Source: Sphaerosporella brunnea (lineage: Eukaryota; Ascomycota; Pezizomycetes; Pezizales; Pyronemataceae). From it: a stretch of DNA of 64,000 nt. Location of the stretch: the NCBI GenBank assembly GCA_008704415.1, contig VXIS01000140.1, forward strand, positions 49,186-113,185. The letters run 5' to 3'. How positions within the stretch are numbered: position 1 is the stretch's first letter; every line of letters starts with the position of its first letter. Below, piece after piece: positions 1-64,000 of this stretch. Under the pieces are notes generated by a model. The model had not been told where the DNA came from and ran no database searches. It was given only the letters and a program-made list of their open reading frames with translations. Both the position numbers and the translations under genes were made by a program.

Positions 1-285
1 CGGGAATATAATGCCAGTTATATTAGCAGTGGTGAGGGAGGCGGAGGAGGAGGAGAAGGAGGGAGCGAGGTTGTGCAGACGGTTGACCTGGATGAGTTTG
101 TGTTTAGGGAGGAGGCGGAGGGGGGACGATATACGAAGGCTTGTAGATGTGGTGAGGAGGAGGGGTTCGTCATAAGGGAGGAGGAATTGGAGGCTGCAGT
201 CGGGGAGGGGGAGAAGGAGGTTGTGGTGGGATGCGTGGGGTGTAGTCTTTGGTGGCGGGTGGGGTTTGAGGTTGTAGATGGTTAA
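1..285 (+). CDS. dph4: DPH4-like J-protein, C-terminal part (partial)
   Basis: The window opens inside this gene. Frame 1 is open from base 1 to the stop at 283-285, giving about 94 residues. A Gly/Glu-rich linker is followed by a DPH-type (CSL) zinc finger: a CRC pair, then about 30 residues later a CVGC pair followed by SLWWRV. In this family the finger follows a J domain, and the protein (yeast Jjj3/Dph4) helps the first step of diphthamide synthesis on elongation factor 2 in the cytosol. The first visible residues (REYNASY) would fit the end of a J domain, but that domain lies upstream. A DPH3-type protein is less likely, because here the finger is at the C terminus after a linker. Confidence 0.75.
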   Translation, partial: REYNASYISSGEGGGGGGEGGSEVVQTVDLDEFVFREEAEGGRYTKACRCGEEEGFVIREEELEAAVGEGEKEVVVGCVGCSLWWRVGFEVVDG

Positions 286-326
286 TGCCACGATACCAAC
301 ACGATGAGCAATAGATCCGAATCTCA

Positions 327-504
327 ACTTCCTTCAGCGTCCCGACAACATCCGACGGGAAAAAAACAAGTGCAAAGAAAAAATCGCGACGCCGAAAGAT
401 CCTAAAACCCTTCGTAGAAACATCATCTCTCTTTGTGCAATGAGGGTGACATCTCCAGAGCCTATTGCTTCAGGAGCCAACAGAACTCACATCAAGGTAA
501 GTAT
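327..504 (-). ncRNA. U1 snRNA-like gene, divergent copy
   Basis: Read on the minus strand from 504, the RNA begins ATACTTACCTTGAT, the U1 5' end that pairs with the 5' splice site. Stem-loop I folds with one bulged U (GAGU(U)CUGUUG against CAAUAGGCUC). Stem-loop II has the loop ATTGCACAAA, the U1A-type AUUGCAC motif, with one stem mismatch. Stem-loop III (CGAAGGGT against ATCTTTCG) is kept. A short terminal CGUC/GACG stem follows. The Sm-like tract at 377-385 reads GATTTTTTC and lacks the usual G after the U run, so function is uncertain. It is the same strand and layout as the better copy at 13756-13946. The 3' end is approximate. Confidence 0.75.
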
Positions 505-1473
505 GAGAAAAGGAAAAGGAAAGAGGGAGAAAAGGCGGGTAAAATATGCAGGTGCGAGTGATGCCTCGTGCCTTCCCCTAGCGGTTTTCTTTTTTTCATA
601 TTTAAATTGAATTTCTTCTTCGAGTGCTCATGGAAGTGCGGGAACATGGAGTGTTGATGTTGTGTTCAAGGGCAATTCGCCGAGTGAGAAGCTATGGAAC
701 GCGGGCATTACCACCGGAGTGCTTTCATCTCACATGGCACAGGTACAAAGCACTCAGGGCATAGGCATCAGGCAAGATTTCCACATCGCCGTCTAGCTAC
801 CCTTCTCTCTTTAGCACGGCACAAAGTAAGCCGGGAGTCGTCGTTATCGGCCCGTTGAAGAGATTCCAGGGCCAATGAGCTACAAAGGAATGAAAGACTT
901 GTTCCAGTTCGTGATCGCCATTAACCCATCTACAACGTTCGTAGAGGATTTGGGTGCGGTTCAATTAATAGTAGGACGTGTGCTGATGGTTGGATGCAAA
1001 GGGCTACTGCGCGTGTGGGGTCACCAAGCTCAGCCCTATCGCTGGAGCTCCCCACCACCACATAACAAGCGACGAACTGCAAGGAGCGATAATGCAGAAG
1101 CACAGCAGTAATACGTACATAATAATAAAAGGGCATCTCAACCATCCATTCATCATTCCACTGCTGTTTTCTGCGCTGTTTGAACTTCCGCATCTGAGAA
1201 ACGGCAAGTGCCATGCCGCCCGACAGCTCCCGACACCTACTACCTAGCTCTACTCAACTGAGTCACAGAGCTGCTGAGAGCTAAATCTGCTGTCAGACGA
1301 ACAAACTCATATCAGCTGGAAGGCAGTCACGCGTCTCCATAAATACCCGCTCTCTCCCACTTCGCGAAGAAACGCGTCTTCCCATCCATCTCACCATTCA
1401 AAAAAAGAAAATACTGCCCCACCTCCCAGCCCCTTCCCCTCTACCCCTCTACCCCTCTCGAACTTCACTACCA
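505..1473. other. Intergenic, no gene seen
   Basis: Only short overlapping frames on both strands, none with a recognisable domain. It holds the upstream region of the U1-like gene (AT-rich ATATTTT near 543-549 on the minus strand) and the 5' region of the CHFR-like gene. One open stretch at about 625-796 (plus) has no family match and no convincing start. Confidence 0.5.
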
Positions 1474-3051
1474 ATGTCGTCTCCGCCTATGCCCGCCCTT
1501 CAAACTCCCAGGGAGAGTACTCCTACACCTCTCCCTCAGACTCCCCCACCGATGTCGTCGCAGGCTACAGTCCCCGACAGTCCTCCTGGTAGCAAACGCC
1601 CCGCAGATCCACAGGATAGCGACATCTCGGACCTGATCCACAAAGCGAAAGCCTCCCGCTTCTCGGCCCCGCCTCCCACCGCAAACGAGGAGGAATCCAT
1701 CGAAGAACTGCTTGCTAAACAGCTGTTGTGTTCCATCTGCACCGAGCTCTATGTGGACCCTGTGCTTGTCCTCCCCTGCTCCCACAGCTTCTGCGGTATG
1801 CTCACGGAGAGGCCTGGAAGGTAGCTAGTATCTGACATAGCTGCTTGCAGGCTCCTGTGCCGCCCGTTGGTTGCAATTCAACAACACTTGTCCCTCATGC
1901 CGTGGAAAGGTAGTAGAAACGAGGCCCAACACTAGTGCTGCGGAGATGTCGGAAGTCCTGTTGAAGAAGTTCCCAGAGAAGGCGCGCCCGGCCGAGGAGC
2001 TGGAGGAGCTGAAGCGATTTTATAAGCCCGGTGACAAGGTCCCTTTCCTCAGCTGCTACGCTCTCCAAAACAATCCAGTTAACGCTTAGCAAGATCACGA
2101 TCCATGTGCCCAGCTATTCCTCTGAAGACGAAGAGGAAGATGAAGAAGATGACTGGGCCGCAGACAACAGCAATTTCAACTGGCTCCCCTGCCCCACCTG
2201 CCCCAGTGACAACCAGCACGGCTACACCTGCCCCGACCCAATTCCACCTGCTGAGTCCGAACGCGGTCACCGATATTATGGCACCTCCTTCCATGATCAT
2301 GTCAAGTGCAACTGGTGTGAGAGACCCACACCCACGGGTTGGAAACCGTACAAATGCAGCTTATGTTCCGAAACCTATTGCGGAAACATGTTTGACTGCA
2401 CCGCCAACCAGCTGGAAAATTACATGGCACCCGTGCCCGAGCAAACGTACTCCGGCAGTCAGCCGAACGGCTGGCGCAAGTTCAACAACTTTGAGAAAAA
2501 CCGCTTCACAGTGTACGTTGCGGAAAACGAGATATCGTGGGCGACAATCTGGACTCAAGTTAAGGAACACATTCTTACCGTAGCGGGAACCCTCCGCCGC
2601 GACCAAATTATTTGCCGTCGTTGCTATGATAGCCATTTGGAATACGGCTTGATGAATTGGTGGATCTGGTTTCAGGAGAGGAATGGCATCGTTGATAATC
2701 GCGTCAAGTGCTGGTATGGACTCAATTGCCGCACACAGAGACATAACGACAACCACGCAGCGAGGTAAGCTTTCGAGCGAACGCATCAGCATGTTGGCTG
2801 ACTCTCTAAGACTCAATCACGCTTGCTGGGTTACCCCTGAGGCGGAGAGGGTCAGCAACGCTCCGCCGAGGGATTCGGTTCCCATCCCGCACCCTGGTGG
2901 CCCCCGTAGGCAAGCAATTGGCAGTGCCTCTGGCAGCAGCACTGCCCCTGACAATGCCGCCGGCCCCGATCCCGGAGATGCTGTTGCAGCCCCTGATACC
3001 GAAGCCGGCGCCGCTGCACCTAGTCCCAACTTCCAGAACAACGACTCATGA
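1474..3051 (+). CDS. CHFR-like RING E3 ubiquitin ligase with PBZ finger
   Basis: Exons 1474-1795, 1851-2038, 2094-2764 and 2811-3051 join in frame to 473 residues. A Pro/Ser-rich N terminus is followed by a C3HC4 RING (C86, C89, C102, H104, C107, C110, C121, C124), an acidic stretch, and a large cysteine-rich region with repeated CxxC pairs. Near the C terminus is a PAR-binding-zinc-finger-like motif, C376-x5-C382-x8-H391-x5-H397, in the context CWYGLNCRTQ, which closely resembles the PBZ of animal CHFR. The third exon uses an AAG acceptor. No FHA domain is encoded here, unlike animal CHFR or yeast Dma1/2. The likely role is ubiquitin ligation in a mitotic or DNA-damage checkpoint, inferred from the family. 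The CHFR assignment is good; the substrate is unknown. Confidence 0.8.
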
Positions 3052-3651
3052 CATTTTCTCTTTGGTTCAGCTTGATTAGCACTGAGACGAGCGATTTGTG
3101 TTCGCGATTTCCTGTTTTGTTCTTGTTTTTTATTTTTGCAACGGAAGATTACGATGGCTATTGTTAGCCGTAAGATTTCCGGCCAAACTTTGGTTTTGCA
3201 AAGCGAGATTCTTGTGACTGAGTACTAGGAGGTAATTCAACATACACTTTATTTTATCCTAGCTCCGTTTCGCGATATCTAGCTTATACAACGAAATACT
3301 TTTCACTGCGGTCACGGGATTGTACGAGTGATAAGTTATGATTCGCTGTACACATGGTCCAATACACGTCAACCGAAAATGCACAGAGTGGCTGACTACA
3401 AAAACGTATGCTGACCAGAGTATCCATGTCACTGTGGCTGCTCTCTACGTGGCACAGTCACTCACGCATGTCTCTTAGCGCAACCGTGCCCTTTTCTACG
3501 CGCGAGTCTCTCCTGACCAAACCAAACGCTTTCAAGATCCCAGACCAATTTTCTATCGTCCGTCTCTGCTCTGCCAGCCCGCCGCAACATCTTCCTCACA
3601 CGCTGCTCACATCATATTCCACTTCTCCGGCTTAGAAAAACACGCACAATC
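3052..3651. other. Intergenic between CHFR-like gene and PRP39
   Basis: About 600 bases with no supported gene. It is the 3' region of the CHFR-like gene and the 5' region of PRP39, with pyrimidine-rich tracts just before the PRP39 start. Confidence 0.5.
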
Positions 3652-6090
3652 ATGTCAGACTTCGCTATCCCTCCCGATGAGATGAAGCCAGAGTTTGTCG
3701 AGTTCGAGAAGGAGAACCGCGTCGTGCTCGAGGATCCCGATAACTTCGATGCGTGGGAGAAGCTTGTGCGAATAGCCGAGTCGCTGGAAGGCGGTCTGAA
3801 CAGAAACAGCTCACCACAGGCGATCGCGTTGACTCGAAATGTCTTCGATCGCTTCTTGGCCAAGTTCCCGCTGCTGTTTGGCTACTGGAAAAAGTATGCC
3901 GACATGGAGTTCAGTATCGCCGGCACGGAAGCGGCAGAGATGGTACGTGTTTCTGCCTTGTCGCGTGCCGTCTGGCATCGTACTGATACTTCGCCATCAG
4001 GTTTACGAACGTGGTGTCGCCAGTATTGGAATCTCGGTCGATCTCTGGACAAACTACTGCGCGTTCAAAGTCGAGACCTGTCACGATCCGGACGTCATCA
4101 GAGAGTAAGTCTTGTTATCTGCTATTGCAGCAAATCGGTGGACACGGCACGGCTCGTGTTCTGTTTGGAGTTCTCCCCACATCCCTCCACCTCCCTCCCC
4201 TCCCCTCTCTCCCGCATCTCACCCAAATCACATAGCTACATTCGGCGATCGAAAGAAGTACGCTTGAAGGGATCTACTGGTGAGCTGCAAGATCAAACCA
4301 GCCATCCGTCAATATGTGGTCTCACATCATCGTCTCAGACACGTTTTCCCTTTCCTTAGCCTACACCGTCGACACACAAAACACCGAGAATGAGGGTCGG
4401 AAGTGGTCATGAATGCTAATCTTCCCGTATTTGCTCTTTCTTTCCCTTTCCCGCTCGATTTTCACGGCGATCCCCTTCCCCTCTTGCCGTGCAACCTGTT
4501 CTGACGACGCGTGTGTTTAGGCTGTTTGAACGTGGTGCCAATGCTGTTGGTCTTGACTTTCTCTCCCACCCCTTCTGGGACAAGTATATCGAGTTCGAAG
4601 AGCGTCTAGAATGCGAAGATAAGATCTTTGCAATCCTTGAACGGGTGGTGCACATCCCGATGCATCAGTATGCCCGCTACTTCGACCGGTTCAGAACACT
4701 GGCCCAGACCCGGCCGTTGTCTGAGCTTCTACCGGAGGATACCTTGCAACAGTTCCGACAAGAGGTCCTTGCGGATCCTCCCCCAGCGGTACAGGCTGGC
4801 CAACAGCAGATCAAGATGGAGAGGGGAGAGCTCGAGATTGAGCGTGAAATCCGCGCCCGCATCGACAATTTCCACCTGGAAATATTCTCTCGCACTCAGA
4901 CCGAAACGACCAAGAGATGGACGTACGAGTCTGAGATTAAACGGCCCTATTTCCATGTCACCGAGCTGGATGAGCCGCAGCTAGTCAACTGGCGAAAGTA
5001 CCTCGATTTTGAGGAGGTCGAGAGCGGATTTGAACGGGTCTCATTCTTATACGAGCGCTGCCTCGTTACCTGCGCCTTCTACGACGAGTTTTGGTACAGA
5101 TATGCTAGGTGGATGTATGCTCAGGAGGGCAAGGAGGAGGAAGTTCGGAACATCTACCAGAGGGCCAGCATGGTCTTTGTGCCCATCAGCCGCCCTGGTA
5201 TCCGTATCCAATACGCTACGTTCGAAGAGTCCCAGGGCAGACCAGACATGGCTCGGTCAGTGTACGAGTCGATATTGGAGTGCAGTATGTCCCTTATTAC
5301 GTATTCATGGCAGACATGCTAATCACGTATAGTCCCTGGCAACATTGAGACCATTGTTGCGTGGGCCAACTTCGAGCGCAGACAGGGAGGACTCGACGCT
5401 GCGATTGCCGTCTATCGATCCCAGATCGAGAACGACAAGTGTGATATCTACACCAAGGGCGCGCTCACCGCCGAGTGGGCTCGTTTGCTATGGAGGATCA
5501 AGGGCAGCGTGGAGGAGGCCCGGCAAGTCTATCAGGAAAACGCACACTGGTACCTCGACAGCCGGTTCTTCTGGATCAACTATCTCCAGTTCGAGATGGA
5601 CCAGCCCACAAGTGCGGAGACGGAGAATGCCAACTACGCGCGGATACGTCAAGTCATAGATGATATTCGCAAGAAGAGTCATCTCCCTCCACTTACCATC
5701 AAGGATCTATGTCATCACTACATGGTTTACCTGATGGAGCGCGGCACTAAGGAGGCTGCTAAGGAGTTCCTGTACATGGACAAGGAAGTCAATGGGTATA
5801 TCTAATCCGGTATCCCGCTGATCATCGCTAATTGGACAAACAGACCATTCTCTGTCCAGTCGGTCAACAAAGCCAAGCTGGCCGAAGATGGAAAAGAGAG
5901 CACCACCAACCGCCGTATGATGCTTGAAAACGGCCATCCAGGTGTGGAGGTTGACGAGGCTGCGATCCGCCGAGGCGAGAACCCGTACACCAAGTACTTC
6001 CAGCAGCAGGGAGAGAACCCTGTGGCGGGAGTGGCGGCGAACGGCCAGGTGAGTCGTCTCACACCGGAAGCCTCAGCAATGCGTATCTGA
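3652..6090 (+). CDS. prp39: Pre-mRNA splicing factor Prp39 (U1 snRNP, HAT repeats)
   Basis: Exons 3652-3942, 4001-4104, 4521-5284, 5333-5795 and 5844-6048 or beyond. The protein is built of HAT (half-a-TPR) helical repeats throughout; recognisable stretches include FWDKYIEFEERLE, NWRKYLDFEE, FWYRYARWM and VAWANFERRQGG. Prp39 is a U1 snRNP component that helps commit pre-mRNA at the 5' splice site in the nucleus. Intron 2 is unusually long (416 nt) for this locus. The C terminus is unresolved: after NGQ at 6048 there is a good GTGAGT donor, but reading through gives a stop at 6088-6090, and splicing to about 6106 or later would give other short tails. The family call is firm and the last few codons are not. 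Two U1 snRNA loci flank the gene within 10 kb. Confidence 0.9.
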
Positions 6091-6673
6091 TCAGATGCGG
6101 CTCAGATTGCCTAGCAGGGTGGATGGAATGAAAATCATGCAGATGCAAGGATGGCTTGTATTGGTAGTTAAGTTCCTTCTGTTCTTGTTATCTTGTGTTT
6201 TTAGTACTACCTACTTCCACTGCTTACCGCTATCCATTGTTGACCACCTCCTTGTCTTTTTTTTGACGCTGAATGTAAACCCCAGACTGTGCCGGCTTAC
6301 TATTATCGGTGCTTATAAGTGTGGGTGTATGGATTTTGATGTGAAATGGACCTGTAATTTACCTACCTAGGTAGTTAGCTTGGGAGTGAGAATAAAAGTC
6401 ATGAATTGTATCATCCATGCTCCACCACGCGTCTTGGCAAGCCATAGTGGCTGGGGCCTCTCCAGCCACACAGCCCCTTCTTGGACTTGGCGCGCGCACA
6501 AATCCAGTTCGCAGTGTGACTGCTCCTAACGCCCCACACACCAACTTTAGGCTTAGCAATTTGCCTGTCGAACAATCAACGCCAAATCCCGACGACCAGC
6601 AAACGACGAACGACACCCCGTACTAACGACCCACCACCTCTCCAGATTACCCCGCGGCAGGCGTTTGTTCAAA
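6091..6673. other. Intergenic, upstream of ribosomal protein L27
   Basis: No gene seen. It contains the unresolved 3' end of PRP39 and the promoter/5' UTR of the L27 gene. Confidence 0.45.
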
Positions 6674-7593
6674 ATGAAGTGTACGTGCGAATTCCGAAAA
6701 AAAAAAAAATCCTGCAGTCGGCGTTCGGGTCTCTACGGTCTCGCGAAGTGCAGTCGGCGTTCGGGTCTCTACGGTTTCGCGAAGTGGTTGGATGGCAGTG
6801 GGATGAAGCGGATGGGTTAAGATTGGTAGCAAACACGGTCACGACGAGACGATGTTTTCAACCGACGATACGGATTATTGCTTGGCTAGAGATTGAGAGA
6901 CTTGAACGCCGATCGGAGGAAATGAGACCAGGGGACATAGTAGAGGAATGTGAGGGCCGGGTGCTGACTGGGTGCTGTTTCAGTCCTCAAGAACGGTCGG
7001 GTTGCTATCATCACCCGGGGCAGATTTGCCGGAAAGAAGGTGAGTGAGCTATCGGCGATTTCTCGAACATAGCTGCAGTTGCTGACAGCTCTACTAGGTC
7101 GTCATCGTCAAGGGTTAGCAGTCCTCCTCCTCCTCCTCCTCTCGTACCGCGTTGCGCTCGATCTCGCGGCTATCATGGAACGCATTCTGACTCTCGGTTT
7201 CAACAGTGATGGACGACGGCAGCAAGACCCACCCCTTCGGCCACGCCCTGGTCACCGGTGTCGAGCGCTACCCCCTCAAGGTCACCCGCCGCATGGGTAA
7301 GCAGAGGATCGCCAAGCGCTCCAAGGTCAAGCCTTTCATCAAGGTCATCAACTTCAACCACTTGATGCCCACCCGTTACACCTTGGAAATGGAGAGCCTG
7401 AAGGGTGTTATCAACAACGACACCTTCAAGGAGCCGTCGCAGCGGGAGGAGGCTAAGAAGACCATCAAGAAGACCTTCGAGGAGAAGCACTCAGCCGGCA
7501 AGAACAAGTGGTTCTTCACTCGTACGTTCCATTCCGCGGATCCGAGATGTGCAGTAGTAGTGCTGACGATAATCCACAGCTCTTCGTTTCTAG
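6674..7593 (+). CDS. rpl27: 60S ribosomal protein L27 (eL27)
   Basis: Exons 6674-6680, 6984-7039, 7098-7113, 7207-7521 and 7580-7593 join in frame to 135 residues, the normal length of eL27. The protein starts [20 protein letters not shown] (KOW-type fold), continues with VVIVKVMDDGSK and [13 protein letters not shown], and ends NKWFFTPLRF. It is a structural protein of the large cytosolic ribosomal subunit. The first exon is only 7 nt (ATGAAG plus T) and is followed by a 303-nt intron, the pattern often seen in fungal ribosomal protein genes. That intron carries a 36-bp tandem duplication. Confidence 0.95.
6713..6784. repeat. 36-bp tandem duplication in L27 intron 1
   Basis: Two head-to-tail 36-bp units, 6713-6748 and 6749-6784, differ at one base (C to T). 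Both lie inside the first intron of the L27 gene, just after an A run. Confidence 0.9.
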
Positions 7594-7942
7594 ACGCGTC
7601 GTTTTCTTGTATGCTTCTTTTTTCCTTGGGGTTCTTCTGGAGTGAATGTACGGTGGTTTCAAAAGTAAAATGGGAGCCTTCTTGAGAAACAACATCTACC
7701 GCTGCGTTTCTTTTTTGTGTGATTGTTAGAGCGCACGGAAACCAGCTTGCTCTCCGCGCGTACCTCCTTTAATTCAATAGGAAACGTGCCGCACGACATC
7801 AATGCGGGTCATTCTTGCCGCGTTCTTGTACCTTGAATGATTGATTTCATTGTGCGTGGTTGATAATCGTGTGGTAGATTTGAATCGTGCCAAGTGGTAA
7901 CCACCCGAATCACCTTCACACCACAGCCTTCCCGACGACAAA
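7594..7942. other. Intergenic between L27 and the U2AF35 pseudogene
   Basis: About 350 bases without a gene: the 3' UTR region of L27 and the former 5' region of the U2AF35-like copy. Confidence 0.4.
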
Positions 7943-8731
7943 ATGCCGAACTACCTAGCCTCCATCTCCGGCACGGAGCAGGACAAAGTCAACTGCATGT
8001 ATGCTACGGGCGCGATTGATCTCCCCAGCTCCACAACATGCCATCCCAGCTAACATCGGCGAGTTTGTATCCATAGGTTCCTTCTACTACTCGCGCAGCC
8101 GAGCGCCAAGCTCACAAAATTCCGATTGGCTGCAGCAACGTCACAAGCAACGAAGCGAAAATAAAATAACGATTCCCGTGAAGGGCCAAATCGGAATTTT
8201 GTGAGCTTGGCGCTCGGCCGCGCGAGCACTCAAACTCAAAATCGGGGCGTGCCGGCGGCGGCACGGCGATCGGTGCTCGCGCAAGCAAACCTGTACCAGA
8301 ATCCCGCCCCAAACACAAGATGAACGCGCCGCAGCTGCCGAACCACTTCGACGCCTTCTATGAGGGATAGCCAACCCCCCCCCCCCCCAGGGTGTAATAA
8401 GACTTAATCGGCAACGTCTACGCTCGCTTCAAATACGAAGAAGTCGACGCCCTGAACGCCCGCCGGTACGCCGCCCGCCCTATCTACCTACCGCGAGTTG
8501 TCCCCCGTGACCGACTGCCGCGAGGCCTGCTGCCGCCTGAACCCGGGCGAGGGTGGCTTCTGCAACTTCATCCACCGCAAAAAGGAGCCGAGCAAGGATC
8601 TCGAGCGCGAACTCGAGCTGGCTATGAAGGAGCGGCTGAAGATCCGTGGGAGAGACAAGAGAAGTGTTTCCCGCTCCCCCAGCCCGGGAGGCGGGGAGAA
8701 GAAGAAGCGGAGGAGGGATGATTGGAAATAG
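7943..8731 (+). pseudogene. Decayed U2AF35 (U2AF small subunit) copy
   Basis: Recognisable pieces of the U2AF small subunit occur in order: YLASISGTEQDKVNC, then after a likely intron SFYY, then KIGAC, HGDRCSRK and KMNAPQLPNHFDAFYE, then DLIGNVYARFKYEE and ARRYAARPIY, then ELSPVTDCREACCRLN, FCNFIHRK and an SR-like tail ending at 8731. U2AF35 normally reads the AG of the 3' splice site. This copy is broken. A MITE splits zinc finger 1, KIGACR is followed by two extra Arg codons, the frame shifts between NPAPN and KMNAPQ, and the middle of the RRM is missing beside a C run. A four-base gain precedes ELSPV, and residues of the second zinc finger are lost. A working copy should exist elsewhere because the gene is essential in other fungi (inference). 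Confidence 0.85.
8091..8225. mobile_element. MITE with about 40-bp terminal inverted repeats
   Basis: Arms 8091-8130 and 8185-8225 are inverted copies with one substitution and one indel; the core shared string includes GCGCCAAGCTCACAAAATTC. A 54-bp spacer separates them. The element has no coding capacity and sits between the codons for FYY and KIGAC of the U2AF35-like copy. No clear target duplication is visible, so the family is not assigned. Confidence 0.8.
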
Positions 8732-8987
8732 GATGGAACTTCAGCCCAGATGCCGGATCTCATGGCCAAAACATCGGTGATATTGCGCAGGGGCGACAGT
8801 GTTCCATTATGTGTAAATGACAATTGGTTCAGTCACAATTTTGTTGACTAATCTCGTAACCCAAAGGCAGACTGTTTCACGGTTGATCATGAGTCCATCA
8901 ATTATTCAAAATGGCATTGATGTGTCAGCTGCAATTACTCTAGGCTCTAGTCCTGATATACATCCGCAGCCCCGCCCCAGCACTCAC

Positions 8988-11900
8988 TCACAACTTGCTC
9001 TCCGCCTTCAACTCTTTCTTCAGCCACTCCTCAACGTTACCACGGTCCCGACTAACCCAGCTGGCCTTAGCAGCAATACTGTCCAAGCTCTGCGCAAGCG
9101 CTCTGTCAAAGCCCTTAGTGTCCTTGTCCTTGAAAAATTCGGCAACCTCCTGCGCCTGCTCCTGGCTAGTGAAGTTGTTGGTGCACATGGACACTACACT
9201 GCCGAGCATGCTGAGTCCAGGAGGAAGCTTCTTGATCAGGAGATCGTAGTTCTCCTTGAACCAGGTCCACAGAGCCTCAGTTCCCTCGCGGTGAGCGCGG
9301 ATACCAGAGATGGGTTGGTAGATCTATATCACATTAGCGATGCCGGGGGAGGGGAGGGTCGTCGGGGACGTACATCCTGATCCTTGACCTCAGAGCTCAA
9401 GGCAAGTGCAAGAGTCTTTTTGATGTTCTCCGGGTTCTTGGAACGACCGAGCCATCTAAGCGCGGTGTTCTTCTCGTCGTTGTTACGGCCGTTCTTGAAA
9501 ACATTGTACACGACATCCCACTCCTTCTCACCGTCGTTCTCGCCATTCTGGAGGGCGATACCGTAGACGGGTCCACGAAGGTTGGGGTGGACAGCATCGA
9601 GGTCACCCTCGGCGAGCTTCTTGAACATGGCCATAGCGGCCTCGACGACCTTCGGGTCGCCGTTGAAGCCGGCGCCGGAGAAGGCAAGGCTCTTGAGCTG
9701 CTGAGTCAACTCGTCGTCCTTCTCGGTAAACTCCCAGCCGAGCTTGTGGGCCAGAGGAGCCATGAGCTCACGCTGGAACTGCTTCAACCCGTCCCGGACC
9801 TCCTGTTTCTCGAACAGCCAGGCACTCTTGATAGCTCCAGCTCTAGCGGAGATCTCAGCCCAGACGACATAGCTGTTCTCATCCTTGAAACCGGAGAGCA
9901 GGTCTAGGAGAGAAGACGTCGTCTGGTAACCGCTCTGGGCGAGGGCGCCCGCGTCACCGAGGATACCGGCACGGTCTTCGGTCGATAGGAGGTCGGTCTT
10001 GGCCGCCTCTCCGAGCTTCTTGAGACGCTCGGGGCTGTACAAAGTACGATAGACAGCAGACTGGTCGGCGTTGATCTTGAAGAACTCAGGGTCCTTGAGC
10101 TCGATAGTGCTCTCACGGGAGTCGAAGGTGACGTCCTCGTTGACACCCTCCTTAGTCTTGAGACCGACAAAGATGGGCCACAGAGTCTCATCCTCCTCGG
10201 GCTTAACGTCAGACGTCTTGAGGTAACGGTTCTGCTTGAGGTGAATCTTGTTGCCGTCCTCAGTGACAGTCACCACAGGGTAACCAATCTTCTTGGTCCA
10301 GGTAGCCATGGCACCCTCGACGTCCTTTCCGCTGGCCTCGCTGAGGGCGGCCCAGAGGTCGGTGGTCTTGGTGTTTCCGTAAGCGTGTTTCTTCAAGTAC
10401 GCACGGACACCCTTTATGAACACATCCTCTCCGAGATACTTAGAAATCATGCGCAGGATGCTGCTACCTTTGGAGTAAGAGATGCTGTCGAAAATCTGGT
10501 TGATCTCGGACACCCGCTTGACAGGCACCTCAATGGGATGACTGCTTCGGAGACCGTCCAAGCTGAGGGCAGCGGCCAAGTTGTCGACAACGTAGTTCTC
10601 CCACACCTTCCAGTTGGGGTAAAACTCGTTCATGGAGTACCAGCTCATCCAGGTAGCGAAACCCTCGTTGAGCCAGAGACCCTCCCAGAAGTCCATGGTA
10701 ACCAGGTTTCCGAACCACTGGTGGGCAAGCTCGTGCTGGACAACCTCCGCAATACGCTGCTTACGATCTACAGACGCCGTCTTGGGGTCGTAGAGCAGGT
10801 CAACGACACGGTAGGTAACCAATCCCCAGTTCTCCATGGCACCGGCAGAGAAGTCGGGAATCGCAACCATGTCCATCTTGGGCAGAGGGTAGTCGACTCC
10901 AAAGGCCTTCTCGTAGAACGCAAGTGTCCGGGCAGCAATGTCAAGCGAGAAATCGGCGTACTGCTCGTTTCCGGGAGTCGCATACACACGGATTGGTACT
11001 CGGAAAGCGTTAGTCTCCTTGTATCGAAGATCACCGACGATGAACGCCAACAGCTACACCATGTCAGCAACGCCATCGCAACATGGTAGAGGCGGACATA
11101 CGTAGGTGGACATCGGCGGGGTCTTGTTGAAGGACACCGACTTCTTTCCGTTTCCGAGGTCCTTCTCCTCCTTAACGTCCATGTTCGACAGACAGGTCAA
11201 GTTCTTGTCTGCAATCAGGGTGACGGTCCAGGTAGACTTGAGATCGGGCTGGTCGAAACAAGGCACCGACTACAACCAATCAGTCCCCACGTTCCATCCA
11301 AACTCGAGTCAGCTGTAACCATACCCTTCTCGCATCTGTGGGCTCCATCTGTGTAGTGGCAAGGTACTTGGTCTCGCCGTTCTGGTCCTTGTAGGACGAG
11401 CGGTAGAAACCAGCCATCTTGTCATTGAGCTGACCGACGAATTTAAGCGTCAGTGTAGCCTTCTTTCCCACCGGCAGCTCCTCGTCGAACGTGAACTTGT
11501 CGGTCTGGGTGTCCTCGTTGTAGTTGTGCGAGGAGGGCGTCAAGGTCTTGCCCTCGATCTCGAGCTTGGTGTCCTTGATATCGATCTCGAGGGAGTTGAG
11601 CGAGATATCCTTGGAAGCTTCCTTGATGTCCAGCCTACACAATCAGCTTGTCCGCCCATCTGAATTCATCACCAGAGAAGGATGCAACCGACTCAATGGC
11701 AACAGTTCCATCGAAGGTGAAGTCTTCGAAGTTAGGCTCGAGCTCTACATCGTAGTGCAACGGCTTGACGTTTGTGGGCAGCACCTCGCGTCCCTGCGTG
11801 ATGTCGACGCTGCCGGAGGCTTCTTCGCCCAAGTGACGGCACATTCTGGCGCAGGAACAGTTTCTCGCGAAGGTTCGTGGGCGTAGGGCGAGAGGGGATC

Positions 11901-12372
11901 GTAACTGTCGTGACGGTCGTTGCGGGGTGGATGATAGCGATAGTGATGATGATGATAACGGTGATGATGATGATGATAATGCGGGGTAGGATGCGGTTGT
12001 GGTGGTTGAGGTGGATGAGGCAAAGGCTGCTGCCGTTGTGGTCAAGGTTCGAACACGTCCGGCGGGAAGCAACCTCAAGGATGGTGGTGCTGCTTTCAAT
12101 GAAACCCCAGCAGCAGCGGCAGCACCACCAGCACAGTTACCCACACCGGAATTTATACGAGCGAGCGGCAGCACCTGGACTCGTGCGGGACGGACAGATT
12201 GCGTGATCTGCGTGCGGAGAACAGACGCATTGGGGGTTCTCATGATGGCGGGTGGGGGGGGGGAGGGAGTTTCTGCTTCTGCTGCTGCTGCTGCTGCTGC
12301 GGCTGCCCTGGAGGAAACAATGCCAAAAGAAAGCTTATGCAGGTTCGCGTGTCTGCAGATTGCGACACTCAA
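8988..12372 (-). CDS. M1 zinc aminopeptidase (Ape2/Aap1 type) with long N-terminal extension
   Basis: Exons on the minus strand: 12372-11693, 11634-11325, 11269-11102, 11053-9374 and 9323-8988, 1057 codons in frame. The catalytic part has the GAMENWG exopeptidase motif and HELAHQW followed 18 residues later by the E of NEGFATW (HExxH-x18-E zinc site). The C-terminal ERAP1-like helical domain is complete. The core from MCRHLGEEA (M177) is about 881 residues, the usual length for cytosolic yeast Ape2/Aap1. The 176-residue extension is Ala/Ser/Arg-rich; from M44 (ATG at 12243) to residue 180 I see no acidic residue, which looks like a mitochondrial presequence. An Ala run in it comes from a CTG repeat near 12277. 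The start codon used, or use of several, cannot be decided here. Confidence 0.9.
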
Positions 12373-13755
12373 CTTACGACGCTATGGGATATGTATGGGA
12401 GGGGCTGCCTTTGCTTGCTTGCTTGCTTGCTATCTGGACGGTTCCGTCGTTTATTGTCGTTCTGCGTGGTGGAGGAAAAATTCACGGACGGCTAGTTCCT
12501 AGCAGATAGGCAGTTTACGCTCCGGGTGGCCACCATCACCAATCCTGGCCGTCGCGGGTCATCCCATGATTCCGAATCTCCGATCCCGAGCGGCCAACAG
12601 GCAACAACCCGCGAGGCCTGACCCGAGGCTGTGCGGTCTTTTCTTGTCTCCCGCACGGGCCCGGGGAGACGCAGCGTTGATCTTCAATCTACAATTGCCG
12701 TTTACAATCGATCGGTGCGGGGCAGTTGCACCAGTTCATTTGGCTTCGGCTCACCGACTCTGCAAGGGACAGAAGGGACAGACTTTTCTCCCGCATCACA
12801 CAATCACACAATCACAACAAACGAAAATAACGATAGAAAATATCGCGATGTATCCCGTCATCAGCATCCCCCATCCATCGCCCCAATTTAATGGGACTCA
12901 ACGGACAGCAGACTTCCTATCAGGGAGAATATTCCTCTGGTTTGCTAGAGCGACTGAAGAGTCGTTCTGGCATCTAGACGCCGTCGAAAAAAAGGCTGGA
13001 CGTTAGACGTGGCTGCAAACGTGAATTTTTGATCTGAAGAAGAAAGAAAACGAAGTTGCGTCTGTTGGCCGCCTTTTATGGTTCTTCGGCTGACAGGGTT
13101 AGGGTTTGGCGGCAAAAGTTTTTGCCGCTACGTTTGGCCGACGCATGGATCAGCACTCGAGAACGCGCAGTGCGCAGTGAAAGAAATGGCAGCGGTGAGG
13201 TCGACGATTACTGTTTACACCCATAACTAACAATACTGTACCAAACATTTCATTTGTTTCCAAGAGCGGTACGGAGCTAGAGGGAGAACTACACTGAAAA
13301 AAATGAAAGTTGTAAGCCAGAGTGATATTCAGTGATTCAGACAGTTTTTGACTTTCTCCGACACAGAACAACCTCGCTGGCCTTCCCATAGTAACATCCG
13401 CCCTCTACTTCACCGTTTTGGCGGCGCTGTCTCTCCATGCCCCTGTAATATAGAGTGAAACTGTACCATACCTTAAGTAGTGAGATGAATCCTCAGCATA
13501 AAGCTTATTTGAAAAGAGTACCCCATCTTGTGAACGGAGGCTGGAGCCATCGCAAGACAGGAAAGTCGACGCTGAATTGTACCGACTCTCCTCCCTCCCG
13601 AGCGAATACTGGGGAGCCCGTAGAAGAAGCATTTAAAGTGCTCGTCAGGTGTCGAGTCCGGAAAGCAGCGGATCAAGGGCTCATATGCTGAAGAGTCCGT
13701 CGGAGCGAACGGGATCGTAAAAGTCTTCACAACCTCTCCATCATCGTCATCATCA
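12373..13755. other. Intergenic upstream of the aminopeptidase gene
   Basis: About 1.4 kb with scattered short frames and no domain. It has a run of GCTT repeats near 12412-12430 and AT-rich stretches. It separates the aminopeptidase start from the 3' end of the U1 gene. Confidence 0.5.
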
Positions 13756-13946
13756 TCATCCTTCAGTGTCTCGACAACGTCCAAACACCAACGGAAAAAC
13801 AAAAAAACAGTGAGCAAATCAAAAATTACGACGCCGAAAGATCCTAAGACCCTTCGCAAAGATGCTTATCCCTCTATGTGCAATGAGGGAAGCACCTGTG
13901 GAGCCCGCTGATTTTGGAGCCAGCGGGCTCGCATCAAGGTAAGTAT
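13756..13946 (-). ncRNA. U1 spliceosomal snRNA
   Basis: Read on the minus strand from 13946, the RNA begins ATACTTACCTTGAT, which pairs with GTAAGT donors. Stem-loop I is a perfect 10-bp stem, GAGCCCGCTG against CAGCGGGCTC. Stem-loop II is CCCTC/GAGGG with the 10-nt loop ATTGCACATA, the known U1A recognition sequence. Stem-loop III (CGAAGGGT against ATCTTTCG) follows at about 13833-13854. A canonical Sm site, AATTTTTGA, is at 13819-13827, and a terminal hairpin (GTGTTT against AGACAC) ends near 13760. A TATATAAA box lies about 40 bases upstream. This is the U1 RNA of the spliceosome, acting in the nucleus with Prp39 among its protein partners. The 3' end is estimated from the terminal hairpin. 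Confidence 0.9.
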
Positions 13947-13983
13947 GAGAAGAGAAAAAGGAAGGGAAGAAGGAAATGGTGGG

Positions 13984-13991
13984 TTTATATA
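13984..13991 (-). promoter_or_regulatory. TATA box of the U1 snRNA gene
   Basis: TATATAAA on the minus strand, about 40 bases upstream of the U1 5' end at 13946, a position expected for a fungal snRNA promoter. Confidence 0.55.
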
Positions 13992-14109
13992 GGGAAGCCA
14001 GGCTTGGCAGAGCTGCATTGGGAATCACTCGCTCCCCTCCACTTGCCGCCTTTACTCTTCAGACTCTTCAGACACCGATACCCCTCCGTACTTCGCGAAC
14101 AGTGAGCTA

Positions 14110-14260
14110 TGAGATGGCGGAGCAGCTGCTGAAGAATGGGGCCAATGTTAACGGTAATGCGCAGAACAATCACGGACACACACCGATGGGATTAGCTTCC
14201 ATCGTAGATTCGATAAAAATTGGCATTCTGCAGGGGTGCGTGTTGACAGATGCAGGCTAG
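14110..14260 (+). pseudogene. Ankyrin-repeat-like fragment
   Basis: One frame encodes MAEQLLKNGANVNGNAQNNH followed by GHTPMGLAS, which resembles a single ankyrin repeat (LLxxGANVN then G.TPL.LA). It ends after about 50 residues, with no partner repeats around it. The fragment is either a remnant or a chance resemblance. Confidence 0.3.
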
Positions 14261-14474
14261 AATTTCCATAAATATATGTATTCTTCGCATCAAAACGGCC
14301 TCCGGTGTTGGAATCAGTCCAACCTTAGAAATATGAGCAAAGACGTTTAAAAGAAGTTCAAAGAACCGTCGTGATATGCTGTGACGCATGTTACACACGG
14401 CCGCTATCCCAACCTCGGCACGTTCGACATCTGCACCCCGCGTTCCTCTCACCTCACCACCAACACCACAAACA

Positions 14475-14976
14475 ATGGAATCTCAAATCCGCCTCTTTTT
14501 CCGCAGCCCTCTCTTCGCCGTAGTGGGGGCATCCACAGACCCTTCAAAATTCGGGCACAAAGGCACCCATCCCCTCTTCCCCGTCCTATCCCATCACCAC
14601 CGGCTAACTTCCCGTAGTCTTCGCCTGGTACCTCTCCCATTCTCTGCCGGTCACACCCATCAACCCCTCCTCACGCACCACCGCTGTGCTTTCAATCCCG
14701 ACGATCCCTTCAGTGCGCGCCTTGAAAGACCCGCAAAATACTAGTGTTAGCATTATTACGCCGCCGCCGGTGACGCTGGAGGTGTTGAGGGAGGCGGCAG
14801 AGGTCGGTGTGAAAAGGGTGTGGATGCAGCCTGGGGCGTGGGATCGTGAGTGTGTGGCTTTTGCGAAGGAGAAGGGGATGGAGGCGGTGGTTTATGGTCA
14901 TGAAGAGGAGCTGGGGCATGAGGGCGCTTGCGTGCTTGTTCATGGAGAGGCTGGGATGAAGGCGGCGAGGTTGTAG
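14475..14976 (+). CDS. CoA-binding domain protein (YccU-like)
   Basis: Exons 14475-14562 and 14618-14976 join in frame to 148 residues. The N terminus has a Rossmann-like start, FAVVGASTDPSKFGHKVF, as in CoA-binding domain proteins, followed by TPINP, VSIITPPPVTLEVLREA and VKRVWMQPGAWD. Bacterial YccU-type relatives bind CoA; the physiological role in fungi is unknown. The intron that restores the frame begins with GC instead of GT (AAAG then GCACCC) and ends CCCGTAG, with a GGCTAAC branch site. A MITE-like palindrome lies 12 bases after the stop codon, so it probably falls in the 3' UTR. Confidence 0.8.
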
Positions 14977-14988
14977 GCGAGGTGTATA

Positions 14989-15126
14989 CCGCATAAACTC
15001 ACAAGCAAGAGACTGGGCTACGTCACTGGCTAAGTCACTGCGCCATGTGGCAAAGTCACTAAGCCTACATGGCGCAGTGACTTAGCCCAGTCTCTTGCTT
15101 GCGAGTTTATGCGCGAGTTTATGCGG
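14989..15126. mobile_element. 138-bp foldback MITE flanked by TA
   Basis: Outer ends CCGCATAAACTC and GAGTTTATGCGG are inverted copies flanked by TA on both sides (14987-14988 and 15127-15128). Inverted arms of about 50-60 bases share AAGCAAGAGACTGGGCTA and AGTCACTGCGCCATGT; the left arm has a 12-base insertion and the right arm an internal duplication. The loop is about 18 bases. It is non-coding and probably a Tc1/mariner-related MITE, judged only by the TA. Confidence 0.75.
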
Positions 15127-16104
15127 TAGGCTGGAAAGTATGGTTCTGAATGGTTTGGGCGCTTCGAGAAACCCCGACGCGATGGAGCTCATGAATATCT
15201 GATTGCACCAGAGGAGTTCTGCATCATTCCGCTTTGTGAAGGCGGACCTGTTCAAAACAAAATGTTAAAACAAAATGTGGGATGATCGAGTGAGCTGCAG
15301 TGACGAGTCAAGCACAAGCCGTGCACAGGATGGTCACTTCGTGGCTTTGTTTACATGTGATTTCCCGGTGCCTCGCTAGGCGCTGTGCAGTTGTTTACGA
15401 AGTGCTCTAATCCATCGAGGAAGCTGTGTTTTCAACACCCAGTCACTCGGTAAGTTTGGGAAACAAGGTACCTACATGACGTGGTGTAACTTCGCGTGGC
15501 CTAGAAACACACCGGGACGCCGATGAGTCATCGGGGGTCGTCGATTGTTTGGGCTTGGATTTTGTGGCGGCGGTTGCTGTGGGCAAGGGTCCAAGTGCCG
15601 GCGCCTAATCTTCTGTTGGACTCCTGCTTGTGGCGGCGAGCTTTTCGCTGGTGGCCATGTTGGATTCAGAGTCCGTCGTCGTCAGCTGCGCGGCGCGCAC
15701 AAAGAGGAGGGCCTGTTGGATATTTGTACTGGGCGGTGAAGATGATGGATGGCGCACAAGACGGCAGCGCGTTGAAGTGGATCGATCCCTCCCACCGCAG
15801 GTGTTGATATCGATATCGATGCGACCCCTCCTCTCCTCAATCCTGACCGTCAGCCTTCCAAACATCGTGTCCCAATCTCCGACTCTCCCGTGGCTCCTCC
15901 AGCAAATTTGATAAATTTGCAGCTCATCTATTTCTCACGCCTTTGCTCCCATTATCCCACGATTCCCACCGATCGTCATCCCCCCTTGCTGCGCAGTAGC
16001 GCCCATCCTCTAGCGATTTGGCCTGCACTCTGGTTACCAGCATATCGAAGGCGCTCCCGGCCAACAGCTGAGACACGTACAACCCCGCTATCGTAATTTC
16101 CCTC
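15127..16104. other. Intergenic upstream of the WW/PhoD_2 gene
   Basis: Nearly 1 kb with only weak overlapping frames and no domain. It should hold the promoter and 5' UTR of the downstream gene. Confidence 0.45.
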
Positions 16105-19100
16105 ATGATGGCGGGCGAACGTTCAGGGCGAGGGACACCTGCTTCTGAGGACTTCGTAGAATCTCCCACCACCATCACCGCAGCTCCCATTGAACCTCTC
16201 CACATAAACAAAAAATTTAACGCCCACGACGGACGGCCAGGATCGTCGTCGTCATCAGCCCAAACCCCGCACCCCTCAGCGTACCGCCGTCCCATAGTTC
16301 CTGCTGCCGGCGACGACCCGCAGGATCAACACCCAGCTCTCGACGCGATAGCAGCCGAGATAATGTCGCAAAATCAACAGCAACACGATCAACAGCACCC
16401 AGCATATCTTGCGCCCTCGGCTGGCTCAGACGCGGGCTCCGTCGGCCGCCATGTTTCTGTAATACACTCGGATGCGTATCCCACGCCGCCGGCGTTCCGT
16501 CATCGCGATGGCAGTCGCCCAGCGAGACTCAGAGCCGACAGTAATGTGTCCAGGCACACTCCGTCGCCGCCGCAACAGCAGCAGCCTTATGCCCCTCCCG
16601 TAGCGGCAGATCAACCCGCAAACTCGGACCCTTACCCTCAGTATCACCAGCAGTACTGGCCCCCTCCAAGTCGCATGACATCCACCTCAACCACGGCGGG
16701 CCGGCGGGGTTCTCCGCCGCCGCCAGAGACCCCTGCCACTGCGACCACGGAAACTCCGCCATTCCGCATCGGCGATCCTCCGCTCCAGCAGACTATTCCC
16801 GGCCCGGCGGGCCGTACTCGGCCTCCCCCGGTGAAAACAACTCCAACTCCATCGCCAGTGACCGCGCTCCCGCCAAGGCCGTGGACACCCACCGAACAGC
16901 CCGGTGCATACCCGCACGGCCCGCCAACGGTTTGGCACGGCACTGGCGGGCAAAATAGTGAAGAGAACCTGCGCCGGCACGAGACGGGTGGTAGCTCAGG
17001 TGGCAGGAGCTCCGGCTCCAACCATACAAGAGTTCAGAGCGCTGATGCACCCGAGGCGTTTGAGCAAGATTTCCAGCGTATGACCCTGAGCTCAAGCCCG
17101 CCGCCTTCGTACGCAAGTCTCAGCCATGCCGGGCGCGCTGCGGTGGAAGGTTCACGGTCTTCCTCGCGGGGAGCGACAACAGCCCAAGGATACCCCGATG
17201 AGAAGCGGACGCTCGTACTCGGTGCTGCAGCGCCTGAGATGCCCCCGCCCGCCGCCTCGCACCCAGCCTTCCAGCACGATCCTGCACCAGTAGAGCGCCC
17301 CTCAACGCAGTCTCCAGCCAATGTTGCACGGCAGCAGCAGCAACAACCGCAGGAACCCCATCCCACACCTTCTCTACCGCAGCTCCCTGTGCAAAGCTTG
17401 CAACAACAGCATTCCGGTTCAACGGTATCAGCAGCATCCGTAGCAAATGCGCCGCATCAAGACCAGCAGAAGCAGCAATTTTCTCCACCGCCGCAAGCTG
17501 CGGGGCCTACCACTCCTCCGCAGTTGCCGGATGGCTGGATGGCCCACCTTGACACTAACTCTGGTGCGTATTACTACATCTACATTCCAACATCGCATAC
17601 ACAGTGGGAGCCGCCCACGCCCGAGGAAGCCGCTGCGATTGCTGCTGCTGCTGCGGCGGCGGCTACCCCGCCCGCGCCCACTCCCGGCCCTTCGCACGTG
17701 CCCGCACCCCTAAACTTGTCTCAAGTACACTCGTTGCAGTCGATCCAGTCTCCTGGGTTCCCGCCTGGCACTCCTGGCTTCGCGCCACCGGGCACTCCGG
17801 GGTACCCACCACCATTTTCGCCAGGGTTGCCGATCAAACATGATCCTTATGGTTCTATGCCGCCCACTCCCGGGTACGGTCAATTTGGGGCGCCGCCGCT
17901 GACGCCGCTTCCGACCGCTGGAATCGTGATGTATAACCCCACACCTGTGAATGGAGAGTATTTTGGCCCGTATCTGCGGTATACAAACATGAACCTCGAG
18001 CACGGGTACTGGTATGGTAGCATCATGCTGGTGACGGAATACCAGCAGCCGCCAACAGTGCATATCCACCGTAGCAGGGATCTCGCGCCGAACCCACCGC
18101 AGCTAAAGGCCGTGCCAATCTATACCCACCGTAGCTGGATGTTTTTCAGATATGATATTGAGCTGCCGATGGAAGGGGGTGATATGTGGACGTATGCCAT
18201 CTCGACCCCGGTCGGATGCACGAGGTATGAGTTTTTGGTGGCGGCGAGGGATGATCGGAATTGGCGGTTCATCGCCCACAGCAGCAACGACTTCTCAATG
18301 AAGGTCGGCGGCGATGAGAGGACACGGTTAGGCGGTCATGGGTTCATGTGGAAAGACTTGATGCAGAAACATCTTGACTGCGGTGGGTTCCATGCGCAGG
18401 TCGGAACGGGAGGGCAGATTTATGCAGATCGCATGTGGAGGGAGTTGGCGCCACTTAAGGTTTGTTTCCCCGCAAACCCAGAATCCGCAGGGTCTGATTG
18501 GCGATAGGAATGGCTCCAAATCCGAGGGAAGGAAAACAGAAAGAATGCACAGTGGACAACTCGACATGACGAGGAGCTCACCCATGCATTCTTCCACTAT
18601 TATACCAGTAGTTGGGACCAGCCACATCTGCGGGAGGCCTTTGCCCAGATCCCGTATATGTTCCAGCTGGATGATCACGATATGTTTGTCTCCTGGGAGC
18701 CCTGGTCGCATACATGCTAACCAGAACGCAGATTCGAGGGATTCGGCTCTCACCCGGAATATCTCCAGTTCTCTGCGATCTTCAAGAATATCGGCCGCAT
18801 CGGTATGATCTGGTACCTCCTGTTCCAGCACCACACCTCGCTCGAAATCCTGCACTCGAAGTCCGACGACAACGACCTATTCACGATCACGGGCACTGGA
18901 TGGCACTTCATCAAATACATGGGCCCCACAATTGCTGTAGTTGGGTTCGATACACGGTCAGAGCGCAATCTGCACCAAGTAATGGCAGGGCCTTCCTACC
19001 AAGGGCTTTTCCCTAAAATCGCAACGCTGCCGCAGGGTATTCAGCATGTTATTGTGGTCTCCTCTGTGCCGTTGGTTTTCCCACGGATGGAAACGGCTGA

Positions 19101-19854
19101 GCACGTAATGCATACTGTAGCCACGGGAAAGAAAGCAGTAACCGGGACCTACAACCTGCTAGGCAAAGTCGTTGGATCCGCCGCGGGGGTAATCGGGGCG
19201 AAAGAAGTCGTAGGCTCCGGCTTCCAGAGCGTCAAAAAAGCGGTCGGAAAACATGGGCTCATGGGCAATGTGGTCAACGTGTTTGGCGAGGTCGACATCT
19301 TAGAGGACGTCAAAGACCACTGGACACACGAGTCCAAAGATCTGGAGCGCACCTACCTGATCCGCACCCTACAGGGCATCTCCCACTCCCGCGGCTTCCG
19401 CGTCACATTCCTCTCCGGCTCCGTCAACATGTGCGGTGCCGGCCTCGTCCACGACCCCAATAAGCCCCTCGACCACAAAACCATGTACCAAATCATCACC
19501 TCGGCTATGATCGATGCGCCGCCTTCTTCCTACCTCACGAAAATGCTGCATAACAATAAGATCCTGTACATCCCGCAGAACGGCCTGCGGAGTACGAACC
19601 AGCCTTCGGATACGAAGGAGGATATGATGGAGCTGTTCCAGGCGGAGGTCGACGGGCGAGCCCGCGACCACAAGAAACTCATGGCCAAACGCGGGTATGT
19701 AATTTTTACGGGCTTCCAGCCGGATCAAGGAATGGAGGGCAAGGCCCCCAGTACGAGCCTTGCGGTCGATTTTATTGTGCAGGGTGAGGGCGTTTATGCT
19801 ATGACGGGAAAGTATGGGCCGGTTGTGGTGCCCAGGTTGGAGATGGGGTGGTGA
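16105..19854 (+). CDS. WW domain plus PhoD_2-like phosphatase domain protein
   Basis: Exons 16105-18459, 18508-18683 and 18732-19854 join in frame to 1217 residues. The first 450 residues are low-complexity (Pro, Gln, Ser, Thr). A WW domain follows at about 472-506, reading LPDGWMAHLDTNSGAYYYIY then HTQWEPP. A Pro/Gly-rich spacer leads to a long C-terminal PhoD_2-type domain from about residue 612, with NGEYFGPYLRY, MLVTEYQQPPTVHIHRS, FQLDDHDI, WYLLFQHHTS, VVSSVPLVFP and VTFLSGSVNMCGAG. The LDDHD and SGSVN-type motifs are where PhoD-like metallophosphatases place metal ligands. The WW domain suggests recruitment by Pro-rich partners (inference). The substrate is unknown. I see no signal peptide or membrane segment. 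Confidence 0.85.
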
Positions 19855-20202
19855 GGGGGTTTCTTTTTTTTTTGTTGATGCGCACGAGCGTAACCATGAG
19901 GGATGCGGGCGTTGGATCTTTCATATATTATGAATCTTTTGGTTTTTTCTTGTTGAGTTTTGGTTTTTTGGGGGATCTACCTGTTTGGTAGGAATACATC
20001 CTAGAACGTTTTTCTTTGGCATGCTTCGGCTTCAGGCTGGAAACATAGGATGCTGCTGCCTCGGGTAATGGTATGTGGGCGAGTTGGTACTTTCAGGGAG
20101 CAACAAAGCGTGACCCCAAGTGGGCAGTTCAGCTGTTCCTTCTCGTATTGAAAGTTTTGTTGGCCATTTTTTACTACGTGATTTGGTGATGGTGCAGTTG
20201 TG
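19855..20202. other. Intergenic, 3' region of WW/PhoD_2 gene
   Basis: AT-rich stretch without a coding signal. Confidence 0.4.
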
Positions 20203-20690
20203 TGGTATTCAAGCGTTCATGATAGCCCTACCCAAGACGAAAATTAAAAAATCATTTGTCACAGCGGCAAGCTGCATCAGAGATATGCTGCTTTCTTCTC
20301 TCGCTGATACGGCGCGTGAGGTAAATCCAATTCCATTGTGGTGTTTGGTAGTGAATTGAAGGTTGGCACAAAGCTGTAGCCAGCAGAGCATCCAACAAAG
20401 CTCCTCAACCGGCACGCAGTCAAGGGCGTTCCCGACCTTTTCGTCTCTCTACTGGCCGGATCCATAGCGTACACTGTAGCTCGCGGTGAATACGTCGACA
20501 CCAGGATCGTTGATGTCACTGACGGATCGTGATGTCTTGATTCCGGATATCAAGCATGAAAGGAAGGAAGTGGGCATACCGTACCTGTCGAAGCCGAGGT
20601 GGAAGGCTATGTCCGCGGTGATAGTTCCCGTTGTTGTTGTTGTTGATCACCCTCGTTGGGGGGTTTTTTTTTCCTTTGACAGTACCAGTG
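20203..20690 (-). pseudogene. Interrupted open frame, unknown
   Basis: One minus-strand frame is open for about 150 codons except for a single TAG near 20443. It starts near a TTTTT run of ACA codons and reads GTITADIAFHLGFDRYGMP, later DINDPGVDVFTASYSVRYG. A TATATAAA sequence lies upstream on the same strand at about 20743-20750. I do not recognise the family. It could be a decayed gene, a gene with an unseen intron, or chance. Confidence 0.25.
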
Positions 20691-21119
20691 CTTAGTATGT
20701 AAGCAAGTACTCCTTACTTGGATATTATCAATCTCTACGTCCTCCTTTATATACGCATGGAAAAGTGATCAGCTACATGGCTGGAGTCAGTTGTTGCTCC
20801 ACGTTAACCACTCGGGGTCTTTGCCACCCCCATATCGATCTTCCCAATTGCAACACGGGGCTTCGGCCTGCTAACCAGGGCTGGCAATGGCTTGTTGTAT
20901 TGGGCGAAGGGTCAGCCGTTGATGGGAGGTGACGGGGTAATTGCGGATATTTTTTGCGAGGAGTTGGATAATGGTCACTGATGGGTCACTCGGATTGCAT
21001 CCATCACATTTCTATACCCCTTCTCGATATCGCCGCAAACTCCTGGCCACAACAAGCCGTCACCGGGTCTAGGGGGCTCGGCCGACTCTCGCTTTGTGGT
21101 TGTTGGGAAACAGCTTGAG

Positions 21120-21710
21120 CTACGTCCGCCTACGTTCACTGATACTTCTCGATAGAAAGATTTTCTCAAGCCGCTCTGTGCCGAACAACAACTTCGCTCT
21201 GTATGCCTTCAACCAGGAAACGTTATAATGCTGAAAAAAAAAGTCCGTCCCGAGAAGATCAACTTCGAGAAAATGCGGTGACCTATAAACCGCAGGCCTG
21301 CCGTCCAGCCTGAGCGATATTGACATACTACGGTCCTTTATCTTCTGTATATAAAGCCCCAAAGGCCGCTCATCTAGCACACAAACAGGAGCACATGCCT
21401 GAGCGGAAAGGTATGTCAAGGGTGAGCCAGTATCAACGATACCGAAGACCCCAACGAACCTTGCCCTTTGTAGAAGCGGCGACCGCTGGAAATATCGTCC
21501 GAAACCTCCGCCCGGATATACAACAATCACCTATTTCAACCACTCTATTTGCATCTCCCCTACCCCTACTATCTCCGCGATTTCAGTCCACATCATCTCT
21601 GTGATCAACACATCGTAATCTTCGGGATCTATGCCACCGATCAACCTATTCACCACAGGCTGCAAGGCCTTCTACATGACAAACGGGCCTTCGAAGCCTG
21701 ACACGGTTCT
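21120..21710 (-). pseudogene. Retropepsin-like aspartic protease domain remnant
   Basis: A minus-strand frame encodes FGIVDTGSPLTYLS, an aspartic protease active-site motif, and about 50 residues later VDLLGTDFFFQ, matching the hydrophobic-hydrophobic-Gly motif of retropepsin-type proteases. Upstream in the same frame are KALQPVVNRLIGGIDPEDYD and TEMMWTEIAEIVGVGEMQ, but two TAG codons (about 21528 and 21671) interrupt it. Either an intron removes part of this or the gene is dead. No reverse transcriptase or integrase is seen nearby, so it need not come from a retrotransposon. Confidence 0.45.
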
Positions 21711-22585
21711 TGAGACAAGCCAAGATAGTGACTAGGAGGTGGTGGCTGCTGGGGGAGACTCTGAAGGACGAGACCTCCAGAAGGATCGGATGTGGGGGGG
21801 GGGGGGGGTTGAAGGAGACGACGGAGGAGTACGAGGAAGGGGGAGAGGCTGCGAGAGGATGAGGAGAAGGGCGGGGGATGAGGCACATTCCAATTGATTG
21901 GAGAGCCTGCGCGTGCGCTAGGACACAGATGGCTTACTTAAGAGCAGGTTTCCCAAGCTGATGGGACGTGTTTCCTTTGTAATGATTTCCTTTCTTGCTT
22001 CCTTTGGTGTTTGATTGTTTTTGTTTTTGCATTGCGTCTTGTATTCACTTCACACATGGCCATAGCCGAAAGGCTGCATGCCGGATGGATAGATAAATAA
22101 ATAGGTAATACTGTACATAACACTCTCCGAGTGATGTACCATATTCCATATTTGATGTAGAGTAGAATAGGTAGCGTCATCAACCTCCTCGCGCTGGTCC
22201 TTCAAACACTAGGTAGGTTCGCGATTGGGAAGTGCAGGCTTTATATTTACTGTGACCTAGTCAACTTCACGGGGCAGCACTCAATAGCATGATGCAAATC
22301 TTCAGTTGAGATACCATTCGAATTCCTTCAACCAAGCCCACAAGAATATCAGAATACAGACAGACTAAAAAATACAGACGTAACAGCTCCAAAAAAAAAA
22401 GGGGGGGGGGGGATACAAACGTAACAGCTTCAAAAAAAAAGGGAAAAAAATACACCGTAATTCCCAATGCACAAAAAAACCAGCAAAAGAAAGAAAAAAA
22501 GAAAAAAACAAAACACGCGTATGTGTGATCCAATAGATCCGTGGGGGGCTAAGAATACAACATCAGCAATTCCAGCGTCCAGTTC
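21711..22585. other. Intergenic, homopolymer-rich
   Basis: Contains G runs (about 21796-21808 and 22402-22411) and A runs (22392-22401, 22431-22450 and beyond). No gene supported. Confidence 0.5.
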
Positions 22586-23339
22586 CTACATCACCATCTC
22601 GACCTCATCCTCTGCCTCATCCCTCAGCCACTCCACGCCCCTCACCAACCTCGCCACAACATTTTCCCACCGATTCCCCGGCTCGTCTACGCAGCCGCCC
22701 TGCGTTGGCCTAGCGCCCCATCCAATCGGCAGCACCATCCGTGCGCGGCTCTCCGAGTCGAGTACCACCACTGCGTCCAGCGCAGTTCTGCCACCACCAA
22801 GCGGATGCAGCAGCCCCAACCTCGTAGTCAACGAGCGGTGTCGATCATGCACTATTCCATCCCATCAGCATCCGTCCCTCCTCCCCCAAGAAATGGAACC
22901 TACAAATCGGCAATCCGCACTCCGCATTCGGGGGCACCAAAGAAACGCCATAACACCTGGCGCCTAGTGCCGCCAACAAGGTGCTCACGCCCCCAACCGC
23001 GCGCAGCGTCTCTTCGCCCCCAAAGCCGAGGAAGCAAAGCACCGTGAACCCGCCTGCGCCGTTAAACAGCTCGGTGAACAGCGAGATCTCGGTTGCGGGT
23101 GTGCCGGAGGTGGAGGGGTAGATCTCGACGGCTGACACCCCTGAGAGACGCGTGGACACGTGCAGGGCGTTGGTGTGGTCTAGCACCCATGCCGGACGCT
23201 CTGGCGTTGAGTGTGGGCGGGCCCGCTTTTGAGTAAGCGTCCGCGGAACGTCGGGGCGCGCTGGGGAGTCGAGGGCGCGGCGTTTTCGCGATTGTGGTTG
23301 CGGGAACGTGGGGAGCGGGAGCGGGGAGAGGAGAGACAT
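22586..23339 (-). pseudogene. AhpC/TSA-like (thioredoxin-fold) protein with a frameshift
   Basis: Two minus-strand frames are needed. From ATG at 23339 the first reads a basic N terminus (a possible nuclear or targeting signal), then ELFNGAGGFTVLCFLGFGG and ALGARCYGVSLVPPNAECG, ending near GWNSA. The second resumes one base out of phase at about 22855 with VHDRHRSLTTRLGLLHPLGG and TALDAVVVLDSESRARMVLP, ending at 22586. The order (strand with xFL, then HDRxxSL, then a vvvLD strand) resembles peroxiredoxin-like AhpC/TSA proteins, but no Pxx(T/S)xxC peroxidatic motif is present. The frameshift may be real or a sequencing error; no plausible intron bridges it. The family call is tentative. Confidence 0.45.
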
Positions 23340-23862
23340 TGTACCTGTTCTGCAATACACGAGGAAGCAAGGAAGGGACGGGGAGAGTGACTTCAGCCGG
23401 TATAAAAAGAACGTGGTTCTTGTCGAAGTCACGAAGGACGGTGGTGGGTGTGGAAGTAAATTAATTATTCCACACTTTTTCTTTGTTTTGATTTATCCGC
23501 TTTGAGAATAGCTTAGCTTTCCGAAAATGTGGGGTACATGGGCAACTGCTGGATTGAGAAATTCCGAAATTCCTCCTCCTCTGCAGCCTGCCATCCTCAC
23601 ATGCCAACGGTGCTGGTCGAGACCATCTGGGCGTTGAGGGAGGGTTGCTCTTATAGCCGATTGATTGTTGCCATGGTGATACACGCAAGCACCCACGCGT
23701 AAAGTACCAAAACCGGGAAAATTGTGCCGGCCGACATGTCATGATTACGAGATGCTCGGTCGGATTTTTTTTGCCAGTCGGGGTTTTTTTTTTGTTTAAT
23801 TCAAGATATCTACCGTAATTGCGAGGAGGTAAAGTGAATGATAGTTTGGCTGAGGATCGAGG
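23340..23862. other. Intergenic
   Basis: No gene. A TATAAAA sequence at 23401-23407 (plus strand) lacks a downstream gene on that strand. Confidence 0.4.
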
Positions 23863-23876
23863 GAGATCAATCACGG

Positions 23877-24712
23877 TTTTGTTTTAATCATAATGTATTC
23901 GGCCGCTTGCGGCCATGACATAGAAGAAGCTACATACTGCCCCTAGGCTCGAGTCCTACTCTGGGGCTGAACTTCTAAGGAAAGGACAAAAGGAAGGGAA
24001 GAGCACCATGTAAATAATCGCACTAATGAAGCTCGGAAGAAGACATATGAAAGGTTACATATTTGTGGGCATAGCCCGGCCACATCCCCACTTTGGTGCT
24101 GCTCAGGAAGGTCATCACTGCCTCCGTACATCGCTCATCTGACAACAGGACCTTGATCGAGGTGTTGGTCTTCCTTCCCTCCGGTCCCTCTGTTCTCGCT
24201 TTACCCTTCTCCCTCTCTTTCTCTTTCTTCTTGGTGGCTTCGGCCACTGCCTTCCACAATGTCGCCTGTTCTTTCTTCCACCTGGCGCATGACTTGAAAA
24301 GGTGGTCTCTTGTTTGGGCTGGCTTGCCTGTGCAGAACCAGCATCTATCGTCCTCTCGTCGCCCCATCTTGTGTAGCTAGGGGGCCAGCGGTGCCATTCC
24401 TGGCCTGAGCTGGAAGAAGCGCGATGCTAGAGCCTTTCGGCCTCTGAAGGCTGTCGGGTCTGGCTTTTTCCCACGGCGGAAATAGGTCTTCGGTTTGCAG
24501 TGCTTGGCCAGCCATGTCTCTCGGTCCTGGGACTTGGCCTCAGTGACTTCGCGACCGATATGCGCTAGTGTCGTGATTTCGACCTCGTGAGTCCAGTCGA
24601 GGCGGGCCTATGCTGCCCCCTGGCGACTTGGTCTGCTAGTTCGTTGCCCGGGACGTCGGCGTGTCCAGGCACCTAGTGGTACTCTGTATCCCAGCCCAGC
24701 TCTCTGAGAGCT
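23877..24712 (-). mobile_element. 5'-truncated LINE (Tad-like), RNase H and zinc-knuckle end
   Basis: The minus strand carries the 3' part of a non-LTR retrotransposon. It holds an RNase H segment (PGHADVPGNELADQVARG, preceded by an in-frame TAG where a Trp codon is expected) and then a CCHC-like finger, CWFCTGKPAQTRDHLFKSC, followed by a Lys/Glu-rich region. It ends with GGCCGCAAGCGGCCGAATAC and a TGATTAAAACAAAA tail. The insertion is flanked by the 14-base direct repeat GAGATCAATCACGG at 23863-23876 and 24713-24726, the target-site duplication. About 836 bp remain, so the reverse transcriptase was lost at insertion. The RNase H stop shows later decay. Confidence 0.9.
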
Positions 24713-24726
24713 GAGATCAATCACGG

Positions 24727-25439
24727 TGTTGCAGCTCGCTAATTATCTACGGCGGCGTCGACGTCGTCGGTGATCATGACCGCCGTGGATAGGAGAGCCA
24801 GGTGAATAGTGGTAGTAGCAGTACTAGTAGCTAGCTACGATGCCGTAGAATAGAAGACTACCGCTATAGAGCATCCACTCTTCTACTGTACTATATACAT
24901 TCGCGGGAGTGCGTATGGTTAGTCTTCAGCTGTCACTCGATTGCCCGCTCGGCCGCACCCTATATATTCTTACCTGTAAGAACCAAAACAGACAAAAAAC
25001 AACCAAAAGCTTAGGGGATAAGAAGAAAAAAAAGAAAAAAAACACATTCTCGCCAGGAAATCCTTCCGCAGCAGCGGGAACCCAGCGTGAAGGTGTACCG
25101 CTCTCTCTCTCACAGTTACCGACTGGGCGGGCCATAGGGAAGTTTTCTATCATTTTAATTCCAAGTGATTATCACCCACGCCAGGTGAGTACATAAGGTC
25201 GCTGTTTGGGGGCTGGAGTTTGAGCTATGGGATGGATAGAGTATGGTGGTTCATGCTTTATCACGATGCTCACTCGTGTGCGGAGAACAGTAAATTACTG
25301 ATGGTACAGAAATTATGTACCAAGTATTTGAATAGCTGGAATTGAAGCGGAACACATAAATCTCGATAGCGAATCTGCCGACTTTCCTCTATTAATCCCC
25401 TCTCTTCCCGCACAAGCTCCTTGAGAAGCCACCTTCGGC
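24727..25439. other. Intergenic
   Basis: No gene seen. An A-rich stretch lies at about 24976-25048. Confidence 0.45.
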
Positions 25440-25842
25440 CAGTGTTCTCAACAGCCAGCCCGCCCGCCCGGCTGCGTTGGGCGGATGTGGGCTGACCAAA
25501 AAGCCCATCTGGCTGTTTGGGCTGCAGCCCACGACGGAGACCACAGTGACGACAAATACGACCACCATGATATCAGCTACTGCTATGAAATGAAAAGTAC
25601 ATAAAGATGTTCGCCGTGGAAAATGATGACTAGGAGGGAATTACTAGATAGAAGTTTACTACAGCATTACAGATCCTGATAAGTTTATCTGCGCCGATTG
25701 AACCCCGTCACTCGCAGTGGCCGGTCTTCACCAGAGATCACTCAAAGCCCCTAGCAGCCGGGCTGGCTCGACAGCGGGCTGGGCCGTTTGGGCTGATGCA
25801 AAAAGCCCGCCCGGCTGTTTCGGCTGGCTACTGAGAACACTG
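25440..25842. mobile_element. hAT-like non-autonomous element (tentative)
   Basis: Termini CAGTGTTCTCA (25440-25450) and TGAGAACACTG (25832-25842) are perfect inverted repeats. The similarity extends inward through AGCCAGCC and GCCCGCCCGGCTG, with repeated GGGCTG subterminal motifs. CAGTG ends recall hAT elements, but I cannot find an 8-bp target duplication in the flanks. No transposase is encoded in its 403 bp. Confidence 0.5.
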
Positions 25843-27214
25843 CCCCGTTGCATTCGGTGCTTGGGTCGCCACCCCAACGTAGACAACTGCAACTTTCTTC
25901 TTGCCACGCTGGGACTTGCCATCTTTGCCAGGTCTTTAAGACGTGTGGCTCCCCCTTTTGGTGCGTGGTTCGTGTTCTCGTTTGAGCTGTTCTCATCTTT
26001 GTCGTGCGAATCCGCCTATTTGAGGCGAACTGCTGGGGTCGTGTTGACTGTGAACACGTACAATGTTCCAATTCAATGCTTGAGGGAAGCTGGTTCGGGA
26101 CCGCGATGGATTCTCTAACGGATAAAGACCTGGCCGAGGTTACTGCTTCAAATACCCCATTTTGTGTACAACAAAAATGTATGCCAATTTGTAACATTTT
26201 CTTCTCGGCTATCATCATCTGGTTATATGCGTCCTGACATAATGTGAGTGTGGACCGAGTGCTGGCTAGTGAGGCATGTTTATCTGTTGTAGTGGTACGC
26301 AACCTGCTTGTTGTGTATAGAGGACGCACATATAATGAACACCACCGTACTTGTGAAAACGTACATGGTTCCGACACTAGCAACATATCCCACGGGCCAC
26401 TGCAGCATCCATGGCTGTCCCGCAATTATGGTAGTCCATCCAATTTGGTGGAACCCGCTAAGTGATTTCTCTTTTGATGGTTATTGTGGTAGGATACAGG
26501 GTATGGAAATACTTTTTGTGTCATGACGTAGAAAGCTTGACTGCTCGAGGGACAGTAAGTTTTTGTAGGATGGGCTCGGAGTGCTCATGGTTGCATATTT
26601 GGCGTTTGAAGTGAAAGAGGAAGAGCAAAGGGAGAGCTAACAACGATGGAAGAGGGAAGTAGGAAGGGTTATTACTTACGGTTGATGGAAACGGTACTAA
26701 TCGCGAGGCGGATCGGTACAGCGAAACGGTCGATGTTGAGCAGTCACGAGTCGCTATTGTGGAGTTCCGTTCCCTTTGTCGCTCCGTTCAAGTAGTTTCA
26801 TATCTCTACTGATGTGTGCTTCAGAGCAGCTAAGGAAGTAGACCACTTAGCTGTTGGAGTAGCACTTGTGGTTGAACATGGCGGCCATGATAGCTTGTCC
26901 CAAGGTAGATGGAAATGTTGGTTTGGGCAATGTAAACTCTGTGCAATGATTTTGGTGATATTTGTTGGTTGCTGCAGCAGAGTGATGAATAATGCTTCAC
27001 TGCACAGCACTCGAACCGCGATAGGGTCGAATATTACGAATATTACCATTTACACTTAAAAATACAAGCGAGAGCAAAACTAAACTGCATGCAGTAAGGC
27101 GTCGCCAGGGCGAGTTATTACCGCTGAAGCGCTGAACTGTTTTTCATGCCGGCAACAGATCCACTGACCATGATTATTGACCAAAAACTGTGTAACAGCC
27201 CCTTCACTATGATA
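25843..27214. other. Gene-poor stretch
   Basis: About 1.4 kb. Frames up to 224 codons exist on the minus strand but lack any domain and have unusual composition. No gene is claimed. Confidence 0.45.
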
Positions 27215-27443
27215 TGGTGCAGGTGGCCTTAAACCAACCTGTCGCTCAAAATTTCCCCGACTTCAATAACATCACAAGATTGCGCGACTGGTGGAAGCCA
27301 GCGCCTCAGTCTTACAGAGCGCATCTTATTTAGGGGACGGGAGGGCTGTTTCCCCAGAGTTCTCACGTGGTGATCAGTTTATTATAAACAGTCGTTGCCG
27401 TCTCCACCACCGCCGACGGGTCGGTTTAAGGCCGCCTGCACCA
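27215..27443. mobile_element. 229-bp MITE flanked by TA
   Basis: Inverted ends begin TGGTGCAGG(T/C)GGCCTTAAACC and extend about 30 bases. TA occurs on both flanks (27213-27214 and 27444-27445). The mismatches between arms are transitions only (T/C, A/G, T/C). It is non-coding and of Tc1/mariner-type by its TA target. Confidence 0.75.
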
Positions 27444-27445
27444 TA

Positions 27446-28586
27446 CTGGGGACGCACCTCCAAACACTAGGCCCTGTATGAAGGGCAGAAAATTAGTATT
27501 CGTCGGCTGGTACGTTGGTGTTTGCGGCCCCATGATAATCAGGCAGCCTGCGACTTCGCCCTCACTTTTGCAATTGAAGCCTCCGCCGTTGCCGATCACG
27601 AACCGTTCTCAACCGCGATCACGGACCTCAGCGCAAATGCATGTGTTGTTTCTATCCTTAGCAAAGCAGAAAATAATATTTCCAGACGTTTTCAGAATCC
27701 CCCCCTTTTTCGCATCTGCATAGATCGACATCCTTCTTCGCATGCTGTGCAGGGTGAGTCAGCACCAGAAAAGCGTGGCTCTGCAGGATGCATTCGGAAG
27801 GTTGCGGGGCTAAAAATAGATCAGCCCTGTCTTCTGCAGAGATTTGACCAGCCGCAGCAGCGCGCAAAACGAAAGAGCGCGGGCGGGCGGCAGAGAGGGA
27901 AAGAGAAGGATCGTTTAGCGTGTTCAAGAACCCCGGGCGGTGCCTTTCTGCTCCCGGCCTTCGCGGGCGGGCGAACATCGGCGGGCAAACATCATCGATG
28001 CGCTGGTTGGCCTGGCTGTCAGATGCGGATGCAAAATGCGGGATGCGAGAGGAGAGACCACAATGTTGATCGTGGCCATGGCATGCGTAGAAGAGTTTTG
28101 ACAGCTTACACATACGACTATCTGCATATATTGCCTGCTCCTCCTTCAACAGCGATCTCTGGCGGTGCTTGGACCGCTCGTTTTTATCGTTTTTAGCAGG
28201 GCAAGAGACTTGCGTGGCTTTCTTCCGCGCTTGTCAGCAAAGAGGTGAGGCTGAAAGAGAAGAAAGAAACCACCACCCCCCACTCATTTCCTTCCTTTCC
28301 GGCCGCTTCCCCAAACATTGCATGTGGCAGTGTATCTTTCAGCACAGTCTTCAAAACTCCTCCTGCGTCTTACATACTCTTCCATCCCACCGTACTTTTT
28401 CACGACGACCACGAAAAAACACCCACTGCTGCTGCTGCTACTGCTGCTACTGCCTGCTCGCTATCTTGCACCACGATCAAACAGATCACATACCTACTCT
28501 CCCGCGATACCCCTCTTCAGCCTCTATCGATACCAACAACCTTGATCACTGCTTCTCCGTTTCCCGTCTTTCTATTCTAGACCGTG
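27446..28586. other. Intergenic, upstream of RGD2-like gene
   Basis: A 225-codon plus-strand frame (27522-28196) has no recognisable domain and is probably not a gene. The last 300 bases are pyrimidine-rich, as in fungal promoters and 5' UTRs, with a CTG repeat near 28428-28450. Confidence 0.45.
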
Positions 28587-31500
28587 ATGCCCGGCTTCGC
28601 AGATTCATTCTGGTCGGGCGATTATGCCGGGGGTAAGCACCTTCCTGCGCCCATAGCCACCGGAGGAGAAGGGGGGGCTGACAACATTCTCGCAACGCCG
28701 CAGGCCTCGGTGTCCTCTTCGGCAAGCTCCAGCAGGGCATAATCGAGAACCAGCAAGTGCTGATCATTGCGCGGCTACGGGCCGACGCGGAGGAGCTATA
28801 CGGCACCAAACTGTGCGCGATACCCGGCGCGAGCGACAAGTCCGGTGGGTTCAGCAAGGACGATGGCGCCACGACGCGGCAGGTGTGTCTTAGAAGTATC
28901 ACTATCGCGATCCCAGCAGATATGCTGATGCTGTAGTTGTAGGCGTTTGAAGGATGGAAGACCGAGATGGAAGAGGTGGGTTTTTCCGCTACCGCCGTTG
29001 ATCGGCAGGACACGCTGACTGGATTTCGGAACATCGCAGGCGGGTCAAGCCCATCGCAAGGTTGCGCAGAACATCCGCGACCTCGTCATCACCCCCTTCT
29101 CGAACTGGTGCGAAGATCACGCCGATCGGGTTAATAACTCGCACGACGAGCTGCGCGAGCTGATTAGGCAGTACGACAAGCAGCTTGAGCAGGTGCGAAA
29201 GCTGCGGTCTAGCTACTTCAACCAGTGCCGTAGGGTCGAGGACATGGAGGAGGAGACGAAATTTATTGCCGTGCCGGCGCCGGTCGCATCAGATACCCCC
29301 ACATCCACGACCAAGATCACCCCCGTTATCAAGGTAGCGTCCGACCTAGAAAAGGAGGATGAGGAGCTAGATCCGCTGGAGATCGGAGACGAGTATTTGC
29401 AGCCCAGCCAGGTCAAGAAGAAGCTGTCGGACATGCTAGACGAGATCCCGCTGGGCGAGGTCAAGGTTGCAATTTTGGGCACGTATCAGAACGTAGCCAC
29501 CGGAGAAGTTTTGGTGAACTGGATCATGAAGAACTGGGGTGCAACTTCGGTTTCCTACGCAGAGCGCATCGGCCAGGATCTCGTCGGAAACGGCTTCCTG
29601 CGGTTGGTAGGAAATGTGGGCAACACTTTTGCCAATAGTTCCAAGATGAACTACCAGTTCCGCCCCAAGGCTTTCCAGTGGGCCGGAGTCAGCCCGAAGC
29701 CGGTGAACAAGCTTCTTCCCAGGACGCCAACCATCCACATGAATGGCAACAGCGACGAAGCTCCCTCCAGTCCCACCATGGCCTACGTTGGAGACTACCT
29801 CGGAAACCTGCTTAGTAATCAGCACCCGGGAGAGACCCCCAGCGACAAGCTGCGGAGGGAGGCAAAGGAGGCGGACGCAAGATACAAGGCGGGCGTTCGG
29901 CAACTGGATCTGATGAGATGCCACCTGGAGGAGCAAATGATTGAGCATCTCAAGTTCATGGAGAAGTGCGAGTTGGACAGAGTGAAGGCTATCAAGGCTG
30001 TCATCTTGGACTTCTCGGGCGCCATTTCGAATGTCATTCCGACGCTCCAGAAGACTTTGACTCAGATTGAGACCCATCAGGAGTCTATCCTCCCTGCTAC
30101 CGATCTGCGCTATCTGATCGAGAACTACCGCACCGGCTCCTTTGTGCCGAAGGTGGTCACCTACGAGAGCTATTACAACTCTCCTGATGGTGGGCAATCC
30201 GACCACTCGGTAAATTGGCTGTGGCTGACGCTCTGTAGAACAAACCTTTGGTATCGACTTGGAGGCTAGGGCTAGAGCAGACAGAAAGCGGGTGCCCGTT
30301 GTGATTACTAGCATCTTGACGTATTTGGATCATCGTGAGTGATTCGAATTGCTGGCTGGAAGCTGGCTTCGGCTGACGTTTTGTAGACTACCCTGACCTT
30401 GAAGGTGATGAGGCCAGGCGGGGGATATGGCTGGTCGATGTGCCGTTGGCTGCTACCCACCACCTCCGAAATGCCATCAACAACGGCAAGGCTCCCGAGA
30501 AAGAGATTCTTGCCAAATATGAGATCCCTATTGTTGCTAGTGTCTTGAAACTTTACCTGCTTGAACTTCCTGGTATGTTCCCTATATCCAGCTTTCTGGA
30601 AAGTGTCTGACCTGGCAAGACTCAATCGTGTCTTCGCAAAAGTATGAGATTATCAAGACGGTCTACACAACACATGGCGCTGAAGGCAAGGAAGAGGACC
30701 GCCTCACTGTGATCCAGAGCACTCTCGGCACGCTACCACTCACCAACATCGCCACTCTGGATGCCATCACCACGCACTTTACTCGGCTGATCGAGCTCAC
30801 TTCTGCCGATGAGACCTTCGTTCAAGCGCTGGCTCAGTCACTTACTAAATGCATTTTGCGACCCCGTGTCGAATCCTCGCTGACACAGGACGAACGACAC
30901 ACCTACCGACTTGTGCGGGACCTCTTTGCCTACAAAGACCAGATCTTTGGAGCCCTTAAGAAGGCCTCCAGCGTAAGTGGTACGCGCCCTCGAGCTGTTA
31001 GCACCGACGAGAGCCAGCGCCGCGCCCACGTCGAAGCCCGCAACCGCGCCGTTATCACATCAGCAAAGAGCCGATCCTCTAGCCCTGCTGCCCCCATGAA
31101 CCGACACGGCCGCGGCACGTCCGGGACCTCCGACGCCGCTGTCACGCGCTTCCCGATCAACACGTCGCCTACCAGCGGCTCGCCGCGCAGCAGCCGCGGA
31201 TTCAAGCAGCGCGATAGCCTTGAAGTCCCTGGCGCCGAACCACCGGCTATCAACACTGCTTCTCTCGATGAGCGATTGGAGCAGCTGAGCTCTGCCGATA
31301 CATCCCCGCCGACCAGTGCCAGCGCTGCCGTGCCGGAACAGGTGTTTAGCAGCGGACTGGAGAAGAAGAACTCGTTGAGCAGAACTAGCCACGCCGGCGG
31401 CAGCTCACGGTTCCCGAGGAGGAACGCGAACCTTGTCCGCGGCATGGGGAAGAGGGATAGTATGGCCAGCAACGCGAGTGCCGATGGCGATGAGCAGGCG

Positions 31501-31602
31501 TTTGTGACGAGGCGGGAGAGCACCGAGGGTGTAGGCGTCACGCTGGTAGACAAGCCTGTGGAATACGGCGTCACGCTGGTTGATAAGCCGATGGATTATT
31601 AG
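28587..31602 (+). CDS. F-BAR/DEP/RhoGAP-like protein (Rgd2 type)
   Basis: Exons 28587-28632, 28704-28882, 28943-28975, 29040-30189, 30239-30334, 30387-30572 and 30620-31602 join in frame to 890 residues. The N terminus (MPGFADSFWSGDYAGGLGVL) begins an F-BAR domain that is interrupted by a DEP-like insert (VLVNWIMKNWG, then GNGFLRLVG) and resumes with a helical stretch (MRCHLEEQMIEHLKFMEKCE). A RhoGAP-type domain follows (RVPVVITSILTYLDHHYPDL to DERHTYRLVRDLF). The tail is Ser/Arg-rich. Yeast Rgd2 has the same order and acts on Cdc42/Rho5 at the membrane. At the place where most RhoGAPs have the catalytic Arg of GIYRVSG, this protein reads GIWLVDVPLAATHH, so GAP activity is doubtful. The tail ends in two similar units, GVTLVDKPVEY and GVTLVDKPMDY. 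Confidence 0.88.
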
Positions 31603-31964
31603 TAGTGATCTTATCTGCTAGCGTTTCAACTGGATGGAAGTAAGACGCTGGGCATTGGTTGCTAGGGCTGGGTGGTGGGGTTTCTTTCCGGAGTTCTTTC
31701 GCTGTTTCTTTTTCTATTTCCTTGTTGATGCTTGACTATACCCTAGGGATTAACACTCTTTACTTCTTGATATGCCTTTTTTGTTTTCTTTTTTTTCCTC
31801 CCTTATTTGTGAAGCCACAGGCTGGAGAGATGGATTAATTTTGTCTGGCCTGGGTTGTGATGTGATATGAGAAATTGGAAAATGGGTACAATTTTTTGTT
31901 TTTTTTTCGAACTGCTGTGTCACCTCCCCGCACGAATAAACATTCCTCGAGGATAACAACCACC
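31603..31964. other. Intergenic between RGD2-like and POL32
   Basis: About 360 bases, T-rich after the RGD2-like stop. It is the promoter/5' UTR region of POL32. No gene seen. Confidence 0.45.
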
Positions 31965-33435
31965 ATGGACGACTACGCCGACCACCTACTCGGCGAGGTT
32001 CTGGGGGAGCAGAAACTTGTATGTTTCCTTCAGTACTATTTTTCCCCTCCCGCTTTCCCGAAAGAAATTGACATGGCAGATTACATACCGCGCCCTTTCT
32101 CGCGCCCTCAAGGTTCACGTCCACACGGCGAAGGAGATGCTGTATGCCTTCTATGCGGCACACCCGGGGAAAGTCCTTGCCACCTACATGCTCACTGGGC
32201 TCCGAGCCGAGAAAACCAATCAAGCCTCCGACAGAGATGAAGACGACGACGTCGTGATGCCTGGTGCCTCTGAGCCAGATCGACTGGTCAAAACGGTCGG
32301 TGTGAAAACGGTCGTTGTGGTTCCTGAGGAGAAGCTGTCTGCGAACAAAGCTACATTCGTGCGGCTGGACAGCATAGCGGTGTACAGTGTGCAGCCGGCC
32401 AAACCCAGCGTAGCCCCCTGCCTTCCCCCTCCACGTCCGCCCAAACTAACACACACATAGGATCCGGAACTCCTTCCTGAGGCCTCGCAGGAATTGCTAT
32501 CGGAGTATTGGAGCGAGGACCCAAAGGTGATGGGAGCTACATACGGCGTCATATCGAATGTGGAATCCAAGGTAGATCTCAACAATTTACGGCTTTGACT
32601 CCCCGCTGTGCTGAATGCGAGGTTTGCTGCGTAGAAACGCACCGCGGGTGCGCCTGCCGCTGCACCGTCCAGATCTGTCACTGCTACCCCGGCGGGATCG
32701 AAAAAGCCGGAGAAGAAACCAGTCATCAATACCCTCGCATCGGCATTCGCCAAGAAGCCGCCGGCCAAGAAGAAAGAGTCCCCTACCACTGCCTCCCCCG
32801 AACCCACCCCCAAGTCCGAGCCAAAGGGGAAAAAGAAATTCCTGCCGGCAGAGAAAGCAAAGAAGCCCACGCAGCCTTCGACTGCGAAGAAAGCGCAAAA
32901 GGACTTCTTCAGCAACTGGGCCGCAAAAGCCAAAGACAAGAAACCCGCCCAGCCAGAGCCAGAGCCTGTCTCAAAAATGGATACCGACTCGGAAGACGAG
33001 GCGCCTGCGCCTGTCGCCGCTGACATCTCTAAAAACCTCGAGGTGGCGGAAAAGGCCAGATCCGTTAGAGCTGCCAAAAAGGCCGAGCTCGTAGCAATGA
33101 TGGACTTGTCCGACTCTGAGCCTGAACCGGAGAAGGAATCCACGCCTGAAGAGGTCCGAGTCAAGGAGGAGTCCCCGCCCCCAAGCACTCAGCCACCACC
33201 CCGCGCCAAGCGCAGAGCGAAGAGGAAGGTCACCAAGAAAGTCACCACGCAGGATGAGGAGGGGTATTTGGTCACCAAGATAGAGAGCGTGAGGGAGAGC
33301 TACAGCGAGGGCGAGGAGGAGCCGCCGCCAGCTAAGAAGCCTACACTCGTTGCCGTTAAGAAGGAACCGGCGGCTAAGAAGCAGGGCAGGCAGGCGGGGC
33401 AGAAGGGAATCATGAGTTTCTTCCAGAAAAAGTAG
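31965..33435 (+). CDS. pol32: DNA polymerase delta subunit Pol32/Cdc27
   Basis: Exons 31965-32018, 32080-32409, 32461-32571 and 32635-33435 join in frame to 431 residues. The N-terminal winged-helix region (ITYRALSRALKVHVHTAKEM, then LYAFYAAHP) contacts the Pol31/Cdc1 subunit in the family. The middle is Lys/Pro/Glu-rich and disordered. The protein ends in QKGIMSFFQKK, a canonical PIP box (QxxIxxFF) for binding PCNA. Pol32 supports processive replication and translesion or break-induced synthesis in the nucleus. It is convergent with RPA12, with 194 bases between the stops. Confidence 0.92.
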
Positions 33436-33629
33436 CTGGCATAGTGGGGATGGGTTATATGATAGATCGATTTGTGGTTACCCGCGTGTGTATGCTTAAT
33501 AGATGACTTCCGTGTTTTCTTCAGACTTCTATCCACAAGAAATACAAACCCCAAATGCGACCAAAGCAACCAAGGCAACCAAGGCAAACGCCAAAAAAAA
33601 ATCAAAAAAAAATCTCCTCCCCCTTCCTT

Positions 33630-34049
33630 CTAGTTATTGGTATTGAACCGATGGCCGCATTCTCCACACCGATAGAAAACAGTGGCCTGTCCAAACCGTC
33701 AGCCAGAGCCCTCAAACAAACGTAGGCGGTGGGTGAGACTTACACCCTCATCTGCACTCCGCAACTGCAGGGTATAAAACCACATCTCGGGGTGCGAGCA
33801 CTGGGGGCAGGTCTGCGAGATCTTTGCCTCGGTCTGCAGATCTTCGGCGGCGATGGTCTGGACGGCGGAGCGTTTCAGCCGCAAGCTGCTCGGGAATGCG
33901 GATGGCACCGAGCGCGTGGTGGTGGTTTGCGTCGATGAGTCTTGCACTACTGCCTGGCAGAGCTCGCAGGTTAGTTTGTCGGAGCCTGGAGACCGCTCGA
34001 GAAGGTTGCCGCAGTCGCTGCAGAAGGTTAGCGTGCCGACTGTCGACAT
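33630..34049 (-). CDS. rpa12: RNA polymerase I subunit Rpa12 (A12.2)
   Basis: Exons 34049-33744 and 33686-33630 on the minus strand join to 120 residues, the normal size. An N-terminal zinc ribbon (FCSDCGNLL, then CELC) and a C-terminal TFIIS-like zinc ribbon (CPQCSHPEMWFYTLQLRSAD and CGECGHRFNTNN) are present. The RSADEG acidic hairpin, used for transcript cleavage in TFIIS-type subunits, spans the splice junction. The protein works in nucleolar rRNA transcription, cleavage and termination. It is divergent from ADE8, with 205 bases between the starts. Confidence 0.95.
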
Positions 34050-34254
34050 TGTGGTGGGTTGGTGAGGCGTGAAAGGTTTTTGGGTTTTGGCGCGCGTGCG
34101 TGGGGGGGGGACCCCGGGGGTGAGCCCCGCCATAATTACCCTACCAACGCCACTTCACGAAGAGAAAAAATCCACACCGAACTCCATCGTGGCCACTCGC
34201 AGCATCCCCGCTTCCCCAACCTCCCCCTCCTCCGAATCAGAGTACCACGCAACA
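34050..34254. promoter_or_regulatory. Shared 205-bp region between RPA12 and ADE8 starts
   Basis: Two housekeeping genes start outward from this short gap, so it must hold both promoters unless ADE8 starts further upstream. An in-frame ATG for ADE8 at 34069 would shorten the gap to 19 bases and is therefore disfavoured. Confidence 0.55.
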
Positions 34255-34989
34255 ATGGTCTCCTACGCGCTCGGCCAGTTGCTGAACCTAGCCTGCTCCT
34301 CCTCCTCCACCACCACCACCACCACCTCCTCCGCCTCCGCCTCCGCCTCCGCCGAGCCCCGGATCCTAGTCCTGATCTCAGGCTCGGGCACAAACCTGCA
34401 AGCGCTAATCGACGCGGCGCTGCCGGGGCAGATAGTCCACGTGGTCAGCAACCGCAAATCGGCGTACGGGCTCACGCGGGCGGCCAACGCGGGGATATCG
34501 ACGAGCTACCACAACCTGGTGTCGTACAAGCGGCAGCACGGCGGCGGCGGCGACGGCGCGGAGAGCGCGGCGCGCGAAGCCTACGATCGCGACCTGGCCG
34601 CGCTGGTGCTGCGCCACTCGCCGGACCTGGTCGTCTTCGCCGGCTGGATGCACATCGTGTCGGCCGCGTTCTTGGCCCCGCTGCAGGCAGCCGGCGTCGA
34701 CCTCATCAACCTCCACCCCGCGCTCCCCGGCCAGTTCGATGGCAAAGACGCCATCGCGCGCGCTCACGCTGCGTTCCAGAGTGGCGAGATCGAAGAGACC
34801 GGTGTCATGATCCATCGCGTTATTGGCGAGGTCGATCGCGGCGAGCCCGTGCTGGTTAGGAAGGTGGCTATGCGCCAGTGTGAGAGCCTCGAGGAGCTGG
34901 AGGCGAGGATCCATGAGGTTGAGCATAAGGCTATTGTGGACGGTACGAGGATTGTGTTGGAAGAGCGGAGAAGGAGGTTGCAGGGCTAG
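34255..34989 (+). CDS. ade8: Phosphoribosylglycinamide formyltransferase (GAR transformylase)
   Basis: A single exon of 244 residues from the ATG of MVSYALGQLL. After a Ser/Thr/Ala-rich low-complexity lead come ILVLISGSGTNLQALID (phosphate-binding loop), VVSNRKSAYGL, VVFAGWMHIVS, INLHPALPG (catalytic His) and GVMIHRVIGEVDRG (catalytic Asp). The enzyme transfers formyl from 10-formyltetrahydrofolate to GAR, the third step of purine synthesis, in the cytosol. The lead has a Ser/Thr/Ala run made of TCC/ACC/GCC repeats. The upstream in-frame ATG at 34069 would add 62 residues of atypical sequence, so I preferred 34255. Confidence 0.93.
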   Translation: MVSYALGQLLNLACSSSSTTTTTTSSASASASAEPRILVLISGSGTNLQALIDAALPGQIVHVVSNRKSAYGLTRAANAGISTSYHNLVSYKRQHGGGGDGAESAAREAYDRDLAALVLRHSPDLVVFAGWMHIVSAAFLAPLQAAGVDLINLHPALPGQFDGKDAIARAHAAFQSGEIEETGVMIHRVIGEVDRGEPVLVRKVAMRQCESLEELEARIHEVEHKAIVDGTRIVLEERRRRLQG

Positions 34990-35415
34990 TGGAGGCGGCG
35001 TTTTTTTTTTTTTGGGGAGGGAGGACCAAAAATGTGATGGCGTTGTTAGGCGTGGGGAATTGGTTTTGTGGGTTCTGGGAAGGCCATTGTGGTGATGATT
35101 ACTTCGATTCGATTCAAATTCATGCGGTTTGCTTGCTGCTGTGTTTTTAGGCGGCAATGATGACTTTTCTACGGACAGGAATGAAAACAAAAACATGAAC
35201 AAAAAGTCCAAATGATAGTACGAAGTCGGGATTACAAAGAAATTGATATCGCAGCGTGATGGTCTATGGCGCAAACAAAGGAAAAAAAAACAGGCTCGCT
35301 GACAACTGCCTCAAAAATGCAAATGCAAAGAAGAAATCTAAGGAGACAGAAAAAAAGAAACCACCGGTGTTGATATCCCTAAAATAACCCATACAGAAAA
35401 TAAATCAAAAAAAGT
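34990..35415. other. Convergent intergenic region ADE8/STT4
   Basis: About 425 bases between two convergent stop codons, with T and A runs; both 3' UTRs are expected here. Confidence 0.45.
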
Positions 35416-38400
35416 CTAGTATGGAATTCCGTTCGTCAAATGCTGGAAACGATCATACTGTCCCGTCGAGTAACTGCCATAACTCTTCTTGACCAGGTAC
35501 CGCATGTAATCTGCAGCCTCACGATCCGTCTTGTCCAGCACGAAACGGTCACGGAAGTTCTGGATCGTTTCGGGTTTGAAGCATGGCAGACTGTTTCCTC
35601 ACCGTTAGCATCGATTTCACCACGGCTTGGTAGGAGACATACCCGCTGTCCAACATCAATACCACGCAGTGCGTGAGCTTATCCACATACTGCCGACACA
35701 CAAGGAACGACTTGATACACAACTCCTCGAACCACAGGTACGGCTGGGCATCGATACTGCCGCCCATGACGCTGATCATCTCCGCTGTGAGCTTGAAAGG
35801 TGCACGCTCGAACGTGATACCACCTGGGGCGATGTCGAAGCAGAATCCGAAATCTATCCTTATTAGCTATGTACTACTACCCGCTAGGCAAGAGCTTACC
35901 GATATGGATGATGTGTCCAGCGTCGTCAAGCATGATGTTTCCGTTGTGACGATCCTTGAACTTGAGCAGATACGAAATCACCGAATACGCGGCCATACTC
36001 TTGACGAAGCAAGTCCGTGCCTCCTGAAACCTAATCGAGTCTTCGCCACCGTACTTGTTGATGAAGTAGTCGTACAAGCCCATATCGTAGTCTCTTCCCA
36101 GCATGTCACGCGAGATCGACTTCGGCAGGACATCAATGACACCGCATCCAGGCGCAGTGGCCGTGACACGGTAGGGGAAGACGTAAACATCCAGACCAAC
36201 AGAGTTAAATACGCTCCGGAACGCAGCAATAAGTTGAAGGGCCAACATGTCCTGTCTGCAGTCATCTCCGACCTTGAAGATAGCAGCCTGCATCATATCC
36301 TTCGTCACCGTGGACGTGGACTCCTGCCGGCGTCCATGTCGGTCAAGGGCTTCATGCTCAGCCGTCTCAGCGGCAGTCTTTCTTCTGATCTTGAAGGTCG
36401 CCATGAACGGTGCTTTGGCGTGGGACTGCAGCGATTTTCCACTCTGCCGGTCGATGTCGATGACGACACTTTCGGGGTTACTGGGCAAGTAGACACCCAC
36501 GTCAACCTTGATTTGCGCCAGCTCTTCCGCAATCTTTTGGTTCTTCTCAGGCTTTGTCTTACGGATGTACGGACGGAGCTTGCCGGAGATCGAGGTAACC
36601 TCACCGAAGAAATGGAATTCACGCTCGTAGAAACTTCGGTCCTCGTCCGAGAAGCTGTCAATTAGTCGTGTCATGACATGATCCAAGGTAGGCTTCACTG
36701 GGTCCGGGATCTGAGAGTCTTCATCCTTGTAGGCATTCGCCTTCATGTTCCAGATGATCTGATGAGCGAAGAGCTGCGAGAACTTGGCAGTCTCGACAAT
36801 GAACCTCTCCACGTAGCCAAGGAAGTCATAGCGTAGCGTTTGGACAATCTGAGGGACGTAGAAGAAAGTGATGTCGATAGAGTAGCTCTCTAGAGACCTC
36901 ATAGCGTACTGCAGGATGAATGGGTTATTCGCGTAGGCTGGCAAGAAGTATGTGGCAGCTGTGATAGGAGTCTGAGGCGCCCAGTAGAGGAAATAAGGCA
37001 GCTGGAAGGTGATATCACCCGAGAGTTTGTTACCCAACATGATGTGAGCTGCATCCGGAATATGCATGACCTTCTCGGGATAATTCAAGATCAGAGTCCG
37101 GACTTCGTGCTTGAGTCTCTCGGACTGGAAGCGATGTGTAAGCTGGACGGCAATAGCTGGTTCCTCTTGCCATGCCACAGGCAGCAATGCGCAAAGCGTG
37201 GCATCATTGGTGGGCTTGGCGGTGTAGCTAGGGAGCATATGATGGCGGCGGGAGTGTTCCAGCGGGTAAAGCCAGGTGGCCAACCTATACATTTCATTCT
37301 CCATAAGCAGCATCAACAGATCCTGTCGTGCTCTCAAGATCCTAGACTGCCCGCCAATGGCCGTGATGCTGTTCATGAAGTTGGCTACGTCCTGCATGAG
37401 ATGGGCCTCCGCCTTGACCTGCAAACGGTTCCCGCCGAAAGACCATCTGGGAGGGAATTTGAACCACGAGAGTGCAGCGGATAAGATGATATCCTTCAGC
37501 TTCACTTGCTGGCGCTCCGTCATACCAGTGCTGTAGCGCAGAACTTGCAAAGCCAGCAGAACAAGCTGAAACCTCGCCTCTCTGGCCAGCGGGTGTCCCG
37601 TGGCGGTCTTGAGGCCCTGAAGTGCAATCCTAACCAACCTCAGGAAAATCTTCTGGATGTGAGGGTTGCCATGGCGGTTTGCATGATAGTGGCTCGATAA
37701 AAGTTGGATAAGATGAAGATGAGGCAATAGCAGGTCGAGAGCAGTCTGTTGCTCAAGGTTGTGCTGCTCTTTATCCGAGGGAGCGTACTCCATCTTGACA
37801 TCGAAAGCGTCATACATCGTAAAGTGCTCGGCAAACAATCCCATCTTTCTGTCGACAGTCATTTCGAAGTTTCGTGCAATTTCGCCAAGCATTCTGGATG
37901 ACAATTCCGGCTTCTCGCCCATCACACCAGTCCACAACAGCATGCCAACTTTGATAGCATTCTTCGTGAACACTGCAAATGGCAGGCCAACAAGGTGTCG
38001 AATGAGAGTCCCTTGCTCGCGCTCAGAGGAGCAGATGAGAGTGGCCGCTTTGCGCAACATATCTCTCACGTCCGCTGTTGGCACGTGTCCGACAGTGTAG
38101 TCTTTGCCCTCCATCTGCGCGATGAGCCTTTGCAGGGAATCGGTGCTGGGTGACGAAAGCAGTCCAGGGTGGCCCAAAGCTGCGAAAGTGAGTGGGCGTC
38201 GGGTTTCTGTACCCGGAGCAATGCCTGGCTCACCATTGCGGTACACCTGACGCACTGTGTACTGCTTCACGAAGTCCGATGCAACGTTGGCACTGGAATC
38301 GCCCACAAAGTCGATGGAAGCTGAAATTGTAAAATGTGAGTAGTTTTCGCCGGAAAATTATCTATAGGCACTTACCGAGTCTTCGATCAGTACTAGGAAC

Positions 38401-41400
38401 CGTACCACCCATCTCGAGAGCAAAAGTCCTTCCCAACGAGACGTGTCCCAGGCTGCCCTCATCCTCGAACTCAGAGAGATACGTCTGGAAAAGACTTTTC
38501 AGGTCAAACGGCGCGATGTTCAAGACCTTCATCACCCAAGCCTTCGCTTTGGTATGGAAGTTCTTCAACGTCTGCTTGCGGAATTGATACGAATCTGGCA
38601 TTTCGATCGCTACTCTGCCTCTCTTGGAGGTGAATATAGATCGTGTGGCATATTCGTCAGTTTCTTCGGTGAGACAACTAGCCCACATCAAAGTCAGGAG
38701 CTCAAGAAGGGCAAAAAGCGAAGGCCTCCTGCACAGCGCCGAGGGTGCGGTGGCAATAATTCTATCAGCCATCAAGCCTGCTGTAACCTGGACCTTCTCG
38801 AGCCTGTGACAGCATCCAACAAACACATCAGCAAGCTGATCTGCCACGCTCGATGCCGAGAAATCGGGGTAAGATCCCATGAGAATCCTGGATATGTAGA
38901 TGTCAGTGACCCTGCCAGCAATGCCCACCATCACATTGCCTGCGTCGCTAGTCTTGAACGCAGGCTCGACAAAGTACGCCAAAACCTTAGAGCATCCCCC
39001 AGCTTCGGCCCGCATGCATTCCAATGTATATGCAGCTTCCAAGAAGACTGTTCTCGGGTATGTCAATGTTCTGACGTGGATTTCATCGTCCGGAAGCACG
39101 CTCATAAGCCGTCTTTTGTGTTCAACGATACCCTGTGGTGTCATTCCACGCTTGAGAAGCGAGTCGTCGTCCAAATTGGCGTCAAAGCTGCGATCTTCCA
39201 TAACTCCGTCAATGAGAGGAGGGGTGTATCTCGCAATGATCTTGAGACTGTCTGCGTGTTTATTCGCGATATCAGAGCCATAGGAAATAGCGTTAAGAAC
39301 ACAATTGAGCCAGAAGTCCCTCAAAAGAGGCGTAAGTCCGAGTCGAAGAGCAAAGTTCACGTCAACCATATTATGGCCGAGGGTGATTGCAATAGGGCGA
39401 ATATATTGTTCAATCTCGCGCACGGCCAACTATTTGTCCCACTCAGTCATCGCACAGCCATAGAGGAGTTGAAGACATACCACTGGATCGACCGGTTTCT
39501 TCTGGTCGCCAATGGCGGCGACTGCCTGGAGCATATACGCCAGGAACAATTCATACAATTGAGAGTCTTTGGTGATAGATTCCGCTAGTATGCATTGCGC
39601 TTCCAGCGTCTATAAAGTCGTCAGCAAGGGCCAATTGCAAGCCAAATGCGCTCAAACTTACGGCTTCCAACAAAGCTTGATCATCCTGCAAGACTGCATC
39701 TGTGTTGACTTTGTTGAACACATCAAAGATGGCCTTGCAATCTGCATGAGGCGACAGCGGTATAAGCGCAGCAAGGCCAACTACGATCCTGGCAGTGACC
39801 GCACTCGTGACTTTGCCGATTCTCTGCATCAAGATGTTATCCGCAAGAGAGATCATCTACGCATCCACATTAATACGCTGGACCCAAATATTGAGGAAAT
39901 ACGGTTCCCACCTTTTGATCCTTGCTGTTGGCCGCCACACCAACAATGGTCTCGATGACGTTGCAGTAGACGTAATGCCTGAATTCATCGGAATTGGACA
40001 CAAGTGACAAAGTGCTTCCTATGGTCTGCTGTTCAAAGGGCTGGAGCGTCTCCGCAGTGAGAGCTTTCTCGGGATTTACGGATGACAAGATATGTCCCAT
40101 GGTATTCAGCGTGGTGATGATGGCATCCTGGGAAGAACGATGCAATATGTATGACAGGCACTTAGCAGCTACTTTTGTGACCTCACGACTCGGTGTTCCT
40201 TCAACAATGAAGCGGTGCAACATGCTTATGAAACCCTTCCCATTGTTGGGGTCGTCTTTGGACAGAATGGCCAGGGTTTTCACGGCTGCCTTTGCTAACG
40301 CAAAATTAGACATTTGAACGGGGTCAGCAATGGTGGCCTGTAGCCATTGAAGCAAGGCGTCTGGATCTGCTGCGTTGCTGAGAACGACGCAGTTGCAATA
40401 AGCCGATAGGGCGTGGGCTTTCACTGCATATGATAGTTGTTGCAAGCCGTCCGCTCCCGCAGTAACATTGTAGGTGCCTTCATCCACAGTCACAATCCCC
40501 GAGGCCGCAACATCTGCCAACAATTCGACCGTGGCAAAGTCATCCTGGGTGATCGAAGAGATTACGCCATGGCCGTCCATGAGAACATCCAGAACATCGC
40601 CATCATAGAATGCTGCCGAGTTTGACACCAAAAGTGAGGTGCTGGCAACCAAGAACTTCATGAGCCCCTGCTGAAGCAGCAACGCTCCAAGCGGACGGCC
40701 GATGGCATCATAGTGGGTAATATAGTGCTTCCACTGGCCCATGCCCTTCCTCTGGAATTTCCGCATCGAAGCGAAAGCTGCGTCTACAGATGCGAGGAAG
40801 CTGTCGGAAAGAATTTCCCGCAAATTTTCAACCAGTCCCGCACGCTCTATAGGGGTCCAGAAGTTTGCAACCTTGCAGCAAGACTCCAGGAAGCCGGTAA
40901 TCGATGCTGCCAGGGCGGCGATGTTGGCTACATCAATCGCTGCCTCGATGTAACCCAGAACACGGCGAACGTATTTCATGATCGTATCCATGACTTCCGG
41001 TCTAAATTGTGGGAAGTTGAGTCCGATCGACAGCAAGGCCGTAGTCACGCTTTCGGTGAGGCACTCCCACGGGGAAGGTTCGGCATCGCGCATGAACGGG
41101 GAAGAGACAAAGCGCTGGCTGAAGGACTCGATCATGTACGAGGACAGCTGTCGCAAAAGCTTCTTCGCGTTTTGAGGCGTTTGCAGAGCAGGTGCGGCTT
41201 TACAGAGGGCAAGGAGAACATCAAGTTCACGCACGGACATGGGTATCTGGGACGTCTCCGCCGGTTTCTTGGAATGACCGTTGGTCAGGCCATTCGTGGA
41301 GGGCTCACGGCGCAGGGCACATTCGCCGGAAAGGCGGTCGAAGCTCGAAGGTCCGGAGGTGGTAGTGTCGGCCGCCGACTCGCCTGCGGATAGGAGAGCA

Positions 41401-41453
41401 AGGCGCTGCAACGCGCTCCCGCGGAGTCGACGCGATAAACTGCGGAGGCACAA
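35416..41453 (-). CDS. stt4: Phosphatidylinositol 4-kinase Stt4 (PI4K alpha)
   Basis: Minus-strand exons 41453-39912, 39856-39662, 39609-39481, 39429-38376, 38320-35900, 35853-35643 and 35590-35416 keep one frame for 1908 residues, close to yeast Stt4. The C terminus holds the lipid-kinase domain: a DRHNGNIML catalytic loop, then HIDFGFCFDIAPGG split by an intron, ending QHLTNGIPY. The N-terminal two thirds is helical solenoid. Stt4 makes PI4P at the plasma membrane with Efr3 and Ypp1. The start is unresolved: the first 71 residues of the visible first exon have no in-frame ATG (the first Met is in QIPMSVREL), so a short upstream exon probably supplies it, between 41454 and about 41600. The conserved N-terminal stretch ALQRLALLSAGE is present. 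Confidence 0.95.
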
Positions 41454-42653
41454 CGAAGCTCAGCTTGGGGATTCTCATCAGCGGGAGCGAAGCGGAGGTG
41501 GGCACCAATCCATAGATGTGAGGTTACGTATGCCTGTCCGTTAAAGCCGGCAGCACAAGTTAACAACGAAAGGCCGCGCGTGATGGATCGAAATAGGGTG
41601 AAGGGGGATTTGAAGTCAAGGAATGTCAGAGAAAGGAAGAAGAGGAAGAGGATTAAAGATCAAGATGGGAACAGTTGATTACAAGAGAGCGTACAGGTTA
41701 GGACAAGAATGACGGTGGTGACGCTGGCGGGGGGTGGTGGGTGGGTGGGTGGTGGGGAGTGATGTATTCGAGGTGAGGTACCTATCTCTGACACTCTCTG
41801 ACCACACAAAAAGTTGCGAGCTTAGGGGACCTTGACGGGGTGGGCGAGCCTAGGCCTGTTTTGAGGGGGGGTATCCATCGGCCTCGGGTTGGTCCGCCGT
41901 GCAACCACCATCCATTCCTCGAGAGCGCGATGCCTTCACAGCCGAGCACTCGGGTGGGGTGTATAAAAGTATAAAGTTGAATTTGCGTATTTTGAGCACC
42001 CTGCTCTGCACAGCATGATCTATCGATAGCGATACACATGCACCTAGGCATTCGCGGTCGCCAGTTCAAGCTTTTTTTATCCGTTTTGCTCGCAGGCGGC
42101 AGTGCTGGCAAGTATCGCATCCGCTCGTATGGTCTCTGGAAGTGCAGCCATGGGAAAAGAACCAACGGGCAGCTGTTAGGTGTTCCGCTGCCCCAATTCT
42201 GGCCGTCAGGATGTCCCGCCGTGGCGGAGTCGCTGTGGCCGTGGCCGCACGGTAACTGCCTCGCAACCAAGCGCAACGCGGCATCCCTCCCGTAGATATT
42301 CTTCCCAAACAACCGCCGAGCCCATGTTCGTCTCGGATCTGCAAACACTTTATCTAGCAGCCATCACCTCTATCTCGCCCTGTTCCGCCGGCGCCGTGTT
42401 CCCTTGGATCTCCGCATTGAGAGCCACCCACTGGCCTTGCCTGCAGCTTCTCTCGTCACCGCTACATCCCACCAGCCTGTACCCTGCTTCCCACCTTTGA
42501 CACGCTTCGTGCTCTGCGACGCGACTCGGCTCACCACGCAAACCCCCCCTCCATCGCGATTCTTGCTCAACCAGCCACACCCTCCCCCGGAGATTCCCCT
42601 CCCCCGATTGCTGCCTGACCTCCATTTTACTCAGCGACTTGTGAACGTTTATC
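41454..42653. other. Divergent region between STT4 and CHK2
   Basis: About 1.2 kb that should contain the missing STT4 first exon, both promoters and the CHK2 5' UTR. It has a GGTGGGTGGGTGG tract at about 41734-41750. No further gene is supported. Confidence 0.5.
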
Positions 42654-44956
<2,303 letters not shown>

Positions 44957-45787
44957 ATGTGAGCCATCGAGGCCGAGCTTCGGTGAGACGGCGAATACAA
45001 TAACTTACCGAAGCCTCTAAATTCCTTGCATTTAATGGGTCTGGCCAACTGTTTTTTTTTTTCAATTCTTGATTCCCATTTGAGTCTTCTCGGGCATATT
45101 CAACGGTTTCTGTTTGTTTTCTCACGGCGAATATTTTGCGGTAAAAAAGGGGGGTCTGTTCTGTAACTCTGCGCATTTCGGGAATACATACTCTGCCGCT
45201 TGTCACTATTTTTTTTTTTTTTTCTTGTTTTTTTTTTCTTTTGGCGTCTGTCCTGGGTTCTGTAGCGCATAGTAATGGGATATGCCTGAGTGGTTAAGGA
45301 TAGCCTTCCCCAGCTGATCCATTAAAGGGGGGGTGGCGCAAAGGAACTCGTCGCATGGCATGATGAATGGACCCAGATGTATCGGGAGGTACTACTGCTT
45401 GATGTACTTGTCGGATGTCATGAACCCACATCGTCACATGACGAAGTCTCGTATTCGCGTGTTCCCGCAAAGTCATGGAGTCGTTCGCATAATCGTTCGC
45501 GTAATCGTGTCACTACTGCTCGCACATGGGCTATCCCTTTCTTCGCCTTTCCCGTGGACACCTTTTTCGGCTAGGGTTCCCTATTGCTTGGCAGGGGACT
45601 GCGTGATGCTCTCGTCCCATCCCTGCCCTCCGTGAACTTTTCTGGCTCCTTTTAATCGGGTGTCTTCCTCTCGTTCTTTCCTTCCTCCCAACGGCTGTCA
45701 CCCAACCCTTTCTTGTTCATCTTCAATTTCAATTCCTTGGGGTCGTGACGTCCTTCATTTCTTGTCACGCCCTCCTTTACGACCATC
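44957..45787. other. Intergenic CHK2/CYP51
   Basis: No gene supported. T runs occur at about 45050-45062 and 45209-45240. A tRNA-like 5' stretch near 45277 was considered and rejected. Confidence 0.45.
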
Positions 45788-47523
<1,736 letters not shown>

Positions 47524-49019
47524 ATTATACGAATGAATTGATTTCACATACGGGTTTTAGTATTGTTTGTTTTTTTTGGCTGCAACTTCGAACTTCAATT
47601 CATATTACTTAATAGGGCTTTCTTTCCTGGTTTGCGATGTAATGGTGTTTGCAGGTACGGTGCGGGCCGGGAGTGCACGTGTAGATATTTATGAGATGGG
47701 ATATATAATGATGGCACGCAGTGGTTGCTGGCGGCGGGACGGGGCAAAGGGAGAGAATGATACCCGGGTTGGGATGGGATAGACTCAATGGAAGTAAGGT
47801 TGAACATGTGCTTCGCTTCATGGTACAACTAACGTTGAATACGTTTCTGTGGCTTTGATGCAATATGGAGAAGCTGCCCACGTGCGGATCATGTCGATCG
47901 TCCGCCGTACTCGTACAACTGGAAAGATAGCGGGGCTGTGGGATTGGCTCGGAACAGGTGGTTCCGGAGATCTGGTGTTCATATGCTTGTGGCAGTTGTG
48001 TGAAGTGTCGTGTCAGGTATTGGGGTATATGGGCAGCAAGATTGGTGTGGATACGGGAAATGCTTGGGCTGGTGGGTGGAAGAAGAGTGCTAGGAGAGAG
48101 TAGCGTGCGCCATAACGTATCACTCGACTGTGCAACAGAAGTGTGGGCTGTTTTGCGTAATATTCCTCGTGACTCGGTAACAAGGACAAATGGCTCTACA
48201 AGCGTAAATTGAAAGTAGCGACCACCGAGGTGAGCATTATTCCCCAGATCTGGAATTGCGGAACCGGTGTGCGGTCACAAATTCTCACTCTCACTGTTTG
48301 AGCACGTTGATGTCTCTGGAGCAGGAGGAGGGGATGTGGGGTCTGGAAAGATGCAATCCCAAGTTAATTACATAATGCAATGGGCCTGGAGTTGCCATAA
48401 TCCTGTCACGTGGTTCTGGAAGACTGTCTCAGTGGATTTTGGTCTCGAGGCGCTACGACCAAGTTCTCCAAAGTGGCCAAGGGTTAAAAGGGGTCCAGGG
48501 TGGCAGAGCATACATACCAAGCTCCTCTTCGTCTCTTCTTGGCGTGAGCTTTTGAGCGGGCCCGGCGGCGGCTCTTTGCCATCTAGACTGGAAAGAAAGT
48601 GTGATAGTAGTCTCTTCAAGCAGTTTTGTGGAAGCCGTCGATATTGTGCCCGGCAGCGACCAGATAGGACGATGTCTTGACTGGTTTGCTTTTTTTTTCC
48701 CTCAGTTCTTCTGTGGAAGTAGCGAGAGGGGTTGGTATCGATGGCACTCGTTGTCCCAGCTAAAAGGTTCAGCCGGATTCGATCTTTTCGTTTCGTCGAA
48801 GGTAATGGAGACGATGACGGCAGACCTTTCCTTTTTCCGTGGTTCCAAGCCCATGTTAGCAGATGCGTGAGAATGTATACCGAGAGCCCTCGGCTCTCTC
48901 GGAGATATAGAAGACGGGGTAGTCCGGCCGGTGGTTCTAGAGCTGGTTGGTCGGTTGAAGCCTGGCAAAAGCTGTTGGTACGCCGCGCCTTTGAAATCAT
49001 CTGATCTGCAGTGGTTTGA
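47524..49019. other. Intergenic between CYP51 and the pogo-like element
   Basis: About 1.5 kb. Frames up to 210 codons on the minus strand have no domain. No gene claimed. Confidence 0.45.
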
Positions 49020-49021
49020 TA

Positions 49022-49093
49022 CCGAATCTACTCGACAATAGGAAAAATTTTCGAAGTTTAAATTTTGACTTTTTGCGCGTGCGCAAGGACGGG
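49022..49093 (+). repeat. Left terminal inverted repeat of the pogo-like element
   Basis: Inverse copy of 52066-52135. It includes an AT-rich stretch followed by GCGCGTGC, then diverges for a few bases before GACGGG. Confidence 0.9.
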
Positions 49094-49187
49094 CAGATAA
49101 GCGAATCTCAAAAAGTTTATTTTCGCAAAAATTTCGAAGCGGTTCCAGCAACTTCGACGCCCCAAAAAGTACGGTTTTTAGATACAT

Positions 49188-52025
49188 TTACCTCTTATTT
49201 TTTCCCCTTGACCTTAAAACGCGTCCTGAACTCTGACTAGGTTCTCTACGCACCCTTTTCAATGGTGGGGGTCGAGCCGGTAGCTCTTCCACGTCGCTTG
49301 TAGGGGGTGAAGACAGGCCACTGCTCTCTCCACACTCGCTGTCCATTCCGTTCTCTAGTTTCTGCTCCTCCTCTTCCTCTCCCTTCTCCTTCTCTTCGTC
49401 CTCTTCCTCTTCGTCCTCCGCTTCGCTACTTAAATTAATGTGTCCAATGATCCGGCGCTGTTGAGGTCTTGAACGTGTGCCGGCAAAAACGTGATTCCAC
49501 TCCTCCACCTGTCAGTTACTTTATTAGCAATAGACAACGACTTTAACTTGAAAATGCAGCACAAAATACCTGCGCAATGTACACAGTATCTTCATCTCCA
49601 CCATCAATTTCATCATGTTCGTCGGTGTGAAAAAGCGGAGCACCAGCTACGTCACTATGAGGGGGTAGCTCTTCATACCGAGCCCTCAAAAGAGTATCGG
49701 GGAGTGGCTCATCACGTCCATCAGCTGTTCGTAGCGTAGTCCAGTCACCCACTATAAGAGGATGTTCTGGCGAAAAGCCTGAGTTGTCTACCGAAAGACG
49801 GTCGTCCAGCGATCCTAATTCTTTTTAGCTAGAAATTACAGTTGACGTAGATACAAACCATCAACTGGCAGTGCAATGCCCGTCTTTTGAAAGGAATGAA
49901 TGATCATTTCGCGCTTCTCAGCCATAAAACGTTGCCACACCTCGCCAACAGCATGAGTAACAAGAATCCGACGTTTCCCCACAGCGGAGTCCCTTGAAAT
50001 GGTATGACGGCTGTGTTCTTCCTCATCTTCTAGTTGCTGCAACCGATCATCCATCCAGTCCTTCAGATGCCTTTTGAAGGGACTGTTGAAGCACACATCT
50101 AGGGGTTGAAGTGCACTTGTACAGTTGGCGGGAATAGCCGCTGCCGCAATGTTGTGCTCCCGCAACAAAGCTTTTACCCGCTCCGTACGTTGAAACCGAA
50201 CCACATCAAGTGCAAGCATTGACGGGTATTGAGGTGAGGGTGATGTATGACCTGGCATAATCTCGGTAGCCACTGGTCTTTCCCGTTGCAAGGCCGGAAT
50301 TAAATATTCTTTGATCCACCAAAGCGTCACCTCCTCATTGCAGTAGGCTTCATCATTAAAAATGACTACCACACCTGGATGGTAACGTGCAGATTCAGCA
50401 TCATAGGCAGCTTGCTCATGCTGAGTTCGTGGCCTTTTCCGCTCAGAATCCGACTTGTCATGGAAGATGATTACTGGTGGTATTCGAGCAATACCATCCG
50501 CAAAAATCGTCAGCATTAGGGTAGCCTGTCGTTTATCCCAACCGGATTTTGTGGACTTGATTTGAACCTGCTTAGTACCCTTTGGTGCGTAGGTTCGACC
50601 CTCAAGAAACTCAAAGGGCATTGGTGTTTGATCCATATTGCACACCATCCCAGGAAACAAGATGCCTAGAAGTTTGGGGAGTATAACGTTTGAGGATGGG
50701 GGTGGTAGCTCAGCGGTCATTTTTGGTAACAGAGCTTCCGGGTAGGGCATCACACGATGCTCTAGCTCGCTGTTCCGACGACAGAATCGTACAAAATTGA
50801 TTATAGCCGTGATATAATCACCCGGTAACCCAGTCCCTTTATTGGTAGGCCTTCGAATGGATATGCGACACCGATGCAAAAAGTTGAGAAACCATCCTAC
50901 CACTGTAAGTACCTTTATTAAAGACTGGTGGAGTGTCACACCGGTTGAAAAAACAAAATCACTTTCTCCTATACGATTTGTAGAATAACATTCTTTGTAT
51001 AGCCGCTTACTATTCACTCTAAACCATCGCAATCTTACCGGCCTTGCCTTTTCCCTCAGCGCCAGAAATTCTTCGTGCAGACGCTCCTCCAAAAGAGGCC
51101 ACTTAGGTTTGCTTGGTTGAACACATCGCAAACCAGCGTGTTCAGAAAAGATTCTCTCCCGGTTTTTTGGACTTGCCCATTTGCCAATTGTAGAGGCCGG
51201 TATTTTAGTGTAATTGGCAACCTCCTGAAGTGTACGGTGCCGTGGGCGGCCCCAGGGACGGCGCTGGGTAACTGGCTGCAGATAGAAGCTCAGTACCATA
51301 GCTTTGCGACGGAGTGTGTATCGGAATTGTTTCTTAGTTTTAACATAGAGACTCGAAGTATTGAAATGAAGATCTTCTTGCGCCGCTCGTTTTGGTCCAC
51401 GCTTTGGCGGTGGGGTTCCATGCCCGGGCGGTTCTGCCACCAGCGGGGGGGAAGGTGCGCCCCGCAACCGTCTCGTCGAAGGTGGGCTCGGCGAAGGGGG
51501 GCTCGGCGAAGGCAGGCTTGATAGGCTCGGCGAAGGTGAGCTCAACGAAGGTAGGCTCGGCAAACGCGGGCTCGGCGAATGCGGGCTCAATGGGCTCGGC
51601 GAAGGTGGGCTCAACAAAGGTAGGCTTGGCGAACGCGGGCTCGGCGAACGTGGGCTCGGCGAAGGTGGGCTCAACAAAGGTAGGCTCGGCGAACACGGGC
51701 TCGGCGAACGCGGGCTCGGCGAAGGTGGGCTCGGCGACGGTGGGCTCGGCGGTGAACGAGGGACAGAGCAGAGGATCCGGCTCAACGGACAGGCATTTGG
51801 GCGGCCCAGTACTGTGCCTATAGGAGATGATAGTACGGCTGCCTGACGTAGCGGCGGAGAAGAGCACAAAATTTGACCTAAAGGACATGCGCCGTTGTGC
51901 ATTCTGTCGTGGGGAGACGAGTCCAGGATTCCCGCATTTGTCGACATGAAAGTATGTATGTATGGGGTCAGAATTGATGACAATGGTGAGAGGCCGCTCC
52001 CCCATACCAATATGCATCCTGTCAT
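49188..52025 (-). CDS. Pogo-like DDE transposase with HTH and Ser/Pro minisatellite domain
   Basis: Exons 52025-49859, 49814-49570 and 49508-49188 join in frame to 910 residues. The first 200 residues are mainly Ser/Pro repeats. A helix-turn-helix follows (RTLQEVANYTKIPASTIGKW), then a CENP-B/Tc5-like DNA-binding region, then a DDE_1 catalytic domain: NMDQTPMPF (first Asp), LALDVVRFQ (second Asp) and SALQPLDVCFNSPFKRHL (third Asp). The tail is acidic, then basic (RSRGKNKR). No stop interrupts the catalytic domain, so the enzyme could be active. The start is uncertain: the first ATG at 52025 lies before the repeat domain, and ATG codons just before the HTH (MVLSFYLQ) are an alternative. Confidence 0.9.
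51478..51752. repeat. 15-bp minisatellite inside the transposase gene
   Basis: About 18 units of a 15-bp motif close to GGCTCGGCGAAGGTG. On the minus strand it encodes Ser/Pro/Leu repeats in frame with the transposase. The plus strand is also open and would read GSAKVGSTKVGSAN repeats, which I take as a shadow. Confidence 0.9.
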
Positions 52026-52065
52026 GGCGACGTCATTCGCCTTGACGTCAAAAAAAACCTTCGGC

Positions 52066-52135
52066 CCGTCCCAAGCACGCGCAAAAAGTCAAAATTTAAA
52101 CTTTGAAAATTTTTCCTATTGTCGAGTAGATTCGG
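52066..52135 (-). repeat. Right terminal inverted repeat of the pogo-like element
   Basis: Inverse copy of 49022-49093, followed directly by the TA target duplication at 52136-52137. Confidence 0.9.
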
Positions 52136-52269
52136 TAGCATGCGGTGGTGACTGCGAGCTAGGGGTTAAGAATCAGTTTCACGCTCAAGCAGATAGTTGT
52201 TTGGCAACACACCGTGCATTTGCGATTACTAAGCGTATTTGCAGAGGGATATATGATGTAGAGAGTAAT

Positions 52270-52521
52270 TTTATACCACGCCTTTTCCTTTATGACCTTC
52301 AAGCTTCCCCGGATGCGCAATAACGCGTTTGTCAATCAACTCCTTCAAAGCACGACCGAGGCTCCTCTCATCTTCGTCCAACTGGCTCACGACCGCTTAA
52401 TGAAGTTGCCATCATCCAGGGTGTTCAGGATTGTCTGGAGCCCCAGCTTGAGATGTACACTACGAGGTAGCGGTGGGTCATTATCGATAAGCTGAACCAT
52501 CCTGTCGTTGGACGAAGCCAT
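52270..52521 (-). pseudogene. Small frameshifted reading frame, unknown
   Basis: From ATG at 52521 the minus strand reads MASSNDRMVQLIDNDPPLP and later LKLGLQTILNTLDDGNFIKR, then stops. One phase over, it continues VSQLDEDERSLGRALKELID followed by KRVIAHPGKLEGHKG. The two parts read like one alpha-helical protein of about 83 residues split by a frameshift or short indel near 52392-52398. I do not recognise a family. It sits just outside the pogo-like element. Confidence 0.35.
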
Positions 52522-53170
52522 GGCGATTGCTTACATCGTTAGAATCAGCCAGATTGATGGCTGGATGATCGACCGGAACGGGATAGTTCATGAAGGTTAA
52601 CTATCCGCGTCTCAAGGTGAATCAATTTCAGCCGGATAGCCAGCCAAGCCGGCGGCTTCGGCTGCACAGCAAGCCAGGCTGTTCGTGCTCGCCTTGCCGG
52701 ATTCAAGGTATCTGTTCTGGCAACAGGACCATGTAGAGGAGGTGGGGTGAGTTGCTATAGTCACGCATCACTGGAGAGCACTCGTTCTTTGAAAGCCTGC
52801 CCGGCTGCAGGCTTCGAAGCCGGACTCGATATCAAGCTAGCCCAGCGTCCAGCCATGGCTCTTTAGGCTGGCTATCGCAGTGCTGCTCGTACGGCAGCAA
52901 TGCAATGTTGGTGCGACCATGCGGTCACCAGATATCACTCCCCACCGAAGATGCCATATCGAGCGGGCATGAGCAAAATGAAATCACGTAAAGCTTTCGA
53001 CGTCACAAATTTTGATTTCTTCCCTTACATTTCTAACCCCTCCCCCCCCCCTTTTCCTACCGCCGCCGCCCCGAATCACCCTCAATATTAATCTAAAAGA
53101 CACGCAAAAAAAAGCATTAAACATTAAAAACTAAACATTTTCTCTCCGAGAGTCGAGGAATCAAGAACAT
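52522..53170. other. Intergenic, GC-rich inverted motifs
   Basis: Contains several AGCCGGCGGCTTCGGCTG-like palindromic stretches between 52630 and 52870. They resemble the subterminal motifs of the hAT-like element at 25440, but clear ends were not found. Confidence 0.35.
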
Positions 53171-54352
53171 TTACTGCTCCGCCGCGGTTGCGCCAAAACC
53201 GCCGCCCCAGCCCAACCGAAGGAAATCAGCCGCATCGGAGCCGCCGAAGTTGTAACTCTCTACGCCGTATCCGTAAGGAATGTCTTGGTTACCAGGGTCA
53301 ACGGCAAGTATGGTGATGCTGGGAGGGGTATCAGCGGTTGCCGCTGCAGTAGCTGCCGGGGCCTGCGTCACAATGATAGTTTGAGCCGTAGGGCTCCCTC
53401 CACTGGTATCATTTTCAATCGCAATTAACACGCTGTTTTCTCCCCTCCTGAAGGCGGATGTGATGTCGGCGGCTAGTTGATTCGCGAGAGCGGGGAGTTG
53501 TGCCTGAATGGTACTTATGACTGTGGCTGTGGGAACAGTAGTAACAGCTACTAGAGCACCGGCAGCTGTAAGCGCCTGTTGGACCGTAGTCGCAAAGGTC
53601 GCACCGTTCACATCCGTGGCGATGATGGTGAGGAGTTGTCGTAAGAGCGCTTCCAAGATGCCTTCAACTTGGAGTTCGAGAAACGCGTTGAACCCGGCCC
53701 CCCTGCTGGCAATAAGGGCACCAAGCAAGGTAGCATCGAAAGTTGTGGCGACCTGAGCCTCGGTGGATTTCGGCTCGACCAGATCCTGGGGGGCGATAGC
53801 CGTCAAAGGCAAACCCACGTCGATGAAAGGAGCTGCATCCACCGGGGCCAGGACCATGGGATCGGTGGCCTCATCGGTAGTCGGACCCGTCACGACCACA
53901 GCCACCGAGGTCATGCAGGCTTCCGCCGTGTCGGTGGTGTTGGTGCCTGACACTTGGACATCGACCGTGACATCTGGCTCCGGGGACACCTCTGCCCGTG
54001 AAGCATCCGGCTTGATGAGGCCACCATTGAGGGTGACGGCCTGAGCCTCGCTGGATTTCGACAGGTGTAGATCCTGGGGGGCGATGGCCGCCTTGGCGAC
54101 GAAATCCAAGGTCTCGACCTCGGTGGCCTCATCGGCGTCCGCACCCGTCACGGCTACAGCCACCGAGGTCATGTAGGCTTCCCCCGTATTGGTGGTGCCT
54201 GACACCTGGACACTGACCGTGACATCAGGCTCCGGCAACACCTCGGCCCGTACAAGAGCTGGCTTGATGGGAGAATCGACGGTGGAGGCGGGAGCCGCAG
54301 AAGCGACGGTGAGGATCGAGATTACCGCGAAGAGAAGGGCGGAGGTATGCAT
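53171..54352 (-). CDS. Secreted protein with two duplicated repeat units, unknown function
   Basis: A single exon of 393 residues. A signal peptide (MHTSALLFAVISILTVASAA, likely cleaved about residue 20) is followed by two homologous units, about residues 30-107 and 114-203, each with RAEV.PEPDVTV.VQVSGT, a MTSVAV.VTG stretch, DEAT, AIAPQDL and SxEAQ. A helical Ala/Thr/Leu-rich region follows (about 205-320), with an acidic/Gly C terminus ending GGGFGATAAEQ. A single Cys (in EACMTSV) makes a disulfide-rich effector fold unlikely. I do not recognise the family. It could be a cell-wall or secreted surface protein; that is inference from the signal peptide and repeats. A TATA-like ATAAATAG lies about 110 bases upstream. 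Confidence 0.8.
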   Translation of the reverse strand: MHTSALLFAVISILTVASAAPASTVDSPIKPALVRAEVLPEPDVTVSVQVSGTTNTGEAYMTSVAVAVTGADADEATEVETLDFVAKAAIAPQDLHLSKSSEAQAVTLNGGLIKPDASRAEVSPEPDVTVDVQVSGTNTTDTAEACMTSVAVVVTGPTTDEATDPMVLAPVDAAPFIDVGLPLTAIAPQDLVEPKSTEAQVATTFDATLLGALIASRGAGFNAFLELQVEGILEALLRQLLTIIATDVNGATFATTVQQALTAAGALVAVTTVPTATVISTIQAQLPALANQLAADITSAFRRGENSVLIAIENDTSGGSPTAQTIIVTQAPAATAAATADTPPSITILAVDPGNQDIPYGYGVESYNFGGSDAADFLRLGWGGGFGATAAEQ

Positions 54353-56500
54353 TTTGATGGTTGTTGCTCGATTGATTATTAGTTGGTTGAGGTCGCCGGT
54401 GGGAGGATGAGGCGGATATGAGTGTGGGATGAGGATGTGAATGGCGACGGCGGACGCATCTATTTATGACAGCTTGTCCCAGCAGCTGGAACTGGTGTTG
54501 ATGTTGCGAGCCCCCTTGATGCCAGTGTTCCGGGTCCTGCTCCAACATTGGAACGGCGGACCGGCTTTGCCTTCGGTGGCTGGTGTACCTGGACTAGGCA
54601 TTGGTGAAGTTCGAGTTGATCGACGAACGGATCCATCCAGGCCTGCCTAAGAGACTAGAAACCTCGGTGCCGCGATTTTAACTCTCAGGCGACGACAAAG
54701 TGTCCCAGGCCGGTGCTGTTTACAATTCCAGACCCAAAGAACGCGGCCTCGGAACTATCCTTCTCCACAATAATAGCTTTGAATTTGTAGAGCCGTGCTC
54801 TTTTGGGGAACATAAAGCTTGAAGTCGATCCCTTGGCTTTGCTAGTTCAACTGCCAGGATCAAGGTCCAGCCGGAGTGCAGTGTTCGAGAACCCTATGGT
54901 CAAAATATCCAAGGTTATTGCACTGGCCTTCTTTCCGCCTGTAACGGCCTTAGTCTAAGCCTCTTGATATCCAGGCAGTGGCGTTGCGGTTGTAGTTCAC
55001 TAATCTCTAAATTCTAGTCTGGCTATTCGCATGCTGACGTTTAGCCCGGCAAATTTGTGTTTATCAAACGTTTAAACGCCCAGACGGCGTCTAGCGCTTG
55101 GACTCGACCTGTGAATAGACCTATATGCGGGGAAGCGTAAGAGTGTTTATTTCCATGCGCACTAGGTAGAGGTTTATTTTGATCCTTTGTCCAGGCTTTA
55201 AGGTGTGATCTCTGCTACCTGGCCCGTGCATTTGATGGACTGTGCGTGGCCAAATACTTTTACTCGTACCGTATATGGACTCCCTAGATCTTGAGCTTGG
55301 TGGCCGGCCCACTTAGGGGCCCGAGGGCCTAGCTAAACCTACACGCATGGGATCCGGCTGCGTTCAGAAGATTCTATCAGGAAGCCTATTAGAGGAAATA
55401 TCTGGTGGTGGCGTCACCAAGTTCCAGCCAGGGCAACAAGCTTAAGGCTAAACTCTCAATCGTTCTTTTTCAGCGGTGTATTTCCAGCTAGCCCATAGAT
55501 AGCAAGGGTAGTTGGTGATGCTGTGCGGGGTGCAGTCACACAATCGCACTCGCACATCCCCGCCGTCCACACAACCAACCACTTGGACTAAAACACCCAT
55601 ATTCCCATGGCCAACCCTGGAGACTAAGCCCATCACAATACCACTTCATCTCTTTTGTGGATACCGCTTTCAATCCCAGAATGTCTTCACTCCCTCTGAG
55701 CGTACAGTACTGCACATATGAAGATACAATTTGAACTACCGGAGCTTACGTTGATTTTAACTCCAGTGCAGGAAGACCTCGATCCCATGCTTCCTCGTCT
55801 CGACTGATATGCTTGAACCTCAGGAGTTTAGCTTTTGTTCCAGCGCCACTAAAAATCACATTGGGCCCGGGCAACCACGATAAATACCCCCCACAATTTT
55901 ATCAATCCCTCTCGAACACCCGCCTCCATCGGCGCTGATCGATACACCACTCTCTGAGCTCGTCAAATCTTTCCAGAGCGATCAAGAAAAAACAACTGAT
56001 TTACTATCCTCTCCTGCCAACATCGAGATTTCTGGGGTTTAAATCCCTCTGGACTGATGTTGGAAGAGCCTCCACACTGATGGGCTTGGGATCGTCTCCC
56101 ACAAGCAAACTCGTCAAATACAAATCGCTGAGTGCTTCCATTGTCATGAAATCCCTTGGCCCCAAACCTGAATCCAACTCGGAATCTTCCGCGAGTGACG
56201 CGGGTGAATTCTTCCCGTCGCCTCACTCGGCACGATGCATGCAGCCGCCGCCTCAACGCCCTTGCAGCGGGCCCGGCCGAAGCGCATCGTACAGCAAGCA
56301 AGCAAGCACTGAAGGATGTCAACACCGACACCTTAATGTCGCAATACATACCCAAAAATGATGAGCTTCCGGTTCTCCACAACGGACATGTCTCCCTAAT
56401 AGGGGAGGGGCTATAAATCGGGGCGCTTCTCCGTGTAGATACTTTCTCGAGCTCACCAAGATACCCTCTCACCCACCCCTCTAAACACCCCTCGTTTACG
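54353..56500. other. 2.1-kb intergenic region
   Basis: No convincing gene on either strand. A 276-codon minus frame (55963-56793) overlaps the GGT start and has no domain. The region holds the promoters of the secreted protein gene (left end) and of GGT (right end). Confidence 0.5.
56413..56419 (+). promoter_or_regulatory. TATA box of the gamma-glutamyltransferase gene
   Basis: A CTATAAATC context gives TATAAAT 82 bases before the ATG at 56501. Confidence 0.5.
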
Positions 56501-58490
56501 ATGTACGTGCCATTGGCATTGTCCCTCGGCTTCGCTTTCGCGGCGGCTGCGAGCCCGCTCCTGCCGCACCACCACAGAGCTGTGGGAGGCGCTGTGGCCT
56601 CCGAGAATGCGCAGTGCAGCTCCGAGGCTGGCGTGGCTATGTTGAAGCTGGGCGGGAATGCAGTTGACGCTGTGAGCCGCCTTGCCGTCTTTCTTGCGGT
56701 CACGGTGAGATGATATTTACAAGCGGGGGGATCATAGATGATAGCAACGACGTTGTGTGTGGGTACAATCAGTTGGGTCCCTTTTTCCTTCACTATAAAA
56801 AGCGCAGCAGCCCAGCCAACAAGCTGAGGGTATAGGCCACCACCACAGCGGATTCGGCGGCGGAGGTTTCGCCTTGGTGCGGTTACCCAACGGGACCTAC
56901 GACTTCATCGATTTCCGCGAGTCGGCACCGGGGTTAGCGAACGAGACGATGTTTGTGAACAGCACGCTGCCGTCTCCCTCCCTCGTTGGTGGGCTGGCAT
57001 CTGGAGTCCCCGGTGAGCTGCGGGGTTTGGAAGAGCTGCATAGACGCTATGCGAAACTCCCGTGGAAGACGCTGTTTGCGCCGGCGATCAACTACGCCGA
57101 GAATGGGTTCACGGTTAATGCGGATATCTCAGCGGCGGGAAATACAACGAAGTATCCGTTCCTGCTGGAGTACCCCTGGTCGATAGATTGGGCGCCGAAT
57201 GGAACGAGAGTTCCGCTGGGTGGGACCATGTATCGGAAGCGGTTTGCGAAGACGCTGAGGGCGATTGCGGCGGAAGGCGCAGATGCGTTTTATCGCGGCC
57301 CCAGGGCGGAGAGAATAGTGGCTGCGGTGAGGAAAGGAAGTGGAGTCCTGACTACCAAAGATCTGGCGGAATACAAAATCCGCCGGCGCACAGTGAGTAA
57401 GATCGAATATAAGGGCTACAGGCTCTTTGCTGGAAGCGCGCCATCGAGTGGAGCTGTGGCGCTCAGCGCACTCAAGATCTTTGAGGGATGGCAGGAGGGC
57501 ACGGGTTTGAAGCTCAAGACGCATCGCTTGGTTGAGGGAATAAAGTTTGCTTATGGACAGCGCACGCAGCTGGGAGATCCGGATTTTCTCGAGGGAGTGG
57601 AGAAGTTCCAGAAAGAGATGGTGAGCGCAGAAACGGCAGCGGCGAATAGGGCAAAGATCCAACCCCAGGTGCTGGTGAATGCATCAGAGTACAACCCGTC
57701 GGGCTTGGAGAACCCCGTACCGTATGTTTCATTTCTGCGACTCTGGGGATCCGAGTGCTGACTTGTGGGGCAAGGGCGGGCGGCACTTCGCATATCGTCA
57801 CTCTCGATGCCGATGGTTTGGCTGTCTCCCTGACTACCACTATCAACACGTTCTTTGGCAGCCAGATCCAGGTTGCAGAGGTATGAAATGCCGCCACAGC
57901 ATCTCCCGCCCTGACCACACTGATCACACTGACCCTCCATAGGACGGCATCATCATGAACAACGAAATGGATGATTTTAGCACTCCCGGCCTCTCAAACT
58001 TCTTCGGCTACCTACCCAATACCAACAACTATATCAAACCCCACAAGCGTCCCCTCTCCTCCATCTCTCCCACCATCGTGGAAACGCCAGACGGAGAACC
58101 CTTCTTCATCATCGGAGCCGGGGGCGGAAGTATGATCATCACCTCGGTGGTGCAGAACGTGTGGAATGTCCTCGAGAGGGGCATGGATGCCCGTATGTGC
58201 CCCGCCTCCCTTCTTCTCCCCTGGCATGCATCTCACCGCGATATGTAGACACGGCCATCGCCGTCCCCCACTTGCACGACCAGTTAATGCCGAACCTGAC
58301 GAGCTTCGAAACTGGATACGATGAGGCGATTTTCGAGGACATGAAGCTGCGTGGTCACAACGCGACGTGGGTGGCCAGCCCGCCAGGCCTCGCGTCGGCG
58401 CAGGGCATACTGCAGTATCGAAACGGATCTTTGCAGGCGGCGGCGGAAACGCGACAGCATGCGAGTGGAGGGTCGGTGTGGTTTCCCTAG
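56501..58490 (+). CDS. ggt: Gamma-glutamyltransferase, secretory
   Basis: Exons 56501-56671, 56738-56771, 56836-57721, 57775-57880, 57943-58192 and 58249-58490 join in frame to 562 residues. A signal peptide (MYVPLALSLGFAFAAAASPL) opens it. GGNAVDAMIATTLCVG is restored only by a 34-nt second exon. HHHSGFGGGGF, FRESAPG, GVPGELRGLEELHRRYAKLP and NYAENGF follow. The nucleophilic Thr of the small subunit is T368 in AGGTSHIVTLD, and IGAGGGSMII contributes the oxyanion region. The enzyme cleaves glutathione and other gamma-glutamyl compounds in the vacuole or outside the cell. The precursor normally cuts itself before that Thr. Several N-glycosylation sites (for example NGT and NTT) are present. 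Confidence 0.93.
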
Positions 58491-58613
58491 AGCGGAATAA
58501 ATTTTGCTCGGCCGGGAGGGGTTGTGTATGCAGTTGTATGAGGCATGTAGGTTGGGTGAGAATCGATCTGGTGTGAATTGTATTATACTCTGGACAATCT
58601 CGAGATGTTGAGA

Positions 58614-58721
58614 CCCGTCTGTGGACACTTGAGGTCCAAGGGTAGATTCATTCATGTATATACAGCCCCATGTCATGGCCGCAAGCGGCCGAATACAGGA
58701 TGATTAAAACAAAAAACAAAA
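58614..58721 (+). mobile_element. 108-bp 5'-truncated LINE 3' end with target duplication
   Basis: Flanked by the 14-base direct repeat TCGAGATGTTGAGA at 58600-58613 and 58722-58735. Its 3' end contains GGCCGCAAGCGGCCGAATAC and TGATTAAAACAAAA, the same tail as the larger LINE fragment at 23877-24712. It is inserted 124 bases after the GGT stop codon. Confidence 0.9.
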
Positions 58722-58735
58722 TCGAGATGTTGAGA

Positions 58736-58938
58736 TAAAGTTTAGAGCCATCTAATGCGAGTTTTTTTTGCTTCCCGCACCCGCCTTAGAAATCGGAAGC
58801 AGAGCAGCAGGGATGTTGGGGTCTCGAGGACAAACCACCACCACCACCACCACAAACGTCTCCAATTCAGAACTGAATAACTCAACGACAACAGGATTTT
58901 TTTCAAAATGAGAAGCCACGAAATTCTCGAGCGAGGAT

Positions 58939-58982
<44 letters not shown>

Positions 58983-59409
58983 TTTCTTGGAGATGGTGTT
59001 GTGTGGTGAATGAAGCAGCATATGGGCGTCGAGAGGAGGGGGAAAAACACAAAAGTCAACTCCATCAAGCCACCACATTTTTTCCTTCTTCTTTGATTTG
59101 GTAGCAATGGAAAGCGCTCTATTAGGTGGATCTGATAGAATAGACGGCAAGCAGTGAATAAATTGTGGTGTTGCGTGGGATGGCGATGAAGGAAAACATT
59201 CATATCGGCCTGAGAAGAGCGGCGACGACGTACCTTTGCCTGAGACTAGGAAAATCTTCGAATCGCTTGCTAAACAACTCGCGTGGCCTTGTGTTGTTGC
59301 AACGGCTGTAATTTTGACATCTTCCGCTGTATTCACATGTCGAAAAACTGAATACTACTCCACTCTACTTTATTATTGCTAATGGATAGTCCAGGTTCTG
59401 TGCATCTAG
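58736..59409. other. Intergenic with a long T run
   Basis: Includes a run of about 37 T at 58943-58979 and a CCA repeat at about 58837-58853. Minus-strand frames through the T run give poly-Lys and are artefacts. No gene. Confidence 0.5.
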
Positions 59410-59847
59410 ATGGATACCCAAAACTCCAAGCGGTGTCCTTGCTTACTCCTCTCCATTGGAACCGGCGATTCGCAGATTGCAGTAAAAACTCTGAACCAAA
59501 TCGTTCCTATGACAGAAATTTGCTTTCGAAGACCAATTCCAAAAGGAATTTTACCGATTTATGGTACCGCTGCTGGATGGATCCGTCTACATTTCGCGAG
59601 AATATGTTGTGAAGGGGCGACCCTCGGGGCAAGTATCATACAATGGTGGAATCAGGTGATATTAAACAGTTTATTGCCTGAGTTTTACCACTACCCTGCC
59701 CGAAGAGAGTATGTTTCTTCTTATCCCTCTGCTCGAGAATATCTAGCGGCCCTTATTTGGGAACAACCAGGATCATATCATGTGCTGTTCAGCCAAAACC
59801 TCCGCCACGTGGAGATTGTCGAGGATACTATGGTTGGGGACTCCTAG
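59410..59847 (+). pseudogene. Possible patatin-like fragment ending in a transposon
   Basis: A 145-codon frame begins MDTQNSKRCPCLLLSIGTGD; the LLSIGTG string is typical of patatin-like phospholipase domains. The lipase Ser and Asp motifs are not seen, so at most a fragment remains. The last codons (MVGDS then stop) come from the terminal repeat of the element that starts at 59831, so the original 3' part was displaced. The call rests on one motif. Confidence 0.3.
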
Positions 59848-60137
59848 TCACTGTGGGATTTCTGACATTCATCTCGCTTAGTAACACATACAAAAGTGCC
59901 GAGTGATGAGCGTGAATCTTCCTATTTTGACCATATAACTGACATTTGTCCCCGGGGAGGGTCCTATTTTCTCAACAACCAGGCAGAATTCGGAAATTCT
60001 GAGTTAATCAGTCGATAGAGCGAGCGAAAACTAGGCCCCTGATAGTGTTATTTTTTAAAATAACTTTTTTTTGGTGGAGGATGCTCTGTCCAAAGTCAGG
60101 GTACCCAAACCCCTCCGTCTTTAGGTGTCCCCAACCA
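59831..60137. mobile_element. 307-bp mariner-type MITE
   Basis: Ends TGGTTGGGGACTCCTA and, inverted, TGGTTGGGGACACCTA, flanked by TA (59829-59830 and 60138-60139). The first about 50 bases match the start of the larger element at 60507, so both are deletion products of one family. Non-coding. Confidence 0.8.
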
Positions 60138-60139
60138 TA

Positions 60140-60504
60140 CATCGATTAAAGCAGGCACATAGAGAGTCAATAGCGGAATACCAACGACAGTACGAGATTT
60201 GGCGATAATCGACGCGCGTAAACACGCAAATTCAAAACACGCAAATTCAACTTTGCGCAGCCAATCTTCCAGAAGAACTTTTGCTTTTCGTCGGCGGTTG
60301 ATATCGGTTAGACGTAAATTGGCTCTCTTTTGTCAGGCCGAAATCCCCTTTTCCGGACGTTTGCCGGAACTCACAATACTCTACATACGCATGAGTCCGT
60401 ATGTGTGGATGACTCTGAAAGCTGGCGTGGAGATGCTGCTGCATCCACGCTAGGCGGATTGTGCATACTGCAGCCGATGTGCGTGTCGGAGGGGGATGAA
60501 CTGC
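60140..60504. other. Spacer between two related mariner-type elements
   Basis: About 365 bases. It includes the direct repeat ACACGCAAATTCAA near 60223-60251 in two copies. No gene seen. Confidence 0.4.
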
Positions 60505-60506
60505 TA

Positions 60507-61371
60507 TGGTTGGGGACTCCTAGTTACTGTGTAATTTGTGACATTCATTCTGGTTACTAAGCGCATGGGCACGTGACACAAACTGCACTTGGTGACGCTT
60601 CTGAGCGACCAGAAGCGCAAAACACATCGCCATACCTATGCCCCACAACGCTGGGCGGCCCGGCTGCGATCCATCTGTGGAAGTTGGCTGTTATGCACGA
60701 GCTCTTGTGGGTGGCCAACGGGATTTTTAGGAGCAAAAATCCTTACTTAAGGAAGAAATTCTGGCGCGTAATCATCAAGCGATCTTCTATCCAAAGTTCC
60801 ACTGTGAGCTTAATTTTATTGAACGGTACATTGGCAGCTAAGTACTATGCATGAAAACACTGTGAGTATTCATGAGATGGATTAAGAACTATTCTCCTCA
60901 CAGCTTTGGATTCAGTATCCACAGCCTCCATTAACCACTACTATAATTACTGTGCACGGGTAATAGAGGCATATAGTGAGGGTTTGGATTATGGTACGAA
61001 GGATTTCACAGAGTGTGTATATAAAGGACATCGTCAGGTTGTAGAGAAGTCAAAATGGTAGATAGGTGGGGATTTGAATCAGGGACGATCACTCGAATTT
61101 CCCAATTGGGTAAAATTATACCTAAACAGGTATGGTTATACTACCAGTCTCGCTGTCATTCTTAGGGGCACCCCATACTAAATGCTTCTACAAAACCCCG
61201 AATTTTTCAACCCCCACCACCCACTTTTTTTTTTTGCTTTCAATCAGATCCTTCTAGAGCAGCATATCTATCGGCCTATTAAACGCTTTTAATTTTATGT
61301 GTTGTTGTGATTTAATATATTCGCGTGCAAAAGGTGGCTTTTGGCACTCCGTTTTAAGGTGTCCCCAACCA
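60507..61371 (+). mobile_element. 865-bp mariner-type element with decayed transposase end
   Basis: Same ends as the element at 59831 (TGGTTGGGGACTCCTA; inverted TGGTTGGGGACACCTT), flanked by TA (60505-60506 and 61372-61373). It keeps only the C-terminal part of a DDE transposase, so most of the gene is deleted. Confidence 0.82.
60700..61064 (+). pseudogene. C-terminal remnant of a Tc1/mariner DDE transposase
   Basis: Reads QRDF, then after a TAG EQKSLLKEEILARNHQAIFY and PKFHCELNFIER, the block around the last catalytic residue. After a one-base shift it continues KYYA, then HCEYS, then DGLRTILLTALDSVSTASIN, later YGTKDF and VYKGHRQVVEKSKW, ending at its natural stop. At least two TGA codons stand where Arg (CGA) is expected. 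Inactive. Confidence 0.85.
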
Positions 61372-61373
61372 TA

Positions 61374-61800
61374 GTCGTGATATGATCGAGAGGTTCTTCC
61401 TATTGGAGGAATTATTGGATTAGCCGTTCTGTGTCGAACTGACTTGCTGTGTTGGCTTTCAACACGATGTTTTTTTACGGCTATTATGCAGAGTTGCAGA
61501 TAGCACAGCACAATAACGGTGACAATTTCTTAGTGGTTGTCAACACTGCGTCGTGAATTCTCTGTTGGAGAAGGGATGCGAGCGGCATCACTGTTGCTCC
61601 TTGCTCCGCCGTATCACAAAGTTGTTGCCCGGTGAATTCGGAGTTGCGCCTTGCGCTTCTCTCTTTCAGCTACCTTCTCATGCCCGAATTCGAAATTTGC
61701 CACCCCTCTCGCCATCACTTTCCCTTACTCCCACACGTCACCGCACTCTTGCCCGCCAATGAGAGCATTGTTGACCTCCAGAGTTCCATCGCAAAGTGGC
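61374..61800. other. Intergenic between transposon remnants
   Basis: No gene supported; short frames only. Confidence 0.4.
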
Positions 61801-61802
61801 TA

Positions 61803-62065
61803 AGGGTCCTCAAAAGGCGGGCTGGCTAGGAAAACTGTGGCGACAACTACCTCCGACTCGGAGGCCCTGCGATCCCAGCTCCAGCTCGCAAAATGGCAGG
61901 CTGGAGAGGTGTCCTCTGCGCGCTGGAAACTTAAAAGTAACCCATCTGTCCAATCAGCAAGGACGTCACCCAGTTTGGGTGCCGGCAAAGGTCCCTCAAG
62001 ATTCAAAGTCTACAATTGAGCTGTTTCCCATCCAGCCCTTTGCTCCAGCTCACTTTGAGGACCCT
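61803..62065. mobile_element. 263-bp MITE
   Basis: Ends AGGGTCCTCAAA and, inverted, TTTGAGGACCCT, with TA on both flanks (61801-61802 and 62066-62067). No coding capacity. It ends about 10 bases before the PIF/Harbinger element. Confidence 0.65.
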
Positions 62066-62321
62066 TAGTACTTTAAGGGTGCGTTTGATTCCCGGCTTGG
62101 ACCACGATCCGGGGCGCTAGACCATGGTCGCAACAAGAACATGATTTCGCAGATTTGGTGACTGTCTGGTTGCATCACAACGTGATTCCGCGGACCATAG
62201 TTCCCGCGGGTCCTGACGATTTGAAAAAAATCGAATCTACCTCCGCGCGGACCACAATCCAACTCCTACAACGACCCGCAACCACACCGGCAACAAGCAC
62301 CCGCAACCACAACCACGCGCG

Positions 62322-63443
62322 ATGTCCTCCCAGCTGGAAAAAGCAGAGTGAGACGACACCAAGGATCGGTTTCTTCTAAAGTCAATGCGAAAGCAGGTGC
62401 ACCAGGGGAAAAGGGCGCAGAGCGGGTTTAAAAAGGAGGCGTGGGCAGCAGTGGCAAAAGAGTACAACGAAAAATTTACACCGACGCGATCACTGGCACA
62501 AATAAAAACCCGTATCTCAAATGTTTGTGAGCCATTGAGAAAAAAAAAAATTCTACCGGTACTAAGTGGCAATAGCTCAAGAAGTGGTACGAGGCATGGG
62601 CAACGCTGAAAGGCACCAGCGGGGTTGGGTGGAATAATGAAACAGGCCTACCAGATATTACTGATGAATTTTGGAAGAAATATGTGGCAGTAAGTTAACT
62701 CGGAGCGTTCAGTACATCATAATAACGAAAACCAGTCACATAAAACAGCGGGCAAATTCAAGCTGCGTACCAAACCACTGCCATTCCCAGAGCTGCATCA
62801 AGAAGTTTTTGCCCGCACCATCGCAACGGGCAGCCACGCTTCTGCGACGGTAAAAAAAACAGCACAGACAGAAACACACCTAGCGGAGCCTGACATTCCA
62901 GAGTCACCGCACGATACAGAAAGCGAAAGCGATCACCGTAACAGCCAAACGTGCAAACGTAAAGTACGTTCGACTTCGCACAGCGTAGACGCAGAGTCTA
63001 GCTATCCGCCGAGCAGTGACGACAATGAGTCAGATAGTTCCAAGAGACAACACAAGCGTAAGAAGGTACGGCGAGCAACCACAGAGGAGCGCGCATCCTC
63101 TGAGTCAGCGGAACCATCAACGCAGACGTTTGCACAGCAACTACAAGCAATGCCGAAAAAGCAGAAGACTACTGCAATGTATGCTGCTGCACTTGGCTTG
63201 GGATCGCTCGGTGAAGCAGTGAAAGAAAGTAAAGACCGTGGGCGTGAAAGGCCACCGAAAACAAAATTTGAAGAGGCCATGGAGATTTTAACAGTGTTGT
63301 TGCGTCAAGCAAAGATAACGAAAGCAGAATACAAAGGTGGGGCAAGGCTGCTCAAAGCTGACGAGAAGGATGCGATATACTTTTGTACCAGCGACGAGTC
63401 TATGCAGCTTGAGTATCTGCAGGTTGATCATCAGTTTGAATAA
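62322..63443 (+). pseudogene. Harbinger Myb/SANT-like DNA-binding protein, one stop
   Basis: Exons 62322-62522, 62576-62689 and 62736-63443 keep one frame of 341 codons. The Myb/SANT-like domain reads MSSQLEKAE, then TGA where a conserved Trp (TGG) is expected, then DDTKDRFLLK, KEAWAAVAKEYNEKF, LAQIKTRISN, LKKWYEAWATLKG and ETGLPDITDEFW. The C-terminal part has Ser/Asp-rich and Lys-rich stretches, which could include a nuclear signal, and ends EYLQVDHQFE. In this superfamily the protein brings the transposase to the element ends. Except for the single TGA the gene looks intact. Confidence 0.8.
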
Positions 63444-63555
63444 GGTACGGTACTTTACTAGTAGGTACATACCACCTCGCCCATTTGTGATGTTTTTGAT
63501 AATCACACCACATAGCATGTGCGATCTGCTCTCGCAGTTGTTCTGCTGCATCTTT

Positions 63556-64000
63556 CTATTTCTTTGTAACTGTTTGAATGGTTTGTTGGGTGCTCTTTGT
63601 TCGTGCCGGGGGTTCTGGACTGTCGGTATCGCTGGATGCTTGCTCGTCCTCATCATAATCATATGCAGCCTGAATTTGATCATCGATGCTTCCTTCCTGC
63701 TTGATAAAATTATGCAGACCGCATAGGGCTTTGACGAGCGACACTTGTATGTCTAAATTGTATTCAATTGGTGTATTCAGTACCTTGAACCGCTTCTTAA
63801 GCACGCCGAATGTCCGTTCAATCGCATTACGTAGGGAGGAATGACGGAGATTATACAGCTCCTTCTCATTTCCTGACTGCTGGCTAGCCTGCGCCCATTC
63901 CTTTAGATGGTATCTCACCCCGCGATACGGCGTTAGAAAATGTGGTGATATCCCATAGCCCGCATCCGCCAAATAGTATTTATGTTCCGGAATCTCAAAT
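63556..64000 (-). CDS. PIF/Harbinger DDE_4 transposase, C-terminal part (partial)
   Basis: Open from the window edge to the stop at 63556. It starts FEIPEHKYYLADAGYGISPH (second catalytic Asp in LADAGY), then LTPYRGVRYHLKEW, and LYNLRHSSLRNAIERTFGVL (third acidic residue in IER), followed by KKRFKVL and an acidic then Thr/Lys-rich tail. No stop is visible in this part. The N terminus and first Asp lie beyond 64000. Convergent with the Myb-like gene, with 112 bases between stops. Confidence 0.88.
   Translation of the reverse strand, partial: FEIPEHKYYLADAGYGISPHFLTPYRGVRYHLKEWAQASQQSGNEKELYNLRHSSLRNAIERTFGVLKKRFKVLNTPIEYNLDIQVSLVKALCGLHNFIKQEGSIDDQIQAAYDYDEDEQASSDTDSPEPPARTKSTQQTIQTVTKK

What the first reader, a model, noticed from the sequence alone, without database searches (positions are those of the whole stretch)
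327..504. Second, divergent U1-like gene 13 kb from the first, with compensating stem changes
The copy at 327-504 differs in stem-loop I (GAGUUCUGUUG/CAAUAGGCUC against GAGCCCGCUG/CAGCGGGCUC), yet the stem still pairs with one bulge, and the terminal stem changes on both sides (CGUC/GACG against GUGUUU/AGACAC). Paired changes suggest selection on structure, so this may be a variant U1, not simply a pseudogene. The Sm-like tract (GAUUUUUUC) is weak, which argues the other way.
Basis: partly seen in the sequence, partly recalled or inferred. Interest (0 to 1): 0.75.

Follow-up and report, generated by a model that had tools for sequence, protein, structure and literature searches.

The report
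Divergent, probably fading U1 RNA gene
This is an old, diverged copy of the gene for U1 RNA, the RNA that marks where introns begin, in a fungus with about eighteen such copies; paired mutations kept its folded shape, but it lacks the usual start signals and part of its protein-binding site, so it has probably stopped working recently.

Summary
The feature is real: on the minus strand, 504 to about 366, lies a full-length U1 snRNA homologue (Rfam 54.0 bits; 116.7 bits with a model of 14 other copies). It is one of 18 U1 matches in this Pezizales-like genome. The 17 distinct copies covary strongly (14 of 40 pairs changed on both sides), and stem-loop I here keeps its pairing through paired changes. 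The claimed compensation in the terminal stem fails: 7 bases of one arm are missing and another hairpin forms. Paired changes show past selection on the lineage, not present function; the clearly broken sister copy passes the same test. Against present function: the only Sm site of 17 without its G, no GCCAAGCC (12 of 17 have it) and no TATAAA (13 of 17) upstream. For it: intact recognition sequence and loops, and one double change on its own branch. Most likely an ancient functional U1 paralogue in early decay; an active special variant is not excluded. Expression and synteny could not be tested.

The parts
366..504 (-). divergent U1 snRNA gene body ('u7'), RNA 5' end at 504
   Evidence: Rfam U1 54.0 bits; model R1, built without it, 116.7 bits over 373-504
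495..504 (-). 5' splice-site recognition sequence AUACUUACCU, intact
   Evidence: pattern match; 3 in the window, 0.03 expected by chance
458..488 (-). stem-loop I, one bulged C, loop GCUCCUGAAG (468-477)
   Evidence: fold; pair table; one pair changed C-G to U-A on this copy's own branch
415..457 (-). stem-loop II with loop AUUGCACAAA (432-441)
   Evidence: pair 63/91 changed C-G to U-A, shared with the C8 copy
393..414 (-). stem-loop III
387..392 (-). 3' strand of helix H, pairing with 489-494
377..385 (-). degenerate Sm site GAUUUUUUC (13 of 17 distinct copies have AAUUUUUGA; 16 of 17 have RAUUUUUG)
340..360 (-). shortened stem-loop IV, now UCCCG/CGGGA
   Evidence: 7-nt deletion in the 5' arm compared with the 13.8-kb copy
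539..546 (-). place of the TATA box; here TATTTTAC, with no GCCAAGCC element upstream
1..285 (+). 3' part of a DnaJ plus CSL-zinc-finger gene (DPH4/JJJ3-like by domain content, name recalled), convergent with the U1 copy
   Evidence: Pfam Zn_ribbon_CSL 1.2e-14, DnaJ 2.7e-10
13814..13946 (-). second U1 gene ('u1'), with intact recognition sequence, stems and Sm site, and TATATAAA (13984-13991) and GCCAAGCC (14001-14008) upstream

Best explanation
It is a paralogue of the U1 snRNA gene, one of a family of 18 matches. Its lineage split from the other U1 genes long ago and worked as a U1 for much of that time: it kept the 5' splice-site recognition sequence, the two protein-binding loops and the four-helix body, while stem bases changed in matched pairs. 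More recently this copy lost its promoter elements and the 3' part of its Sm site and shortened stem-loop IV, so it probably makes little or no stable U1 particle now. Shown: homology, fold, covariation of the family, missing elements. Inferred: past function, present silence, order of events.
For: Family covariation (14 of 40 pairs with changes on both sides, reached by 2 of 500 shuffles; covariation score reached by 0 of 500). From relative u6 to this copy: 23 substitutions, 9 of 38 pairs touched, 1 broken, 4 changed on both sides (simulated 7.7 broken, P = 0.0002). Among the double changes, pair 63/91 is shared with C8 and pair 29/44 is this copy's own. Decay: Sm site, no GCCAAGCC (best score reached by 634 of 1000 shuffles) and only a weak TATA-like stretch (23 of 1000), stem-loop IV deletion. 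The sister copy on C8 is clearly broken: it sits in a duplicated stretch with a broken DPH4-like gene, has four core insertions compared with this copy and lacks the TATA region.
Against: Since the split from C8 the body has no indel and no change in the recognition sequence or in loops I and II, and one pair changed on both sides, which a gene dead for long would hardly show. GCCAAGCC may not be essential: u5 lacks it and has an intact Sm site, though its own start is altered. A weak TATA-like stretch is left at about the right distance. The u16/u7 comparison shows little extra constraint on the body (91.7% against 83.7 to 89.2% in non-coding flanks and 91.9% in the DPH4-like part), which fits decay but gives no support for a long recent working period.
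Confidence: 0.6

Rival explanations
1. A working variant U1, expressed from a different promoter and assembled on a weak Sm site, perhaps in one developmental stage, as reported for U1 isoforms of animals.
For: Intact recognition sequence, loops and helices; a C-G to U-A double change on its own branch (P 0.02 to 0.05); loop I has 7 of 10 bases of the Rfam consensus, against 6 of 10 in the other window copy.
Against: Sm site changed at three of nine positions compared with 13 of 17 copies; no GCCAAGCC and no TATAAA; shortened stem-loop IV; fold energy hardly better than shuffles (z -1.31, 19 of 200 as good).
Confidence: 0.27
2. A plain pseudogene whose pairing is left over from a functional parent, with no selection since the split from its C8 sister or earlier.
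For: The C8 sister is such a copy, and it passes the same pairing test by inheritance (u6 to C8 copy: 1 broken, 4 double, P 0.0008). Few substitutions separate the two, and 0 broken pairs among 5 to 7 substitutions is not improbable (P 0.11 to 0.16).
Against: The double change shared with C8 (pair 63/91) and the long common branch (0.12 substitutions per site) need a functional period after the split from the other U1 copies; one further double change is this copy's own.
Confidence: 0.12
3. Not U1 at all: the complement of an ordinary 5' splice site AG|GTAAGTAT in a plus-strand gene.
For: The third ATACTTACCT of the window (44380-44389) looks like exactly that, inside a gene that is kinase-like by eye.
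Against: Match to U1 over 130 model positions and 36 pairs, with 17 further U1 matches in the genome.
Confidence: 0.01

Closest known systems
U1 spliceosomal RNA (Rfam RF00003)
   Same: AUACUUACCU 5' end, stem-loops I to III, helix H, AUUGCAC in loop II, in the same order
   Different: 54.0 bits, below the gathering score of 69.5, as are all 18 matches listed for this genome; the Sm site lacks its G
U1 isoforms and variants of animals (human vU1, Drosophila, mouse and others)
   Same: several divergent U1 paralogues in one genome, with regulated expression (PMC4291461, passages; PMC5159530, abstract start and one passage; PMC10645366, abstract start in the listing)
   Different: here a fungus; lineages differ by sets of paired stem changes; no expression data
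snRNA pseudogenes
   Same: the C8 sister copy: core insertions, lost promoter region
   Different: this copy has no core indel since its split from that sister

Membership tests
U1 snRNA | 5' end complementary to the 5' splice site | tested here: met
   AUACUUACCU at 495-504, minus strand
U1 snRNA | stem-loop I with U1-70K loop (GAUCAaGAAG in the Rfam consensus; protein assignment recalled) | tested here: met
   GCUCCUGAAG, 7 of 10 like the consensus, on a paired stem; protein binding itself not tested
U1 snRNA | stem-loop II with loop AUUGCAC (U1A site, recalled) | tested here: met
   AUUGCACAAA
U1 snRNA | helix H and stem-loop III closing the four-way junction | tested here: met
   minimum-energy fold; pair table
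U1 snRNA | Sm site RAU(4-6)GR (consensus recalled) | tested here: not met
   GAUUUUUUC; 16 of 17 distinct copies have RAUUUUUG; Sm binding itself not tested
U1 snRNA | Rfam gathering score | tested here: not met
   54.0 of 69.5 bits; but 0 of the 18 matches of this genome reach it
active U1 gene of this genome | GCCAAGCC near -60 and TATAAA near -45 | tested here: not met
   present in 12 and 13 of 17 distinct copies, not here; that these elements are needed is inferred
active U1 gene of this genome | stable capped transcript | not testable with these tools
   no RNA data held
snRNA pseudogene | broken stems or indels in the core | tested here: inconclusive
   39 of 42 columns pairs formed here, but the broken C8 sister also counts 39 of 42 because its insertions are not counted; this copy has no core indel since the split from C8, but a deletion in stem-loop IV

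The most novel reading that the evidence does not exclude
The fungus runs several structurally distinct U1 particles side by side, and this copy is an active, specialised one with its own promoter and a non-standard Sm core (the G of the Sm site is changed, as it also is in U7 snRNA, recalled).
Probability: 0.12. Interest if true: 0.7.

Novelty: new member of a known kind. Interest (0 to 1): 0.42.

Why it matters
Laboratory yeasts have one U1 gene (recalled). Here 18 U1 matches (none over Rfam's cut-off) and 20 U2 matches (19 over it) stand against 4 U4, 2 U5 and 2 U6 over the cut-off. At least five U1 lineages differ in stem-loop I and in its loop yet keep the fold. That makes a natural test of how far U1 can change, of whether paralogues serve different introns, and of how a U1 gene dies: here promoter, Sm site and stem-loop IV changed while the body stayed intact.

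Tried and rejected
Relatives in other species: a pattern ATACTTACCTTG...CATTGCAC found 5 stretches in the viral collection and 7 in the prokaryote genomes; the U1 model gave at most 13.3 bits on these 12, so they are taken as chance. No other fungal genome could be searched, so synteny and orthology remain untested. Fold energy did not separate this copy well from shuffles (z -1.31). Paper searches for fungal or variant U1 families found 687 papers (25 listed), 0, 5, 1 and 22 (12 listed); none of the listed titles or abstract starts deals with multi-copy U1 in filamentous fungi. Searches for Sm-site mutation work gave nothing used here.

Full report
What is there. On the minus strand of the window, from 504 downwards, lies a full-length homologue of U1 snRNA. 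A default Rfam scan is silent (no match at any gathering score), but with the threshold lowered U1 is found at 366-504 with 54.0 bits and at 13814-13946 with 61.7 bits; the gathering score is 69.5. That silence is a property of the genome and not of this copy: all 18 matches listed in the whole assembly (G000, 50.6 Mb, 640 contigs) stay below that score. The search ran at E up to 10, at which 9 of 14 prokaryote control genomes also ring (0 over the cut-off), so the weak end needs support: a 20-base pattern from the stem III to Sm region finds the same 18 places with at most 2 mismatches; 12 further places with 3 mismatches are about what the reversed control pattern gives (10) and are taken as chance. 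A DNA search with this copy finds 11 places, itself included. Two of the 18 are identical and lie in a 6-kb inverted repeat of 99.7% identity on the same contig, so 17 are distinct. The assembly also has 20 U2 matches (19 over the cut-off), 4 U4, 2 U5 and 2 U6 over the cut-off, with weaker U4 and U6 matches left out of these counts (3 and 7). Counts are lower bounds, since only the best candidates are scored.

The organism. The closest named relatives of an aminopeptidase in the window are Trichophaea hybrida (87%) and Geopyxis carbonaria (80%), then Morchella importuna, Rhizina undulata and Tuber brumale (75 to 73%); closer unnamed metagenome proteins exist. For a WW-domain protein the best named hits are Rhizina undulata and Tuber magnatum. 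This points to the Pezizales; the species was not determined.

Structure and covariation. The 17 distinct copies were aligned and a structure was taken from their individual folds (two loop pairs were dropped before counting). Of 40 pairs in 6 helices, 14 have at least one change on both sides (shuffles 9.5, 2 of 500 reach it); 94.4% of 680 cells are standard pairs; the covariation score is 0.351 against 0.217 for shuffles (0 of 500); sliding the partners by 1 to 3 columns lowers it to 0.141 or less. One of the five measures, further pair types, is not above shuffles (47 against 45.1, 121 of 500). The structure came from these same sequences, which favours it on the share of cells paired; the double changes are less open to that objection. 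A covariance model built from 14 copies without this one, without its sister on C8 and without the C47:897 copy gives this copy 116.7 bits, the C8 copy 88.3 and the C47:897 copy 69.6; the 14 members score 122.3 to 155.2 by construction.

Is the paired change in this copy more than chance? Compared with its relative u6 there are 23 substitutions in 126 columns; 9 of 38 pairs are touched, 1 is broken and 4 changed on both sides with pairing kept. With the same number of substitutions placed at random the mean is 7.7 broken and 0.5 double changes (P 0.0002 and 0.0004). Compared with the other window copy: 31 substitutions, 16 of 39 pairs touched, 2 broken, 5 double (P 0.0006 and 0.0016). But the same test is passed by the broken C8 sister (u6 to C8: 1 broken, 4 double, P 0.0008 and 0.0002), and on broken pairs also by the aberrant C47:897 copy (5 broken against 13.2, P 0.0004, though not on double changes, P 0.46). 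It therefore shows history, not present function. Most of the history is shared with the C8 copy (support 98 for the two together). After that split this copy has 5 clear substitutions (7 with two ambiguous columns): one in helix H (C-G to U-G), a C-G to U-A double change in stem-loop I, and two in the Sm site; none falls in the recognition sequence or in loops I and II. One double change among so few has P 0.02 to 0.05, and no broken pair has P 0.11 to 0.16. This is weak evidence for selection up to the recent past. An extra base in stem I, the bulged C, is shared with C8.

The sister copy on C8 as a yardstick. It lies in a duplicated stretch that includes the end of the neighbouring DnaJ/CSL-zinc-finger gene (DPH4-like by domain content), broken there by several deletions. 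Its U1 has four insertions in the core compared with this copy, a change in loop II, and a gap where the TATA region would be. It folds no better than shuffles (z 0.04, 91 of 200). Between the two, the U1 body is 91.7% identical, the upstream 176 bases 83.7%, the 3' tail 84.1%, the stretch up to the DPH4-like stop 89.2% and the DPH4-like coding part 91.9%: a small difference only.

Signs of decay. (1) Sm site: GAUUUUUUC. Thirteen of 17 distinct copies have AAUUUUUGA and 16 of 17 have RAUUUUUG; this copy alone lacks the G. The C8 sister has AAUUUUUGC, so two of the three departures are this copy's own. (2) Promoter: GCCAAGCC stands 59 to 63 bases upstream in 12 of 17 copies (11 exact, 1 with one mismatch) and TATAAA in 13 of 17 near -45; U4 copies show similar elements by eye. 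This copy has neither; its best GCCAAGCC-type score is reached by 634 of 1000 shuffles and its TATA-type score by 23 of 1000, so a weak TATA-like stretch is left. The copy u5 also lacks GCCAAGCC, with an intact Sm site but an altered start, so the element may not be essential. (3) Stem-loop IV: 7 bases of the 5' arm are missing, and the fold that remains pairs UCCCG with CGGGA. (4) On its own the body is only slightly more stable than shuffles (z -1.31; the other window copy -6.41), with 12 G-U pairs against 6.

Reading. The lineage worked as a U1 for a long time; this member seems to have lost expression signals and its Sm core recently, before the body has eroded. A working special variant is possible (0.27) and would be the more interesting answer. 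Descent from U1 is as good as certain; membership as a functional U1 fails on the Sm site and on the local promoter type, and expression could not be tested.

Comparison. U1 isoforms with regulated expression are described for fly, mouse, frog and sea urchin, with silk-moth U1 variants in the reference list (PMC4291461, passages), and human variant U1s for stem cells (PMC5159530, abstract start and one passage). For filamentous fungi the listings show nothing comparable; this says little, since only an open-licence library was searched and only the listed entries were seen.

Noticed in passing
L055 to L065 and L070 to L073 (U2 genes of the same genome): 15 of the 19 fetched U2 copies carry what looks like a spliceosomal intron of 59 to 172 bases at the same place near the 5' end of U2 (GTANGT, a branch-like CTAAC in most, CAG; between a CTTTG-type end and CC[TA]TTTGGCTTAGATC), with a TATA-type stretch 41 to 43 bases upstream of the leader. 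U2 would then be needed to make U2. No RNA evidence; introns in U2 of a basidiomycete yeast are recalled, and searches listed nothing on it.
   Followed up: partly
L070 to L073: Four U2 copies have a longer stretch (about 20 to 50 bases by eye, instead of about 9) after TCTGTTCTTTT and a changed body; a second U2 class or pseudogenes.
   Followed up: no
L066 to L069: Four U2 copies lack the normal 5' end and share another, repeat-like upstream sequence.
   Followed up: no
L024 897-1052 and L025 1001-1156: Two identical U1-like copies in a 6-kb inverted repeat (99.7%) on the window's contig, with a quite different 5' end (CCACTCATATAG) but with TTTTGGCCGAC and TATAAA upstream and AAUUUUUGG as Sm site.
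   Followed up: partly
L016 about 963-1100 (C390 copy, u5): U1 copy whose start reads ATACTTACTTACCT, a 4-base repeat in the recognition end; its loop I is GAUCAUGAAU and its TATA stretch resembles that of U2 (by eye).
   Followed up: no
C639 (L013 to L015, L017, L018): Eight of the 18 U1 matches lie on one 138-kb contig, some as divergent or convergent pairs.
   Followed up: no
window 14993-15110: Long inverted repeat, matched below cut-off by an unrelated microRNA model (43.8 of 168 bits); perhaps a small foldback element.
   Followed up: no
window 12846-13035, minus strand: Weak match to the H/ACA snoRNA snR34 (34.5 bits, gathering 39, E 0.6), including an exact GAUAGGAAGUC; possibly a real snoRNA about 800 bases from the second U1 gene.
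   Followed up: no
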